A stretch of 64,000 bases of DNA from Planctomycetota bacterium (lineage in GTDB: Bacteria; Planctomycetota; Planctomycetia; Pirellulales; Pirellulaceae), in NCBI GenBank assembly GCA_014238905.1, contig JABAAE010000002.1:186001-250000 (forward strand), written 5' to 3'. Under the pieces are notes generated by a model. That model did not search any database, had not been told where the DNA came from, and was given only the letters and a program-made list of their open reading frames with translations. Of this stretch, positions 1-64,000 are shown piece after piece. Position 1 is the first letter of the stretch. The number at the start of each line of letters is the position of its first letter. Both the position numbers and the translations under genes were made by a program.

Positions 1-22
1 GCAAGCAGGGCATTGCGAATTA

Positions 23-1546
23 ATGGCCAAATCTTTTCCAAAAAAAATGATCATGAATTCAAATTTCGATATTAACCAGCGACCCGATTTTGATGTTGTC
101 GTTCAGCAGATTACCGATTTTGTGCTCGCATCTCCGCCTCCTTCGGCAGAGGCATACAGGACAGCCCGCTATTGCCTTATGGATTCTATTGGCTGTGGAT
201 TACTGGCATTACAGTTTCCTGAATGCCGAAAGCTGCTCGGTCCAGTTGTTGAGGGGACCACTGTGCCCAATGGAAGCCGAGTCTTGGGAACCGATTTTGT
301 TCTAGACCCCGTCAAAGCGGCTTGGGACATCGGTTGCATTATTCGATGGCTCGATTTCAACGATACCTGGCTGGCCGCCGAATGGGGTCATCCAAGCGAC
401 AATCTCGGAGCCATACTGTCGGTTTGTGACCACCTGTCGCAAGTCAATTCCCGGCAGGGAATCCCCTCCTTAACCGTCAAGGATGTCCTGATCGCCATGG
501 TTCAAGCCCATGAAATCCAGGGAATCCTGGCGCTTGAGAACAGCTTTAATCGTGTCGGATTGGATCACGTTCTTTTGGTCCGAGTCGCCTCGACCGCCGT
601 CACCACGCGACTGATGGGCGGAAACCAGGAACAGATTATGGCGGCGATTTCCCATGCGTGGGCGGACGGGGGTGCTCTACGAACTTATCGCCATGCCCCC
701 AATGCTGGGTCACGGAAATCATGGGCCGCTGGCGATGCAACCTCCCGGGCCGTCGCCTTATCGCAAATTGCGATGAAGGGGGAGATGGGAATTCCTGGAG
801 TTCTGACGGCCAGACAATGGGGGTTTTACGATGTCCTATTCAGCCAATGGAATCAAAACTTGGCAGCCAAACCGTTGGATGGCCGACAATTCCGATTTCA
901 ACGTGAGTTTGGTTGCTATGTCATGGAAAACATCCTTTTTAAGTTGAGCTTTCCAGCGGAGTTCCATGCCCAGACAGCCTGCGAGGCCGCGGTTTTACTT
1001 TATCCTCAGCTGCAGGGCCGCCTGCACGAGATTCAGCGAATCATCATCACCACCCACGACTCAGCGATCCGGATTATTTCCAAACAAGGAGAACTTTCCA
1101 ACCCTGCAGATCGCGACCATTGTCTTCAATATATGGTTGCGGTTGCCTTGATCACAGGCAACCTGACTGCGGAATGCTATGAGGACGACTATCATCGAAA
1201 GATGCCCCAAATTGACGTCCTACGAAACAAAATGGAAATCGAGGAAAGCCAGAGTTATTCCAAGGACTACTACGATCCCGAAAAACGGTCAATCGCCAAT
1301 TCAGTTCAAATTTTATTCAACGATGGAACGTCCACAGATCATGTTGAGATCGAGTACCCGATTGGTCATCGCAGACGGCGAGAGGAAGGCATTCCTGTTC
1401 TGGTTGAAAAGTTCCGTAAAAACGCCAGTACCTGTTTTTCGAGCACCGAGTGCGACGCACTAGAACGCATTCTCCTCGACGAGGACACTTTAGAAAAAAT
1501 GCCTGTCCACCTTTTGATGAACACCCTTGTCAAATCGCCATCTTAA
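23..1546 (+). CDS. prpD: MmgE/PrpD family 2-methylcitrate dehydratase
   Basis: The protein (507 aa from this start) matches the MmgE/PrpD family along its whole length. Visible landmarks are an N-terminal helical part with DSIGCGLLAL (about residues 50-59), the conserved WLDFNDTW...WGHPSDN segment (about 109-127), RKSWAAGDATSRAV, and FKLSFPAEFHAQTA. PrpD dehydrates 2-methylcitrate in the cytoplasmic methylcitrate cycle for propionate use. E. coli PrpD is 483 aa, so the length fits. The first ATG has no clear ribosome site, and ATGs at 47 or 53 are equally possible starts. Any prpB/prpC partners would lie left of the window. An aconitase lies about 7 kb away. Substrate specificity within the family is inferred from overall similarity. 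Confidence 0.9.
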   Translation: MAKSFPKKMIMNSNFDINQRPDFDVVVQQITDFVLASPPPSAEAYRTARYCLMDSIGCGLLALQFPECRKLLGPVVEGTTVPNGSRVLGTDFVLDPVKAAWDIGCIIRWLDFNDTWLAAEWGHPSDNLGAILSVCDHLSQVNSRQGIPSLTVKDVLIAMVQAHEIQGILALENSFNRVGLDHVLLVRVASTAVTTRLMGGNQEQIMAAISHAWADGGALRTYRHAPNAGSRKSWAAGDATSRAVALSQIAMKGEMGIPGVLTARQWGFYDVLFSQWNQNLAAKPLDGRQFRFQREFGCYVMENILFKLSFPAEFHAQTACEAAVLLYPQLQGRLHEIQRIIITTHDSAIRIISKQGELSNPADRDHCLQYMVAVALITGNLTAECYEDDYHRKMPQIDVLRNKMEIEESQSYSKDYYDPEKRSIANSVQILFNDGTSTDHVEIEYPIGHRRRREEGIPVLVEKFRKNASTCFSSTECDALERILLDEDTLEKMPVHLLMNTLVKSPS

Positions 1547-1635
1547 ACCACACAAGCCGTGCTTGACTCCCGCGGGGTTTAGCGGATGAAACCTGGTCGG
1601 TTCGGACTCTCGATTTTCGCAGCCACTAAATCTAT

Positions 1636-2559
1636 TTACCACCATGCTCGGATACCAAGCAGCGGACCGGACAACACAGTGCTTCCCAATTTACGAGATT
1701 CATAGCCCGTCAAGAATTCTAGATGATTGCGGGTGACCCCGGCGGTTGCCAATAAATGAGTCTGATGAATTGAGCCCACTTTTCCGTAGTCAATTTCAAA
1801 AGAAAGAACAACCGGCTCAACAGGGAACCAGTCGATTGAGGACGTCAGGTTGTATCCGGCAAAGGAAGCATTCCGATCACTCAGAAAATTGCCGCCTGCT
1901 CCCAGCCGAAGAATAAGATCTTCGCTTTCAATTAATCTCGTCGTCAAATTGAAGTCGCCAAGATTAAGATGGTCATCCGGCAAACCAAGTAATTTTTCTG
2001 TGAGGTGTGCCCACTGGAAGTCAAAACCGATGACGGAGGAATTTTCGTAGCGACCATGCAAATTCCAGCTATCAATCTGGTGAAAATCAGTGCCGTACCA
2101 GAATGCCGCCCTCCATTGTGATTTTTGGCCCGCCAGTACCGCATTCTCATCGAGGAGAATACCACGACCTAGTGCGTATGGCCTCCCGGCAAACAAAACC
2201 GGGGACTTCGGCGCTGAGCTGGAATAAATCTCATAGTCAATATCATTCTCGTATTCACAATCTCGATGGCCCGAGTTTCGTTTTCCGTTTTGATTAAAAA
2301 AGAAACCAATTAATGACCAGTCATTTCCATGATCACGATGGTCGTGAGATCGATGATGATCATCAGACCGGTTCTTTTTTTTGTCTGGTGGTGGGTCCGT
2401 TTCAGGAGCAACTTCGCCGGACGCCTCCGTGCGAATCTTCTGCAACAGTTGCCCTTGGAGATGCCGCGCTGTGGAAAACTGCCCCACAGCAGTCACCACG
2501 GCCATGACCGTGAGCAAAATGCCGTTTTTTTTCCATTGACAGCTCATTCTTCGATCCAT
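1636..2559 (-). CDS. Predicted exported protein, possibly outer-membrane, with His/Asp-rich linker
   Basis: I do not recognise a family. From the chosen ATG (2559) the protein starts with a basic stretch and a hydrophobic segment (GILLTVMAVVTAVG), consistent with a Sec signal. A low-complexity linker rich in His, Asp, Lys and Arg follows (about residues 45-85 from this start). The rest alternates polar and hydrophobic residues with many aromatics and ends in an aromatic residue, as outer-membrane beta-strands often do. The frame stays open to 2646, but a GGTGGGG stretch about 10 nt upstream favours 2559. The His/Asp-rich linker could bind metal, which is only a guess. It is convergent with prpD and divergent from pckA. 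Confidence 0.6.
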   Translation of the reverse strand: MDRRMSCQWKKNGILLTVMAVVTAVGQFSTARHLQGQLLQKIRTEASGEVAPETDPPPDKKKNRSDDHHRSHDHRDHGNDWSLIGFFFNQNGKRNSGHRDCEYENDIDYEIYSSSAPKSPVLFAGRPYALGRGILLDENAVLAGQKSQWRAAFWYGTDFHQIDSWNLHGRYENSSVIGFDFQWAHLTEKLLGLPDDHLNLGDFNLTTRLIESEDLILRLGAGGNFLSDRNASFAGYNLTSSIDWFPVEPVVLSFEIDYGKVGSIHQTHLLATAGVTRNHLEFLTGYESRKLGSTVLSGPLLGIRAWW

Positions 2560-2779
2560 CTCACTTGCCCCACCTAACGCGAGGCTTAAAATCATTAGAA
2601 GTCGACGTACCATTCGCGACCCGCCCACACTCGGCTTCGAATACACTATTAGTCACGTCGTTTTGCCACAACCGCGGTTTGTCCCAACTGAATCCAAGTA
2701 CAACGTGACAGCTGCTTTCAGTGCATGACGACTGCACTGAAAGCACTTTGGACGAAGTCGCCGGGGTGAATAGGACGTT

Positions 2780-4414
2780 TTGGTTGACCCAATTCCGAAA
2801 ATGGACCTCATGAATCAACTTGCCGCAATTTTCGATAACAAGTTTGCTGACAACGTCTACCGAAATCCATCGCCGGCTGTTCTCTATGAACATGCTGTCA
2901 GTCTGGGCGACGGTCAAATCACCAGTTTGGGTGCCTTGGCGACATGCTCAGGAAAAAAAACAGGGCGTAGCCCCAAAGACAAACGCGTCGTCGAATCTCT
3001 GGACAGCAAAGCAGACATTTGGTGGGGGGATGTCAATCGCCCCATCTCAACGGAGTCATTTGCCCTTGTTCGCAACACCGCTTCACATTACCTGGAGCAG
3101 AGCACCCGCCTGTACGTCATCGATGGATTTGCAGGTTGGCATCCAGACTACCGAATCAAAGTCCGAATCATCTGCGAACGGCCCTATCACGCCCTCTTCA
3201 TGCAGAACATGTTGATTCGGCCGACACGCAAGGAATTAAAGAAGTTCGGCTCGCCCGATTATGTCATTCTCAATGCTGGCCGGGATCTCGCAGATCCAGC
3301 CATCAACGGAGTGACGTCTGAAACCTCGATCGTGATCAATTTCGAGGAGGCCGAGATGATCATCCTTGGCACCCAATACGCTGGCGAAATGAAAAAAGGT
3401 GTGTTTACCATCATGAATTACCTGATGCCAAAACAGGGAGTGCTATCAATGCATTGTTCCTGCAATGAAGGTAGCCAGGAAGATGTTTCCTTATTTTTTG
3501 GTTTATCGGGGACAGGCAAGACAACGCTTTCCGCTGACCCGCACCGACGATTGATCGGTGATGATGAACACTGCTGGACAGACAAGGGAGTATTTAACAT
3601 TGAGGGTGGATGCTACGCGAAGTGCATTGATCTCGTACCCGAGAAAGAACCGGAGATTTTTTCGGCAATTCGGTTTGGAGCGGTTTTGGAGAATACAGTT
3701 CAGCACCCTGAAACACGTGAAGTCGATTTTTCCGATGGGAGTCTCACCCAAAACACACGTGTTTCCTATCCGATCGATTTTATTGAGCATGCAAAGATCC
3801 CCTGCATCGGTGGACAACCCAAGAACATTATCTTTTTGACCTGTGATGCCTTTGGCGTTCTGCCTCCGGTGAGCAAGCTAACACCTGAACAGGCAATGTA
3901 TCATTTCATTAGCGGCTATACCGCCAAAATCGCCGGTACCGAACAGGGAATTGTCGAACCACAAGCCACGTTTTCGGCTTGTTATGGAGCGGCATTCCTG
4001 GTTTGGCATCCGACCAAATACGCTGAAATGTTGGCAGAGAAAATGAAGAATTTTGGCGCGCATGCCTGGTTGATCAATACCGGTTGGACCGGGGGTGAAT
4101 ATGGGGCGGGATCCAGGATCAAGTTGGAATACACTCGCGCCATTATCGACGCAATTCATTCAGATGAATTGTCCAATGTCGATTTCAACAGAGATCCATT
4201 TTTTGGATTGGCGATTCCCGGGGAATGCCCTGACTGTCCGACCGAAATTCTCGACCCAAAGAAAACATGGGCCAATTCGGGTAATTATGAGCAAGTGGCC
4301 GGCAAACTTGTCGAATTGTTCATTCAGAACTTTTCGCAGTACACGTCAGAAGCATCCGATTCCATACGAGAAGCTGGGCCCACGCCGCTGATCGGTATGA
4401 GCTTGAAGACCTAG
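2780..4414 (+). CDS. pckA: Phosphoenolpyruvate carboxykinase (ATP)
   Basis: This is ATP-dependent PEP carboxykinase, which interconverts oxaloacetate + ATP with PEP + CO2 + ADP, normally the first gluconeogenic step. Diagnostic features are GRSPKDK near the N-terminus (substrate binding), the P-loop GLSGTGKTTL (about residues 241-250), the kinase-2-like LIGDDEHCW just after it, and the C-terminal NTGWTGGEYG. The length (544 aa) is typical. The start shown is a TTG preceded by AGGAC at a good distance. ATGs at 2801 and 2810 lack a ribosome site but would remove only a few non-conserved residues. Pyruvate phosphate dikinase and aconitase are encoded nearby. Confidence 0.95.
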   Translation: MVDPIPKMDLMNQLAAIFDNKFADNVYRNPSPAVLYEHAVSLGDGQITSLGALATCSGKKTGRSPKDKRVVESLDSKADIWWGDVNRPISTESFALVRNTASHYLEQSTRLYVIDGFAGWHPDYRIKVRIICERPYHALFMQNMLIRPTRKELKKFGSPDYVILNAGRDLADPAINGVTSETSIVINFEEAEMIILGTQYAGEMKKGVFTIMNYLMPKQGVLSMHCSCNEGSQEDVSLFFGLSGTGKTTLSADPHRRLIGDDEHCWTDKGVFNIEGGCYAKCIDLVPEKEPEIFSAIRFGAVLENTVQHPETREVDFSDGSLTQNTRVSYPIDFIEHAKIPCIGGQPKNIIFLTCDAFGVLPPVSKLTPEQAMYHFISGYTAKIAGTEQGIVEPQATFSACYGAAFLVWHPTKYAEMLAEKMKNFGAHAWLINTGWTGGEYGAGSRIKLEYTRAIIDAIHSDELSNVDFNRDPFFGLAIPGECPDCPTEILDPKKTWANSGNYEQVAGKLVELFIQNFSQYTSEASDSIREAGPTPLIGMSLKT

Positions 4415-4430
4415 CGATAGAAGGCTTTCC

Positions 4431-4479
4431 ATCCAAATCGAAAGCGGCACCCAAATCGAAAGCGGCATCCAAGTCAGCC
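4431..4479. repeat. 18-bp tandem repeat after pckA
   Basis: Two consecutive 18-bp units (4431-4448 and 4449-4466) differ at one base, followed by a degraded partial third unit. The core is CCAAATCGAAAGCGGC. It lies in the short convergent gap between pckA and the next gene. No function is apparent, and replication slippage is the simplest origin. Confidence 0.8.
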
Positions 4480-4495
4480 TACCCCAGTCGACAGC

Positions 4496-5455
4496 CTACC
4501 GGGTGACCTGGAATCCAAACGTGATGCCGTGTACCCAAAATTCGTAACCGTTGTTTATTGAATTAACCCGGTTAACGTTGGCCGGAGCGGGTGCGAAACC
4601 ATCAACAAACATTCCGTCGTATCCGCCGAAGAAACTCATAAAGTCCTCCGCAATTACAAAGTGGAATTTCACTCCGAAGTCACTGACAAAAGCAAGACGA
4701 TTCTCAGAACCACCCATGATGGTCCCCACGGGGAAAAACGAATTGGTTTGCGTGGTCAACTGGCTGGCAAAATTGTTGAACAGACCCGTCTTCACATAGG
4801 TACCGATATCAACACCGGGCACGATTGTATGCTTCGTTTCTGCTCCAATATGGTAACCCAGCATTGGATTCTTGGTCGTCGTGGTATTGTTTCCATTGAA
4901 AGCAACACTGCCGAAGACGGGGTCGTTAACAAATCCCTGACCATCGAACGCGAACTTTTCTTCCATATGGAAATAGCGAATCCCATGCAGTAGGCGAATG
5001 TTCTCATTCAGTAACCGCTTTTGATTCAATTCGATATTGACCATATCTGACTGGTAGGTGCCTTCGACCTGACGAAACGATATCCCGTCAAAAAATGGGC
5101 TGATGATTGAATCATCCTGAGCCAACGTGTTTCGATTGAAATTGGAGAAGAAGAAACGGATTTCATAATCCAGTCCGTTCTCTCGTTGCGATACAAAGCT
5201 GATGTCTGGTCCCAGGCCCACGTTTAAATCCGTTGCCGTATTGGAATCCAGTAATGTCGCGCCCGAACCTTCCGCCGTAAAAATTGGCTGATTCACATCG
5301 GTGAGCGTCGGGCGATCGAGCGCTCGAAAACTTGCGGTTGCTTCCCATTGACCAATTGCTGGGGAAAAAAACTGCGCATCAGCGCTGGTATTTCCCAACA
5401 AAATCAAGGAGAGAGTCATGAATGAATATAAAAGCCTCAAGGTTTCGCTCTCCAT
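4496..5455 (-). CDS. Predicted outer-membrane beta-barrel protein
   Basis: The 319-aa product begins with a signal peptide (hydrophobic SFMTLSLILLG followed by SADAQ). The mature part has many alternating, aromatic-rich strand-like segments and glycine/asparagine turns, ending in a strand-like GITFGFQVTR. This resembles planctomycete outer-membrane beta-barrel (BBP-type) proteins, but I see no motif that proves the family. Two starts are possible. The ATG at 5455 has no clear ribosome site. The ATG at 5419 has TTGAGG about 11 nt upstream. It probably acts in the outer membrane as a structural or pore protein, inferred from shape only. Confidence 0.65.
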   Translation of the reverse strand: MESETLRLLYSFMTLSLILLGNTSADAQFFSPAIGQWEATASFRALDRPTLTDVNQPIFTAEGSGATLLDSNTATDLNVGLGPDISFVSQRENGLDYEIRFFFSNFNRNTLAQDDSIISPFFDGISFRQVEGTYQSDMVNIELNQKRLLNENIRLLHGIRYFHMEEKFAFDGQGFVNDPVFGSVAFNGNNTTTTKNPMLGYHIGAETKHTIVPGVDIGTYVKTGLFNNFASQLTTQTNSFFPVGTIMGGSENRLAFVSDFGVKFHFVIAEDFMSFFGGYDGMFVDGFAPAPANVNRVNSINNGYEFWVHGITFGFQVTR

Positions 5456-6352
5456 AAAAATAGAGACAACAGTTGTAGTTACGAATTTTGGATCGGATTG
5501 CTACAAAGCGAATCATGAGAGCGATCGAAAGAATTGGTAAACTTTCCGCAAATTTCCAGTCCTTGCTAGCAAATACGCGAATCTGAAGCGACATTTGCAC
5601 CGCTAGATTTGCTCTCAGCAGTTTCTACTTGGAAAACCGGCAGAACGCCCAAGGGGATCCAGCAACCGGGGACACCCTCGGCCACAGACGAATCTGAACC
5701 GGAGAACGTTTGTGTTTTCGAGCGGTTCAAGACGCACAAGAAACGCCAACCCGCAGATTGCTAACAGCGTATCAAGTGCTAGCGAAATGAATCGAGCAGC
5801 TATTTTTCAGCGACCAACAAAACTCCGCTGTCCAGTCGGCAAGGTGCTTACAGAATCCTATTACGGCGGAAAACCGATTTGCCAGAAACATTAAAAAAAA
5901 CGCGTTCAGACGATTTTAAGCTATTCGCAAAAGAAGAACCCCTGATCGTTTTCCCCAACGACTCAGATCGGAAACCAACCGAGGAAAATTGAAGTCGTGA
6001 CATCCAAAATCGAGTCGGGGCATTGGGGTAAAACAAAACCTCCTCCATGACAAAACTGGCTTTGAATGGTTTTAGATTGTCTATCAATAGGCAAAAAACG
6101 AAGGCACGCAAAGAACGGAGGCCTTGAGAACGGCTTCGATCGACACCATCATGGCTCAAAGTTTTGTCATCAAGCGACGAGCAAAACAGGTACCACCGAC
6201 GATTTTTAAAATCACGAAAGGTCCGGTTGAAATCGACCTCGTGGTCATCCTAGACCTCGTGGCAGAAGCCTCGTGGTAGAAGCCTCGTGGTAAAAGCCTC
6301 GTGGTAGAAGCCTCGTGGTCATCAGAAACGATGCGAAACGAAACGGCCGGGG
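5456..6352. other. Long intergenic region with no supported gene apart from a repeat
   Basis: About 0.9 kb without a convincing protein gene. Short open frames on both strands have no recognisable sequence or ribosome sites. The only structure I see is the CCTCGTGG tandem repeat at 6237-6318, annotated separately. Confidence 0.5.
6237..6318. repeat. CCTCGTGG tandem repeat array
   Basis: Six copies of the octamer CCTCGTGG occur here. The last five are spaced exactly 14 bp apart (starts at 6255, 6269, 6283, 6297, 6311) with near-identical spacers of the form YAGAAG or TAAAAG. The first copy (6237) is 18 bp upstream of the second. The array lies just beyond the 3' end of the 37-residue minus-strand gene. 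It looks like a young minisatellite and carries no coding signal. Confidence 0.9.
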
Positions 6353-6466
6353 CTATCTCTTGCCCTTTTTTTCCTTTTGCGCTTTACGTTTTTCCTTAGG
6401 GCTCAGCTTGGCTTTCTTTTGTTTTTCCTTTTTTCCTTTGTCTCTACTACCGCCTTTGTCACCCAT
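6353..6466 (-). CDS. Small lysine-rich basic protein, 37 aa
   Basis: A 37-codon gene runs from ATG (6466-6464) to TAG (6355-6353). The product begins MGDKGGSRDKGKK and ends KGKR. It is almost half Lys+Arg, with LSPKEKRK in the middle, and has no hydrophobic core. Support for coding is a strong ribosome site (GAGGAG, 8 nt before the ATG) and a composition that is clearly selected. Such short MGDK-starting basic proteins recur in bacterial genomes as hypotheticals. I know no function. Binding to nucleic acid or ribosomes would fit the charge but is a guess. Confidence 0.7.
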   Translation of the reverse strand: MGDKGGSRDKGKKEKQKKAKLSPKEKRKAQKEKKGKR

Positions 6467-6585
6467 GTCTGCTTCTCCTCGTTTTAAAGAACTATCGTTT
6501 TAACCAATAGCATACCATCTGGGGGACCGTCCCATAAAGAGCCCGTGGTCCTTATCACCGGCTGACCAACTAAATCACCGCAGGA

Positions 6586-7137
6586 CTAATTCAGCGAGGC
6601 ATCAAAGCGATCTACCGATCCACCCTGCTCCTGAAAAACAATGCGATGACCAATCCTGCCAGCGACTTTCTGCCAAAGATCTTCATCGGTTAAAAAAACA
6701 TCTTCGAATTCTGCCGGCGTTTGAAACCAGCCACCAGCGGCGATTTCGCATTCCAATTGCCCCGAACCCCATCCGGAATAGCCACTAAAGACTCGCATTT
6801 GAGCCTCATCGATTCCAAAAAGTTGCCCAAGGCTGCCTTTTTGGTTGGACAAATAAATACCACCCTCAATTTCCTCGTCAGCGCAATCTAGGCGATCGTG
6901 TATCGCTAACAAAGGCCCTTCAACGGGTCCACCAAGATAAATGGACTCAGTGGAACAACATGAATTTTCTGTGATAGCATGCCAAACCTCACGCAACGGA
7001 AAACTTGATGGACGATTCAGGATAACCCCGAAGCCCCCTTCCTCATCGTGCTGCAAGATGTAAACCACCGATTTATAGAAATTCTCATCGGGAAGTTTTG
7101 GGTTGGCGACCAGAAGCTGGCCTTTCAAACTGTCCAT
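6586..7137 (-). CDS. yqgE: YqgE/AlgH family protein (UPF0301)
   Basis: The 183-aa protein has the family hallmarks: the N-terminal SLKGQLLVANPKLPDENF, then GGFGVILNRPS, YLGGPVE and the FSGYSGWGSGQLE block. YqgE/AlgH proteins are small, cytoplasmic and widely conserved. Their biochemical role is not settled. In Pseudomonas AlgH was linked to alginate regulation. The ATG start gives the usual N-terminus. It follows the FabH-like gene on the same strand, 126 bp downstream, so co-transcription is possible. Confidence 0.93.
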   Translation of the reverse strand: MDSLKGQLLVANPKLPDENFYKSVVYILQHDEEGGFGVILNRPSSFPLREVWHAITENSCCSTESIYLGGPVEGPLLAIHDRLDCADEEIEGGIYLSNQKGSLGQLFGIDEAQMRVFSGYSGWGSGQLECEIAAGGWFQTPAEFEDVFLTDEDLWQKVAGRIGHRIVFQEQGGSVDRFDASLN

Positions 7138-7263
7138 GATTGGATCTCACTACCCGGAGCAAAGTGTTTCGTAATGGCACCGAACGAACTGCGAAGTGGA
7201 TACCATGGCCAGAAAAAGCGGCCCCTGAATCAGCAGAAGCTGTCTTATTCATCTTAACGAAGT

Positions 7264-8274
7264 CTACCAACCAGGGCAAAGAATATCTTTCCAAACACAA
7301 CCCGCCCAAGACCAGCCGACACCAAATCCAATCATGACTTGGTTGGCGTCCGGTAGAATTTGTTTTTCTCTCCTGAGATCATCAATCAGTATCGGAAGCG
7401 TCGACGAAACAGTATTTCCGCAGTGTTCCAAGCGTATTGGTAACTTTTTTTCATCCAGTTCAAGTCGCTCTTGCAGCAAATTCAACATCTTTTTGGTCGC
7501 CTGATGCATCAAAAAGAGATCAATCTCTTCGCGTTTCAAAGATGCTTTTCGTAACACATCATCAATGACGCCAGGAACCGATCCTACAGCGAAACTAATC
7601 AGGCTGGGACCATCCATATAAAGGTCGCTTGGCCAACGGTGGCGGTGACGAGGCTGGATCGCGTCTGCAAGTTGTCGATGCCCACCTTTGGCAACCAACA
7701 AGGTGTCGCCACCACTTCCGTCGGTGCCAAATTGAAATCCACGTAATGAGGGTTGCTCAGTTGCTTCGATCAATGTCGCAGCGGCAGCATCACTGAAGAT
7801 CGTTCTTAGGCTTCGATCTGTTTTATCAATAAATTTAGAATAGGTTTCAGAGGTCAGAAAAAGAATGCGTTTGGCAACGCCCGATTGAATCAAACCCTCA
7901 GCAATCGAAAGGCCGTATACGAAACCGGAACAGCCCAGATTAAAATCCAAAGCGCCTATGTCGGTTCTCAAACCTAAACGATTTTGAACCAGGCACGCCG
8001 TGGTGGGCAAAGGGTAATCAGGTGTCTGCGTACAAAGCAGTACATAATCAATCGAATCGGGATCTACGTCATTCTCTCGGAAGAGTTTCTCAGCGGCATG
8101 GACGGCTAGATCAGATGAACACTCACCGTCAGCTGCCACATATCTTTTCGCAATGCCCGTTTTCGAAAAGATTAAATCGATCCCCCAATCTGGACACTCT
8201 CTATCCAGATCAATGTTAGTTTCAGCTTTCGCGGGGTAATGAACCGCGATAGGACCAATAGCAGCGTGTTTCAC
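7264..8274 (-). CDS. fabH: 3-oxoacyl-ACP synthase III (FabH-like)
   Basis: This thiolase-fold condensing enzyme of 336 aa has a complete KAS III triad: Cys115 in NLGCSGF, His257 in LMHQATKK and Asn287 in EHCGNTVSS. FabH condenses acetyl-CoA (or another acyl-CoA) with malonyl-ACP to start fatty-acid synthesis. Paralogues make other acyl products. The sequence departs from typical housekeeping FabH (for example FSDAAAATLIEA and an extended HRQLADAIQPRHRHR loop), and no other fab genes are adjacent, so a specialised role is possible. The start is a GTG with GAAGGTAG about 12 nt upstream. yqgE follows it. Confidence 0.88.
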   Translation of the reverse strand: MKHAAIGPIAVHYPAKAETNIDLDRECPDWGIDLIFSKTGIAKRYVAADGECSSDLAVHAAEKLFRENDVDPDSIDYVLLCTQTPDYPLPTTACLVQNRLGLRTDIGALDFNLGCSGFVYGLSIAEGLIQSGVAKRILFLTSETYSKFIDKTDRSLRTIFSDAAAATLIEATEQPSLRGFQFGTDGSGGDTLLVAKGGHRQLADAIQPRHRHRWPSDLYMDGPSLISFAVGSVPGVIDDVLRKASLKREEIDLFLMHQATKKMLNLLQERLELDEKKLPIRLEHCGNTVSSTLPILIDDLRREKQILPDANQVMIGFGVGWSWAGCVWKDILCPGW

Positions 8275-8560
8275 TAGTTTTTTTTTCTACCTTCGAGCAC
8301 CAAAATCATCATGGACCAACAAGAGAAGCTTGGCTCTTTTGGACATCTTAATCGCAAAGACAAAAATATATGAGCGGGGTACCGTCAGTAAAAGCGTACA
8401 ATCCTGCTTCAACATGAAAATCTTTAGATTTTACTACGATTCCCGCCGGTTTTCACCAGCGATGAAAGCCTGTCAAAACGGACCCATTCCGTGGATTGAG
8501 CAATCAGGGACGCCTCTGAATACAGCAACCCGCGGTGAATGGCTACCAACAAACCAGAGT

Positions 8561-11269
8561 TCATGAGGGCTGCAACAAATTCCGCAGCACCGTCTGTAAA
8601 ATCCCACCATTTCGATAGTAATCCATTTCAACAGGAGTATCGATGCGAACCGAAACAGGAAAGGTCAAACTTGTTCCATCCTTTCGAGTCGCCACTACAT
8701 CCATCTCGCTTCTGGGTTCAAGCGAATCGTCAAGGAAAGGAAAATTAAATGTCTCTTCTCCTGTCAGACCCAATCCTTCCCAGGTATTTTCCTTGAATTC
8801 CAGAGGCAACACTCCCATTCCTACAAGATTGCTACGATGAATCCGCTCATAGCTTGCGGCGATCACAGCCTTAACACCCATCAACATTGTCCCTTTGGCG
8901 GCCCAGTCCCGCGAACTCCCTGTCCCGTACTCGGCTCCCGCGAGGATCACAAGTGGAGTTCCCGATTCCCGGTATTTCATCGCAGCGTCGTAAATGAACT
9001 CAATCTCCCCGGTGGGCAGGTAACGAGTAACCCCCCCCTCGGTTCCGGGAGCCAGCTGATTTCTAATTCGGATATTTGCAAACGTGCCCCGCAACATGAC
9101 TCGGTCATTACCGCGCCGAGAACCGTAACTATTGAAATCTTTTTGCTCAACCCCTTCCTCCATTAGAAATCGGCCGCCTGGCGTGTCTTTGGCAATCGCA
9201 CCGGCTGGTGAGATGTGGTCAGTCGTTACCGAATCTCCCAGCAACGCCAGACATCGGGCGTCTGCGATCGATTTGATCGGAGTGACCTCTGGCGTTAGCC
9301 CTTCCATAAAAGGTGGTTCCTGAATGTAAGTACTCGTGCCCTCCCACTCATACAAGTCACCCTCAGAGATGGCGATGGCATTCCAGGTTTCGTTGGAATC
9401 AAATGCATTTCCATATTGTTGCTCGTACATTTCCGCCGACACACTGGAGGAGATGACGGCGCGAACTTCTTCCTGGGTTGGCCAGATGTCTTTCAAAAAC
9501 ACCGGCTCACCATTTTCTTCCTCACCAACGGGCTCGTTGATCAAATCAATGTCCGTTGTCCCAGCTAACGCATAGGCCACGACCAATGGTGGGCTGGCAA
9601 GATAATTGGCTTTGGTAAGTGGGTTGACCCGACCTTCAAAATTGCGATTTCCACTTAAAACGGCCGAAGCCACAAGACTACCCTCGTTGATCGCCGTCGC
9701 CACCTGATCGGGCAGCGGCCCACTATTTCCAATACAAGAGGTGCAGCCATAACCAACTGTATTGAAACCCAGTTGATTCAAGGCATCCGTCAATCCTGCT
9801 TTGTTGAGGTAATCCGTGACCACCCGTGAACCCGGCGCAAGACTGGTTTTGACATAGGACGGGACCGAAAGGCCTTTTTCTACCGCCTTTTTCGCAACCA
9901 GTCCGGCGGCAATCATCACCGATGGGTTACTGGTGTTGGTGCAACTGGTAATCGCTGCAATGACCACCGCACCATGGCCGACACTGGAAGTTTTACCGTT
10001 TTCCTCAAGCGTTGCTGTGGATGTTAACGCATCTTCGTTCAACGCAAATCCAGAAGCGCCTAGCGGCGCCGTCAAAGATTTTTGAAACATCGATTTCATT
10101 TGCGAAAGCAAAATCCTGTCTTGAGGTCGTTTGGGCCCTGCCAGTGACGGTTCGACCGTCGATATGTCCAACGAAACCACCTTGGTAAACGTTGGAACAG
10201 CAGCATCGCGTGAACTAAACAGCATTTGTTCTTTGCAGTACCGTTCCACTAACTGTGCTTCTTTGTCCGTCCGACCAGTTTGTTTCAAGAAGGAAATCGT
10301 GACATCATCAACGGGAAAAAACCCCATCGTTGCGCCATATTCGGGCGCCATATTGGCGATCGTTGCTCGGTCAGCCAATGACATCTTTGCTACGCCGGAT
10401 CCAAAGAACTCAACGAACTTTCCTACAACACCTTCATTGCGGAGGATCTCGGTGACGGTTAAAACCAGGTCCGTGGCAGTCGAACCGGGCGGTAATTCAC
10501 CTGTTAGTTCGAATCCAACGACCTCAGGCATCAACATATAGATCGGTTGGCCCAACATTGCTGCTTCGGCTTCAATACCCCCGACGCCCCATCCCAATAC
10601 GCCAAGGCCATTAATCATCGTTGTATGGCTATCGGTTCCAACGAGCGTATCCGGCAGCGCCACCACTCCCAATTCGTCTTCCCTTAAGAAGACGCATTTG
10701 GCGAGAAACTCCAAGTTCACTTGGTGCACGATGCCAACATTCGGAGGAACAACCCGAAAATTATCGAATGCCTGCTGGCCCCAACGCAAAAACTCGTAAC
10801 GTTCTTTATTACGACGAAATTCCATATCAACATTGAATTTCAACGCTTCCTCGCTCCCAAATCGATCGACTTGGACACTGTGGTCAATGACGAGGTCAAC
10901 AGGGATCAATGGATTGATTTTTCTGGGATCGCCACCAAGCCGTTGCATAGCACTTCGCATTGCTGCCAGATCAACAACCGCGGGAACTCCCGTAAAATCC
11001 TGCAGGACAACCCTGGAAGGTTTATAGGGCAATTCCAATTTGGCCGGCGATTTTGCATCCCAGGCCGCGAGATTTTTGACATCGTTGGCGGTCACCACGT
11101 ATTCGTCACAATTACGAAGAACCGATTCCAGCAATACTCTCATCGAGTATGGCAACCGGGAAACGTTCCCTAATCCCTGGTCCTCCAATTTTGAAATTCG
11201 ATAAATACCTGCTTGTCCGTTACCAGTTTCAAAGGTTCCCCTCGCCCCAAATGGATCACACATCGCCAT
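8561..11269 (-). CDS. acnA: Aconitate hydratase A
   Basis: The product is a full-length 902-aa aconitase of the AcnA/IRP1 type, interconverting citrate and isocitrate in the TCA cycle. The three [4Fe-4S] ligands are visible: Cys443 in [10 protein letters not shown], and Cys509 and Cys512 in [12 protein letters not shown]. The C-terminal swivel domain contains [14 protein letters not shown] and [13 protein letters not shown]. The ATG start gives the family N-terminus. It may also serve the methylcitrate cycle, since prpD is in the same region. It is transcribed divergently from the glycerate kinase gene. Confidence 0.97.
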
Positions 11270-11457
11270 AAATTACTGCCTTTTCTCGGTGTAAGACTGT
11301 TTCGCACAATAAGGATTTTCCCGCGTGGGTTCGCAACTGTCAACGCGGGATGCATTCTGCGTGGGGATCAAAATTCGGATCACCCGGCCTGCCCGCGTGA
11401 TTCAATCACATGGTAAAGTGGAAATCGTCAGCGACCTCCGCCCCGGGACCTTTGCCC

Positions 11458-12861
11458 ATGCAAACGCCTACCCCCCCTCAGAACCCGGAAGACGTGGTGC
11501 GTTCGATTTGGAAAGCCGGTATTCAAGCCGTTGAAAGTGAGCGGCTGGTACAACAGCAGTTAAGACTGACCCCTGGGGAACTCTGTATTGCTGGAAAATC
11601 AGTTCAGCTGCAAGATTTCGATCGATTGATCATTGTCGGTGGAGGAAAAGCGGGTGCCGGGATGGTGGCGGGTATGCAACCGACTCTGGAATCGCTTGCG
11701 GACTTGGGCAAGGAGATCACCGGGTGGGTCAATGTCCCGGCTGATTGCGTGACCGATAACCGGTGGGTCACACTTCACCCAGGCAGGCCAGCTGGATTCA
11801 ACGCTCCAACTTCAACGGGAATGATGGGGGCAAAAAAAATACTTGATTGGGTCAACCATGCCAATGATCGTGATTTGGTCATCTGCCTGTTGTCCGGTGG
11901 TGGCTCTGCTTTGCTACCTTTACCAATCGATCAAGTCACCATCGAAAAAAAAGCTAATCTGACCCAATGGCTTGGCGCCCAAGGTGCCACCATCGATGAA
12001 CTGAATCAGATTCGACAGGCCCTCAGCCAGATCAAAGGTGGCGGTCTGGTAAGAAAGTTCTCGGGGCTCAGTTTTCATTCTCTGATCATCTCCGACGTCA
12101 TGAGTAATTCCCTGGAAACGATCGCATCCGGCCCCACAGTAGCCTGCAACACCGATGTGAATCAAGCGATCGATCTGTTACGAAAATTTGATTCCAATGG
12201 CAATAAAGTGGATTCGATCGTTTACGAGGCGATGCGGTCATTCTCCGAAACAGGAAAGCGGATGAGTGGAGATACCAGGCTGATCAATAATACGATTATC
12301 GGCGACGCCTCGACCGCCGTGCACGCGGCAGCGACCTTCGCCCAAAAATACTCCAACGAGGTTGTCACCCACGTCACATCGACATCCGGACCCGATATCG
12401 AAACGGTCGCTGATCAAATCTGGTTGACAATCAGCAACCAGATTCGTCGATCCACACGCCAAGGAAAAACAAGTCCCCGCTCTCCCGGTTTGTGGTGTTC
12501 GATAGCCGGATGTGAACCTTCAATTCAGCTCCATTCCAGCCACCCGGGAAAAGGAGGCAGAAATCAACACTTGGCTTTACTCATATTGGACAGGCTCAGA
12601 AAGAGTGATTTAGAAAGACAACAACAACGTCGATTCATGTTCCTGTCAGGGGGTACCGATGGAGAAGACGGCCCAACCGACGCCACCGGCGCTATTGCGT
12701 CCTGTCAACAACTGGACATAGCCCGCCAGAAACAACTCTCTATCAGCGAACACGTTCTTAAAAATGACGCTTACCACTTCTTTCAAAAGACTGGCGGATT
12801 ATTCAAAACCGGTCCCACACATACCAACGTAGGCGACCTTCAGGTTACCCTCATTTCTTGA
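11458..12861 (+). CDS. Glycerate 2-kinase (DUF4147/MOFRL family)
   Basis: The protein belongs to the bacterial glycerate 2-kinase family (TtuD/GckA type) with an N-terminal DUF4147 and a C-terminal MOFRL domain. Visible features are IVGGGKAGAGM, LLSGGGSALLPLP, RQALSQIKGGGLV, SDVMSN...IASGPTV, and in the C-terminal domain PGKGGRNQHLALL and LSGGTDGEDGPTDATGA. It phosphorylates D-glycerate to 2-phosphoglycerate, feeding lower glycolysis. The frame is open from an ATG at 11410. I prefer 11458 because GGGAC lies just upstream and the extra 16 residues are low-complexity. With PPDK and PckA nearby it fits C3 interconversion. Confidence 0.92.
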   Translation: MQTPTPPQNPEDVVRSIWKAGIQAVESERLVQQQLRLTPGELCIAGKSVQLQDFDRLIIVGGGKAGAGMVAGMQPTLESLADLGKEITGWVNVPADCVTDNRWVTLHPGRPAGFNAPTSTGMMGAKKILDWVNHANDRDLVICLLSGGGSALLPLPIDQVTIEKKANLTQWLGAQGATIDELNQIRQALSQIKGGGLVRKFSGLSFHSLIISDVMSNSLETIASGPTVACNTDVNQAIDLLRKFDSNGNKVDSIVYEAMRSFSETGKRMSGDTRLINNTIIGDASTAVHAAATFAQKYSNEVVTHVTSTSGPDIETVADQIWLTISNQIRRSTRQGKTSPRSPGLWCSIAGCEPSIQLHSSHPGKGGRNQHLALLILDRLRKSDLERQQQRRFMFLSGGTDGEDGPTDATGAIASCQQLDIARQKQLSISEHVLKNDAYHFFQKTGGLFKTGPTHTNVGDLQVTLIS

Positions 12862-12969
12862 ACATTGGGATGAAATCAAGTCGTCCAACGGCCTCTGGGC
12901 GATGCGGCGTTTTTTAGGCATTAAGAAAAAAGGCGATTCCAACGGTGGCATCCAGAAAATGAAAACGAA

Positions 12970-12995
12970 AAAACCCGGCGATTTAGCCGGGTTTT
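12970..12995. terminator. Rho-independent terminator, bidirectional
   Basis: A perfect 10-bp stem (AAAACCCGGC / GCCGGGTTTT) closes a 6-nt loop, with an A-tract on one side and a T-tract on the other, so it can act in both directions. It sits 26 bp beyond the stop of the minus-strand RRM gene and about 110 bp after the glycerate kinase gene. Confidence 0.92.
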
Positions 12996-13021
12996 GAATT
13001 CGCTTGCGGTTACAAGTAGGT

Positions 13022-13315
13022 TTACCAACGGCGTCCGCCGCCACCACCACCGCCACCACCACCGCGGCGATCCTCACGTGGACGGGCTTCGTTGACCGTC
13101 ACAGGCCGACCCGCTATTTTCTGCAGATTGATCCCCTCAATGGCTGCCTGACCTTCTTCTTGATTCTTCATCTCCACAAAACCAAAGCCTCGAGATCGAC
13201 CGGTCTCCCGATCCGTAACAAGATTTACCGAATTGACTTCTCCGTATTCGGTAAATGCTTCTTCGACTTCTTTTTCAGTCGCGTTAAAGCTAAGGTTTCC
13301 TACGTATATGTTCAT
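13022..13315 (-). CDS. Glycine-rich RRM RNA-binding protein
   Basis: A 97-aa protein with one RNA-recognition motif: RNP2 IYVGNL at residues 3-8 and RNP1 RGFGFVEM in the middle. The tail is RGG-like, with a run of ten glycines followed by RRW. Such single-RRM proteins occur in cyanobacteria and planctomycetes and are often cold-induced. It probably binds mRNA in the cytoplasm. The start is set by AGGAG 10 nt before the ATG. The glycine run is encoded by monotonous GGT/GGC codons and is prone to slippage. A strong terminator follows the gene. Confidence 0.93.
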   Translation of the reverse strand: MNIYVGNLSFNATEKEVEEAFTEYGEVNSVNLVTDRETGRSRGFGFVEMKNQEEGQAAIEGINLQKIAGRPVTVNEARPREDRRGGGGGGGGGGRRW

Positions 13316-14138
13316 TACATGAACTCCTGAAAAGGGTTGACTCCGGACCTACCGGAAAGTAATCGAATTAATCAACCGCGCAAAAATTTGGACTGAAAAA
13401 AGCCATCTCACGAGAATCGTGAAAAAGATCCTACCAGCGAGGCTGGCACAATCGATCAGATAAAAGGTCAAGAACTCAACAGGAACTCCTTCAAGTCCGG
13501 CCGAAAACCAAAATCCAAGTGACCGTTAAAACAATTTCAAAAATGTGCTTTGAATAATCCTCTCTAAATAAACTTCCAACCCAACGAAGATGCATACCGA
13601 AAGACTCTACTCTCGGAACCATTCGATGGGCGAAGAATTTGCAGTATAAGCAGTTTGGTTTAAAAGGCAATCAACGTCGGAGTTCGGCCCCCCATCCCAC
13701 TGCATGACTAACTTCTTCAAATCTACCCGGATGGCGTGGTCAAAAAACAGGAGTCCTCAGATGACCGTTTGACATAAATTCGAGTCACGATATTCCCCCC
13801 TACCCTTCACCTAAAACACTCAAGTTCTCAGACGGATCGCCTCAAATTACATGTATCCAATCTGAAACTCCCTTATCACCCCGGAAGGGAAATAATTCTG
13901 CCGCAACCAGCAACGACTACTTGTAGGGGTTGGAAGTGAAATTTGCTACCAAAAAACGGATCATCAGGACCGCCAAGGGCAACTAATCCCCCGTAAACAG
14001 CCCGCCTTCATTGACGCATTGGGCGACGACTGTTAAATTCTCTGATTACTTTTTCCTCATTGAAAACCCAATTTTCAAAATCAAAATCCACTCATCCATA
14101 TTAAATTCTGCAATAAGCGAATCAACTAAGGAGCAACG
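13316..14138. other. Intergenic region upstream of ppdK
   Basis: Some 820 bp separate the RRM gene from ppdK, which diverge. I see no protein gene, tRNA or recognised riboswitch. The right end carries the ppdK ribosome site (AAGGAG at 14129-14134). The region must contain both promoters and may have long 5' leaders, but I cannot place them. Confidence 0.5.
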
Positions 14139-16775
14139 ATGTCTAACGCCAAAATGACTTATTACTTCGGGAAGACAAAAACAGATGGCACTGGCCTTGG
14201 AAAGGATCTTCTAGGAGGTAAGGGACTCAACTTGGCTGAAATGACCAGCATAGGACTCCCAGTACCTCCTGGTTTTACGATTACCACCGAATGTTGCGCT
14301 AAGTACAACGAGAACAGCACAATGCCGGCAGGATTGATGGATGAGGTGAATACCACCGTTACAATTCTCGAGGACGAACTCGGAAAGAAATTTGGCGATG
14401 ACACCAATCCGCTGTTGGTTTCTGTCAGGTCCGGGGCGGCAGTCTCCATGCCGGGCATGATGAATACCATCTTGAATCTGGGACTGAATGACGTTTCGGT
14501 AAAAGGTCTCGCCGCCGCTACTAACAATGAGAGGTTTGCTTATGACGCCTACCGTCGATTGATCAACATGTACGGTGACGTGGTCATGGAAGTTCACCAT
14601 GAACATTTCGAAGAAGCATTCTCGAAGATCAAGACCCAATACGACGTCACCGAAGATACCGATGTTCCCGCCGCAGGACTGGTTGATCTTTGTGAAGCCT
14701 ACAAGGCCGTCTACAAGGAACATACCGGACAGGATTTTCCCCAGGATCCTGCAGCACAACTTGAATTGGCGATCGAAGCGGTATTCAAGTCATGGTCCTC
14801 TAATAAGGCAAAATCCTACCGTCAAATCGAAGGAATAACCGGATTGCTGGGAACCGCCGTCAATGTCCAATCCATGGTGTACGGAAATATGGGCCAAGAC
14901 AGTGGCACAGGTGTCGCTTTTACCCGGGACCCCTCGACCGGAGAAAATATCTTTTTCGGGGAATTCCTCGTCAATGCTCAGGGCGAAGATGTAGTTGCGG
15001 GGATCCGAACGCCGGAACCGGTTGCAGACATGCCCAAGTGGAACAGCGAAGTCTACAACCAGTTAATTGAAATCAAGGATACTTTGGAATCCAATTTCAA
15101 AGACGTTCAGGACATCGAATTCACCATTGAGAAAGGGACTTTGTACATGCTGCAAACCCGCAATGGAAAACGAAATGGTGTTGCAGCGGTCAAAATTGCC
15201 TGTGATATGGTTGAGGAGGGTTTGATCGACGAGGAAACCGCTATTAAACGAATCCCGGCAAATGATCTGACCCATTGCCTGCTTCCCACTTTTACACCCG
15301 CGGCCAAACAAGCTGCCAACGTTCTTTGCTGCGGACTGGCCGCTTCACCTGGTGCTGCTTTTGGAAAACTGGCATTTACTGCCGATGAAGCCGTCGCACG
15401 AGCCAACGCCGGCGAAAAGGTACTTTTGGTGCGTAAGGAAACAAGTCCAGAAGACGTCGAGGGAATGGCCAAAGCAGCTGGGATTTTAACGAGCACCGGC
15501 GGCAAGACAAGTCACGCCGCCGTGGTGGCAAGAGGATGGGGGAAATGCTGTGTGGCAGGCGCCGGAGCAGTCACGATCGATGAAGCCGGACGCAAGATTT
15601 CGGTCAATGGCCGAGAATTTACCCACGAAGATGTTTTGTCAATCGATGGCTCCACCGGAGAGGTCATGGAAGGCGAAATCGCTTCCAAATCCCCCGAATT
15701 GACAGGGGACTTTGGAACCGTGATGGGCTGGGCAGACAAGCACCGAACGTTGGGTGTTCGAACAAATGCAGATTCACCCGCTGACGCGCAGCGAGCCAGA
15801 GATTTTGGGGCCGAGGGAATCGGACTTTGCCGAACAGAACACATGTTTTTTGAGGGAGATCGCATCACCGCCATGCGGGAAATGATCGTTGCCGAAGACG
15901 AGAAGACTCGTCGTGAAGCTTTGGCTAAATTGCTTCCGATCCAACGAGAAGATTTTGAAGGTATCTTTACGGCAATGCAGGGCTGCCCGGTCACCGTTAG
16001 ATTACTCGATCCTCCTCTCCATGAATTCCTTCCCCATGAGGAAGAATCGCAGGCCGAGGTTGCCCGAGTATTGGGCGTACCAGTGGAAAAAATAAAGGCA
16101 CGAGTCTCCCAGCTGCATGAAGCCAACCCGATGCTCGGCCATCGTGGTTGCCGTTTGAGTATCACCTACCCGGAAATTCTTGAGATGCAGGTGACGGCGA
16201 TCGTCGAAGCAGCCATCCTGTGCAAGGAAAAGAAAGTTGATGCCCTACCGGAAATTATGATTCCATTGGTTGGTACCGTGAAGGAACTTTCGATGCTTCG
16301 TCAATTCGCTGAAGAAACCATCGAAAAAGTCAAAGCTTCCAAGGGTGTTGACCACCTTGACCTGTTGATTGGTACCATGATTGAAATTCCACGCGCCTGT
16401 CTAACGGCTAACGAAGTCGCCGAATACGCCGACTTCTTCAGCTTCGGCACGAATGACTTGACCCAAATGACGTTCGGTTACAGCCGGGATGACATCGGTA
16501 CGTTCCTGCCTGACTACCTCAAAACAGAAATCCTGCACGTTGATCCCTTTGAGTCGCTTGATCAAACCGGTGTCGGGCAATTAGTTGAGATGGGCGTCGA
16601 AAAGGGACGAGCGACACGTGACGGATTAAAAATTGGTATTTGTGGGGAGCATGGTGGCGATCCATCATCGATCGATTTTTGCCATCGGGTTGGACTGGAC
16701 TACGTTAGCTGCTCGCCGTATCGGGTCCCCATTGCACGTTTAGCCGCCGCTCAGGCAGCTCTCATCAACCAGTAA
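14139..16775 (+). CDS. ppdK: Pyruvate, phosphate dikinase
   Basis: The 878-aa enzyme interconverts pyruvate + ATP + Pi with PEP + AMP + PPi. The order is standard. An N-terminal ATP-grasp domain contains GGKGLNLAEM and SVRSGAAVSMPGMM. The phosphohistidine domain has GGKTSHAAVVARGWG (His459). The C-terminal PEP/pyruvate barrel has GLCRTEHMFF, FGTNDLTQM and GICGEHGGDP with the catalytic Cys835. It is full length. The start is supported by AAGGAG. With ATP-type PckA about 10 kb away, this strain can form PEP from both pyruvate and oxaloacetate. Confidence 0.97.
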   Translation: MSNAKMTYYFGKTKTDGTGLGKDLLGGKGLNLAEMTSIGLPVPPGFTITTECCAKYNENSTMPAGLMDEVNTTVTILEDELGKKFGDDTNPLLVSVRSGAAVSMPGMMNTILNLGLNDVSVKGLAAATNNERFAYDAYRRLINMYGDVVMEVHHEHFEEAFSKIKTQYDVTEDTDVPAAGLVDLCEAYKAVYKEHTGQDFPQDPAAQLELAIEAVFKSWSSNKAKSYRQIEGITGLLGTAVNVQSMVYGNMGQDSGTGVAFTRDPSTGENIFFGEFLVNAQGEDVVAGIRTPEPVADMPKWNSEVYNQLIEIKDTLESNFKDVQDIEFTIEKGTLYMLQTRNGKRNGVAAVKIACDMVEEGLIDEETAIKRIPANDLTHCLLPTFTPAAKQAANVLCCGLAASPGAAFGKLAFTADEAVARANAGEKVLLVRKETSPEDVEGMAKAAGILTSTGGKTSHAAVVARGWGKCCVAGAGAVTIDEAGRKISVNGREFTHEDVLSIDGSTGEVMEGEIASKSPELTGDFGTVMGWADKHRTLGVRTNADSPADAQRARDFGAEGIGLCRTEHMFFEGDRITAMREMIVAEDEKTRREALAKLLPIQREDFEGIFTAMQGCPVTVRLLDPPLHEFLPHEEESQAEVARVLGVPVEKIKARVSQLHEANPMLGHRGCRLSITYPEILEMQVTAIVEAAILCKEKKVDALPEIMIPLVGTVKELSMLRQFAEETIEKVKASKGVDHLDLLIGTMIEIPRACLTANEVAEYADFFSFGTNDLTQMTFGYSRDDIGTFLPDYLKTEILHVDPFESLDQTGVGQLVEMGVEKGRATRDGLKIGICGEHGGDPSSIDFCHRVGLDYVSCSPYRVPIARLAAAQAALINQ

Positions 16776-17265
16776 AGTGGAAAGAACATGGGGTTGGGGC
16801 TCACCTTTTGAGAGAGCGTTTCCATAGGGTCCATTGAGCAAGTGGATTGGGTAATCAATCGTCACGGCAGGTCGTTTTACAATTAAACGGCCAATGTTGG
16901 TGACGATTTTCTCTTGCGCTAGAGCGGTTGGCTGAGGCTCTGAGGGATAGAGAGGGTCAGTCGAATAGAGTTGGTCGGTGGAGGTTGATCGGTTGGTAAA
17001 TAGAGTGACAACAAGGTCTCCCTGCCTCTAAAACCCGTTCTCGACACGGGCTTCGACTGCGGTATACTTGCAAACGCTTGCTGCAATCCGTTTCAGGCCG
17101 ATGCTAAGGGTTTGCAAAATGGTCACTTGAGTTTTTTTCTCGGAAATCGGTAGGGACTCAATACCCCCCCCGCTGGTAACCTACTGGTTACGATTGTTTG
17201 CCAACGATCACCAGTGCTCCATTGCTGTTGTTGTCGACGATCCATAATACCTGCTGAGACAACCC
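16776..17265. other. Intergenic region between ppdK and the C39-like gene
   Basis: About 490 bp with no supported gene. It includes a purine-rich direct-repeat-like stretch (around 16930-17000), a C-tract at about 17164, and a short perfect inverted repeat GTAACC-TACT-GGTTAC at 17176-17191. I see no clear terminator for ppdK. Confidence 0.45.
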
Positions 17266-18162
17266 ATGCTTGATATCTATTTGGGAATTGCAATCATGAT
17301 TGTCGTTTCCAGCCTATTTAATTCTTTCACCCTGATCATAGTCTCCAGATTCCGAAGACGGATCGCCGATTTTTTTGCCATTTTGGCGATGTTCGGCATG
17401 ATCATCTACATTGCATTCCTTTGGGACAAGGCTGAAATCACCTGGTTTGTTCCCTATTCCAATGCCATCATTGTTGGAAATTGGTTTCCCATTGTTACCG
17501 CCGTTCTAAGCGCACTTGTTTATCATCGAATTCGACAAAAAGGAATTCGAAAATACGCTCCCGTTATCGTTTTGAACCTTGTTGGAATTTACGCCATGCT
17601 CCATCCGATCATCGGTGACACACCGATTTGCGAAAACAAGGTGGATGAATTTGGTGACGCTCTCCAATCCTCTCAGTACACCTGTTCGCCGACCAGCGGT
17701 GTCAACCTGCTGAAGTGTTATTCGATACCCTCTACCGAATCTGAAATGGCTACCCTATGCCTGACAAAAAAGTCACGTCAGTGGTTGGGGTTCGCTGTTT
17801 CTGAGGGAGGAACCTCATGGATGGGGCTTTATCGCGGCCTATTATTAAAATTACGTGGCACAAGATGGAAGGCGGTTTTCCTTTCCGAGTCATTCGACGA
17901 ATTTGCAGCCACCCCACGCTCGCCTCTTATTATCAGCCTAAAGCTGCCCAGGGAACTTGCCAAAACCGATCCTGATCGATATCACATTCTCCGTGAAGAA
18001 GGCTGGCAGCCCGGCTTGGAGCACAATGTTCTCTTTCGGGGTTTTTCAGAAAACCGAAACTCTGCATTCATTACCGACCCAAAGATCGGTCAGGATGAAA
18101 TCCAAATGAATGATTTCCGGTCGCTTTGGGTCGGCCGCGGCATGTCAATCGAAGACAAATAG
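17266..18162 (+). CDS. Membrane-anchored C39-like cysteine peptidase (predicted)
   Basis: The first 115 residues contain about four hydrophobic segments with short basic loops. The soluble C-terminal part shows the layout of a papain-fold C39-like peptidase: Gln137 and Cys140 in SSQYTCSPTSG, His253 in LEHNVLFRGF, Asp271 in FITDPKIG, then DFRSLWVGRGM, which matches the family's final F..lW.G segment. C39 peptidases normally cleave double-glycine leaders inside ABC exporters. This one has no ABC domains and no exporter gene nearby. Assignment rests on motif order, not a profile search. The protein could act on the periplasmic or cytoplasmic face. Confidence 0.6.
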   Translation: MLDIYLGIAIMIVVSSLFNSFTLIIVSRFRRRIADFFAILAMFGMIIYIAFLWDKAEITWFVPYSNAIIVGNWFPIVTAVLSALVYHRIRQKGIRKYAPVIVLNLVGIYAMLHPIIGDTPICENKVDEFGDALQSSQYTCSPTSGVNLLKCYSIPSTESEMATLCLTKKSRQWLGFAVSEGGTSWMGLYRGLLLKLRGTRWKAVFLSESFDEFAATPRSPLIISLKLPRELAKTDPDRYHILREEGWQPGLEHNVLFRGFSENRNSAFITDPKIGQDEIQMNDFRSLWVGRGMSIEDK

Positions 18163-18284
18163 ACGGCTCAATCGAGATTGTCAATTTTGAATCGTTTAAC
18201 GAATTCAAACAATCCAGACGCAATCGCAGAAAATCAGGTCCAATCCTTGGCCGGTGGGCAGCCGAATGAACCGACCAAAATCAA

Positions 18285-19751
18285 CTACCTTCGATTCTTC
18301 ATTCTCTGTTCGATTCGCTCCGCTTCAAAACGATCGATCGCGTTGTCACGGTTTCGATCACCAATCCGTAGGAGGGGCATCAACCGGCTGGGAATTTCTT
18401 TTGCCGAGACTTTGCCATCTTGATCGGTATCATTTTCCATAAAAACCGAAGCGGAAAAAACGCGATTTTTCGCGTCCCTGCCGCCGCCAATGGATGGCCT
18501 TTCAGGCCGTTTTCCAGGCCATTTCCCTGTCCCCCCTTGTCTCCCAAATTGGCCAGCACTTCCACGTCTGGCCGATCCCCCATCTCGATCCGACTCAAGA
18601 TTGATGACGTATTGCTGCGTCACCGGTTTACACCATCCCTCCACATCGCTGCAGGCAAAATACTTGACCGTCAATTGAAAACTGGTTTTCGAGGATAACC
18701 CCTTCCCTTCCACTAGAAATTCCCGAGGATCGACATCGGCTTCCTGCTTGACCTTGGTGGCTGCCCCCTTTAATGCGTCCAGTTTTCCAGATGTCAATTC
18801 GCTGATTGAATAATTCAACGGCTCGGCAAGGTTGTTCCAGTGTACTCGGTGTATAGGATCCAAATGAAAACCGAGGTAGACTTTTCCCGTCCCTCCGTTC
18901 AACACAGCCGGCTCCGCCTCCACACGTAACTTGACATAAAACGGTGCAGAACTGTCTAACGGTTTGACCTTGAGAACCCGCATTTGCGAAGGCACATCGA
19001 TTCGCTCCACAATGTTTTTGCGAATCCTAACTGGATCGGGTTCCTTCTTCAAATTCAAATCTGCGGATCGCGTCTTAGTTTTTGGCACCCCAACCAACTT
19101 TTCCAAGTCATCTCGTAGTGTCTCAGGACGACTCCAATCCTGCATGGAGACGATTTTCCCATCGGGGCTAATGATAAACTCGGAATTGGGGCGATCACCC
19201 AATGCATGTTTAAGTTCATTTTCCATGTTGTCACAAAGCCACGGAATAGTATTACCCAATTGTCTGTAAGCCAATTCGATGTGTTTCAAACGTTCAGACA
19301 GACTGACAGGTCTAACATAGCCTTGGCTACCACCTTCAGGATGAGCTAGCGATTTGTAAACAAAAAAGAACCTGACGCCCATGGGAGCAAAGTCCGCTTT
19401 CACTGCCTCCAGACCGGAGACATTTCGGATAAATGGTGGTCAGGTCAGACAGCCAAAGGTCAACACGGTATACCCATCGTGGGATTCACCCATAACGAAT
19501 GGTTTACCTCGATCATCAAAAATCTTGACGCTTGGCATTTTCATGCCAACTTTTAACCCTTTACGGCTCAACGCAGTTGAGCCTTGTGATTCAGGGCCCC
19601 GGCCACTCCGGAAACGGTTCGACCTTCGGCCATCTTGTTTGCCGGAGGACGAATCAATGCTTCGTTCTGGCTGTCCCCATAACGTTTCCGAAACAAACCC
19701 ATGTACAAAAACCAGAACAACAAGACTAAACAATGTTGTAAAATGTTTCAT
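18285..19751 (-). CDS. Deiodinase-like selenoprotein with C-terminal EF-hands (in-frame TGA = Sec104)
   Basis: I read this as one 488-aa gene with a TGA (19442-19440) decoded as selenocysteine. Both sides are in the same frame with no other stop. The start is supported by GGAGG 7 nt before the ATG, and a signal peptide follows (LFSLVVLVFVHGF). Residues 73-230 align with the iodothyronine-deiodinase branch of the thioredoxin fold: TVLTFGCLT-U-PPF, FFFVYKSLAHPEGG, PWLCDNMENELKHALG, FIISPDGKIV. In this family Sec or Cys occupies exactly this position. A mid domain has an unknown role. Two EF-hand loops follow, at 441-452 (DTDQDGKVSAKE) and 465-476 (DRNRDNAIDRFE). It is probably a periplasmic Ca-binding redox enzyme. 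The substrate is unknown, and iodinated compounds are only one possibility. Confidence 0.88.
19404..19442 (-). promoter_or_regulatory. Bacterial SECIS element immediately after the Sec UGA
   Basis: Reading the minus strand, TGA (19442-19440) is followed by 17 nt, then a 7-bp stem TGTCTCC (19422-19416) / GGAGGCA (19410-19404) with one T-G wobble. It closes the 5-nt loop GGTCT (19415-19411). The loop starts 24 nt after the TGA. The loop is the same GGUCU that SelB reads in the E. coli fdhF SECIS, and the spacing falls in the usual bacterial range. All of it is inside the coding sequence, as expected in bacteria. Confidence 0.85.
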
Positions 19752-19858
19752 TTCTTTTCCTCCGGTGTATCTGGAAAACTGGAACGGAAATCCATGCCGT
19801 CCAGTCGTCTCCGTCTCATTGCCATTCGACGCCCCAGTCCTTCCAACCGCCTGGACTT

Positions 19859-20938
19859 TTAACGCCAGAGATAAGCAGCATCTGACACATATCTGGCAGC
19901 AGTGTCATTGGAAATCAATCCCGATGTCAGCAGTCTTTTGATAGATTCATCGAGTGAAATCATCCCAGCTTTTGCTCCTGTTTGAATATTGTTGTCTAAC
20001 GATTCCAGTTTCCCTTGACGAATCGCACTGGCAACCGGCGAGTTATTGAACAAGATTTCGATGGCCAACTCTCGTTTTGAATTTGGCAAAATGCTGGGTA
20101 GTAAGTGCTGGCTAACGACAGCTCGTAGACTCAGAGCTAACTGAGCCCGTATCTCATTCTGCATACTACCATCAAACAAGTCTGCATAACGTGAAATTGC
20201 ACCCTTGGCATCCCGAGTATGCAACGTCGAAAGTACAAGATGTCCAGTCTCCGCTGCACTTAAGGCAATCTGTGCGGTTTCCTGATCCCGAATTTCACCC
20301 ACCAAAATGACGTCCGGATCTTGTCGCAAGCCATATTTCAGCCCATCAGCAAATGAGTCAATGTCTTTTCCGACTTCTCGTTGCGTAATGACGGTCGACT
20401 GCTCCACACCGCTAACGTCAAAAAGATATTCAATCGGTTCCTCGATCGTAATGATCCGATAACCTCCCATTGCAATGAGAGTTTTAATCAACATGGCCAA
20501 AGAGGTTGTTTTGCCAGAACCTGCCACACCTGAAAAAAGGATCAAACCGTTACGAAATCGAGTCAGTTGATCGGCTAAATCCTGCGGAAAATTGGCCCAT
20601 GAGTAATTGGGCACCTTGGATGGTATCACACGAAAACAGGCCCCCATCTGATTTCCAGCAAAAAAATAGTTTGCCCTGAACCGCAACATGTTGCCGTCGT
20701 CTTCAATCTCTAATGCAAAGTCGAGATTGCGTTCAGAAAAAAAACGGTCTCGGAAATCGGCTGGACAGTAATCCATCAATTTTTCCTGGATCAACGCGGC
20801 ATCCAATTCTTCGTAATTCAATGGCTGCAAACCACCATGTTTACGAACTACTGGTGGCGATCCAGACACCACATGAAGATCCGACGCACCCTCGTTCACC
20901 GCCGCAATTAACCAGTCCTTCAAATTCGATTCCGCCAT
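19859..20938 (-). CDS. pilT: PilT-type twitching/retraction ATPase
   Basis: A GspE/PilT-family hexameric ATPase of 359 aa from the chosen ATG. It shows the PilT N-terminal SDLHVVSGSPPVVR, Walker A GVAGSGKTTSLA, the Asp box TIEEPIEYLF, Walker B DVILVGEIRDQETAQ, the His box STLHTRDAKGA, and near the C-terminus AGMISLDESIKRLL. PilT retracts type IV pili at the inner membrane. No pilin or pilus assembly genes are adjacent. Upstream in-frame codons extend to a TTG at 20968 but lie inside a 16-bp tandem duplication, so the ATG at 20938 is preferred. PilT versus a paralogue (PilU-like) cannot be settled here. Confidence 0.9.
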   Translation of the reverse strand: MAESNLKDWLIAAVNEGASDLHVVSGSPPVVRKHGGLQPLNYEELDAALIQEKLMDYCPADFRDRFFSERNLDFALEIEDDGNMLRFRANYFFAGNQMGACFRVIPSKVPNYSWANFPQDLADQLTRFRNGLILFSGVAGSGKTTSLAMLIKTLIAMGGYRIITIEEPIEYLFDVSGVEQSTVITQREVGKDIDSFADGLKYGLRQDPDVILVGEIRDQETAQIALSAAETGHLVLSTLHTRDAKGAISRYADLFDGSMQNEIRAQLALSLRAVVSQHLLPSILPNSKRELAIEILFNNSPVASAIRQGKLESLDNNIQTGAKAGMISLDESIKRLLTSGLISNDTAARYVSDAAYLWR

Positions 20939-20975
20939 TGCCCGTTTCTCAAATTGCCCGTTTCTCAAATTGCCC
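20938..20975. repeat. 16-bp tandem duplication at the pilT start
   Basis: Two identical units of TTGCCCGTTTCTCAAA (20938-20953 and 20954-20969) plus six bases of a third overlap the pilT initiation region on the minus strand. The duplication repeats the sequence just upstream of the ATG and could vary the distance between promoter or ribosome site and the start. Confidence 0.85.
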
Positions 20976-21075
20976 TTACGCCGATGACGTTTGTCCCCAA
21001 TAAATCAAACCCGTCAGGAGACGTTGGGCATCGGTTAAAATTAACAATTTCTGAACTTACCAACTCGCCGAGAGT

Positions 21076-22539
21076 CTAATTCAAATCAACCGTATCATCT
21101 CGATCCTTCATCAATTTCAGTAAATCCAGCAACTTCGCGACGATTTTAGGTTCGGCATCTTCTTCGAGGCATGATGATCTTGCCCGCCACGTGGTGTATC
21201 CACCCAACGTGTGCTGATCAGGCGGCGGAATGTACCCCTCGGCGCCATTTGCCAATTCAATATTGAAAGTTGCTGAATAAGGGCTCTTGGCTTTGATTTT
21301 CAGACCTGTTTCGGCAAACACTTCATTCGGGAAAGTAGCAATCGCCAATTCACCAATTCGCAACGTCTGAAGCACAATCTTTCGTTTGGATGGCAACTCG
21401 CTCAGCAGAATCGCCTCCCGAGCGTACACCTGTTGGAGTGTCTTCGGCTTAGCTTCCCCCAATTCCATCATGACTTCTTTTGCTGCTTTCAATTCTGAGG
21501 CATCAGCCTGTCGAATCGACACCTCCAACTCAGCCTGCTGCATGTCAATGGTCACATTCGAGCGATGCTCGATTGTCTTCAGGACCCCCAGCACCGAGTC
21601 AGCTAAATCTCGGGCTACTGTGAATCGATCAAACTTCCTCTTCGCATCAGTGAAGTCGATACAATTCGCATCACCACTCGTACCGTTGGACATCGCGGCG
21701 ACAAAATCACCGGAGTCGGCTGCGTACTCGGACGATAGGATGTTTGCGAACAAACCGAAATAATCGGCCGAAATCGAAGGAGCACCGGCGTAATGCGTTG
21801 AATAGTTGGCCAACACCGCCAGTGGTTTTCCATTTCGTTTCTGCAAAGACATTACAAAGACATCTTTATCGACCGGACCCAATTGCCGAATCTTGTTTTC
21901 GTTACCGACCCCGGGATTCATTTGCGCCCGATCGTCAACTTTCCCACTGAATCGGTTCGTTTGGGCAGTGCCAGGTTTCATCAGCCAACGCCGATTAAAG
22001 ACGTGGTTTGCATTCTGTACTTTGCCCCATCCTACTTTTGCTGGAACAAGCCGCTGATTGGCAATCGAAATACCCTTTGCCAACTGTGGAATAAGAAACC
22101 GTATATATCGTTGGTCAGCCGAGCTCCCCAAACATCCGAAAGAGCTTGGCGCAGAATGGGTATGCGTTGATGAAATCAAGATATCCTTGGCCAGAATACC
22201 GGTCTGTTGACTGGCGATTTTCTTAGCACGATCCAAGATGGATCGGGGAATCATACAACTGTCGACGATACAGATAGCGATCTTCTTTTTTCCGCTCTTC
22301 AGTACAACAATTCGTGCATGCAAGGGTTCGACAATCTTGGAGGCAGTTCGCTCATACATGCCTCCATTGACAATCACCGGAAACTCAATCGGAGAAATAT
22401 CAATGGCGAAAGCCCCTGCCCACAAACCATCCTGGGCGGCGAGTGATCCCATTCCATCTGCCGGGCCACACATCATCCAAAAACACAACCCTATCCATAA
22501 CGACGGACTGGGTGCATCAGTCATTCTGCTACTTGGCAT
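21076..22539 (-). CDS. Neutral/alkaline ceramidase-like secreted hydrolase
   Basis: The 487-aa protein has an N-terminal hydrophobic signal-like stretch. The rest fits the neutral/alkaline non-lysosomal ceramidase N-terminal-like family common in planctomycetes: GAFAIDISPIEFPV near the start, IVDSCMIP, the metal-site-like ISSTHTHSAPSSFG, then LANYSTHYAGAP and AMSNGTSGDANCID. The histidines in THTH and STHYAG resemble the zinc ligands of ceramidases. Actual substrates in planctomycetes are unknown, and this need not be ceramide. Its start lies inside the end of the PVC dehydrogenase gene (11-bp overlap), so the two are probably translated as one operon. Confidence 0.82.
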   Translation of the reverse strand: MPSSRMTDAPSPSLWIGLCFWMMCGPADGMGSLAAQDGLWAGAFAIDISPIEFPVIVNGGMYERTASKIVEPLHARIVVLKSGKKKIAICIVDSCMIPRSILDRAKKIASQQTGILAKDILISSTHTHSAPSSFGCLGSSADQRYIRFLIPQLAKGISIANQRLVPAKVGWGKVQNANHVFNRRWLMKPGTAQTNRFSGKVDDRAQMNPGVGNENKIRQLGPVDKDVFVMSLQKRNGKPLAVLANYSTHYAGAPSISADYFGLFANILSSEYAADSGDFVAAMSNGTSGDANCIDFTDAKRKFDRFTVARDLADSVLGVLKTIEHRSNVTIDMQQAELEVSIRQADASELKAAKEVMMELGEAKPKTLQQVYAREAILLSELPSKRKIVLQTLRIGELAIATFPNEVFAETGLKIKAKSPYSATFNIELANGAEGYIPPPDQHTLGGYTTWRARSSCLEEDAEPKIVAKLLDLLKLMKDRDDTVDLN

Positions 22540-25420
22540 TGTCTTGCTCCGAAAACGGAATTTGATTATTGAGATACCGCCAGTTTTTTAAAAACGAAAT
22601 TAAATCGGCCATTTGTTGTAGGGTGAGGTCCTGCTCCAGACCGACCGGCATCAGCGATTTTCCTGTTGAGCCCATTCGTTGAATCTCTTTGCGTGGAATA
22701 ACGACAAGCGGATCACTTTGTTGTCCTCGTCCAGTATTACTTCCTATTTGGCGCAACGTGATTGCCGATGAATTTTCTTCCGCGATGATGCCAGAGAAGT
22801 TCCTGCCATCAACATGTTCGATTTGCACTTCCAAAAAGTGACTGTCGATCGCAGCATTAGGTTGGATAATGTCCTGCAGTAACTGAGATTTAGTTTTGGT
22901 CCGAGTATCCGAAATATCAGGTCCGATTCGACGTCCCAAATCACCCAATTGATGACAACTGGAACATTTTTTTTCAAAAATCACACGCCCTGCTCTGGCC
23001 TGGGTGGGCATGTCCAAAGCGGCTCGATATTTGGTCAATGCGACTTTCCGGTCCGCGGGCACAGAAACCGACAACACCGAATTTGCCATGGTGCGAACCA
23101 TAGGATCCGAGTGATTCAGCAATTTTTTGCGTGTAGAAATCTCTATTTCAGACGGTTTGACAAAGGAGTTTTCAACTTGCTCCAATACCATCTTCGCAAT
23201 CAATGGGCGGCCCAATGACGCCGAAAGAACTTCAAGACGGTGAAAACGCTCACTTTGGTGAAACCGCTTGGCCAGCGTGATCCAAGGTTGATCGCTTTCC
23301 AGGAAATGCAATGCGATGACTGCTTTGTACTGCCTCGGATCTCCTGCATCAGAGGAAAGCTGTGCCAGTTTTGGGTTACCGGGAAACAGTAACGCAACAA
23401 GGTTGAAGTCCGTTTGATTCGCCCCCTGTTTTTCGATTTCTTTCGATAGCCATGAACCAAGTTTCGATGCCAGCGAGGATTGAACCAATCGTTTTCGTAC
23501 GCGGCCCAAATTCCCTGCACGAAAAACATCTACAAGAATCGTCTCAGCCACGGCTCGCCGCAAACGTGAGGGAACATCCGTTGAAAACAAACAGTCATCC
23601 AATAAAGCAATTGTTTCATCCTGGGAGTTTTTGGAAACAACCATTTTCGCCAGTCCCAAGGCCAGCGGTTCCAACCTTGCTACCGTTTCCGAAGAATTCA
23701 CTCCCAACAATTTGGCCAGCAATGCATTTGGATCGTTCCGACTGGCTAACAAAACCACCGACCGCATCCATGGATTGTCACCATTTTTTTCCGCAATGTT
23801 TTGCAATCCATCCACATCGATTTTCCTACCATTCCAAACGCAACTTAGTAATGCCTGAAAACGAACCGCCGGGTCAACGTCTTCGATAAACTCGATGAGT
23901 CGATCGGAATCCAATGTCTCCATTTGCTTCACAGCAAAACGCCGCACCTGACCACTAGGATGCCGAGCAGGAAATTCAAGATCTGCTTCCTTAAGCTGCA
24001 TCTTCGCACTCAAAACCGCTAGAGCACGGATTATGGAATTAGGAGGAGCCGATTCCATGGACAGTATGTCCCTAAGACCGTCAAAGTCCGAAAAATCACC
24101 GGATTGCAAAATCAATCTTTGAGCCGTTTCCCGTGTCCAACTGTTTTCAGACAGCAACTGCTTCAACACATCGGTTTGAAAAAGATCAAATCGCAGTCGC
24201 TGCTGCGCCGAATTATCTTTTCGGGAGATACGGTAGATTCTTCCTGATTTGTCACCATTTCTTAGATCGGGCCGATTCTTCAACTCACTGGGCATGAAAT
24301 CAGGATGCTCAATAACCTCACGCCGCATATCGACCACATACAGCGACCCATCAGGACCGGTACAGATATTGACGGGCCGAAATGAGGTGTTTTTTGATGC
24401 CAAAAACTCAGTTTGGAAGCGGCCGGGTTTGGAACGCCCTATAATGGGATTGGATCGATATGAAATCACTTCACGGTGCACAACATTGGCGGTGGGGTCG
24501 CAGGTAAACGCATTCCCTGAAAAATTTTCTGGAAGCCCATTCCCAGAAAAAACATGGACGCCACAGGCCGCCGTGAACTGGTTGGCATGAAGATTCGAAG
24601 TCGTCCACGCCGAGCTAATAGGGTAAAGACGAGAATCCGCACTGGCTGCGGCTACATCGGCAACGGCCCCCCCAATTGGAAGCCCCTTAGCCAACTTTAA
24701 GTACTGGTCCTCAAGTACTACCCGCTTCAATGGATTTCGATTGGTACAGATGAACCGGTAACCAGCATCATCAAATGTCAAACCAAACTGTCCGTAACCG
24801 GTTACCGATTCAGCAACCAGAGTCGAAGGATTAAAACGAAAGTCCATCCCGTTAATGGAAAGTGACGTCGTTATTTTTCCACCGGTAATACTTCCATTTC
24901 GTAAACCGTTGGCAACATAGATGAGGCCGTCCGGCCCCATCGTGGGATGATTGGCACGCAATTGGGTATTCTGTTCGGCAAATCCCGTGAAAAGAGTCTT
25001 CTCCTGGTCACAAACACCATCCCCGTCGAGGTCCGCCAGGAAAAGAACTTTTCCGGCAAGGGTAACGATGACTCCCTTTTTCCATGGTTGAATCCCAGTC
25101 GGGAACATCAGGTGATTCGCAAAGACCGTCGCCGATTCATAAATTCCATCACCATCTTTGTCTTCGATGATTTTAATCTGGGAATCAGGTTGACCACCTT
25201 GCAAAGTCGGGTAGTCCCGCATCTCCACAACCCACATTCTTCCGAATTCGTCGAATCGCATCGCGATCGGATCGACTACCGCAGGTTCGGTCGCGACCAA
25301 CTCCATTTGACAGTCCGGATGCAGGCGGAATTCTTCAAGAGAGTCCTGCGAATTCAAAGCTCCACTGGCGATTCCAATGAAAGCAAGGACAACGATTTCG
25401 AATAAAACGATTTTTACCAT
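22529..25420 (-). CDS. PVC-type membrane-bound dehydrogenase with C-terminal haem domain
   Basis: The 963-aa secreted protein is typical of planctomycetes and verrucomicrobia. After a signal peptide (IVLFEIVVLAFIGIASGA) comes a beta-propeller of the glucose/sorbosone-dehydrogenase type (about 30-400: PIAMRFDEFGRMWVVEMRDYP, DGDGIYESATVFA, GPDGLIYVANGLRNG). A HEAT-like helical middle follows (about 400-780). The end is a cytochrome-c-like domain with CSSCH at 819-823 and the LGRRIGPDIS segment. It probably oxidises a sugar or alcohol in the periplasm, passing electrons to the haem. The partner ceramidase-like gene overlaps its 3' end by 11 bp. Confidence 0.92.
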   Translation of the reverse strand: MVKIVLFEIVVLAFIGIASGALNSQDSLEEFRLHPDCQMELVATEPAVVDPIAMRFDEFGRMWVVEMRDYPTLQGGQPDSQIKIIEDKDGDGIYESATVFANHLMFPTGIQPWKKGVIVTLAGKVLFLADLDGDGVCDQEKTLFTGFAEQNTQLRANHPTMGPDGLIYVANGLRNGSITGGKITTSLSINGMDFRFNPSTLVAESVTGYGQFGLTFDDAGYRFICTNRNPLKRVVLEDQYLKLAKGLPIGGAVADVAAASADSRLYPISSAWTTSNLHANQFTAACGVHVFSGNGLPENFSGNAFTCDPTANVVHREVISYRSNPIIGRSKPGRFQTEFLASKNTSFRPVNICTGPDGSLYVVDMRREVIEHPDFMPSELKNRPDLRNGDKSGRIYRISRKDNSAQQRLRFDLFQTDVLKQLLSENSWTRETAQRLILQSGDFSDFDGLRDILSMESAPPNSIIRALAVLSAKMQLKEADLEFPARHPSGQVRRFAVKQMETLDSDRLIEFIEDVDPAVRFQALLSCVWNGRKIDVDGLQNIAEKNGDNPWMRSVVLLASRNDPNALLAKLLGVNSSETVARLEPLALGLAKMVVSKNSQDETIALLDDCLFSTDVPSRLRRAVAETILVDVFRAGNLGRVRKRLVQSSLASKLGSWLSKEIEKQGANQTDFNLVALLFPGNPKLAQLSSDAGDPRQYKAVIALHFLESDQPWITLAKRFHQSERFHRLEVLSASLGRPLIAKMVLEQVENSFVKPSEIEISTRKKLLNHSDPMVRTMANSVLSVSVPADRKVALTKYRAALDMPTQARAGRVIFEKKCSSCHQLGDLGRRIGPDISDTRTKTKSQLLQDIIQPNAAIDSHFLEVQIEHVDGRNFSGIIAEENSSAITLRQIGSNTGRGQQSDPLVVIPRKEIQRMGSTGKSLMPVGLEQDLTLQQMADLISFLKNWRYLNNQIPFSEQDNAK

Positions 25421-25607
25421 AACACATCAAAAATCAGTAATCGGCCGACAGCGGGTTAATCACCAACGATGCGAGATAAAAAAACCAACTGGCACTCACC
25501 GCAATTTAGCATGGGTGTCCCCGTGTTGCGAATTTTTCAACAGGAGAATATTAGTCTTTTCGAGGCGGAAAACATATCAGAACCGTCCATCAGGCAGCGA
25601 TTTGGGA

Positions 25608-26219
25608 TCATCTCAGTTTCCACAACGAGCCGGCTGAAGCGAGCTCGGCAACAATGCTTCTTAATTGATCCGTTTGACCTAAAGCGGTTGCAATCGGTAC
25701 CTTCCAAGGTCCATCGGTTGCACGCTCCCAACCCACCACTGCCAAAGCGAGCACTTGCGTTTCATCCCAACAGGTCATCGACAAGCCGTCAAATTTTGGG
25801 GCCGCATTGTCAGAAACAGGTTCCAACGTGTCAGCGGGTATCAGGTCGAAATAATGTCGAAATTCAGTTGTTGCAGCAAAAAACTCCCTCATCCCCACCT
25901 GGTCCGCCAAGCGGGCTTGCAACCTCAATGCTGCCATTTCGTTAACACGGTGTTGTGGGTCTGCCATATCCAATCCCCAATCCGGCTTGCAAAATGCTTC
26001 CGGACCTTCAATCAGGCCATGACAGATTTCGTGAAAGATCATCTGGGCAAGATGATCGTCCTTATCGAGAGTCTCAGACGTTCCAATTCGCAGTAGACCT
26101 TTTCCGTCCCATGCCGCAAAAACCTCGGAATCACGTTGAACTTCAATCCCCATTTGTTGCGCCGCGTTAATCCAGATCAATTCCAAAGGATCCTGATATA
26201 CCGCTCGTATATTCCTCAT
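25608..26219 (-). CDS. HExxH putative metalloprotein, possibly EpmC-like
   Basis: The 203-aa protein has no signal peptide. Its clearest feature is a zincin-like MIFHEICHGLIEG (about residues 80-92), followed by DWGLDMADPQ and VNEMAALRLQARL, which could give a third metal ligand. The HEIxH, W-G and E..AL order recalls EF-P hydroxylase EpmC/YfcM, but I cannot show homology, and a minimal zinc-peptidase fold is equally possible. An EF-P-family gene (YeiP/EfpL) lies 20 kb away, which alone is weak support. Upstream of it is the divergent S15 peptidase. Confidence 0.6.
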   Translation of the reverse strand: MRNIRAVYQDPLELIWINAAQQMGIEVQRDSEVFAAWDGKGLLRIGTSETLDKDDHLAQMIFHEICHGLIEGPEAFCKPDWGLDMADPQHRVNEMAALRLQARLADQVGMREFFAATTEFRHYFDLIPADTLEPVSDNAAPKFDGLSMTCWDETQVLALAVVGWERATDGPWKVPIATALGQTDQLRSIVAELASAGSLWKLR

Positions 26220-26608
26220 TATCTGACAGTCCCGAGAACAACATTAATAAGAAAACCCATAGCCCGCTTCGACAACAAACTGGAAAAGAACGGGGACCAT
26301 TGTTTCGAAAACCCATCGAAGTTCAAGGACTGGTGGATCCTTTCCGGGTGGACAATCCCTGTTTTGATCCCTTAATCCTTGAAATTCACCGATCATCGCG
26401 GCTCCATTTCGAAAACAAAAGTCACACTCCACATATCTGCCGCCCAAAATGAGTAGTCAACTCAACCACTTGCCCAACAGCATCCAAACTGGTTTTAATT
26501 GAGTTCCGGTTTTGACAATGATAAAGTAAAACTCGGGTGCGGGTTCACCGGCGAACCTTCAACTCACTTAAAGAAATTGGACTACTTCATTAAGTTGGAA
26601 CAATCAAC
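26220..26608. other. Divergent intergenic region upstream of the S15 peptidase
   Basis: About 390 bp with no supported gene. It separates two divergent genes and should carry both promoters. A TTGACA hexamer occurs at 26512-26517, but I find no matching -10 at 16-18 bp. Confidence 0.4.
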
Positions 26609-28480
26609 ATGAAATTATTTTTGAATTATTTCGCCACTGCTTTCGTTTTCTCAGGATTCGTTCTGTTCAGCGAAATGGTGGGGCAGGAACCGACCACCAA
26701 ACCGGAGCAGGTTGCTCCCCAAGAAAAAGCCGGTCCCATTTTTATAGATGGTCAAGCCCAGGTGATCGAAGCTTTTAAAAATTCAAAGGACTGGCTACGC
26801 CATGACCTCTGGGTCGAAACAGAATTCGATTCTGACGGCGACGGCAAAATGGATCGCGTACACGTATCGGTGACCCGACAGAATCAAACCGAAACCGAAG
26901 GCCTAAAGGTTCCAGTCGTCTACGTATCGAGCCCTTATTTTGCAGGAACCAGTTCTGTAGATCGGAAGTATTTCTGGAACCCGAGACAGGAACTTGGAGA
27001 CGAACCTCCACCCCGCGAAAATCCTCCGATTATCGTTCCAAGAAAAACAAGTCCAGTGATTTCGAATTCCCACTCCAGAACTTGGGTTCCCCTTGGATTT
27101 GCCGTGGTTCACTCCGAAGCACCTGGCACGGGGCTTTCTCAAGGTTGTCCGACCGTTGGTGGTGATGTGGAAGCGTTGGCTCCCAAGGCAGTAGTTGACT
27201 GGCTTTGCGGTCGCGCCAAAGGATTCACGACCATCGATGGAGAAGAGAAGGTAACGGCCTTCTGGTGCACCGGAAAGGTAGGGATGACCGGAACATCCTA
27301 CAACGGAACGATTCCTCTGGCGGCGGCAACAACCGGTGTGAAAGGCTTGGAGGCCATCATCCCCATCGCCCCCAATACGTCCTATTACCATTACTATCGA
27401 TCACATGGATTGATTCGACATCCGGGTGGTTGGATCGGTGAAGACATTGATGTTCTCTACAACTTCATCCATAGCGGAAATCCTGCTCGAAGAGAGTATT
27501 GCGACTGCGAAATCCGGGACAAGGAAATGAAAGAAAACATGGATCGCGTCAACGGTGATTACAACGACTTTTGGTCGAGCCGTGATTATCTCAACCGTCT
27601 GAAACCGCTAAAAGCGGCGACTCTAATGGCCCACGCTTTTAACGACTGGAATGTCATGCCCGAACATAGCGTGAGAATCTACGAAGCCCTCAAAAAAAAT
27701 GGGATTCCGTGCCAAGCTTATTTTCATCAAGGGGGACACGGCGGAGAACCACCTCATAAGATGATGAACCGCTGGTTTACGAGGTACCTTTACGATGTTG
27801 AAAATGGGGTGGAGAAGGATTCCAGGAGTTGGGTGGTACGGGAAGATGCCAAACGCAAGGAACCGACACCCTATCCGGAATATCCACACCCGGAAGCAAA
27901 ACCGGTCTCCCTCGGCATTTCAAAAGGAGGAAGCAAGGCCGGCATTCTATCGATCGACCTGAAAACCAACCAGGGTATCGAAACGCTGGTCGATGATGCT
28001 TCCATCAACGGTTACGAACTCGCACTCGCCAAAGAATCGAATCACCGTCTGATTTACCAATCCCCGGTTCTAACCGATGAGCTACATCTATCCGGTACCG
28101 CCAGCATCAAGATAAAAGTCGCCAGCAATCGTCCGGCAGCAAATCTTTCGGTGTGGCTGGTTTCTCTTCCCTGGAGTGATAGCCGAAAATTGACTGACAA
28201 TCTGATTACCAGGGGTTGGGCAGATCCGCAAAATCACAAGTCATTGACCGAAAGCGAGCGTTTAGTCCCCGGGAAGTTTTACGAACTGGACTTTACACTT
28301 CAGCCGGATGATCAGGTCATCAAAGCAGGGCAACAAATTGGTCTGATGATTTTTTCCAGTGACAAAGACTTTACTCTTTGGCCTGAGGCCGGAACGGAAC
28401 TTTCAGTCGATCTGGATTCGCTGCGACTGAGGCTACCGATTGTCGGTGGGGAGAAAGCATATCGGGGGTCAACTCAATAG
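26609..28480 (+). CDS. Xaa-Pro dipeptidyl-peptidase (S15/CocE family), secreted
   Basis: The 623-aa protein starts with a signal peptide (YFATAFVFSGFVLFSEMVG). It has the S15 alpha/beta-hydrolase with triad Ser230 (TGTSYNG), Asp346 (AFNDWNV) and His377 (QGGHGG), followed by a C-terminal jelly-roll domain with LSGTASIKIKV and FYELDFTLQPDDQVI. The family includes X-Pro dipeptidyl peptidases and cocaine-esterase-like acyl hydrolases. PYFAGTSS and DSDGDGKMDRVHV near the N-terminus are typical of the peptidase (PepX-like) group. It probably acts on peptides outside the cytoplasm. Confidence 0.88.
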   Translation: MKLFLNYFATAFVFSGFVLFSEMVGQEPTTKPEQVAPQEKAGPIFIDGQAQVIEAFKNSKDWLRHDLWVETEFDSDGDGKMDRVHVSVTRQNQTETEGLKVPVVYVSSPYFAGTSSVDRKYFWNPRQELGDEPPPRENPPIIVPRKTSPVISNSHSRTWVPLGFAVVHSEAPGTGLSQGCPTVGGDVEALAPKAVVDWLCGRAKGFTTIDGEEKVTAFWCTGKVGMTGTSYNGTIPLAAATTGVKGLEAIIPIAPNTSYYHYYRSHGLIRHPGGWIGEDIDVLYNFIHSGNPARREYCDCEIRDKEMKENMDRVNGDYNDFWSSRDYLNRLKPLKAATLMAHAFNDWNVMPEHSVRIYEALKKNGIPCQAYFHQGGHGGEPPHKMMNRWFTRYLYDVENGVEKDSRSWVVREDAKRKEPTPYPEYPHPEAKPVSLGISKGGSKAGILSIDLKTNQGIETLVDDASINGYELALAKESNHRLIYQSPVLTDELHLSGTASIKIKVASNRPAANLSVWLVSLPWSDSRKLTDNLITRGWADPQNHKSLTESERLVPGKFYELDFTLQPDDQVIKAGQQIGLMIFSSDKDFTLWPEAGTELSVDLDSLRLRLPIVGGEKAYRGSTQ

Positions 28481-28571
28481 CGACCGATTGAAAGAGCCTC
28501 TTTTGAAGCAACCGTTCATTTTCCAAGCTGCCGCTATTTTCGCAAAAGTTGACTAGCCCGCAGGAATACCT

Positions 28572-29207
28572 TTATCGGCCCCGACCGGCGTAAACCGCGT
28601 TCTCGGTAACGACCTTGTTCATATAGACATCGTGTGGCGCAGTTAGAATCCGGTCGAACAACTGACACTCGTAGCATAAAGCAATCAGCGGACAATCCGG
28701 ACGTACTTTTTCCATTAATCGATCATAATACCCCTGACCATTTCCCATTCGACCACCCTCCCGATCAAAACCAACGCCGGGGACCATTACCAAATCAAGA
28801 TCCTCGGGCTCAACCTCTTTTTCCGGGTTTCCCCAGAGGTCTCTGGGGGGCTCGAGAATGTTCCATTTTCCGACGACCATTTCCTCAATGTCTTCCAATC
28901 GCCAAAGGCCCAGTTTGTTTTCACCGTTTTCGTCTTCGGTACAATAAGGCACAATAATCGATTTTTCCTTTTTCTCGATCTCGGAAATCAGCTGTTCTTT
29001 TGTCCGAGTCTCACTGCGACAGTGAATGTACCACATGACTGTTTTGGCAGATTGGTACTCAGGCAAGGCCAGAAATCGTTCGACCGCTTTGACACTGACC
29101 TCCGATTTAGCCTCTTGCGCGTTGCGGCGGTCATAGGCTTCACGCCGCATTTTCGTTTTTTTTTCTAGCACGGCTTCGAGGTCGGTTGTCTCGGTTTTTT
29201 CGGTCAT
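28572..29207 (-). CDS. 5-formyltetrahydrofolate cyclo-ligase family protein
   Basis: From the preferred ATG (29207, preceded by GGGGAA at good spacing) the protein has about 211 aa. The family signature is present: KTKMRREAYDRR near the N-terminus, YIHCRSETRT, IIVPYCT and the C-terminal DLVMVPGVGFDREGGRMGNGQGYYDRL with the ATP-binding G-x-GxGYYDR. It converts 5-formyl-THF to 5,10-methenyl-THF using ATP, in the cytoplasm. The frame is open to 29300, but the extra 31 residues look non-coding. The divergent neighbour is fhcD, another formyl-group enzyme of C1 metabolism. Confidence 0.9.
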   Translation of the reverse strand: MTEKTETTDLEAVLEKKTKMRREAYDRRNAQEAKSEVSVKAVERFLALPEYQSAKTVMWYIHCRSETRTKEQLISEIEKKEKSIIVPYCTEDENGENKLGLWRLEDIEEMVVGKWNILEPPRDLWGNPEKEVEPEDLDLVMVPGVGFDREGGRMGNGQGYYDRLMEKVRPDCPLIALCYECQLFDRILTAPHDVYMNKVVTENAVYAGRGR

Positions 29208-29498
29208 CTTTTCCCCACTTGAATTCTTAGCGTCACCAATTTTTTTCGGCAAACAATCTGAAAAGCAATTCAAACCCAAATTAGGCCGAGGGTTCGACAT
29301 ATTCGATCCCCTATCTGAATCACCGTTAATGAAACAGACTCAATTTATCAGACCGACTGATTTGCGGGAATCGCTGGAAACCGAATTCCCTTTGCCACTT
29401 GTCACTTGCCAATGGAATTTTTTGGAGCTTATCGGTGGTGTTGACTTGCGTTCCGCATAGAATCCTTGAAAATGGTCCTTTCGACAAAGGAACCCACC

Positions 29499-30416
29499 AT
29501 GACCGCAATCATTGATGACACTTATGCAGAGGCGTTTCGAAGTCTCTACGTTGAATTTCTGATCACAGCTCGTGATCGTAAATGGCTTGATCATGCGTTG
29601 CAAGCAACCACCGGCAATGCATCCAGCACGATTTTATGCGATTGCGAAGCAGGTGTAGACCGATACGTGGGGCCCGGAGGGGATACATCGGTGGAGACAC
29701 CCGATGGACGCCCCGGTGCCATTGTCCAATTGCACGTTCCTCGTTTTTGGAAGGACCGTCTACAAAAACTCGAAAAATCGGCGTTGATTCGGATTAGCCA
29801 AAACGTCTTGACGTGCCCCACCGCCAGTTGCTTTAACCTGATTGACTCAGAAGATTACTTCCATTTGGGTCGCAAAGTCGCGTATTTCGGCAACCGATAT
29901 CAAAAACGAATCGAACGATTCGGACGCAAGATGTGGTGGATTCCGATTTTAGGCGGAGAATTTGTTCTCGACCGCAGGCTGGGATACGCCAATGGTTTAA
30001 TGGGAGGGAACCTCTGGTTTTTTGGATCCAATGTTGACGCAGCTCTAGAGGCAGCCGAGCTTGCGGCAGAAGCGGTGAAACCGATGCCAGGAGTCGTGAT
30101 GACGTTTCCTGGCGGAATCGCCTCAAGTGGCTCCAAGGCCGGAAGTGATTACAGTTTTTCCATCGCCAGCACTTATGAGAAATTTTGCCCGCAGCTGAGG
30201 GATCAAGTCGAAACAGGCCTACCCGACAACGTTGAAAGCGTGATGGAAATCATCATCAACGGCCGCGATATGAATGCAATCATCGCTGCGACTCAAGCCG
30301 CCATTGGAGCGTCTCGAAATGTCGCAGGGTTAAAAATGATATCGGCCGGAAATTATGGTGGAAAGCTTGGCAAAAGCTTCATTTTTCTTCATCCCGAAAA
30401 ACAACCAACGGATTAA
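29499..30416 (+). CDS. fhcD: Formylmethanofuran-tetrahydromethanopterin formyltransferase
   Basis: The 305-aa product (from ATG 29499, preceded by AAAGGAA) matches Ftr/FhcD along its length: EAFRSLYVEFLITA, TGNASSTILCDCEAGVDRYV, LTCPTASCFNL, GRKMWWIPILGGEFVLDR and IINGRDMNAI. Ftr moves a formyl group between formyl-methanofuran and tetrahydromethanopterin. In bacteria it is a subunit of the Fhc complex in H4MPT-dependent formaldehyde oxidation, known in methylotrophs and planctomycetes. fhcA, fhcB and fhcC are not in this window, so fhcD stands apart here. The divergent 5-formyl-THF cyclo-ligase suggests a small C1 locus. Confidence 0.95.
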   Translation: MTAIIDDTYAEAFRSLYVEFLITARDRKWLDHALQATTGNASSTILCDCEAGVDRYVGPGGDTSVETPDGRPGAIVQLHVPRFWKDRLQKLEKSALIRISQNVLTCPTASCFNLIDSEDYFHLGRKVAYFGNRYQKRIERFGRKMWWIPILGGEFVLDRRLGYANGLMGGNLWFFGSNVDAALEAAELAAEAVKPMPGVVMTFPGGIASSGSKAGSDYSFSIASTYEKFCPQLRDQVETGLPDNVESVMEIIINGRDMNAIIAATQAAIGASRNVAGLKMISAGNYGGKLGKSFIFLHPEKQPTD

Positions 30417-30713
30417 ATGGATGGCTTGTTGAGAATCCGTGGTTGATCGATTCGATTGGTAGACGCTAAATTTTGCCGTTCGTAACGATGTTTCCTCTAA
30501 ACGAAGCCAGATCTTTCTCCAGGCGAAGTCTGGCCTGGCCCTGATATCTCACGGAAAATAGCCATCCCCACCCTCAATCCAGCGGGTTGATGTCATCGAT
30601 GCCCCGCAGTTAGCTCCTCGTCTATTGTGCGAAAAACCATAGACTACCGACGATTTACTGAGAAAAACGGGGGCTGCGCGGCGAAATTATTGCAAAAACT
30701 TAATTCCCTTGGG
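30417..30713. other. Intergenic region after fhcD with alternative hairpins
   Basis: About 300 bp without a gene. Two mutually exclusive stems overlap: GCCAGA (30506-30511) / TCTGGC (30529-30534), and CCAGGC (30519-30524) / GCCTGG (30533-30538). No T-tract follows, so this is not a standard terminator. The feoAB promoter begins at the right end. Confidence 0.45.
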
Positions 30714-30742
30714 TTGACTGACGAATAAAATATAAAGATACT
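30714..30742 (+). promoter_or_regulatory. Sigma70-type promoter of feoAB
   Basis: A -35 box TTGACT (30714-30719, 5 of 6 consensus) and a -10 box GATACT (30737-30742, 4 of 6) are separated by exactly 17 bp. Transcription would start just after 30748, inside the Fur-like palindrome, and reads into feoA. Confidence 0.65.
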
Positions 30743-30756
30743 GAGATTCAATCTCA
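30742..30756. promoter_or_regulatory. Fur-like 7-1-7 operator upstream of feoA
   Basis: A perfect 15-bp palindrome TGAGATT-C-AATCTCA has the 7-1-7 layout and the TGA...TCA ends of a Fur box. It overlaps the -10 box and predicted transcription start of the feoAB promoter, where a repressor would block polymerase. Regulation by ferrous iron through Fur is inferred. A DtxR/MntR-type regulator is the main alternative. Confidence 0.75.
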
Positions 30757-30776
30757 AAAATAAAGTGAGTTATTTC

Positions 30777-31013
30777 ATGGCTTCTATTCTTGAAAAAATG
30801 ACCCTGTCGGATCTTTCATCGCCACAGCCGATTACGGTTTCGGAGATCGATTTACCAGATGATGATGCCCAACGGTTGAAAGTGCTGGGAATCTGCGAAG
30901 GAAGAAAAGTAAGTCTGATTCAGGTCGGCTCACCGATGGTGGTCGAAGTTTGCGGATCACAAATCGGAATATCCAGACGTCTTGCAAACGGTGTGGTCGT
31001 GAAACCTCGTTAG
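30777..31013 (+). CDS. feoA: FeoA family ferrous-iron transport protein
   Basis: A small SH3-like FeoA protein (78 aa from ATG 30777) with the family pattern LPDDDAQRLKVLGICEGRKV, IQVGSPMVVEV and GSQIGISRRLANGVVV. FeoA acts in the cytoplasm with the FeoB transporter. AAGTGAG lies 7 nt before this ATG. A GTG at 30765 would add four residues. feoB follows about 160 bp downstream in the same direction. Confidence 0.92.
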   Translation: MASILEKMTLSDLSSPQPITVSEIDLPDDDAQRLKVLGICEGRKVSLIQVGSPMVVEVCGSQIGISRRLANGVVVKPR

Positions 31014-31174
31014 GTTGACCCATTTGGTCGGTAGTAAATGAGTCCCTGATGAACGCATTACCCCACCTGTAATTAATTCGATCATCATGGTGATCCAAAC
31101 CGTCCCCGAGAGGATTGGGAACGGTCTTGGATGTAGAGTCGAATCTTGTGTCACCGCTGACGACAGTCCAAGTA

Positions 31175-33166
31175 ATGACAGCTAACAATATAAATTCTGG
31201 GCTGCCGGTCCTCGCATCGAGTCCTGGCCCGATCCCCAAAATTGCTCTGCTGGGAAATCCCAACGCCGGGAAAACCTCTCTTTTCAATTTGCTGACAGGC
31301 CTGCGTGCCAAGACGGCGAATTTTCCCGGAACGACAGTTGATTATCGTTTTGCCAACGTCGAGTTCGGTGAGCAAAATACCAAACTGATTGACCTGCCCG
31401 GTGCTTACAGTCTGGAGGCAACCAGTCCTGAAGAGGAAGTCACCCGTAATTACTTTCAAGACGGTACGGCCGACCTTGTCGTGGTCGTCGTAGATGCAAC
31501 CAATCTTCACCGTAACCTGTTTCTGGTCAGCCAGTTAATCGAGTACAAAACGCCAATTGTCGTCGCCCTCAACATGATGGATGAGGCCGAAAAACAGGGC
31601 ATAAAAATCGATGTTCCCCAATTAAAAGAAGAGCTTCAAGTTCCTGTGGTAGCGATTTCGGCCAAAACGGGCTTGAACATCGACCAATTTAAAACAGTCA
31701 TCGGCAATCAAATTAAACATGGATGCCAGGAAGCCGTCAGCCAAAATGTCTGTGGTTCGTGCCAGGGATGCCAATATGCGGCAAGGTTTGACTGGGCCGA
31801 GGGAATCTCCAATCGGACAGTCGATCGATCTCAAACCCAAAGTAGCCCTTCAAAAACACAAATCGCCGTCGACAAAATGGTCACCAACCCAATCACGGGC
31901 CTAATCTGTTTTTCAATCGTTGGCATTTTTACGTTCATGGTGATCTTTTGGTTTGCCTCTTTTCCAATGGACTTCATGGACGGACTCTTTGGCTTGGCAG
32001 GATCAACCGTAGGGCAATGGCTTCCCGAGGGTGACCTTCGCAGTCTGATTACCGACGGAGTCATCGGTGGCGTAGGGGGGATGTTGATTTTCCTGCCGCA
32101 AATCATGCTGCTTTTTTTCATGATTTCCCTCCTGGAAGATTCAGGTTATCTCGCCCGAGCGGCCTTCGTGATGGACCGGTTGATGCACCGTGTCGGTTTG
32201 CCGGGAAAAGCATTTATTCCCATGCTGTCAGCTCACGCCTGTGCGATTCCAGCCATTATGGCGAGCCGTGTAATTGAAAACAAGAAAGATCGCCTCAAGA
32301 CGATCCTTATCCTGCCGTTGATGACCTGCTCGGCACGATTGCCGGTTTATGCGATGGTCGTTGCGATTCTGTTCCCGGACCAGCCAGTATTCGCAGCGTT
32401 GATTTTTGCCGCCGCTTATAGCCTTGGAATTCTGGTTGCATTGGTGATCGCTTTTTGCCTGAAAATCAGCATCCTGCCCGGCCCGACGCAGTCCCTGGTC
32501 ATCGAATTGCCGCCCTATCGTTTTCCTTCGTTAAGAAACGCATTTCTTACCAGTGTCGACCGGGCGACCATGTTTGTAAAAAAGGCAGGCACCATGATCC
32601 TGCTATTTTCGATAGGCCTGTGGATACTTGCGACCTACCCTAAAACATCCGAAAAAGATCTGTCCATAGCCCAAACTCAAAGACTGACTCAATTAAGAAC
32701 TGATGATCTGGCCAATGAAACAGATAACGCAACAATTTTTCTCCGCGGAATCAAAGCCGAGAATTCGTTCGCCGGTCAAATTGGAAAAACAATTCAACCA
32801 GTTTTTTCACCGCTGGGTTATGACTGGCGGTTAACGGTCGGCATTCTCAATTCCTTCGCGGCCAGAGAGGTGGTTGTTTCGACTCTCGCAGTCCTTTACG
32901 GTTCAGAGGATGATGATGAAGAAAAGCTCATCGACTCTCTTAAGAATGCGAGGACGACAGACGGACAAAAGGTCTTTACCGTACCAACCTGCTTGAGCGT
33001 CCTTGTTTTTTTCATTTTCGCGATGCAGTGCCTGCCAACCACTGCTGTGGTTCGTCGTGAAACCGGCGGTTGGAAGTGGGCCATCTTTCAATTGGTTTAC
33101 ATGACTGTTCTGGCCTACATTCTTGCCTGGTTAACTTTTTCCATCGCCAGCTATTGGAACATTTAA
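31175..33166 (+). CDS. feoB: Ferrous iron transporter FeoB
   Basis: FeoB imports Fe2+ across the inner membrane. The N-terminal G-protein domain shows G1 GNPNAGKTSLFN, G2 NFPGTTVDY, G3 DLPGAYSLE, G4 NMMDEAEKQG and G5 SAKTG. The membrane part has two Gate-like domains, with GYLARAAFVMDRLMHRVGLPGKAFIPML and CAIPAIMASR. The length (663 aa from ATG 31175) is a little below average. Unusually, a CGSCQGC cluster sits between the G domain and the first membrane helix. A TTG at 31115 would add 20 unconserved residues. It forms an operon with feoA. Confidence 0.96.
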   Translation: MTANNINSGLPVLASSPGPIPKIALLGNPNAGKTSLFNLLTGLRAKTANFPGTTVDYRFANVEFGEQNTKLIDLPGAYSLEATSPEEEVTRNYFQDGTADLVVVVVDATNLHRNLFLVSQLIEYKTPIVVALNMMDEAEKQGIKIDVPQLKEELQVPVVAISAKTGLNIDQFKTVIGNQIKHGCQEAVSQNVCGSCQGCQYAARFDWAEGISNRTVDRSQTQSSPSKTQIAVDKMVTNPITGLICFSIVGIFTFMVIFWFASFPMDFMDGLFGLAGSTVGQWLPEGDLRSLITDGVIGGVGGMLIFLPQIMLLFFMISLLEDSGYLARAAFVMDRLMHRVGLPGKAFIPMLSAHACAIPAIMASRVIENKKDRLKTILILPLMTCSARLPVYAMVVAILFPDQPVFAALIFAAAYSLGILVALVIAFCLKISILPGPTQSLVIELPPYRFPSLRNAFLTSVDRATMFVKKAGTMILLFSIGLWILATYPKTSEKDLSIAQTQRLTQLRTDDLANETDNATIFLRGIKAENSFAGQIGKTIQPVFSPLGYDWRLTVGILNSFAAREVVVSTLAVLYGSEDDDEEKLIDSLKNARTTDGQKVFTVPTCLSVLVFFIFAMQCLPTTAVVRRETGGWKWAIFQLVYMTVLAYILAWLTFSIASYWNI

Positions 33167-33240
33167 AGCCATTGGCCAGGCAGAGGCGAAAGCAAAATTG
33201 AAAAGAGCCAACATCATCGAAACCGCTGGATCCCGTGATT

Positions 33241-34437
33241 TCAGTCAAGATCGACATCACGAATGAAACAATTTTCAATCACATTTCCCGATACATCCAG
33301 AGATCGCCCCAACTCGTGAACATACTCTCGCTCGCGTTGGGTAACACGTCCGTCGCAAACCGCCAACAAGCATAGATCTCTAATAATCTGCGTTTTGCGG
33401 CCCTGGGGAACCAACTGATTGGCATGTTGGACCCGTTTCTTTAATAGATCCTCCAAACTGTCAAAATCGAGGTCTTCGGAATACGCCTGAGGACCAAAGA
33501 GTGAATCGAAAGCCTCGATTTCAGACTCCTTGACCCCACCTGAACAACGAATCAAACCCAAGCCAGCCGCAAACAAAACCCGCCGCATTGCTTCGGCAAC
33601 TTCTGATTTTTCGTCCAGATAATTCGGCGACATCATTCCCATCAAATCATGACATTCCGTTTCCAACTCGGCCCGCGACACCCCAGAATCAGCCGCCAAA
33701 TTCGATTTGAAAAACGCCTGCAAGGCCTTGACTCTTAAGGGTGTAAAGGGATGGGTCATAAACCAATCTTCACTAACCCCGGACTGCTTACCGTGTGGTT
33801 TTTCCAATTCCATTTCGTCGGCTTGATCGGCGAAGTCATCAATATGAATTTCAATCAATCCAGTCGTCAATCCGGATGCTAATTTAAACAGGGCACGGGC
33901 ACAGGCATCGGGATTCCCAACGCAAATCGCCCCTGCCCGGTCAGCCGAAATCTCGGCATAACGTGACCAAGAAAATAGCTGAAGGGCAAGCTTTGCATTC
34001 ACCCTGTTTTTCCCCCCGACCAAATAACCTATCGGGATGTCGTGGTGTGCGAATAGATGATGGCCCAGCTCATGTCCCATAACAAAGACCAGCTCGTCTT
34101 CGTCAAACTTCTCCAAAATAGCGCTTGAAAACATTAATAATAATTTTCCTGATTCAGGTCGAATACAGGCAGCATTAAGTTGCGGTGAATTGTAGACAAA
34201 GGCTTCAAGAGGAATATCCAGTCGCAGTTTCTCAGCACACTGCTCCAGCATCCCATGCAATTTCGGAGACATTGCTTTTGTCAAACGCAATGATGTCGCC
34301 AATAATTGTCGGCGGACGCTTTTCTCAGGCAACGCATCTATCTTTGCCCGAGCGGCTGCAACCGAAGCATCCAATATCAGTTTTGCTTGTAACTGCTGAT
34401 CGCCTTCACAGCGGAAGGGGTGATTTTCCATCGTCAT
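33241..34437 (-). CDS. M48 family metalloprotease with C-terminal TerB-like domain
   Basis: The protein (398 aa from ATG 34437) has an M48 zincin domain: FVMGHELGHHLFAHHD supplies HExxH, and RYAEISADRAG the third ligand Glu and downstream Asp. It has no clear transmembrane segments, unlike HtpX, and no signal peptide, so it is probably cytoplasmic. The last 120-130 residues are helical and acidic, with IIRDLCLLAVCDGRVTQREREYVHEL, which resembles TerB/DjlA-type domains (D-G-x-x-x-x-E). The fusion suggests a protease with a stress-sensing or metal-binding tail. The frame opens from a TTG at 34470. Confidence 0.8.
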   Translation of the reverse strand: MTMENHPFRCEGDQQLQAKLILDASVAAARAKIDALPEKSVRRQLLATSLRLTKAMSPKLHGMLEQCAEKLRLDIPLEAFVYNSPQLNAACIRPESGKLLLMFSSAILEKFDEDELVFVMGHELGHHLFAHHDIPIGYLVGGKNRVNAKLALQLFSWSRYAEISADRAGAICVGNPDACARALFKLASGLTTGLIEIHIDDFADQADEMELEKPHGKQSGVSEDWFMTHPFTPLRVKALQAFFKSNLAADSGVSRAELETECHDLMGMMSPNYLDEKSEVAEAMRRVLFAAGLGLIRCSGGVKESEIEAFDSLFGPQAYSEDLDFDSLEDLLKKRVQHANQLVPQGRKTQIIRDLCLLAVCDGRVTQREREYVHELGRSLDVSGNVIENCFIRDVDLD

Positions 34438-34566
34438 TTTTTCAGACCGTGTCAATTGTTTAAACGGCAAATGTTTTACCGGCGAACCGATGAATTGTTG
34501 AATACTGGAGCATCAATCATGACCTAGCGGCCTATCCAATTCCGCAAATTCCCTAACAAGCGGAGT

Positions 34567-35364
34567 TCAGCTTTTATCCAATTTTTTCAATTCTACTTTT
34601 CGAAATTCACATGGATGGCTCTCACTTTGCAGTGAGATATAGCCTTCATTGAGAATCAGTCGTCCACCCTTTATCAATTTCTTCGCATTGGCATCGCTGG
34701 GATCGAGTTGAGGCTTGTCGTATTCCAGCACGACCTTCCCGTCAATCTTATGTTTAATCGTTTCCCCACCCCGGACCTCGATTTCCACCGTAACCCATTG
34801 CTCTCCATGATAGGTTTTTGATTTGCTGCTCGTACAATGCCGGCGAACCAACTTGTCATCCATCACCACATTTGTTCCGGGTGTACAAAGATTGGCAGTC
34901 GTACGATTTCCACTGCCAAATCCACCCAAGAGTTGCATTTCAATGGAAACCGGAAAATCCTGGTCCTTGGACATCGAGTCTGGGTCTTGGCAATGCAACA
35001 TGATTCCACTGTTCCGCCGAGCCCAGCCAGGTCCGCCCGGACACTGTTCGCCTATAAAACGGTACTCACATCGAATGATGTAATTAGAGAATTTTTCCTT
35101 GTAAAACAAATGTCCAAATCTCTCCTTGAACTGGCCATAACCTTCGAACCCGACCTGGATCGCGCCGTCCTTTACTCGGAAAGTATTTGAAAAGTTTTCC
35201 CCGTATTGGTGACCCCGAATTTTGGGTGACCAACCGTCCAGGGACTTTCCATCAAAAAGCTGTATCCATTCGGATGAATTTTCTGTAGGAGAAATGGTTT
35301 GCTGAGCAAAAATCCCCGACGAAAAAACAAAAACAAACAAAATTGCTACGTGCACACGAGTCAT
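34567..35364 (-). CDS. Secreted DUF1080 (3-keto-disaccharide hydrolase-like) protein
   Basis: From the ATG at 35364 the product has a clear signal peptide (VAILFVFVFSSGIFAQ) and one concanavalin-like DUF1080 domain: WIQLFDGKSLDGWSPK, FSNYIIRCEYRF, RRNSGIMLHCQDP, PVSIEMQLLGG and the final GYISLQSESHPCEFRKVELKKL. DUF1080 proteins are abundant in planctomycetes, and characterised members hydrolyse 3-keto-glycosides. It probably acts on polysaccharide-derived sugars in the periplasm. The frame continues to 35469, but the added N-terminus would bury the signal peptide, so the shorter start is chosen. Confidence 0.9.
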   Translation of the reverse strand: MTRVHVAILFVFVFSSGIFAQQTISPTENSSEWIQLFDGKSLDGWSPKIRGHQYGENFSNTFRVKDGAIQVGFEGYGQFKERFGHLFYKEKFSNYIIRCEYRFIGEQCPGGPGWARRNSGIMLHCQDPDSMSKDQDFPVSIEMQLLGGFGSGNRTTANLCTPGTNVVMDDKLVRRHCTSSKSKTYHGEQWVTVEIEVRGGETIKHKIDGKVVLEYDKPQLDPSDANAKKLIKGGRLILNEGYISLQSESHPCEFRKVELKKLDKS

Positions 35365-35482
35365 TGATTTCTTTCTTTTGGAGGTCCCATCTTTTCTATC
35401 AATGTACTTCAACAGCATCCAAGTAGAAAGCAACAAAACCCATTCATCCTCACCCTGTCGTTGAAACAATCTTCAATCTTGC

Positions 35483-37012
35483 TCAACGGATCCATCGAAA
35501 CCAATGTTCCAAAAGCCGCTTCTTTATCCCGGTAAACCGGGACTTTTGGTAAGCATCCCCGATTTTTCGGATTGATTCAGCATAGGTAGGATAGGGATGA
35601 ATCACACCGGCAATCCGCTTCAAGCCAACCCGCTGGCTCATCGCCAAGGCTATCTCACAAATCAGATCGCCCGCATGAGGGCCCACGACCGTCGCACCCA
35701 CGATTTGATCGCTCCCTTTACGAACATGAATTCGAACAAAGCCCGAGGTTGTTCCATCAAGCACCGCCCGATCGAGCTCTCGAAACTCCTGCGTAAAAGA
35801 CTGCAATTCCACCCCATCAGACTCCGCACTAGTCGGATTCAATCCGACATGTGCCAACTCTGGTGTGGTATAAGTCGCCCATGGGATGATCATTTGATCG
35901 ACGTTTTTCTTGGGCCCCGGAAAGAGTGCATTTTGAATGACTGCTCGAGCCATAAAATCGGCCGCATGGGTAAATTGGTATTTTGAGGCGACATCGCCTG
36001 CAGCAAAAACATGTCGATTCGATGTTTGCAGCCTGCGATTGACCTGGATGCCATCAGTTTCCGAAAACTGGATCCCGGCCGACCCAAGATTTAATCCATT
36101 AACGTTGGGAACTCGCCCAACGGCAAGTAGGATTTCATCGGTTTCCCGCTCTATTTGCAATCCTTTCTGCCGGATCGTTAGCGTCTTGGTTGAATCCCTC
36201 TGTGACACCCGTTCAAGGGTCGCATTTTCAATGATCTCAACACCATCATCAAGCAAGGCTTGCTTGATGATTCTTGCCGCATCAGAATCGTCGCGTGAAA
36301 GAAGATGGTGGCCACGCTCCAGCAGGCATACCTGACTACCAAACCTGGCAAAGGCCTGAGCTAATTCTACTCCAATGGGTCCACCACCGATGACCATCAA
36401 TCGTTGAGGAATCTCGGTCAACGAAAAAACCGTTTCATTGGTTAGATAGCCAGCTGATTCCAAGCCCGGTATCGCCGGTATCCCCGCTTTCCCACCGGTC
36501 GCAATGCACGCTTTGGCAAACGTCATTTTGCGATCTCCGCATGATCCGGCGACCTCAATCGAGCGGTTTCCAATGAACTGACCTTGCCCAAAAAAAACAT
36601 CAACTCCCATTTCGGTAAATCGGCGGGCAGAGTCGTGCCGACTAATAGACGCCCTCAGAGAACGCATCCGTTGCATGACTTTTGTGAAATCTACTCCAAC
36701 ATCACCGCCGTAAGAAATGCCCAGAGACTCACCCAGCCCTATTTCGCCCAGACAACGAGCCACCCGCAACAGGGCCTTGGAAGGCACGCACCCTACGTTT
36801 AAACAGTCACCTCCCAGCAAGTCTTTTTCAATTAAAGCGGTTTTCGCACCTAACCCGGCGGAAATCGCAGCGGTGACCAGTCCAGCCGTTCCCCCACCGA
36901 TGACCACCATGTTGTACCGCCCCTTGGGTTCCGGGTTCTTCCAATCAAGCGGGTGGGTATTGGATTCCAAATCCTGATTGAATTGATCGTAGGGAACTAA
37001 CTGCGGCAACAT
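35483..37012 (-). CDS. Mercuric-reductase-like pyridine nucleotide-disulphide oxidoreductase
   Basis: A 509-aa class I flavoprotein disulphide reductase: FAD site VIGGGTAGLVTAAISAGLGA, redox-active pair GGDCLNVGCVPSKALL, NAD(P) site MVIGGGPIGVELAQAFARFG, second FAD motif VFAAGDVA, and the dimerisation domain with IHPYPTYAESIRK. The HPYPT ending (rather than HxHPT) and the absence of a metal-binding HMA domain fit the MerA-like proteins often misnamed mercuric reductase. The C-terminal pair of cysteines of true MerA is missing, since the protein ends in EHWFRWIR. The substrate is unknown. It is transcribed away from the palindrome at 37114-37140. Confidence 0.85.
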   Translation of the reverse strand: MLPQLVPYDQFNQDLESNTHPLDWKNPEPKGRYNMVVIGGGTAGLVTAAISAGLGAKTALIEKDLLGGDCLNVGCVPSKALLRVARCLGEIGLGESLGISYGGDVGVDFTKVMQRMRSLRASISRHDSARRFTEMGVDVFFGQGQFIGNRSIEVAGSCGDRKMTFAKACIATGGKAGIPAIPGLESAGYLTNETVFSLTEIPQRLMVIGGGPIGVELAQAFARFGSQVCLLERGHHLLSRDDSDAARIIKQALLDDGVEIIENATLERVSQRDSTKTLTIRQKGLQIERETDEILLAVGRVPNVNGLNLGSAGIQFSETDGIQVNRRLQTSNRHVFAAGDVASKYQFTHAADFMARAVIQNALFPGPKKNVDQMIIPWATYTTPELAHVGLNPTSAESDGVELQSFTQEFRELDRAVLDGTTSGFVRIHVRKGSDQIVGATVVGPHAGDLICEIALAMSQRVGLKRIAGVIHPYPTYAESIRKIGDAYQKSRFTGIKKRLLEHWFRWIR

Positions 37013-37113
37013 GTCCTTGATTCCTTGGTGTTTATTCCGATATCAAACCGGGTTGAAAACCTGGTCTGACCAGCAACAGCTGAACCGGTGACTTGGATGC
37101 AATCAGGGATTCA

Positions 37114-37140
37114 GTATGCTAGATTGAAAATCTAACATAC
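37114..37140. promoter_or_regulatory. 27-bp near-perfect palindrome in divergent intergenic region
   Basis: The arms GTATGCTAGATT and AATCTAACATAC surround GAA and pair at 11 of 12 positions (one C/A mismatch). The site lies between the divergent flavoprotein (start 37012) and FAD oxidoreductase (start 37169) genes, 28 bp before the latter's ATG and just before its AGGA ribosome site. It could be an operator for a dimeric regulator or a 5'-leader hairpin. There is no T-tract for a terminator. Confidence 0.7.
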
Positions 37141-37168
37141 GAAGACCTCTGACAGGACACTGTGACCG

Positions 37169-39463
37169 ATGCGGCATCAATTAATCCTCTTTTTGGCGGC
37201 CTACTGTTTAATCAATACAGGTCGTTTGACCCATGCTAACGAAAGTTTAGCTAACGAAGGATTATTAGTAGAGGCTGAGAGCTTTTCATCTTATGGTGGC
37301 TGGAAACTGGATACCCAATTCATTGAAACCATGGGCTCCCCCTACCTTCTTGCCCACGGCCTGGGAAATCCGGTGAAGAATGCAAAAACAAGTGTTAAGT
37401 TTCCCGCTGTTGGCATATTTCATATCTTCGTCCGCACCAAAGACTGGACAGCAAGATGGAATCGAGAAGAATCTCCTGGCCAATTCCAGATATCGATCAA
37501 CGGCAGGAAAGTGGAAACCCGTTTTGGGACCCAAGGCAGCCAATGGCATTGGCAAAACGGAGGAACCGTGGAAATCACGCAACGGGATTGTACAATTTCT
37601 CTGCACGACTTGACTGGTTTTGACGGCAGGTGTGATGCCATCTATTTTTCGAAAAAACTCCAATCCAGACCACCTGCAGAAACAACGATTCTATCCGATT
37701 GGCGTCGAACCCAATTGGGACTTGCGAAGAAACCCACTCTCAAGCAAGGGTACGACCTTGTCGTGGTCGGCGGTGGCTATTCCGGAATGGGTTCGGCAAT
37801 CTCCGCAGCCCGTATGGGATGCAAAGTGGCATTGATCCAAAATCGACCCGTTTTGGGCGGCAACGGTTCAAGTGAAGTCCGCGTTTGGGCCCAAGGTCAT
37901 ATTCGTCGTGGCAAGTTTCCAAGAATTGGTGAAATCGTTGACGAATTCCAGGACCACGCCAAAAAGTCACCGGGTACGTTCGAGGAATTCGGAGACTCAA
38001 AAAAGGAAAAAATTGTTCGCGCTGAAAATAACATCGATTTGTTTCTCAATCATCACGCCTATCAGGTGGACACAGAGGGTGAAAAAATCACTTCCATCTA
38101 TGCTTTCGATACCAGAACCAGTGAACACAAGGAGTTTCGTGGCCGCAATTTTGTTGACTGCACAGGCCATGGCACGATTGGGTTTTTGGCGGGGGCCAAC
38201 TGGGAGATCACTCCCCAGGGACGAATGGGAATGAGCAACATGTGGAGGTGGAAGGAAGAAGAGTCTGCAGTTGAATTCCCCAAGACACCCTGGGCACTAG
38301 ATCTGACAATGAAGGACTTTCCTTACCCTCGTGATCACCATGGCCAATGGTTTTGGGAAGGTGGTTTCGATAAGGATCCGATTCATGATGCAGAGGGAAT
38401 TCGGGACTGGAATTTCCGAGCAGTCTACGGCGCATTTAATGCGATGAAGAATCGAGACGGACGGGAAAAACACCGCAATGCCTCGCTGACCTGGATGGCG
38501 TATATAGGTGGTCCACGCGAATCTCGTCGGCTAATGGGCGATATCGTCCTAACGCAGGACGATGTTGTCACCAAACGAGATTTTGATGATGGGTGTGTCC
38601 CCAGCACATGGACTATCGATTTACACTACCCCAAAAAACAATATGCGATCAAATACCCGGACAACCCATTCATCTCAATTGCCAAACACGATTCTCGGAT
38701 TGACCGCACCTTTGGCTATCCGGTACCGTATCGCTGTTTTTACTCGCGAAATATCGACAATCTCTTTATGGCAGGGCGTTGCATTAGCGTCACACACGAA
38801 GCTCTGGGAACCACTCGCGTCATGAAAACATGTGGCATGATGGGAGAAGTCGTTGGCAAAGCTGCTTCAATATGTGCTTTGAAGGACTGCACCCCGAGGG
38901 ACGTCCATCTAAAGCACCTTGACCAGCTAAAGATGCTGCTGGAACTTCCGGGCAAAGCTCGCCGTGATAACCTGACCGCGAAACTGGTCATGCCTGCCAA
39001 ACTGGCCCTGACTAGCCCCTTTGGCCCTCCAACAGGTCTGGTTGCCAAGACGCTTCCTGGACTTGTCGTGGACGATCAGTCGGCCGATCGGTTCGGTCCC
39101 TGGACCAACGGGACCGGTTTAAAAGGGTACGTTGGTTTTGGGTATCGATATGCTTCTCCGGACAGTGGTGCCAAAATCGTCTTTGATGCCAAGGTCAAAA
39201 AAACAGCGAATTATGATGTTCGAATTTCCTATCAACCCCACGAAAACCGTGGTTCGGAAGTACCCGTTCAGGTGAGTATCAATGGCCAAAATCGGGCGTT
39301 CCAGATTGACATGAAACAAGGACCTACTCAACCACATGGTTTCCATTCGCTTGGAATTTTCAGCATCAAAGCGGAATCCGTTTGCCAAATCACCATCGGT
39401 ACAACCAAAGCCGGAGGCATCGTTCACGCGGATGCCATTCAACTTGTTGAACTGAAGAAGTGA
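37169..39463 (+). CDS. Secreted FAD-dependent oxidoreductase with flanking golvesin/CBM-like domains
   Basis: The 764-aa protein has a signal peptide, then a beta-sandwich-like N-terminal region (EAESFSSYGGWKLDT, ...FHIFVRTKDWTARW). The FAD-dependent oxidoreductase domain runs from about residue 190 (DLVVVGGGYSGMGSAISAARMG, RPVLGGNGSSEVRVWAQGH, RNFVDCTGHGTIGFLAGA, NLFMAGRCISVTHEALGTTRVM). The last 130 residues (GYVGFGYRYASPDSG...HADAIQLVEL) look like a golvesin-type carbohydrate-binding domain. This architecture is common in planctomycetes. It probably oxidises a sugar-related substrate outside the cytoplasm. A near-perfect palindrome precedes its ribosome site. Confidence 0.87.
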   Translation: MRHQLILFLAAYCLINTGRLTHANESLANEGLLVEAESFSSYGGWKLDTQFIETMGSPYLLAHGLGNPVKNAKTSVKFPAVGIFHIFVRTKDWTARWNREESPGQFQISINGRKVETRFGTQGSQWHWQNGGTVEITQRDCTISLHDLTGFDGRCDAIYFSKKLQSRPPAETTILSDWRRTQLGLAKKPTLKQGYDLVVVGGGYSGMGSAISAARMGCKVALIQNRPVLGGNGSSEVRVWAQGHIRRGKFPRIGEIVDEFQDHAKKSPGTFEEFGDSKKEKIVRAENNIDLFLNHHAYQVDTEGEKITSIYAFDTRTSEHKEFRGRNFVDCTGHGTIGFLAGANWEITPQGRMGMSNMWRWKEEESAVEFPKTPWALDLTMKDFPYPRDHHGQWFWEGGFDKDPIHDAEGIRDWNFRAVYGAFNAMKNRDGREKHRNASLTWMAYIGGPRESRRLMGDIVLTQDDVVTKRDFDDGCVPSTWTIDLHYPKKQYAIKYPDNPFISIAKHDSRIDRTFGYPVPYRCFYSRNIDNLFMAGRCISVTHEALGTTRVMKTCGMMGEVVGKAASICALKDCTPRDVHLKHLDQLKMLLELPGKARRDNLTAKLVMPAKLALTSPFGPPTGLVAKTLPGLVVDDQSADRFGPWTNGTGLKGYVGFGYRYASPDSGAKIVFDAKVKKTANYDVRISYQPHENRGSEVPVQVSINGQNRAFQIDMKQGPTQPHGFHSLGIFSIKAESVCQITIGTTKAGGIVHADAIQLVELKK

Positions 39464-39597
39464 CTCACTCACCGATCTAGACGGCCCTCTACATGGTATC
39501 CGTAAGGCCTAGAACATTCCTTCACCATTGATCAAAAGGCCAGTTTGAAAATATTTCACAGCTGATGACCTGACGGTGTCCCAATCCGATTTTTCCA

Positions 39598-41403
39598 ATG
39601 GGGTGCCAAAACCCGCGATCTAATGAAAACCAAATGCCAAAGCCGGAAAATAACAAGCGGCCAACATTACCGGTAATAGAGCAAAGCCAAAAGCCAAGAA
39701 TCTCATTGAGCAATGGTGTGGTCCATGTTTTCCGGATCGTGGTTTTCTGCATCATCCTCCTGTTGGTTCGGTTGGAACACGAGAAACATACCAATGAATT
39801 GCAACAACGAAATTCGGCGCCGTCGATAACACCTGAAGAAATCGGGACAATCGTCCCCGCGGTCAACCGACTTTCTCCATGGACCGAGATCGGCACGGCC
39901 AACATTGTTGACACCAATGGTGAATCAATAGGATCTGTCGTCCACACCGGCCAACAGTCCAGGAGTGTCATTGGATACGTGGGCTCCACAGTAATGATGG
40001 TCGTTTTCGACTCAGAACAGAAGGTTGTTGGTATAAAAATCCTCAGTAGCGAAGATACCCATGAACACGTTAAGGCGATCCGAGATGATAATAGATTCAT
40101 GCAATCGTGGAATGGACTGCAGTGGAACGAAGTGAGAGATTACGAAGGTGTTCTGGCAGTCAGCGGGGCAACCCTGACAAGCCTTGCCATCACTGAGTCG
40201 ATTCGAAGGCGGTTCGGTGGATCCAAGCCCTCACTAAAATTTCCTAACCCGGTATTACCTAGCGAACTGAGGGATTACTTCCCAGAAGCGAAACGGATTT
40301 CCAGTAGCGTCGAAACTCCCTCATTTTTTGAAGTTCACGATGCGACGGAGATTTCGGCACAAAGTCGAATCGGTTTTTTTCTTCGAACTTCTCCAGTCGC
40401 CGACCTGATCAACGGCTACCAGGGTCCATCGGACATTCTGGTGCTACTGGGGCCGAAACGGAGATTCATCGGTTTAATAATTCGCAGCAGTTTTGACAAC
40501 AGTCAACCTGAACCGTTTGTGGAATATGTACAGCAAGACGAATTTTTTACCAAAGAGCTTTTTGCAGGCATGTCACCTGAGGAGATATCTAAAATCGAAG
40601 ACGAGCAATTCGAAGGGATATCAGGAGCAACCATGACAAGCCAGGGGATCTTTCGGGCAATTCGACTTACGGCAGAAAAATCCCTCGAACCGATTGCTGC
40701 ACCTCCAACATCAGGATTCATGCTGCGACTATTGACCCTTCGCAATTTCGGTACAGTTGGAGTACTCCTCTGGGCATTACTGCTGGCCTTTTACCCCCAC
40801 CAAGCCAAAAAGAAAATCCGGATCTGGTTCCTGTGGATTCTGGTCGTCTACTTTGGCTTCCTTAATGGTGATCTTATTTCACAAACATTGCTTGTCGGCT
40901 GGACACAAAATGGTATCCCTTGGCAAAACGCGTTCGGCCTCATGATTCTGACCGCTGCCGCATTTATTATTCCCGTGTTTACCGGACGTAATGTCTACTG
41001 CCACCACATCTGCCCCTTCGGCGCCGGACAACAGATCATAAGAAGGTTCATACGCCGCCCGGTGCGAATTTCCCCACGCGTCCGCCGAGCGATTTCCTCT
41101 CTACCCGCCATTTTGATCATCGTGATATTCTCGGCAATCATGATGCATTGGTCGTTGAACCTGGCAGCAATCGAACCTTTCGACGCCTTTGCATTGAGAA
41201 TAGCTGGTTGGTCAACGATCTCGATTGCCGTGGGCGGACTTATCGCATCAATGTACGTCCCAATGGCCTATTGCCGGTTTGGTTGTCCCACCGGTGCAAT
41301 ACTTGAGAACGTTAGGTGGAAGGGCCGGACTTCTGTGATCGGCCGAAGAGATTGGGTCGCGATGGGTCTTCTCGGATTGGGTCTAATCAAGTACCTGTCG
41401 TGA
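39598..41403 (+). CDS. NosR/RnfG-like membrane protein with two FMN-binding domains
   Basis: The 601-aa protein has one N-terminal TM helix (VHVFRIVVFCIILLLVRL). Two successive FMN-binding domains follow, each with the flavinylation motif: SGATLTS (Thr192) and SGATMTS (Thr345). A multi-helix membrane part comes next, with CHHICPFG (Cys468/Cys472) and CRFGCPTG (Cys559/Cys563), the pattern of NosR/NapH-type proteins, which here lack the usual soluble ferredoxin clusters. It probably carries electrons from the membrane to extracytoplasmic flavins. The duplicated FMN domain is unusual. An ApbE flavin transferase is expected elsewhere. Starts at 39598 or 39634 both lack a ribosome site. A hairpin terminator follows immediately. 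Confidence 0.85.
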   Translation: MGCQNPRSNENQMPKPENNKRPTLPVIEQSQKPRISLSNGVVHVFRIVVFCIILLLVRLEHEKHTNELQQRNSAPSITPEEIGTIVPAVNRLSPWTEIGTANIVDTNGESIGSVVHTGQQSRSVIGYVGSTVMMVVFDSEQKVVGIKILSSEDTHEHVKAIRDDNRFMQSWNGLQWNEVRDYEGVLAVSGATLTSLAITESIRRRFGGSKPSLKFPNPVLPSELRDYFPEAKRISSSVETPSFFEVHDATEISAQSRIGFFLRTSPVADLINGYQGPSDILVLLGPKRRFIGLIIRSSFDNSQPEPFVEYVQQDEFFTKELFAGMSPEEISKIEDEQFEGISGATMTSQGIFRAIRLTAEKSLEPIAAPPTSGFMLRLLTLRNFGTVGVLLWALLLAFYPHQAKKKIRIWFLWILVVYFGFLNGDLISQTLLVGWTQNGIPWQNAFGLMILTAAAFIIPVFTGRNVYCHHICPFGAGQQIIRRFIRRPVRISPRVRRAISSLPAILIIVIFSAIMMHWSLNLAAIEPFDAFALRIAGWSTISIAVGGLIASMYVPMAYCRFGCPTGAILENVRWKGRTSVIGRRDWVAMGLLGLGLIKYLS

Positions 41404-41406
41404 ATG

Positions 41407-41435
41407 AACGACATTGCGTCTAACACAATGTCGTT
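41407..41435 (+). terminator. Intrinsic terminator between convergent genes
   Basis: A perfect 10-bp stem (AACGACATTG / CAATGTCGTT) with a 9-nt loop starts 4 nt after the stop of the FMN-binding protein gene, and its 3' side continues as TTTTC. It lies between two convergent genes and could also slow transcription of folE from the other side. Confidence 0.8.
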
Positions 41436-41448
41436 TTCAATTCGACGG

Positions 41449-42081
41449 TTATCTCCCGCTATTGATCAGTGACATGACCTCTGCTCGACTGGCTTGATCG
41501 GTTTTAAAGACGCCCCTGAGAGCGCTAGTGATCGTGGTACTTCCTCTTTTACGAATCCCTCGAATCGCCATGCAAGAGTGCTCCGCCTGAACAACCACAG
41601 CAACCCCTTTGCTTTCAATCTCATTATTGACCATGTCAGCAATTTGATTGGTCATACGTTCCTGCACCTGGGGACGACGTGCAATCTCCTCCACCACTCT
41701 TCCAAATTTACTGAGGCCCCCAACCCGGCGGGTCGGAATGTAGGCAACATGGGCATGACCGGAAAACGGCAGTAAGTGGTGTTCACACATACTGGTAAAC
41801 TCGATATCGCGTATCAAAACGATTTCACCACATTCAACCTCGAACGTTTTTTTCAAATGCCGACTGGGATCCTGATGGAGTCCCTGAAACATTTCGGCAT
41901 ACATTCTCGCAACCCGACGCGGTGTTTCCTGTAAACCATCTCGTTCAGGATCCTCACCCACCGCAGTCAAAATTACTTTGACAGCCTTTTCAATCGATTC
42001 AAAATCGATCGAGTGATAAGATCCCTTTTCCTGGTCATCACCGTCTAACAGACGGTCATCTAAGTCAGCATTTAAGTTCAT
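41449..42081 (-). CDS. folE: GTP cyclohydrolase I
   Basis: The enzyme makes 7,8-dihydroneopterin triphosphate from GTP, the first step of folate and tetrahydropterin synthesis (and of H4MPT in organisms that make it). Family signatures are [23 protein letters not shown] split over residues 45-65, [22 protein letters not shown] (zinc Cys and catalytic His), [24 protein letters not shown] and [10 protein letters not shown] (second zinc Cys). Type IA, about 210 aa. A GTG at 42138 would add 19 residues without a ribosome site. Convergent with the FMN protein gene. Confidence 0.96.
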
Positions 42082-42138
42082 TTCGGATTCTACGAATTCG
42101 CTGTAAATTAATTTCCGCACTGGTTCGCCTGCCCGCAC

Positions 42139-42635
42139 CGATCATTCGCGACTTACTGCCGCACCGTTCAGATGAAGCAGGCCCGTTAAGTCACAATTGA
42201 CCCGTCGAATATTGTAATGGAAAGGCCCTCAATAAGAAATCTACTATCGTCCGGCGGTCTACCCTCGGACACAGGTTCCCCCCCTCAATTCCTTCGTTCT
42301 AACCGTTAAATTTGAGCGGGTAGGGATGCAGAGTCTTGGCCGCCGTTCGAAAGTCACTAATCTCTCATTGACAACCTTCGATTCGTCCACCAACGATGCA
42401 AGGTTTCAATTAATGGCCCAGAATGCACAATAATCCAGTCGTGCGGTTGCGATAGCCTCGTTAACTACTACCGAAAACAACGGTTTTCAGAGGCCGGCGG
42501 CTGATCAATCCCAACCTTCTCGGCGGGCACCTGACATTCCAATCGCACTCCTCTTATCCGCATCCACCGGGCAGAACTCATTGATGGCAATCGGTAGAAT
42601 GACAATCTCAAATCCTCCCTATCCAACGAGACCCA
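42139..42635. other. Divergent intergenic region upstream of folE
   Basis: About 500 bp with no supported gene. It includes a C-tract near 42280 and a small inverted repeat GAAAAC-AACG-GTTTTC near 42473-42488. No recognisable promoter pair or RNA element. Confidence 0.4.
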
Positions 42636-43346
42636 ATGAATTCCGAGATCGACACCGTAGAATTTTGCCAAAGACTGTGCGAAATAGCCGGACACCCGAC
42701 TGATCCGGAAAACCCGGATTCGCTTGTCGGGATTCTCCAAAAATTCCGTCCAGAAGGTCGAGAAGTCAAATCGATATTCGAGGGAATTCCGCAAGGGGCG
42801 GCCATTGCATCACGACTGATGCAAGTCTTCGAAGTGGCTGGAAACCCAGCTCGCTCTGACGGTATGCGCGATGCATTTTTCCTGGTGAGACACCCGAAAA
42901 AAGCCAAGGTCAGTGAAATCGTTGAATCGGCAGAAAACTTTTTCCTCGGCCTTCGGAATCTGGCCCTCGAGAACGATTTAAAAGACGTCGCCTGCCAACT
43001 TGAGCCGATTCCGGCCATTCGTGTCGTCGAAGGCCTGGCTCCCAAACACCCCAAGGCTGATAATGAAAAATCCAAGCTATTGAAGGCCATCCAGACACAG
43101 GGCCCGAGAGTCACCGATGCAAATGCCAGACGTTGCCAGTTCGCAAGCTTACTTCGAGCGGCCTTCTATTTCCTTTCCTGCGATGCTTTTTTGCGGGACT
43201 ATTTGTTATGGCCCTTTTACGAATTGGACGCCGAAACGAAAGATCCCTATGCACCCTATTTCCATCTTTGGAAGCATGGTGTGAAATATCGCATCTTTGG
43301 AGAGCAGCAGGTCGATCTTTATTTACCAAGAGTTTTCTTGGACTGA
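42636..43346 (+). CDS. Conserved hypothetical protein, cytoplasmic
   Basis: I do not recognise this 236-aa protein. It has no signal peptide or membrane helix. It is mostly helical by composition, with PTDPENPDSLVGILQKF near the start, acidic/basic mixed helices, and an aromatic C-terminal part (LRDYLLWPFYELDAETKDPYAPYFHLW) that could form a conserved core. It ends 100 bp before the likely msrA start, same strand, so co-transcription is possible. Coding status is supported by length and composition, not by homology. Confidence 0.6.
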   Translation: MNSEIDTVEFCQRLCEIAGHPTDPENPDSLVGILQKFRPEGREVKSIFEGIPQGAAIASRLMQVFEVAGNPARSDGMRDAFFLVRHPKKAKVSEIVESAENFFLGLRNLALENDLKDVACQLEPIPAIRVVEGLAPKHPKADNEKSKLLKAIQTQGPRVTDANARRCQFASLLRAAFYFLSCDAFLRDYLLWPFYELDAETKDPYAPYFHLWKHGVKYRIFGEQQVDLYLPRVFLD

Positions 43347-43446
43347 ATCAAGATCCCGCCGCTGCGAGACAGCTTGTCATTTCCGAGTGCATTATTCTTC
43401 ATTCGGCAAATCATTGACCCATCACCCGCGGTTGAATACCAAAACA

Positions 43447-44130
43447 ATGCGTTTCCGATCTATTCTTATCGCTGCTGTCCTATTTCCAATTCTGGGAATC
43501 ACCGTTTTCCTCCTTCCACAGACCCACTCTGTTGATCCAGTTGTGTTAACGCAAATCAGCAAAGAATCAGACCGCATCGTAAACGATAGCCGATCCAATC
43601 CTCTAACAATGGCCACGTTTGGCACCGGTTGTTTCTGGTGTACAGAGGCTATTTTTGCGAACTTACCCGGTGTTCAAAACGCGGTTTCGGGCTACAGCGG
43701 CGGCGAAACGATGAATCCGAGCTATCAAGAAATCTGTGGTGGGCAGACAGGACATGCCGAAGTGGTGCAAATCCAATTCGACCCGACGATCATTTCCTAT
43801 CGGGACCTCTTACGGGCATTTTGGCAATCACACGATCCAACCACCTTAAATCGTCAAGGAAATGACGTCGGCTCGCAGTACCGATCGGTCATTTTTTACC
43901 ATAGTCCTGCGCAGCAAGAGATCGCCAATTTCTTTAAAAACGAATTGAACCGCCAAAACGCTTTTGGAGCTACAGTGAAAACGGAGATCACGCCTTTTCA
44001 CAGATTTTTCAAGGCCGAATCCACCCACCAAGATTACCTCGCTAACAACCCTGGAAAAGCCTATTGCCGATTCGTTATCAGCCCCAAAATCGAGCACTTC
44101 AAAAAGGCGTTCCAGCAGAAGGTACGTTAA
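43447..44130 (+). CDS. msrA: Peptide methionine sulfoxide reductase MsrA, exported or membrane-anchored
   Basis: From ATG 43447 the protein (227 aa) has an N-terminal hydrophobic segment (SILIAAVLFPILGITVFLL), then a full MsrA domain: FGTGCFWCTEAIFANLPGV with catalytic Cys in GCFWC, SGYSGGETMNPSYQEICGGQTGHAE, and QGNDVGSQYRSVIF. MsrA reduces methionine-S-sulfoxide in proteins. The leader suggests action in the periplasm or at the membrane. The frame opens upstream at 43297, but that extension overlaps the previous gene and looks non-coding. Confidence 0.94.
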   Translation: MRFRSILIAAVLFPILGITVFLLPQTHSVDPVVLTQISKESDRIVNDSRSNPLTMATFGTGCFWCTEAIFANLPGVQNAVSGYSGGETMNPSYQEICGGQTGHAEVVQIQFDPTIISYRDLLRAFWQSHDPTTLNRQGNDVGSQYRSVIFYHSPAQQEIANFFKNELNRQNAFGATVKTEITPFHRFFKAESTHQDYLANNPGKAYCRFVISPKIEHFKKAFQQKVR

Positions 44131-44176
44131 ACCGACTCCAAGTGAGCCCGGCAGGATGGTTGGCTCAATGAAGAGA

Positions 44177-45511
44177 TTAACGGTTGCTTTCGGTAATGCG
44201 ATAAAGAAATCCGTCCGAACGGATGTAGAGAGAACCCTCGGAGACTGCTGGACCGGCATTCAGCTTGGAGTCATCTGCGGAAAATCTATTCTGGGATACC
44301 ACTTTGTACTCTTGGGAGATCGATAAAACGACCACTCCCTGATCTCGAGTCGTTACGTAGAGATGATCCCCGCCACGAACAATCGAACCGTAGATTCTCT
44401 TTTTAGTAGGTAATCTCGACTTGTAGATCTCCTTTCCGGTTTCTGCATCGATGCAATTCATGATCCCCTTGTCACTTGCCCAATACAGCCTCCCATCCAC
44501 GTAGACCGGCGAGGTCACATTGGCACCTTTTGGTAAATCCCAGAGTTTGTGCGACCGCGTTACGTCACCAGAACCACCAAGCTGAATCGCCAGAGCCCTG
44601 TTACTGCGTCCACCAAGACAATAAACGACGCCGTCTTGGGAAATGGGAACTGGAACAGTGTAATCCGGAATTCCCTGACAGGTCCAAAGGACTCGACCTG
44701 ACAACGGATCAAAACCTCGCACTGTATCAATTTGATTAATGATCAACTCCGTTTTCCCCGCGCGGCTTCTCGCCAAGCAGGGTGTGCACCAACTCCGCTT
44801 CACATCCGGAATCTCCCACACCTTTTTTCCGCTGGTTTTATCGAACGCCACAACATTTTGAGATTCAATGGAAGCATTCACAATAACCAGATTCTTGTGA
44901 ATGACGGGTGATGACGCGGAGCCAAATCCAGCCGTTTTCTCACCAGTATTCGCATGCCAAATCGGCTTCCCCTCCTTGGAGAATGCGTACAGCCCGGAAA
45001 CACCAAAGTAAGCGAACACAGCATCACCATCGGATACCGGCGTCGAAGTTGCGTAACCGTGGTCGATTACCCGCCGAGTGCAGTTCTGTGTTTTGACACT
45101 GGCGACCAACGTTTTTTCCCAAATTCTAGTCCCTGATTTCTTATCCAAAGCGATGACATGTAAACGAAGATCATCTTTGTTCCCAAAATCATCTGGATCA
45201 ATTCCATATCCCGAATAGGCAGTGATATAGGCTCGATCTCCGACGATGATGGGACTTGAAGCTCCGCGTCCTGGCAATTTTGCCTTCCAGGCGAGATTAT
45301 GCTGATCGTCCCAGCGAATTGGAGTCCTGGTCATTTCCGCGGACGCATTACCACCTGGTCCACGAAACTGAGGCCAATCGTTGGCCGAACCGTGTTGAAC
45401 GAAGCAAACCAGAACGGTCGCCAACATCACCAACCTGTAAAATCTTGGCAGCGATTTAGAAATTAGAGACTCAACAAAAATCAAATCGGGTTTGATCATC
45501 ACTTTATTCAT
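44177..45511 (-). CDS. PQQ-like beta-propeller repeat protein, secreted
   Basis: The 444-aa protein has a signal peptide (FYRLVMLATVLVCFVQHGSA) then the planctomycete hallmark DWPQFRGPGGNASA. Repeated PQQ-like blades follow, each with an ALDKKSGTRIWEK-type strand (IALDKKSGTRIWEK, VAFDKTSGKKVWEI, FDPLSGRVLWTC, DAETGKEIYKS). Such propellers resemble BamB or quinoprotein dehydrogenases, but residues for binding PQQ are not evident. Function is unknown, and roles in periplasmic protein binding or sugar oxidation are guesses. It is convergent with msrA. Confidence 0.88.
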   Translation of the reverse strand: MNKVMIKPDLIFVESLISKSLPRFYRLVMLATVLVCFVQHGSANDWPQFRGPGGNASAEMTRTPIRWDDQHNLAWKAKLPGRGASSPIIVGDRAYITAYSGYGIDPDDFGNKDDLRLHVIALDKKSGTRIWEKTLVASVKTQNCTRRVIDHGYATSTPVSDGDAVFAYFGVSGLYAFSKEGKPIWHANTGEKTAGFGSASSPVIHKNLVIVNASIESQNVVAFDKTSGKKVWEIPDVKRSWCTPCLARSRAGKTELIINQIDTVRGFDPLSGRVLWTCQGIPDYTVPVPISQDGVVYCLGGRSNRALAIQLGGSGDVTRSHKLWDLPKGANVTSPVYVDGRLYWASDKGIMNCIDAETGKEIYKSRLPTKKRIYGSIVRGGDHLYVTTRDQGVVVLSISQEYKVVSQNRFSADDSKLNAGPAVSEGSLYIRSDGFLYRITESNR

Positions 45512-46006
45512 GATGTGTCGTCAGCTGTTGGCGAGGTAGGGAATTCGATGAAAAAATCAGCAGCCCAAAGAATCGGCCACCATTGTGGATACCGTCAGCT
45601 TTCCATATTTGAACACGAAAAAAAAGCTGGCTTTCAGATCTTCTTGACAAAACTCGGCGGAAAAACGATTTAGCTCAGAGGCAAGTCAGTTGCCACCAAT
45701 CGATACGGTGCATCGTCTCTCAACCTGAAACACTTTCCCCAAGCCCCCCGTTCAGCCAATTTCAGGGCATCAGAAAGCCATCACAAGCCCCAAAACCTGT
45801 CCCGATCGCATCTTCATGGACGTATTGAAATACCAACCAATCGAACTGCGGCATTTTTCATTCTTCAAGATCGGGTCAAATTGGAATTCGAATCCCTTTC
45901 TAAGGTGGTTTGATAGCGAGTAGGTGGCTGTCGAATTAGATATTTATTGGCTAGGTTAGTAAAAGTCGTTGCGATCAACCCAAAAGACCCTTTATTGGAA
46001 ATTAGC
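45512..46006. other. Intergenic region between PQQ protein and 46007 gene
   Basis: About 495 bp containing no supported gene. Near the right end is a G/A-rich stretch (AAGGTGG, TAGGTGGC around 45900-45930), but I cannot assign it. Confidence 0.4.
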
Positions 46007-46480
46007 ATGTCCTTGTTCGGAAATCCAAAGTATCAGTACCGGGAAACCTATTTCATTTTATTTGAAAATGAAAATCGTCCCTCGGAGGACGACCTGACAA
46101 AGGCCATTTCGGAATTGGGTGATCGATTCGAAATCAAGGAGATCCATCGTGACCAAAATGACCAATTTGAATCCATGACGGTTGTCTCGCCAAGCGATTT
46201 TGCCGGAATTGATTTTACGTTTCTGGAGGGCGAGGAGGTGATGGAACAGGTTGCAGAACTGAATGAACAATTCAAAACGACGACCCTGACGGGTGACGAG
46301 TTAAAGAAAATCGGAAAAATCTCCAAATGCCGTGCCCGATTCGATGTATTGCACTTTGAAGAAATCACTGGCAATGCAGATGATGTTTTGGATCCGGGTT
46401 CCTTGTTAGCCGTTGTTGAAGGAATAGCTGCGATTTGTGATGGTGTTGGCATTGATCGGGAATCACTCACCATTCTGTAA
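46007..46480 (+). CDS. Conserved hypothetical protein upstream of yeiP
   Basis: Unrecognised soluble acidic protein of 157 aa from ATG 46007 (MSLFGNPKYQYRETYFILF). It has no signal or TM. The pattern is alpha/beta with a central variable linker (FLEGEEVMEQVAELNEQ) and a C-terminal DVLDPGSLLAVVEGIAAICDG. A TTG at 45947 would add 20 residues (MARLVKVVAINPK) with hydrophobic-alternating content, so the longer form cannot be excluded. It lies 68 bp before the EF-P-like gene, suggesting an operon. Confidence 0.6.
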   Translation: MSLFGNPKYQYRETYFILFENENRPSEDDLTKAISELGDRFEIKEIHRDQNDQFESMTVVSPSDFAGIDFTFLEGEEVMEQVAELNEQFKTTTLTGDELKKIGKISKCRARFDVLHFEEITGNADDVLDPGSLLAVVEGIAAICDGVGIDRESLTIL

Positions 46481-46548
46481 TCGGCAACCTCTGGGTGTCC
46501 GACGGTTCCGGTTAACTCGACTGCATCTTTAAAAACAAAAACACCAAA

Positions 46549-47112
46549 ATGCTTGCAAAAGAAATTAAGACGGGATCCATTGTTGTTCACAACGGATCTC
46601 CCATCGTCATTAATCATGTTTCGGTTCAGACACCGTCCGCCAGGGGAGCAGCAACACTCTATAAATTTCGGGCCAAAAATGTTGTCACCAAGCAAAAGGT
46701 TGACCTGACGCTTAAAGGGACCGAATCGCTCGAGGAAGCTGATTTCCAAACACGCGACATCAAGCTGATGTACACCGATAATGAAGCTGCCCATTTCCTC
46801 GATCAGCAAGACTACAACCAGTACACCTTGCCGTTGGAGGAAATACGAGATGAAATCAAATATGTAACCGAAGAACTCGATGGGATAGGTGCGATGATCT
46901 ACAACGATCAATGTGTCGGGATTTCCCTCCCGGTTTCGGTCATGCTGACAATCCTTCAATGCGATCCCGGCGTTAAGGGCAATTCAGCGACAAGCCGTAC
47001 AAAACCGGCGATACTTGAAACGGGACTGGAAGTTCAGGTTCCGGAATATCTAAAACAAGGTGAAACAATCAAGGTCGATACGCGGAGCGGCGAATTTCTA
47101 TCACGTGCTTGA
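46549..47112 (+). CDS. yeiP: Elongation factor P-like protein YeiP (EfpL)
   Basis: The 187-aa three-domain EF-P paralogue is YeiP-type: KEIKTGSIVVHNGSPIVI, then VQTPSARGAATLYKFRAKNV with Arg in the tip loop where EF-P has a modifiable Lys, and C-terminal RTKPAILETGLEVQVPEYL and RSGEFLSRA. YeiP/EfpL helps ribosomes through polyproline and other stall motifs, apparently without the EF-P lysine modification. The canonical EF-P gene is not in this window. ATG start gives the family N-terminus MLAKEIKTG. Confidence 0.93.
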   Translation: MLAKEIKTGSIVVHNGSPIVINHVSVQTPSARGAATLYKFRAKNVVTKQKVDLTLKGTESLEEADFQTRDIKLMYTDNEAAHFLDQQDYNQYTLPLEEIRDEIKYVTEELDGIGAMIYNDQCVGISLPVSVMLTILQCDPGVKGNSATSRTKPAILETGLEVQVPEYLKQGETIKVDTRSGEFLSRA

Positions 47113-47238
47113 TCAGTTGATGGCATTTTCAGAAGTTACAAAGCCTTGCTTCAAGACTTAAAAGAAATCCGGTCCGGTCAACTTCATTGAGGGCTGATTG
47201 AGATAACGATTTCTATCTAAAAAGGGTTGGTGTTCCAT

Positions 47239-48747
47239 TCAAGTGTTCGTCTCAGACAAATACTTGGTTTTAATGGTATTCACCAATGACCTTCTCAAAT
47301 CGCGTAATTTGATCGGCATCTCCAACTGGACCCGATGCTTGGCAAATTTACCCATCTTCAGAAAGTGCCGCTGCTCGGAATTGGTTAACAGGATAGCCGG
47401 AATCCCTGCGGTTTCCGCCTCGGCCCCGAAAAAATTAAAGGCTTCCAATCCATCAGCGCCAAGCTCTCCACAACCAAAAATCACACAGTGAGTTAGCGGC
47501 CCACCTTCAAATTCCTCGTCATGGTTGGTAATTCTTTCGATAGCTCTTCGCGGATCGGTAAATACCAGAACCCGGTAACCGATGGCCTTCAATTTCGCCC
47601 TGATACTATTTTGAAGCTTTTGATTGGTTTCAATCAACATGACGCAGAAACCAGCCCCCTCTGTGCCATGTCTCTTTTTGGAAGTCTTTAACTCAAAATC
47701 GGCTTTTGCGGCATCGTATCTGGCTAGATCCCCACTAATGATGGCTTCTCTGGTAACGTTGATGGCGGCCAGAAAATCTCCCGGTGTTTGAAACCGTTCG
47801 GCAGGTTTAATACTCATCGCTCGATGCACCAAGGTGACAATTCGATGAGGCATATCAGAATCGTGATTGGTGATGGGAACAATATCTTTATAACGCGCGG
47901 TACTTAATCGATGCATTCTCTCTTTGGTTTCAAACAGTGGCGAATGCCCCGAAACCATGTGATAAACCATGCAACCCAGAAAAAAGATATCACTTCGTTT
48001 ATCGTCTCGACGGACCCCGGTGGCACGCTCCAGCCCGGCGTAATCAATGGACCGGGGATTCAACCCATCATGGTCGTTATCCTCTCCCTCTATTGTCGCC
48101 AATCCAAAGTCAACCAAAGTAGCGTGCCTTGAACTTGAGAGCAGAACATTGGAGAGCTTAAGGTCACGGTGAGTCACACCCCGTTTAAATGCGTAGTCCA
48201 GACCGCTCGCAATGTCACGAGCAATATCCATCACGACATCCAAATTCAGCTTTTTGTGGACACGGACGTAGTCTCTTAGATTTTGCCCTTCAACGAAATC
48301 CATCACCATGTAGAGACGATTGCGTTCTTTTTCAATTTCGAAAATGGGAACGATGTTGGGATGCCGAAGCGTAATGACCATTTTGGCTTCGCGCAGAAAC
48401 TGCTCGGTGGTTGCTACATCATTGGTATATCGACTGCGAAGTACCTTGACTGCCTTCACTTCACCATTTTCAATGTTTTCAGCACGGTAGACGCGGGCAA
48501 ACGTCCCTGCACCAACCAGATAGAGGACCTTGTAAGGGCCATAGAAGAATCCAACTTTGTGGCCACCCTTGACCCGTTCCAACTGCCAATTGGTGACTTT
48601 TCCAGAACCAGTGGCTGCCGCGACGAAATCACTTAAATTGACATCTCTGGATCCCAGAATGGAAAAGATTTCGTCAATTTCCTTCAGTTCCAACAACCCA
48701 ACGTTGTAAAGCCGTTGAGCTAATTTCTCCGGGTTAATTTCATCCAT
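47239..48747 (-). CDS. Ser/Thr protein kinase with degenerate receiver domain
   Basis: A 502-aa cytoplasmic protein without TM helices. Residues about 70-330 are an active-looking kinase: VGAGTFARVYRAENI, AVKVLRSRY, VTHRDLKLSNVLL, LVDFGLAT and DIFFLGCMVYHMVSG. Residues about 375-500 look like a response-regulator receiver (FCVMLIETNQKLQNSIRAKLK, YRVLVFTDPRRAI, MPIKLRDLRRSL). The phospho-acceptor region is HCVIFGCGELGADG, with no Asp at the expected place, so it is probably a pseudo-receiver. An N-terminal helical segment of about 60 residues precedes the kinase. Kinase-REC fusions occur in planctomycetes. Confidence 0.87.
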   Translation of the reverse strand: MDEINPEKLAQRLYNVGLLELKEIDEIFSILGSRDVNLSDFVAAATGSGKVTNWQLERVKGGHKVGFFYGPYKVLYLVGAGTFARVYRAENIENGEVKAVKVLRSRYTNDVATTEQFLREAKMVITLRHPNIVPIFEIEKERNRLYMVMDFVEGQNLRDYVRVHKKLNLDVVMDIARDIASGLDYAFKRGVTHRDLKLSNVLLSSSRHATLVDFGLATIEGEDNDHDGLNPRSIDYAGLERATGVRRDDKRSDIFFLGCMVYHMVSGHSPLFETKERMHRLSTARYKDIVPITNHDSDMPHRIVTLVHRAMSIKPAERFQTPGDFLAAINVTREAIISGDLARYDAAKADFELKTSKKRHGTEGAGFCVMLIETNQKLQNSIRAKLKAIGYRVLVFTDPRRAIERITNHDEEFEGGPLTHCVIFGCGELGADGLEAFNFFGAEAETAGIPAILLTNSEQRHFLKMGKFAKHRVQLEMPIKLRDLRRSLVNTIKTKYLSETNT

Positions 48748-49061
48748 AGGATAATGCCAGTTCCTTCAGTTATGCCGATTTGGCATAGTCCAACATTGCA
48801 TTGCGACGACTAACTATTATCGTATTCAACATCGTAAATTTCAGCAAATTCCTCTGAAAAAGTGTCTTTTTGGGCGGACGAACTCATTTTAAATGAGTGG
48901 TTTACCGGCTTGAATCGGTCTTTCCGATTACCCCTGAACACGTTCGGCGGGTGAAGCATATTGATGGAACACCCAAGTTGACCAAAAAAACGGTCAATCT
49001 AGGAAAAGATGAGCGGTCTTGGATCATTGTGGTTACCAAACTCTTCAGTGATTCAACTGAA
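48748..49061. other. Intergenic region between kinase gene and the 92-aa gene
   Basis: About 310 bp. It has a perfect inverted repeat TTGACC-AAAAAAAC-GGTCAA at 48978-48997, downstream of the 92-aa minus-strand gene. It is hairpin-forming but has no T-tract after it on either strand. Confidence 0.45.
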
Positions 49062-49340
49062 TTACTCCCCTTCATGGTTCTCGCGGTAAGCATCCCTTTC
49101 CCGGCGCGTCGCCTCGAGGTCAAAAACTAGATATTTCATATCTAATCGCAATTGGCTTAACGCCTCCTGGACCAGCGACAAAATTCGTCGCCGTCGCTTG
49201 GTATTTTCAGCGACTCGGTCCACAATCGGCTTGAGCATCATTCTTTGATCTGCCGGCAGAGAATCAATGATCGTGATCAGATCAAGAACATCCTTTGGCA
49301 AGTCGTCTTTTTTGGATTTGGTTTCCGAATTGTGGTTCAT
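49062..49340 (-). CDS. Small helical hypothetical protein, 92 aa
   Basis: Unrecognised, charged, all-helical protein. DLITIIDSLPADQRMMLKPIVDRVAENT is followed by a basic turn (KRRRRIL) and a long amphipathic helix (LVQEALSQLRLDMKYLVFDLEATRRERDAYREN) that suggests a coiled coil. AAAGAGAA lies before the ATG. It is probably real from its biased composition. DNA or RNA binding is possible given the KRRRR turn, but unproven. Confidence 0.65.
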   Translation of the reverse strand: MNHNSETKSKKDDLPKDVLDLITIIDSLPADQRMMLKPIVDRVAENTKRRRRILSLVQEALSQLRLDMKYLVFDLEATRRERDAYRENHEGE

Positions 49341-49608
49341 TACTGATTCTCTTTGATTTCGGTTCGCAGATAGTTGGTTTTGGGTAAACCTTCTTAATGC
49401 ATTTGGGATGCCAATCGAAATCCAAGTCCACCGATATCATCGTAAACCACTATTCACAAACAACTTACAGTCATTGAACTGGCAGTATCCAAATTGGGTC
49501 ATGTTGCGTTTTATGATCACACCTGATCTGGCGAATCGTCGCAAATCATGCTAATTAAAGAACTTACGGCATATTATTCGATAACCACCAAGGTGTTTTT
49601 TTGCATCA

Positions 49609-52230
49609 ATGAATTCCCAGCGTCCAGTTTGGATTTTTACATTCTGCTTTCTGGCGTTTTCGTCGGCCTGCGGAGGCGATGAAAGAATTGTCGAGAGCTT
49701 CGAAGGGATTGAGCCATCGTGGTCCGGTCAGACCGCCGTTAGCGATTTTCAATTATTGGAACAATCTCGTAGCCAAACCGAATATCGATCCGGTAGCCAA
49801 TCGGAATTTCTGCATTTCAAAACCGGGAGAACCGATCCTGTACGATTCATCCATGCGATTCCCCATGCCCAGTTAATACGGGATTTTTGCCCGAGCCTCT
49901 GGGTCAAGTCTTCAATCAAGGACGTGCAGCTCAGTGTAAGGGTTGTCTTACCGAGAACTAAAAATCCGACCGGAAAAGGCCCATTGCTATTGATCATTCC
50001 TCTCACACGGTCCAAGGCAAAACTAGCCTGGGAAAAACTGGAGGTGTCCGAGGGAGAGATTTATATCGGTTTGGAACGGCGACTAAGAAGCCTTCAGTTT
50101 CAAAATCGAGGACTTCAGGTGGATTTAGGAGATGCCTACTGCGACCTGATCATTCTGGATTCTTTTCAGCAAGGCGGCATCGAGTACAGGTTATGGGTGG
50201 ATGATCTTGCGATTAAGGGCTTTCTGCCGGTAAAAAAAACACGATTATTGGACGCTACCCAAGACCTCAGTGTTAGCGGCCAGCTACAAAGAATAGCTGT
50301 CCAGGGGAATCACCTTACCACCAACGACAAGCCCGTTTTCTTGCGGGCAGTGACTTATCAAGGAGAGCCTTTTTCCGTTCTAAAAAATCTAGGGTTTAAC
50401 GCCGTTTTGCTTTCAGTCCTGCCAAATCAGGCTCAACTCAATGCGGCGAGAAAATACCGAATCTGGATTCTTTGCCCCCCTCCCCTAGCCGACCCGAAGA
50501 TTCTAAATCTTGAAAATTCCAGCATGATCTTTGCCTGGAATCTGGGCTCGGACCTGACAGCCAGTGACCTCCCGATGGCTCGTCAACAACTTAGACAAAT
50601 ACGCGAAATCGATCGTTCTCTAGATCGCCCCATCTTTTGCCATGCGTTTTTCCCGCGGAAAAAATACGCCGAGCTCGTCGAAATTCAAAGGCTGGAAATA
50701 AAAACCACTCCAGCTGGAGATTGGCAATCCGGCGAAAAAGGCCCAGCTGATCCATTTAGTTCCACCAAGCCGTTTCTGGCCAACATCCAAACGCAAGTCC
50801 CTGCGGAAGTCATCGATCAAGGCATTGCATTCAACGGGAAACAGCCACCCAGTGAGATTTCTTGTAATCGCATCGAGTCCCAAATCTACCAGAGCATTAA
50901 TCGGGGTGCTCGTGGCTTCATCTTGTCTTGCAGCCAGAATTTGCAAACTCCCACCACCATCCACAACAACGTTGCGAATGTCATCCACGGAATCAACCTC
51001 AAACTGATGCAGATCGAGCCCTGGTTGGCCGGTGGCACGGTTCAAAGCAAGGTCCAGAACAGTTATCAGACCACTTTATTGTCGCTAAATGAAAGCGATG
51101 TTTTTATTGCAAAAGCCATCCCAAAATCCCCCGCGGCTATCCCTAACCACATTGACCGGCAGATGCTGGAGATCTCATCTGGCCAACAATCACCCCGTAT
51201 TTATGAAATCGATTCGACGGGAATCGTCCCGGTCAAACACTCTTGCGAAAATGGTCGCGTCCAAGTCGAGGTCAGATCAGGATTGCAATCTCAGCACTAC
51301 ATTATTTCAGAGCATTTAAGCTCCCTTCAGTATCTTCAACAAACCACCGATTCGGTTTCTCGAGGCCTTATCATCACGGCCGAATTTGAAGCTCTGCAAG
51401 TCAAATTCCAGCAAACACAATTCGTTGTCGAAGCTCTTGCCAATCAAAATTGGCAGAACGTCGATGCCTTTGTTGGGTTGCAGGAAGCGGATCAAATGAT
51501 CCGAACTGCCGAATCGATGCTCAACCAAAATCATTTTTCGACTGCCAGCTCGTTAATGAGCGAAATTGACCACAAACTTTCCATGATTCGCAGGCTGGTT
51601 TCCAAGGCGGTCGGAAAACAGGACCAGCGGGTAACAGCTTTCAACCGATACTTTGTGTTGCTTGGAACTCAATATGAGTTGGACAAGCTTGCAAAAACGG
51701 CCAAGTGGTCGGAAAACCTCCTTCCATCGGGCCGTTTGGATTCACTAAAACAATTGGCCTCCACAGGCTGGAAACAGAATCTGAATGAAACCGGCAACAT
51801 TGGTGCCTGTGTAAAACTCTCCGAAAAAAACAGCAACGACGAGGAAAAACCTCTGATTCTCTCTGCGTGGAGCCTTGATCAATCCAAAAGTGATATTGAG
51901 GTCACCCCCATTTGGATTTCAAGTCCGAAGATTCCCATCGACGGCAAAAATCTGGTCAGGATCAAGGGAGAACTCCTCATTAGCAGGCCCATCACCCGGT
52001 CAACCGACGGCCTCATGATTATCGATTCCTGTGGTGGCTCAAAACTTGCTTTACGGAAAATGAAATCAAGCTCCTGGGAACCATTTTGCATTGATCGCAT
52101 CATTCCTGAAAACCAGCGGGATTTCCAACTGATGTTTGCCCTGACCGGCACAGGTGAAGTCCAATTAAAAAATATCCGGGTACATTCCTGTCTCTTGCCT
52201 GTTAACGGCTCGTTTTCGTCAGTGAAATAA
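49609..52230 (+). CDS. Large secreted protein with glycosidase-like barrel, hypothetical
   Basis: The 873-aa protein has a signal peptide (WIFTFCFLAFSSACGG). The cysteine could be lipidated, but the lipobox is not canonical. A jelly-roll-like N-terminal part (WSGQTAVSDFQ...) precedes a segment at about 220-400 that resembles a GH-A (TIM-barrel) fold: IAVQGNHLTTNDKPVFLRAVTYQG, LGFNAVLLSVLP and FAWNLGSDL. I see no clear pair of catalytic glutamates, so enzyme activity is doubtful. The last 250 residues are helical then beta-rich. Similar proteins are found in planctomycetes without assigned roles. Confidence 0.65.
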   Translation: MNSQRPVWIFTFCFLAFSSACGGDERIVESFEGIEPSWSGQTAVSDFQLLEQSRSQTEYRSGSQSEFLHFKTGRTDPVRFIHAIPHAQLIRDFCPSLWVKSSIKDVQLSVRVVLPRTKNPTGKGPLLLIIPLTRSKAKLAWEKLEVSEGEIYIGLERRLRSLQFQNRGLQVDLGDAYCDLIILDSFQQGGIEYRLWVDDLAIKGFLPVKKTRLLDATQDLSVSGQLQRIAVQGNHLTTNDKPVFLRAVTYQGEPFSVLKNLGFNAVLLSVLPNQAQLNAARKYRIWILCPPPLADPKILNLENSSMIFAWNLGSDLTASDLPMARQQLRQIREIDRSLDRPIFCHAFFPRKKYAELVEIQRLEIKTTPAGDWQSGEKGPADPFSSTKPFLANIQTQVPAEVIDQGIAFNGKQPPSEISCNRIESQIYQSINRGARGFILSCSQNLQTPTTIHNNVANVIHGINLKLMQIEPWLAGGTVQSKVQNSYQTTLLSLNESDVFIAKAIPKSPAAIPNHIDRQMLEISSGQQSPRIYEIDSTGIVPVKHSCENGRVQVEVRSGLQSQHYIISEHLSSLQYLQQTTDSVSRGLIITAEFEALQVKFQQTQFVVEALANQNWQNVDAFVGLQEADQMIRTAESMLNQNHFSTASSLMSEIDHKLSMIRRLVSKAVGKQDQRVTAFNRYFVLLGTQYELDKLAKTAKWSENLLPSGRLDSLKQLASTGWKQNLNETGNIGACVKLSEKNSNDEEKPLILSAWSLDQSKSDIEVTPIWISSPKIPIDGKNLVRIKGELLISRPITRSTDGLMIIDSCGGSKLALRKMKSSSWEPFCIDRIIPENQRDFQLMFALTGTGEVQLKNIRVHSCLLPVNGSFSSVK

Positions 52231-52253
52231 TTCCGTTCTCAATATCCACTATT

Positions 52254-52356
52254 ATGGTGCAGAGAGAATTCCTGTCGGCTGCGGGCTGAGCCGTCCGCCA
52301 ACCATGGGCAGCCTCCGCACCATTCTCTAAACTTCATTTTGGATCTAAAATGAAGT
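52254..52356 (+). other. Structured region before the first ABC permease gene
   Basis: Several stems are visible. ATGGTGC (52254-52260) pairs with GCACCAT (52317-52323) and encloses GGCTGC (52277-52282) / GCAGCC (52308-52313). AGAGAAT (52263-52269) can instead pair with ATTCTCT (52322-52328), which excludes the first stem. A separate perfect 10-bp hairpin, ACTTCATTTT / AAAATGAAGT with a 6-nt loop, follows at 52331-52356, 39 nt before the ATG. It matches no RNA family I know. It may be a regulatory leader or the 3' end of the preceding gene. Confidence 0.45.
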
Positions 52357-52395
52357 CGCCCACATTTTCAGCAGATTTTTTTAGTAGTTTCGACA

Positions 52396-53235
52396 ATGGT
52401 AACCCAACTGAATACCTGGTGGTATTTCTTCCGAATATCGATCGAAGAACGTTTGGTTTACCGTGGGGATTTTGCATTGGGTACGCTGATGCGATTTCTG
52501 CCGATGATTACCCAGATTTTTTTGTGGTATGCAATATTCGAATCCATCAAGGCGTCCGGTAATGAAGCAAATATTGCCGGCTATGGCTACCACGACATGG
52601 TCGCCTACTATCTGCTGGTGATGATTAGCCGGGCATTTTCCAGCATGCCAGGATTGACTGGGGGAATCGCACGCCAAATCAAAGATGGGGAAATCAAAAA
52701 ATTCCTGATACAACCGGTTGATATGTTGGGGTGCCTGTTAGCACAGAGAATTGCTCACAAACTGGTCTACTATCTGATTGCTATTGTTCCATTTTCTATC
52801 GTGTTTTTTCTCTGTCGTGGTTTTTTCGATTCAGGCTGGCCCAACGCCGAAATTTTGGCCGCCTACATCCTCAGCCTGATCATGGGGTTTGGACTGGGAT
52901 TTTTTATTGAAGCCTGCATCGGCCTGGTTGGATTTTGGTGGCTGGAGGTCACTTCGATCACTTTTGTATACATGCTGCTGAACTTTTTCTTATCCGGCCA
53001 TATGTTTCCCCTCGACCTACTACCGGCCGAGCCCATTGACTGGAAGGCATTGATTCAATTTTCGCCATTAAAATATCTCGCCTATTTTCCCGCAGCCGTT
53101 TTCCTTGGGAAAATCCCTCAAGAGCAGCTTTGGGAAGAAATCCTGATTGAGTTCGCTTGGCTGACGGCCTTTATTATCCTGGCCAGAATTCTCTGGAATC
53201 GCGGCGTGCAGCGATATAGCGGATTCGGCGGATAG
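52396..53235 (+). CDS. ABC-2 family transporter permease
   Basis: A 279-aa polytopic membrane protein of the ABC-2 (PF06182/DUF990-like) family with about six TM helices: RFLPMITQIFLWYAIF, DMVAYYLLVMISRAF, KLVYYLIAIVPFSIVFFL, EILAAYILSLIMGFGLGFF, EVTSITFVYMLLNFFLSG, and EFAWLTAFIILARILW. IKDGEIKKFLIQPVD in the first third is typical. It would form the membrane half of an exporter. The second permease (53551) has the same layout, suggesting a heterodimer. No ATPase subunit is found in the window. Confidence 0.87.
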   Translation: MVTQLNTWWYFFRISIEERLVYRGDFALGTLMRFLPMITQIFLWYAIFESIKASGNEANIAGYGYHDMVAYYLLVMISRAFSSMPGLTGGIARQIKDGEIKKFLIQPVDMLGCLLAQRIAHKLVYYLIAIVPFSIVFFLCRGFFDSGWPNAEILAAYILSLIMGFGLGFFIEACIGLVGFWWLEVTSITFVYMLLNFFLSGHMFPLDLLPAEPIDWKALIQFSPLKYLAYFPAAVFLGKIPQEQLWEEILIEFAWLTAFIILARILWNRGVQRYSGFGG

Positions 53236-53550
53236 TCGTTTTCAATCAGACAAGGATCACTACGGATTTTTGAAAGTTGGTGCTTGAATTTTCCAAACGA
53301 ATCTGCCGTTCATTTTCGTAATTCCGGAATATCCAACATTGTCTTCTTGCAGTCATGTGGGTGTCAGAAATCTGGCCGATTTGCCGGACACTCGGTAGCT
53401 TTTTTCACAATTGCAGATACTTCAAAGCAACGTCTCACCGAAAGCATTTTGAGTTTGAAACAACTCCCCTCAGCGACCTGTTGTGTAGCGGGGTTGGGTT
53501 TCTGAGCGATTGAGCGTAAAAATGGAGGATCAACATTCAAAATAATTGCC
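53236..53550. other. Spacer between the two ABC permease genes
   Basis: About 315 bp. A 73-codon open frame exists here (53284-53505) but has no ribosome site or recognisable sequence, and I do not call it. AATGGAGGATC at 53521-53531 could be a ribosome site for a start slightly upstream of the GTG at 53551. Confidence 0.45.
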
Positions 53551-54408
53551 GTGTCGAATCACCCATCCTATTTCCAAGTCTTTTTGACATTCGCCAGAAA
53601 TTCGATCGTCCGAGATCTTGGTTTTCGCGCCAACTTCGTTTTGCAGTGCATCTCCAGCATTTCATGGACGGCAATGAATTTAGGATTCTTCCTTATTATT
53701 TTTGAGCATACCAACATGATTGGCCCGGATACCGGGTGGGGTCGTTACGAATTTTTCGTGTTCCTTTCGACGACATGGATCATCAACTCCCTCGTACAAG
53801 CGTTTTTCATGCCAAACGTACAGGAATTCAGTGAATTAATACGCACTGGAAATTTAGACTTTGCATTGGTCAAACCGATCGATACTCAATTCCTGATCTC
53901 GTTCGGAAAAATTGAATGGTCGTCGGCTGCCAACTTGTTAATGGGCTTGGGCTTACTGACTTACAGTGTTTGGCAACTGACTGACTCACCCGATAGACCG
54001 CTTCATTTGAATCCGGGCATTTTTCTGCTCTACCTGCTTTACATCTTTCTCGGGACGGGGCTGATGTACGGGGTGATGATTTCACTTGCAGCGACAAGCA
54101 TTTGGCTCGGCCGCAATCAAACCCTTTACAATTTCTGGTTTTACATTACCAATTTTTATCGATACCCGATGGAGATTTACAAGAACTCACCATGGGGTTG
54201 GTCCCTTTGGGGTACCTTCACGTTTGTCATCCCTATATTGGTCGTCGTCAATGTTCCGGCACGCCTGTTAGCTCAACCACTGCGTCCAGAGCCCGACGGA
54301 ACTTGGCAATTGGCCTTATTTGCCATATTTGCCACCGGGATGGTCCTTATTGCTTCGCGAGCCTGCTTCCAACTAGCCCTCCGAAGCTATCGAAGCGCCA
54401 GCAGTTGA
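53551..54408 (+). CDS. ABC-2 family transporter permease, second subunit
   Basis: The 285-aa product has six predicted TM helices and the ABC-2 (PF06182-like) layout: LGFRANFVLQCISSISWTAMN, FFVFLSTTWIINSLVQAFF, then FSELIRTGNLDFALVKPID, equivalent to the IKDGEIKKFLIQPVD element of its neighbour. Later are GIFLLYLLYIFLGTGLMYGV and LFAIFATGMVLIASRACF. The start is a GTG, and GGAGG is about 20 nt upstream, so initiation is uncertain. It pairs with the 52396 permease. An ATPase partner must be encoded elsewhere. Confidence 0.86.
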   Translation: MSNHPSYFQVFLTFARNSIVRDLGFRANFVLQCISSISWTAMNLGFFLIIFEHTNMIGPDTGWGRYEFFVFLSTTWIINSLVQAFFMPNVQEFSELIRTGNLDFALVKPIDTQFLISFGKIEWSSAANLLMGLGLLTYSVWQLTDSPDRPLHLNPGIFLLYLLYIFLGTGLMYGVMISLAATSIWLGRNQTLYNFWFYITNFYRYPMEIYKNSPWGWSLWGTFTFVIPILVVVNVPARLLAQPLRPEPDGTWQLALFAIFATGMVLIASRACFQLALRSYRSASS

Positions 54409-54858
54409 CGATCGGTGTTTCGGCCCCGCAGGATCTACCTATTAAATAACGGGGGAAAGGCCATCCTCTTCAGGTGCGCCGACGCAGATTCCCAACGCCA
54501 AGACCAACCAAGCCTGCTGCCTCGGATTCTGAAACAGCTGAATCTCCAACAACGTATTTCAGGCAAAACTACAGATTCGAGTTGCCCAATTCTTACAAAA
54601 TGTTGATATTTTGCTCCATTGGTGTTTTGAATCGCCTTGGAACGGGCTGCAAAAACCTCAACCGCCATCCCTCTAACGAGGGCCATTTCGCTCAGGCAAC
54701 CAGCCTGAGTGGTTGGTTGATAGGATTTGGCCGGTTCAGGACGCAAAAGGGTAAGAATATGTGGTTTTCCTAAAAACCAAAGGCTTGAACCCAGTTTTAA
54801 CGCTTTTAGAATGAGAATTAACGGGACTCCACCTGTTGGCTCATAGTAAGGAACGGTG
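54409..54858. other. Intergenic region after the ABC permeases
   Basis: About 450 bp without a supported gene on either strand. Open frames on both strands lack ribosome sites and recognisable sequence. I looked for tmRNA, RNase P and SRP RNA signatures and found none. A TAAGGAA ribosome site precedes the next gene. Confidence 0.45.
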
Positions 54859-55239
54859 ATGAGAATATCGATTTTGGGTGGTGTAACGATTGGAATCCTT
54901 GTTTTGACAGTAACTTCTGTTGCTTTTCAGGAGAACTTGCCGGAAAAACCTATACTTGGGGGCAGGTTGAATAAGAATAAGGAGTGGACCGAAAATTCCA
55001 CTGTAACCGCAAAGAGTGACGGCTTGATCGCGATCAAGCTGGAGGGTGACACCAATGCCAATCAATTGGCGTTGGTGGATCCAAAAAGAAAAGTCATCAG
55101 CGTTTACAGTGTCGACCGCGTTTCAGGTGAGATAAAACTGAAAAGCGTTCGTAAAGTGGAATGGGATTTACAACTTGATGAATTCAACGGACATAAACCC
55201 TCTCCGAGGGATGTGCGTTCAAATGTCCAAAAGCGATAA
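54859..55239 (+). CDS. Small exported hypothetical protein
   Basis: The product (126 aa) begins with a signal/anchor (ILGGVTIGILVLTVTSVAF), then a short beta-rich domain (DGLIAIKLEGDTNANQLALVDPKRKVISVYSVDR, EIKLKSVRKVEWDL). I do not recognise it. The ribosome site TAAGGAA supports the ATG at 54859 (a GTG precedes it directly). It is 32 bp upstream of the HTH-acidic-TM gene on the same strand, so the two are probably co-transcribed. Confidence 0.7.
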   Translation: MRISILGGVTIGILVLTVTSVAFQENLPEKPILGGRLNKNKEWTENSTVTAKSDGLIAIKLEGDTNANQLALVDPKRKVISVYSVDRVSGEIKLKSVRKVEWDLQLDEFNGHKPSPRDVRSNVQKR

Positions 55240-55271
55240 CGTATAGATCATTACCGGGAGCCGCGAAAGCT

Positions 55272-56489
55272 ATGGCAGGAAATCTGATTCCACTTAATGA
55301 AGCAGCAAAAATGTTGGGAAAATCCGTCGAAGAGTTGACGGAACTGCGATCGCAAAATGAAATTTCTGGTTACCGGGACGGTTCAAGCTGGAAATTCAAA
55401 ATTGAGGAAATCTACCGATTTGCCGATGACAAGGGCATTGAGTTGGTCGCCTCTGAGATGGAAGAGGACCTTTCCAGCGATGTTGACTTGATCGCTGATT
55501 CCGCAGCGGAGATTTCTCTGGACGACATCGATGGCGAAATCGATCTTGGCACCGGAGATGATGCGAGTCCCGCTCCCAATGAAAGCCACATTCTTTCTGG
55601 TAGCGACGTGGAACCTGGCAACAGTCCATCGGATACGGGAAAGATGGTCGAAGGTGATGACGATCTTCTGTTGGCTGAAGACGACTTATTTGGTGATGAC
55701 AACGAGGTTTCTGATCAGGTCGACAGTGACGAACTCATTCTCGATTCCGATTCAGAGCTTAGTTCTGATTTTGATGATGACAGCAGCTTGATGCTGGATG
55801 ACGACTCAAGTGAGATCGCTCTGGACGCCGCAGATAGCGGTGTGAACTTAAGCCCTACCGATAGCGGTCTATCTCTTGATGAGGAACCTCTCGAACTCGG
55901 TGGATCCGACATTGATGCATTGGAACTACCCGAAGACTCGGAAATAGACTTATTAAATTCGGGAGATGATTCAAGCATCATGGATGATGATCTAAATCCC
56001 GTGAATACCGCCGCAAACAGTGGTGCGGTTCAATCTGACAATGACTTTATGTTGACGCCTCTGGAAGGCGATGGAGAAGACGAGTCCAGCGGGTCCCAGG
56101 TCATCGCTCTGGAAGATTCCGAGATCTATGCAGATGAATCGTCTGACATCGTTTCAGACTCTTCACAATTAGGCGGTGGACCACTGTTGGAAGAAGCTGG
56201 TGCAGAAGCTGTTGCACCTATGTTCGAGGAAGCCGCCCCAATGGCAGGTGTTCCCGCGATGGCTTCGTCATCGTCAGAAGCAGCGCCAGCAGGTCAAGTC
56301 ATGATCGAACAGCCTATCCCTATCTGGATGGTAGCCATTCAATCCATCTGCTTGCTATTTCTGCTGGCGGCAGGCGTGATTGTGATTGACTTGGCAAGGA
56401 ATATGTTTGAATTCAATGACGGGGGTGAGATGAGCCGGCAACTGACCGATCATATCCTCGACTTTACCGGCTACTTTAAAAACGCCTAG
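55272..56489 (+). CDS. HTH (excisionase-like), acidic low-complexity, C-terminal TM protein
   Basis: A 405-aa protein in three parts. Residues 1-55 form an excisionase/MerR-like winged HTH (NLIPLNEAAKMLGKSVEELTELRSQNEI...WKFKIEEIYRFADDKG). Residues 60-340 are a very acidic Asp/Ser/Glu/Leu-rich tract with repeats such as DSDSELSSDFDDDSS and SLMLDDDSSEIALD. One TM helix lies near 351-375 (MVAIQSICLLFLLAAGVIVIDL) with a short tail. The HTH would face the cytoplasm. Such Asp-rich proteins recur next to kinases in planctomycetes. Function is unknown. It precedes the kinase-Hsp70 gene by 219 bp. Confidence 0.75.
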   Translation: MAGNLIPLNEAAKMLGKSVEELTELRSQNEISGYRDGSSWKFKIEEIYRFADDKGIELVASEMEEDLSSDVDLIADSAAEISLDDIDGEIDLGTGDDASPAPNESHILSGSDVEPGNSPSDTGKMVEGDDDLLLAEDDLFGDDNEVSDQVDSDELILDSDSELSSDFDDDSSLMLDDDSSEIALDAADSGVNLSPTDSGLSLDEEPLELGGSDIDALELPEDSEIDLLNSGDDSSIMDDDLNPVNTAANSGAVQSDNDFMLTPLEGDGEDESSGSQVIALEDSEIYADESSDIVSDSSQLGGGPLLEEAGAEAVAPMFEEAAPMAGVPAMASSSSEAAPAGQVMIEQPIPIWMVAIQSICLLFLLAAGVIVIDLARNMFEFNDGGEMSRQLTDHILDFTGYFKNA

Positions 56490-56708
56490 TGCAGTGCCTT
56501 AGACAAACATGGCGTCGACAGATTTTACGGCTGGAACAAGATCATTGTTGGTCAGCAGGGTTTCAGACGTTCATTTGGATCGGCAGCAGATTGTCCGCCC
56601 TGACCTCGTTTTACTTTTCACGCGGAATAAACATTCCGGCAGTCTCATTATGGGAGACGTCGTATTGGTCTAAGATAGAGCTCTGGACCCGAATTCAGAG
56701 TTGTAAGA

Positions 56709-59390
56709 ATGGCGATTAGTGTCAGGGATTTTGCACAAGGCATCATTGATAGCGGCTTGCTGTCGCAAGAGCGTTTGTCGAAATTCCGCGCTTCGATTGA
56801 GCCCGATAAAAACAAGCACGTAGAGACCCTCGCAAAAGAGCTTCTCAAGGCTAAATTGCTGACCAAATTCCAGGTCGGCCGCATCATCAAGGGTCAGCAT
56901 CACGGATTGGTTCTTGCCAACAATGCACTGTTGGAAAAAATTGGCGAAGGTGGAATGGGAAAGGTTTATCTAGCCCAGCACCAAACCATGAAAAGAAGTG
57001 TTGCGGTAAAGCTGCTCGACGAATCGGCTACCAAAGACGAGTATTCCACCCGACGATTCCACCGCGAGGTCCAGGCGGCGGCACAACTGAATCATCCAAA
57101 TATCGTCGCCGCTTTTGATGCCAGTGAAGAATATGGCAGACATTTCCTGGTCATGGAGTATGTCGATGGAGTTGATCTTCAGCGATTTGTAGAAACCAAC
57201 GGCCGGGCTTCCTGTGATCAAGCGATTGATTTCGTTATGCAGGCCGCCAAGGGACTTCAATACGCTCATGGTAAAGGAATCATCCATCGCGATATCAAAC
57301 CCGGAAATCTACTGGTTGATAAAGAGGGTGTCGTCAAGATTCTCGATATGGGTTTAGCCAGATTTCAAAACAAGATGATTGGCGATGAGGATGACGACAG
57401 CCTGACCAATGACAACCAAATCGTTGGAACAGTAGACTTTATGGCCCCTGAGCAGGCGTCGGACTCCAAGCGAGTTGACCACCATTGCGACATCTATAGT
57501 CTCGGTTGCACTTTTTACTTTTTATTAACAGGGGAAACGCCCTTTTTTCGATCGACTTTGCTCAATACACTCGTTGCCCACCGATCCGACCCCATCCCAA
57601 GCATTCGCGATAAAGTCTCCAGTCTTCCAGAAGAAATCGATAATCTCATCCATCGAATGCTTCAAAAGGAACCCCAAAAGCGTATTCATTCGATGCAAGA
57701 GGTCATCGATGTTTTGCGCAAGCTGGACACCGATGATGATTTTGAGCTGATAGAAAACGCATCCCATGACGACGATGAGACCACCGTTTTTGAATCCGGA
57801 GAGATGCAGAATCTTTCTGATAAAGAACCAATAGAGGCCCGAAATACGCAAATATTTACCTACGAATCCAATGAACCTTCCGTTGGAATTGATCTGGGAA
57901 CCACTTTTTCAGCGGTGGCCTATCTCGATGATCTAGGACGACCACAGACACTGGTCAATGCAGAGGGTGACAAAGTCACTCCCAGTGTGGTCCTGTTTGA
58001 TGAAGATGATGTGATTGTTGGCAAAGAGGCCGTCAAAGCGTTAGCGACGGACATGGAGTTTATTGCCGAATGCGCCAAACGCGATTTGGGCCAACTAGCC
58101 TTTAACAAATCGTTTAATGGGAAAAACTATCCTCCTCAGGTAATACTGGCCTTCATTCTGAAAAAGCTCCGAACTGATGCGGAAGCGCAAATCGGCCTCT
58201 TCAAACGAGCTGTTATTACTGTACCCGCGTATTTTGACGAGCGGCGAAGAAAAGCCACTCAAGAAGCCGGCTTTCTCGCCGGCATCGAGGTACTGGATAT
58301 CATCAATGAACCCACGTCCGCAGCCATCGCCTATGGATTTCAACAGAGATTTGGCGACGCCCGGGAGGATGACCGACCACCTTGTCGCCACCTGCTGGTT
58401 TATGACTTGGGCGGTGGTACGTTTGATGTCACCATCATGAAAATGGAGGCTGGCGATTATGTTGCCTTAGCCACCGATGGTGATGTGCAATTGGGTGGCC
58501 GGGATTGGGACCAAAGGCTGATCGATTTTTCGGCCGAGCAATTCCAATCAGAACATGGACTGAATCCTACAACCGACCCCAATTCCGTGGGACGTCTGTT
58601 ACGCGAGTGCGAAGACGCCAAACGAACACTCAGCGCCCGTTCCAAAGCAACCATTTCGGTCGATTTTGGTGGAATGGCGTCACGAATCCCAATCACTCGC
58701 GAGTTCTTCGAGCAAATCACAAATGACCTGCTGGGGCGGACTGAGTTTACCACTCGACAAACACTCAAGGCTGCCGGGCTGACCTGGCAGGACATTGATC
58801 GGATCCTCTTGGTCGGTGGATCAACCCGTATGCCAGCCGTTTCGCAAATGCTAACGTCAATTTCCGGGATCGCACCGGAGCGATCCATTTCACCCGACGA
58901 GGCGGTCGCCTACGGCGCTGCTATCCGAGCCGGCATGAAGGTTGCAAAGGAACAAGGAAAAAGAACCAAATTCAGAATCAAAAATGTCAATTCCCACAGC
59001 CTGGGTCTGGTAGGCCACAACCTGAAAACCAATCGGAAGCAAACCTCCCTTTTGATCCGAAGGAATTCCCCTTTGCCTGCGGTTGTTGAGAAGTTTTTCC
59101 AAACAAAATCCGATGGTCAGGAGTCCATCCTGATTAAAATTGTGGAAGGGGAAAGCGAGAACCCCGAGGAGTGTTCGCAGGTTGGGAAATGCGTTATCAA
59201 GAATCTTCCGCCCAACCTGCCAGCAAGAACTCCGGTAGGCATTCGATTTCAATACGGCGAAGATGGACGACTTTCGGTTCGAGTCAGCGTTAAAGGAACC
59301 GAAAGTGAGCAGGAAATCATTCGTGAAAACAGCCTGACTGCCGCCCAACTCGAAATGTGGCGAAAACGTATTCTGGCTGACGAAGCATAG
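56709..59390 (+). CDS. Ser/Thr kinase fused to Hsp70 (DnaK-like) chaperone
   Basis: The 893-aa protein has two recognisable enzymes in one chain. Residues about 75-345 are a kinase with glycine loop GEGGMGKVYLAQH, Lys101 (VAVKLLDE), HRD Asp195 (IIHRDIKPGN) and DMG at 213-215. After a linker an Hsp70 domain starts near 390: VGIDLGTTFSAVAYLDD (Asp395), NEPTSAAIAYG, DLGGGTFDV (Asp566), LLVGGSTRMPAV, then a short substrate-binding-like C-terminal part (ILIKIVEGES, TPVGIRFQYGEDG). No signal or TM, so it is cytoplasmic. The Hsp70 part lacks the long lid and EEVD. It may use chaperone binding to target the kinase. It sits downstream of the HTH-TM gene. Confidence 0.93.
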   Translation: MAISVRDFAQGIIDSGLLSQERLSKFRASIEPDKNKHVETLAKELLKAKLLTKFQVGRIIKGQHHGLVLANNALLEKIGEGGMGKVYLAQHQTMKRSVAVKLLDESATKDEYSTRRFHREVQAAAQLNHPNIVAAFDASEEYGRHFLVMEYVDGVDLQRFVETNGRASCDQAIDFVMQAAKGLQYAHGKGIIHRDIKPGNLLVDKEGVVKILDMGLARFQNKMIGDEDDDSLTNDNQIVGTVDFMAPEQASDSKRVDHHCDIYSLGCTFYFLLTGETPFFRSTLLNTLVAHRSDPIPSIRDKVSSLPEEIDNLIHRMLQKEPQKRIHSMQEVIDVLRKLDTDDDFELIENASHDDDETTVFESGEMQNLSDKEPIEARNTQIFTYESNEPSVGIDLGTTFSAVAYLDDLGRPQTLVNAEGDKVTPSVVLFDEDDVIVGKEAVKALATDMEFIAECAKRDLGQLAFNKSFNGKNYPPQVILAFILKKLRTDAEAQIGLFKRAVITVPAYFDERRRKATQEAGFLAGIEVLDIINEPTSAAIAYGFQQRFGDAREDDRPPCRHLLVYDLGGGTFDVTIMKMEAGDYVALATDGDVQLGGRDWDQRLIDFSAEQFQSEHGLNPTTDPNSVGRLLRECEDAKRTLSARSKATISVDFGGMASRIPITREFFEQITNDLLGRTEFTTRQTLKAAGLTWQDIDRILLVGGSTRMPAVSQMLTSISGIAPERSISPDEAVAYGAAIRAGMKVAKEQGKRTKFRIKNVNSHSLGLVGHNLKTNRKQTSLLIRRNSPLPAVVEKFFQTKSDGQESILIKIVEGESENPEECSQVGKCVIKNLPPNLPARTPVGIRFQYGEDGRLSVRVSVKGTESEQEIIRENSLTAAQLEMWRKRILADEA

Positions 59391-59586
59391 CCTAGACCAC
59401 TCGTTCAGCTTGTGGATTGGGTTTCTGGCCCTCTCTGTTGGACTCCCTGTTTTCGGGTAAAACTGAATCCAGAGCGGTTTAAACCCCGAACCTATGGTTG
59501 TTTCCCCGTTTTGTCTTGCGCTCAGCCCACGTGATTCGCTTAGCCATTGAAAAGGCATAGATTATCAGCAATTTCGATTCTATTGT

Positions 59587-61107
59587 ATGAACACCACATT
59601 CCGAAAACATCGCGATTGGCCGATTTTATTTTTGGCCGTGTTTTTTTCTGTTGGCCAGATAACGGCAGTTTACTCACAAACAAATGTCTTGAATCCAAAT
59701 TTGAAGATCAGTTCAACCCTCCCTCCTGCGGCATCACTCCTTTTCTCCAAGGATTTCATCGTCTCCCGGGATTTAAACGCCGTCTCGCAGGCTGCAAACG
59801 GGAAGGTCTCTTCGAAGGGAAATGCCAAACGCGGGTTGGATCTTATCCTTAATAAACGGTATTTACCCCCTGATTTTGATCAGGAAACATTCGATTCAAT
59901 CTGGATGGTTTGGCCAGACAAATTACGTAGGCTTGCATTATCCGCCAGCGATCAGAAACGCCTCCAAATGGCGTTTGACCGTTATGGATTTACTCCCAGA
60001 GAAAACGACCCACTTAAGCCACTACAATACGTCGTCGATAACGAAGGCAAGTGGTCGATGAACTGTTTTGCATGTCACGGAGGTCGTCTTTATGACAATC
60101 GGCAATCGTTTCCTGGGCTACCAAACAATCGCATAGCGCTGGAAACCCTGTATGAAGATATCCGGGCGATCAAACGCAAACTCAAAAAACCCTTTAGTGG
60201 AATGGACATAGGTTCGGCGATCATTCCCATGGGAACCACCGCTGGGACAAGTAATGCTGTGATCTTTGGCGTCAGCCTGATGGCGTTTCGCGACAGTAAT
60301 CTTGATCTCAAATCCGTGGTGATTCCCCCGTATGTGATTCATCACGATATGGATGCACCACCATGGTGGCACTACAAGAGAAAAAAAATGATTTACATCG
60401 ACGGGTTTACCGAAAAGCACCATCGGGGCTTGATGCCATTTATCATGGTAAAACAAAATCACGGCGAGCGATTTCGAGGGTTCGAAGACGACTTCGTTCA
60501 CATACAAGAGTTTATCTTGAATGTGGAAACACCCAAGTTCCGTGGCTCAATCAATCGGTCTCTGGCAGCCAAGGGAAAAAAGATATTCCAATCCAATTGC
60601 CAAAACTGCCATGGATCCTACGGCTCCCCATCGACATTCCCCGAAAAAACGATTGAATTGGACGAAATCGAAACTGATCCAGTGCGGTTAAAGGCGCTTT
60701 CGAAAAACTATCGTCAACGATATGGGAAAAGCTGGTTGGCCGATTTCGGGAAATCAAAAACAGTCATTGATCCAGTCGGCTATGTCGCACCACCACTGGA
60801 CGGGATCTGGGCCTCTGCTCCCTATTTCCACAATGGCAGCGTGCCAACCCTGCGAGGAGTCATACAACCCTCCCAACGACCGACCGTATGGACGTGGGAG
60901 GAGGGTACCATGGACCTCAAACGAATGGGCCTAAAGGTAATAGAATTACCAGAAGATTCGCCTCATCTTCATCCTTCAGAGGCAGCAAAAAAACGATTGA
61001 TTTTTGATACCCGTCGGTACGGAAAAAGTAATCAAGGACACGAATTTGGATCGTTGTTGTCTGACACTCAATCTCTGCAATTACTCGAATACCTGAAAAC
61101 CCTTTGA
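59587..61107 (+). CDS. Dihaem c-type cytochrome of the RoxA/MauG superfamily
   Basis: The 506-aa exported protein has a signal peptide (PILFLAVFFSVGQITAVYSQ). It has two haem sites, CFACH (160-164) and CQNCH (338-342). GYVAPPLDGIWASAPYFHNGSVPTLRGV near the C-terminus is the hallmark of dihaem peroxidase-like and rubber-oxygenase (RoxA) families. HYKRKKMIYIDGFTEKHHRGLMPF gives the second-haem surroundings. Likely a periplasmic oxidase or oxygenase. The substrate is unknown, and RoxA-type cleavage of rubber is a family precedent, not evidence here. The start has no strong ribosome site. Confidence 0.85.
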   Translation: MNTTFRKHRDWPILFLAVFFSVGQITAVYSQTNVLNPNLKISSTLPPAASLLFSKDFIVSRDLNAVSQAANGKVSSKGNAKRGLDLILNKRYLPPDFDQETFDSIWMVWPDKLRRLALSASDQKRLQMAFDRYGFTPRENDPLKPLQYVVDNEGKWSMNCFACHGGRLYDNRQSFPGLPNNRIALETLYEDIRAIKRKLKKPFSGMDIGSAIIPMGTTAGTSNAVIFGVSLMAFRDSNLDLKSVVIPPYVIHHDMDAPPWWHYKRKKMIYIDGFTEKHHRGLMPFIMVKQNHGERFRGFEDDFVHIQEFILNVETPKFRGSINRSLAAKGKKIFQSNCQNCHGSYGSPSTFPEKTIELDEIETDPVRLKALSKNYRQRYGKSWLADFGKSKTVIDPVGYVAPPLDGIWASAPYFHNGSVPTLRGVIQPSQRPTVWTWEEGTMDLKRMGLKVIELPEDSPHLHPSEAAKKRLIFDTRRYGKSNQGHEFGSLLSDTQSLQLLEYLKTL

Positions 61108-61252
61108 TGTTTTTGTCATCGACTGCCAAACGAATTTGGATTCTGCTATCCTAACAGTTTGAGCAGCCAACGGCGTTCAAACTCTTTTCCCACTACTGAC
61201 CTGCAGTTACCGGTTTTCAACTCTATCAGTCCTTTATACAGAGATTTGGTCC

Positions 61253-62197
61253 ATGTCTGGTTACCTAGTTGGCCTACAAACGATTCAATCAGGGGCAACC
61301 AAACAGGGCGATCAGATCGTCAAGTTTCAGTTGGCAAGTCATCTGATTCGCAAGGGTAATGGCGAAGAAATCACCAAGGTTAAAGAAAACCGTCAGGAGC
61401 GAATTGATCCGAAGTCCAAATCGAAGGACGCTGAGGATTTTGGTGGATACACCATGAGCCTGATGGTCGCAGGAGTCATGGACACCTCAATTTCTCTTTC
61501 CGATTTCCTCGATTCCATTTGGATCCAAAATGCACTGTTGGCTGGATCGGGATCCGACGATCCGGACCTTCCTGATGAAGCTTTTTATGGGGCGTTTGAG
61601 ATCAGCACACCAAAACCGGACGCTCCGGCAATTAACCTGTTGCTGTACTTCCGTAAATCCCAACAGGACAAAGCGGAAAAACTTGCCTCGGCCGTTGAAG
61701 CTAAAATCCTCCCAGGCCTTCAGGAAATGACGCAGGATGGTATTGCTTACGCCGGTCAGATCTTACCATCCGACAAAGTCCGCAGAAGAATTACCGCCGA
61801 AAAGGAATACCTTTATGGGCTGAACGAAAACTGGGGCGCTTACTCAATGAAGATAAGATTCCCGGGGTCCAGCGAGTACAAAGGATATATCAACGGAGGC
61901 GCCTGCCTAGGCATTCACCTTGATGACATGAGCTACATTCCATTTGAAAGAATTGTCAAGTTGGTTGTGGCATGCCGAATGGTCGGATCTATGGATGCAG
62001 AACGTGTCGAGATTCAAGAAAGGGTCTTTCAGCATCAGGATCGACTCGAAGCCTATCTGGAAAGTCTTGACGGCGCCGACAACCGAATTCTTGCCGACGT
62101 AGTGGCAGATGTCATTGTCGTTCTCAACGTGGGCACCCTTTACGATCGCAAACTGGCACGGTCTCGGGATTTCTGGAAAAAAATCAGAGGCCTGTAA
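61253..62197 (+). CDS. Conserved hypothetical protein, 314 aa
   Basis: Unrecognised cytoplasmic protein. Residues 1-60 are beta-rich (YLVGLQTIQSGATKQGDQIVKFQLASHLI). The middle is mixed with an acidic loop (AGSGSDDPDLPDEAFYG). The C-terminal third is helical (RVEIQERVFQHQDRLEAYLESLDGADNRILADVVADVIVVLNVG). There are no membrane or signal segments and no cysteine or histidine clusters. The ATG start is plausible. It precedes the acyltransferase gene by 54 bp, same strand. Confidence 0.6.
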   Translation: MSGYLVGLQTIQSGATKQGDQIVKFQLASHLIRKGNGEEITKVKENRQERIDPKSKSKDAEDFGGYTMSLMVAGVMDTSISLSDFLDSIWIQNALLAGSGSDDPDLPDEAFYGAFEISTPKPDAPAINLLLYFRKSQQDKAEKLASAVEAKILPGLQEMTQDGIAYAGQILPSDKVRRRITAEKEYLYGLNENWGAYSMKIRFPGSSEYKGYINGGACLGIHLDDMSYIPFERIVKLVVACRMVGSMDAERVEIQERVFQHQDRLEAYLESLDGADNRILADVVADVIVVLNVGTLYDRKLARSRDFWKKIRGL

Positions 62198-62251
62198 TTA
62201 TTCGTCGATTGAATTGCAAGAATTTTTCGTCGAGTAAACCAAAGGCTTAAT

Positions 62252-63643
62252 ATGCCGAACACCTCCTCCCCGCTTCCAGTGACACCCTGGGAAGAATTCT
62301 TCCTGGAAGATGACTTTGAAAACTATCCCGCCAATTTCATCACTCGCATTCGGTGTCGAGGACTTTTAACTGAATCGCTTCTGCGAAGTGCGCTTCACCA
62401 GAATTTGAAGCAACACCCCCTGTTCGATTCGATCATTGCCAAAAATGGCAGGCAACTGGTTTGGAAAAAGTGCCTCCAAGAACAACTACCGGTCAGCTCT
62501 GAAACCAGTTCGGCGGAATTAGATATTCCCCTACCATTAAAAAAAGAACCGTTCAAGGATCGTTTATGGCGAATGCACCTGGTTCAATTTCACGATTCAA
62601 AACAGCAACAATATACTGACCTGATTGTTGATATTCACCATTCGCTGTGCGACGGTTTGGGAGCACTTCAATTCCTTTCCGAAATGGCTCTTTGCATTGA
62701 CGAAATTCACTCTCGAGGAAAAATCCAAAGCTCGGACAATGCGGCACATCCGAGAACTGACAACAGCTCAAACCCCCAAGAAAAATGGGCCGCATTATCG
62801 CGACGTGGTAAGTTTCGGCAAAATTGGCGTGAAGTGATTGGAACCATTCCCTATCACTACAAGTCCGTTCTTGCCTCCTTGCGGATGATGTTTTCGAAAG
62901 TCGACCCACTGGTGCCGGTCAATGCGATTCGGGATCTCTTGCACAAACCCAAGTGCCATCTTGGTTATTGCCGACTGTCGTTTGATGTCAACCAATCGTC
63001 TCGTCTGCGTCGACTGGCGAGAATGAAGGGCTCGACTCTAAACAGTTTGATCGCATGCCAAATCTTCAAATCGATCTCTGACTGGAAACTCAAACAGGGA
63101 CACCCGTCACGCAATAACATTCGTATTTTGATGCCATTTAACGAGCGAAAAATCAGCGACCGCCAGCTTCCGGCATGTAACCGTGTAAGCATTTCACCGT
63201 TTACAAAAAATCAAAAACAAATCGAAGACCAGGAAACACTCTTAGCCAGTCTTAACAATGATATCCGCCTGGTCAAACGCAAGCGTCTTGGGTTAAATTT
63301 TCACCGGGTCCTTTTCCTTTGGAAGAAAATAACTGGAAGCCTCAAAGGCATTGCCAATACACGACGGGTCGGAGCGACTTGCATGTTTACGAACCTCGGC
63401 AACATCCAAGCGCTGCTTTCTCTTCCCTACGAACACCCTGGCTTACGTTGTGGCCCTATTTTGATTGAGGATATTGAACCGGTCGCGCCGATTCGCATTG
63501 GCACGAGCATGGCAATGATCCTTTATTATTTTTCCGGTGAAACCAGGATTGGCATTCATTACGACAGTTCACTGCTCAGCCAGGATGAAGCGGCTGACTT
63601 TGTCAATTTTTTTAGAACTGGGATTGAAGCTTTGATCGATTGA
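62252..63643 (+). CDS. Condensation-domain/WS-DGAT-like acyltransferase
   Basis: The 463-aa protein belongs to the CoA-dependent acyltransferase superfamily (chloramphenicol acetyltransferase/condensation fold). The catalytic HHxxxDG is present in VDIHHSLCDGLGALQFL (about residues 128-144), preceded by FITRIRCRGLLTESLLRSALHQNLKQHPLF, typical of the N-terminal subdomain. NILIPF-like and structural motifs in the C-terminal half (IRILMPFNERKISD; TCMFTNLGN) fit alcohol acetyltransferase/WS-DGAT relatives. It probably forms an ester or amide from an acyl donor. Product unknown. No adjacent NRPS/PKS module is visible. Confidence 0.8.
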   Translation: MPNTSSPLPVTPWEEFFLEDDFENYPANFITRIRCRGLLTESLLRSALHQNLKQHPLFDSIIAKNGRQLVWKKCLQEQLPVSSETSSAELDIPLPLKKEPFKDRLWRMHLVQFHDSKQQQYTDLIVDIHHSLCDGLGALQFLSEMALCIDEIHSRGKIQSSDNAAHPRTDNSSNPQEKWAALSRRGKFRQNWREVIGTIPYHYKSVLASLRMMFSKVDPLVPVNAIRDLLHKPKCHLGYCRLSFDVNQSSRLRRLARMKGSTLNSLIACQIFKSISDWKLKQGHPSRNNIRILMPFNERKISDRQLPACNRVSISPFTKNQKQIEDQETLLASLNNDIRLVKRKRLGLNFHRVLFLWKKITGSLKGIANTRRVGATCMFTNLGNIQALLSLPYEHPGLRCGPILIEDIEPVAPIRIGTSMAMILYYFSGETRIGIHYDSSLLSQDEAADFVNFFRTGIEALID

Positions 63644-63695
63644 TCCGAGTTTGATTGATTGTGAGATATTGCTTGGTCAGCAGCCCGCAATTTTA

Positions 63696-64000
63696 TTAAA
63701 TCGACGGCTTTACGGGCAACTGCTTCCGGGGATCAGTTTTGGAAATAATCTTACTGACGCCTGACTGGTTAAATCCTTTGTAACCATCATTTCGCTCCAA
63801 GACTTCAAGATGGGAACCAACCGCGCCATTCTCCAAAAATCCTGCTGCCTCATTTTCGCTGATCATCTGTTCTGTTTTCAAACGCTCCACTCGCAACGGA
63901 TCAACTGGCCATATTTCGGGCTCTGTAAAGCACTGTTTGAGATAGTCAAAATTGGTGAATGCATCCATGCACTGAATCCCATCGGCATTGAGTGCTTTTC
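63696..64000 (-). CDS. 3' part of an unrecognised gene (cut by the window edge)
   Basis: The frame is open from the right edge to a TAA (63698-63696). Upstream of the first in-frame ATG (63968) the sense codons continue to the window end (KALNADGIQC before the Met), so the true start is beyond 64000. Visible protein: MDAFTNFDYLKQCFTEPEIW...LPVKPSI, charged and without cysteine clusters. I do not recognise a family. It converges on the acyltransferase gene. Confidence 0.6.
   Translation of the reverse strand, partial: KALNADGIQCMDAFTNFDYLKQCFTEPEIWPVDPLRVERLKTEQMISENEAAGFLENGAVGSHLEVLERNDGYKGFNQSGVSKIISKTDPRKQLPVKPSI

Follow-up and report, generated by a model that had tools for sequence, protein, structure and literature searches.

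A TGA-split gene of a planctomycete very likely encodes a single deiodinase-like selenoprotein, with a predicted DsbD_N-like recharging domain

Is a TGA in the middle of a reading frame the end of one gene, or a selenocysteine codon inside a longer one? The question is raised by a locus in the window, i.e. the whole stretch of 64,000 nucleotides analysed here, which comes from a Planctomycetota bacterium of the family Pirellulaceae. A single minus-strand frame runs from an ATG at 19751 to a TAG at 18285, and its sole interruption is a TGA at 19440-19442, at residue 104. An ORF finder reports two minus-strand ORFs in its place (19440-19751 and 18285-19403), the downstream one opened at a GTG that the program chose as start, with 12 sense codons between it and the TGA. 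The first-pass annotation had described these same-frame halves and had read the motifs GCLT-x-PPFIRN, VY...AHPEGG (in full VYKSLAHPEGG), PWLCDNMENEL and SPDGKIV across them; translation of the frame agrees on both points. Judging from the sequence, we consider it very likely that the two ORFs are one selenoprotein gene whose TGA is read as selenocysteine. The elements of this gene that bear on its expression are:

18285 to 19751, minus strand: complete predicted selenoprotein gene (488 residues if the UGA is decoded as Sec), ending in TAG at 18285-18287
19440 to 19442, minus strand: in-frame TGA, predicted Sec codon 104, from the sequence and the aligned homologous loci
19404 to 19422, minus strand: predicted bacterial SECIS hairpin starting 17 nt after the UGA, from codon, pairing and covariation tests
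19411 to 19415, minus strand: loop of this hairpin, GGTCT, 24 nt after the UGA
19759 to 19763, minus strand: ribosome-binding site GGAGG, read in the sequence 7 nt before the ATG
19671 to 19751, minus strand: predicted signal peptide, about residues 1-27, read by eye as a hydrophobic stretch after Lys

The GGAGG bears out the strong ribosome site that had been placed before the first half, and many relatives begin similarly in the signal-peptide region (first 40 residues compared). It had also been expected that a standard caller would report two fragments. The ORF finder does so, and the protein database keeps for this gene a 365-residue piece (P0002) that starts after the TGA. The loss may extend to relatives: by a motif pattern, the active-site motif is absent from 93 of the 120 best database matches listed, although contig ends may explain some of these cases.

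We examined 47 homologous loci and dropped two of them, L011, which shares a contig with L050, and L063, whose best match stops short of the site. In the remaining 45, aligned over the site, codon 104 is TGA in 37, TGT in six, TGC in two, and never TAA or TAG, so that the suggested alignment with Sec and Cys homologues gives 37 TGA codons and eight Cys codons. Besides the window, 36 loci spread over many genera share this TGA, and it is also present in two records labelled Verrucomicrobiales. Counted by genome, a strong match with TGA is present in 33 of 147 related genomes (own included) and the TGA falls at exactly codon 104 in 32 of the 33; the exception is G005, the genome of L063, where a motif located the site; it has TGA there too, but the frame shifts at a later point. 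Fourteen weaker relatives were also fetched: eight align over the site, all with TGA, and six do not. In a phylum-wide draw at E 1e-30 the family was found in four of 392 genomes (own included), with TGA in two of the other three, and it therefore appears concentrated near the organism's own family and order.

In the 37 TGA loci, third codon positions take most of the substitutions, both before the TGA (67% in codons -12 to -1) and after it (53% in codons +1 to +29), which argues for coding selection on both sides. Coding sequence conserved on either side of the UGA and Cys at the UGA position in homologues are what is looked for in bacterial selenoproteins, and both are found here. In a 73-row tree, whose root is for drawing only and for which the program warns of long branches, all 39 Sec rows lie in one branch (support 99/99). 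Two Cys groups, of five rows and one row, are nested within it and the remaining Cys rows lie outside, so that Sec and Cys require three changes.

A further sign of recoding lies just downstream of the TGA. The hairpin has seven possible pairs and a loop with the consensus RGTYT, which is presumably similar to the SECIS loop of E. coli fdhF. Its core, CC-RGTYT-GG, is present in all 37 TGA loci, against a mean of 0.9 and a maximum of six in 5000 trials of synonymous recoding. The TGA loci form on average 6.08 of the seven pairs, against 4.27 after recoding (SD 0.17), while the eight Cys homologues have different loops and two or three pairs of seven. At codons +8 and +9 the synonymous codon identity is 1.00 over all comparable pairs of TGA loci, where 0.25 and 0.20 are expected, despite variation of the amino acids between Pro and Ser and between Ser and Gly; hence the base pattern YCC-RGT is conserved while the protein changes. 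Covariation was assessed on a 36-row alignment, L030 being left out as identical to L029 over this stretch. The hairpin scores 0.289 against 0.172 for shuffled alignments, with 0 of 500 shuffles as high, and 20 cells retain a pair through changes on both sides, against 6.6 when shuffled. When the partners are slid along the sequence, pairing falls from 87% to 31-60%.

Not every test detected this element. Bulk minimum free energy is ordinary and does not single out the hairpin, RNAalifold gave five weak pairs only, and two covariation counts showed no excess over shuffles. Rfam returned nothing at gathering level over the whole window, and near the TGA two chance-level matches only. The proposal to fold 19404-19442 in search of a SECIS is thus supported by the codon-level, recoding and covariation tests, but not by bulk energy or RNAalifold. 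The element has the form described for bacterial SECIS in PMC1088965, namely a hairpin close downstream with a small apical loop containing G: it lies just 3' of the UGA, and its apical loop is small and has a G.

Can the organism read such a codon? All four components that it had been suggested to look for are present in its genome and exceed their cut-offs: tRNA-Sec (selC) at 73.4 bits (cut-off 47) with anticodon tca, SelB at 407 bits, SelA at 581 and SelD at 265. Conservation of the hairpin and presence of the machinery suggest a first step in which the hairpin, 17 nt after the UGA, would recruit SelB and Sec-tRNA to the codon, and we hold this step to be highly probable. The distribution of tRNA-Sec, scored present above the family cut-off at E up to 1e-9 with strict filters, points the same way. 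Among the 147 genomes (own included), 31 of the 33 that carry a TGA copy have it, as do 42 of the 114 others (Fisher p 1.5e-9, a statistic that ignores kinship), but none of the seven genomes with only a Cys copy. The two TGA genomes lacking a match, G006 and G014, are drafts of about 400 and 440 contigs; G071 and G077, from the same two genera, do have tRNA-Sec. As a separate observation, SelD at L018:1393-3600 (minus strand) lies within a 735-residue frame with the SelD site CLGCGGK, the N-terminal half of which resembles NADH dehydrogenase by eye; a fusion of SelD with an NADH dehydrogenase-type protein is a known type (PMC2398784).

The surroundings of the gene are less informative. Its convergent neighbour (17266-18162, plus strand, 298 residues) has no Pfam match at E 0.001. 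The same-strand gene upstream (19859-20968, minus strand), about 108 nt away, encodes a secretion/pilus-type ATPase (PF00437) that is absent from the recurring neighbours listed for the relatives compared. The window and 18 relative loci from 17 genomes, taken mostly at 16 kb apiece, have no neighbour that recurs in more than five of them, and we therefore make no operon argument. A search of phages gave no match.

What protein would result from reading through the UGA? Beyond the signal peptide, we distinguish the following parts:

19086 to 19574, minus strand: thioredoxin-fold, deiodinase/peroxiredoxin-like domain, residues 60-222
19440 to 19451, minus strand: active-site motif C-L-T-U (CxxU, residues 101-104, with U predicted); Cys101 invariant in 45 of 45 loci
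18588 to 18980, minus strand: beta-sandwich domain, DsbD_N-like, residues 258-388, from a separate model of residues 246-400 (pLDDT 91.3)
18651 to 18653, minus strand: Cys367, first of an invariant Cys pair (45 of 45 loci)
18630 to 18632, minus strand: Cys374, second of this pair (45 of 45 loci)
18396 to 18431, minus strand: EF-hand loop 1, DTDQDGKVSAKE, residues 441-452, read in the sequence; PF13202 at 20.5 bits (cut-off 25.9)
18324 to 18359, minus strand: EF-hand loop 2, DRNRDNAIDRFE, residues 465-476, read in the sequence; D469 nearly invariant in a 66-row alignment

The first-pass annotation had called the protein deiodinase-like, and this holds in part. The thioredoxin fold of the active-site domain comes out closest to Dio, Dio2 and Dio3 having the highest Z in structural matching with Prx and ResA-type folds close behind; in another structure search Prx and ResA-type folds are level with Dio or ahead of it. 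The best PDB sequence matches, though weak, are Dio2 and Dio3 (E 0.0077 and 0.0038), and Redoxin/AhpC profiles also match the domain weakly. The T-U-P-P-F and AHP motifs are in place. Yet both curated profiles fall below their cut-offs, PF00837 with 19.8 bits against 27 and NF038285 with 38.5 against 250, and the insertion loop is 10-12 residues shorter in all eight family rows than in six loop-bearing comparison rows. The other two comparison rows, L086 and L089, are likewise short at this loop. Their sequences contain GGYTUPPFRR and QKEPH and form another Sec group related to deiodinases. On the failed cut-offs and the short loop, membership in the deiodinase family proper was rejected. The relay residues of Dio2 are Ser127, Thr129, Tyr157, Glu160 and His162 (PMC11592359); Thr, Tyr and His are retained here as Thr103, Tyr132 and His137, whereas Ser is replaced by Cys101 and Glu by Leu135. 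The position of a second relay His (Dio2 182) is Pro in the family rows and His, Gln or Pro in the comparison rows.

Compared with bacterial deiodinase-like selenoproteins (PF00837/NF038285), the window protein shares a predicted Sec in a T-U-(P/G)-P-F site, the thioredoxin fold and the AHP motif, but has CxxU instead of SxTU, the shorter insertion loop, no GPxGF-like end motif, an added DsbD_N-like domain and EF-hands at the C-terminus. The organism's own genome encodes a true deiodinase-family selenoprotein in a second gene with an in-frame TGA (L100:1198-2664, minus strand; match at G000:C7:192549-193091). This protein reaches 369 bits with NF038285 (cut-off 250), has GSFTUGPF, and carries EF-hands in its chain as the window protein does, there preceding the catalytic domain. 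The animal enzymes Dio1-3 (4tr3, 9h48) differ from the window protein in being membrane enzymes with a substrate loop and the relay Glu, and the resolving Cys lies at -2 in Dio1 and Dio3 (PMC9141512) but at -3 here. The top Foldseek match is the C-terminal half of DipZ (2hyx, 5cyy), a match that takes in the thioredoxin domain and extends into the one after it; these entries, as titled, have no Sec, and superposition over both domains together is poor (rmsd about 13). In DipZ this half is attached to a membrane domain. Two Cys forms differ in architecture: P0054 is fused to an esterase (BD-FAE), and the chain of P0075 also contains a second domain, of deiodinase type.

The assignment of the middle domain draws on relatives and on the model. 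Of 54 members scanned with PF11412, 34 give a match at E 0.1 or lower, the best at 1.4e-6, while the window protein gives none. In fold comparison nDsbD is among the tied best, with a Z that by itself carries little weight. The 66-row alignment likewise shows no substitution of Cys367 or Cys374. The model has Cys367 as the last residue of strand 357-367 and Cys374 as the first of strand 374-387, which places the pair across a hairpin. In nDsbD, an Ig-type beta sandwich, a Cys pair also spans a hairpin (PMC7347389); the middle domain differs in being fused to a predicted Sec reductase rather than to the DsbD membrane domain, and in its Cys spacing, CxxxxxxC. Against PDB sequences the middle domain gave chance matches only, the best 60 of 331 rows of a PDB search with the 66-row profile were mostly EF-hand proteins, and hhalign of the middle-domain alignment against the organism's own DsbD gave no match. 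Both EF-hand loops fit the 12-residue pattern D-x-D/N-x-D-G/N with Glu at 12. With a limit of E 0.1, EF-hand profiles match 46 of the 54 members, scoring below cut-off in the window protein and above it in relatives such as P0030, and the EF-hand parts differ in number and place among the relatives whose sequences were inspected.

From these parts we predict an exported selenium thiol reductase with a built-in recharging domain. After decoding of the UGA, the protein would be exported by its signal peptide. Sec104 would attack the substrate, for which a peroxide or disulfide is the likeliest candidate, and Cys101, given the invariant CxxU, would resolve the oxidised selenium as a Cys-Sec bond. 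Cys367 and Cys374 of the DsbD_N-like domain might then reduce the Cys101-Sec104 bond and be re-reduced in turn by membrane DsbD. A DsbD_TM search finds one DsbD in the organism's genome (L099:352-2739, plus strand; G000:C88:47788-50172), with a DsbD_N match and with an in-frame TGA that gives U-A-T-C (UxxC) in its C-terminal thioredoxin domain. The EF-hands would bind calcium, probably for stability or placement. We give the chemistry of Sec104 and Cys101 with the Cys367/Cys374/DsbD relay, as written, an even chance. The reading as a whole, a 488-residue exported thiol (selenol) reductase recharged by its own fused DsbD_N-like domain, seems to us moderately probable. One may further speculate, doubtful as it is, on a periplasmic selenium electron relay in which a selenoprotein DsbD (UxxC) passes electrons to the DsbD_N module of a deiodinase-derived CxxU selenoenzyme. 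In the nearest relatives G001, G041 and G033, the DsbD match contains one TGA somewhere inside it in each case.

Other readings of the locus have to be weighed. The gene might be broken or its sequence wrong, with the TGA a real stop or a miscalled TGC or TGT, a suspicion that arises since the species' sequence comes from one draft assembly only; against it stand the TGA shared with the 36 other loci, the conserved hairpin and the co-occurrence of tRNA-Sec. We rejected this explanation and regard it as extremely improbable. A more serious rival accepts the selenocysteine and makes the protein a plain one-domain peroxiredoxin-like selenium peroxidase, in which the C-terminal domains place or stabilise the enzyme outside the electron flow. 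The weak Redoxin/AhpC matches agree with this, as do the Prx and ResA-type folds, near Dio in one comparison and level or ahead in the other, and the variable number and place of the EF-hand parts. But passive placement leaves unexplained why the middle-domain Cys pair is invariant, in the 45 loci and in the 66-row alignment alike, and we think this account unlikely.

The protein might instead be a bacterial reductive dehalogenase or deiodinase, Sec104 stripping iodine or bromine from aromatics as the animal Dio enzymes do. Dio2 and Dio3 are indeed its highest-Z structural neighbours and its best, though weak, PDB sequence matches, and the protein retains Thr-Sec-Pro-Pro-Phe together with the relay Tyr and the His-Pro. 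Yet both deiodinase cut-offs are missed, two relay residues are changed, Glu to Leu and Ser to Cys, and the insertion loop, which in Dio borders the active site and helps substrate recognition, is 10-12 residues short relative to canonical bacterial forms. We judge a dehalogenase quite unlikely, and continue to favour the self-recharging thiol reductase.

How much of this is new? Bacterial deiodinase-like selenoproteins have been in print since 2005 (PMC1088965) and again in 2008 (PMC2398784). In GOS data, a deiodinase-like protein fused to EF-hands and, separately, a Prx-like protein (U/CxxC) fused to PF11412 were reported in 2021 (PMC9402790). As far as their descriptions allow comparison, each shares two parts with the window protein; they were reported as two proteins, and the Prx-like one has U/CxxC in place of the CxxU found here. 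A 2026 review lists a 'Deiodinase-like protein, PF00837, UxxC' (PMC13188914) and was the only source found to bring deiodinase together with DsbD. Planctomycete selenoproteins in general are treated in PMC4807772, where deiodinase does not appear in the main text. Our search found no paper linking deiodinase-like proteins to planctomycetes; for deiodinase selenoproteins in bacteria and planctomycetes it returned one paper, on Archaeplastida. A tripartite CxxU subfamily was not found in the literature searched, which leaves out most subscription papers. The earlier suggestion that the long C-terminal extension may be new hence survives in part: because the EF-hand fusion was already published (PMC9402790), only the DsbD_N-like middle domain together with CxxU exceeds the published forms that were found. 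We propose that the predicted tripartite CxxU subfamily (deiodinase-like, DsbD_N-like and EF-hand parts) is a variant beyond the published forms found.

Gene prediction seems to drop the catalytic half of this family. Reading through the UGA reveals a predicted selenoenzyme family in 33 of the 147 genomes (own included) and in two Verrucomicrobiales records. Its Sec and Cys copies offer ready-made pairs with which to ask why selenium is retained, and a deiodinase-type fold with CxxU and without the substrate loop offers a testable case for the relationship between deiodinases and bacterial reductases. If the selenium electron relay is true, the selenoenzyme would come with a built-in domain for docking and recharging, an arrangement that the literature searched does not describe for any selenoprotein.
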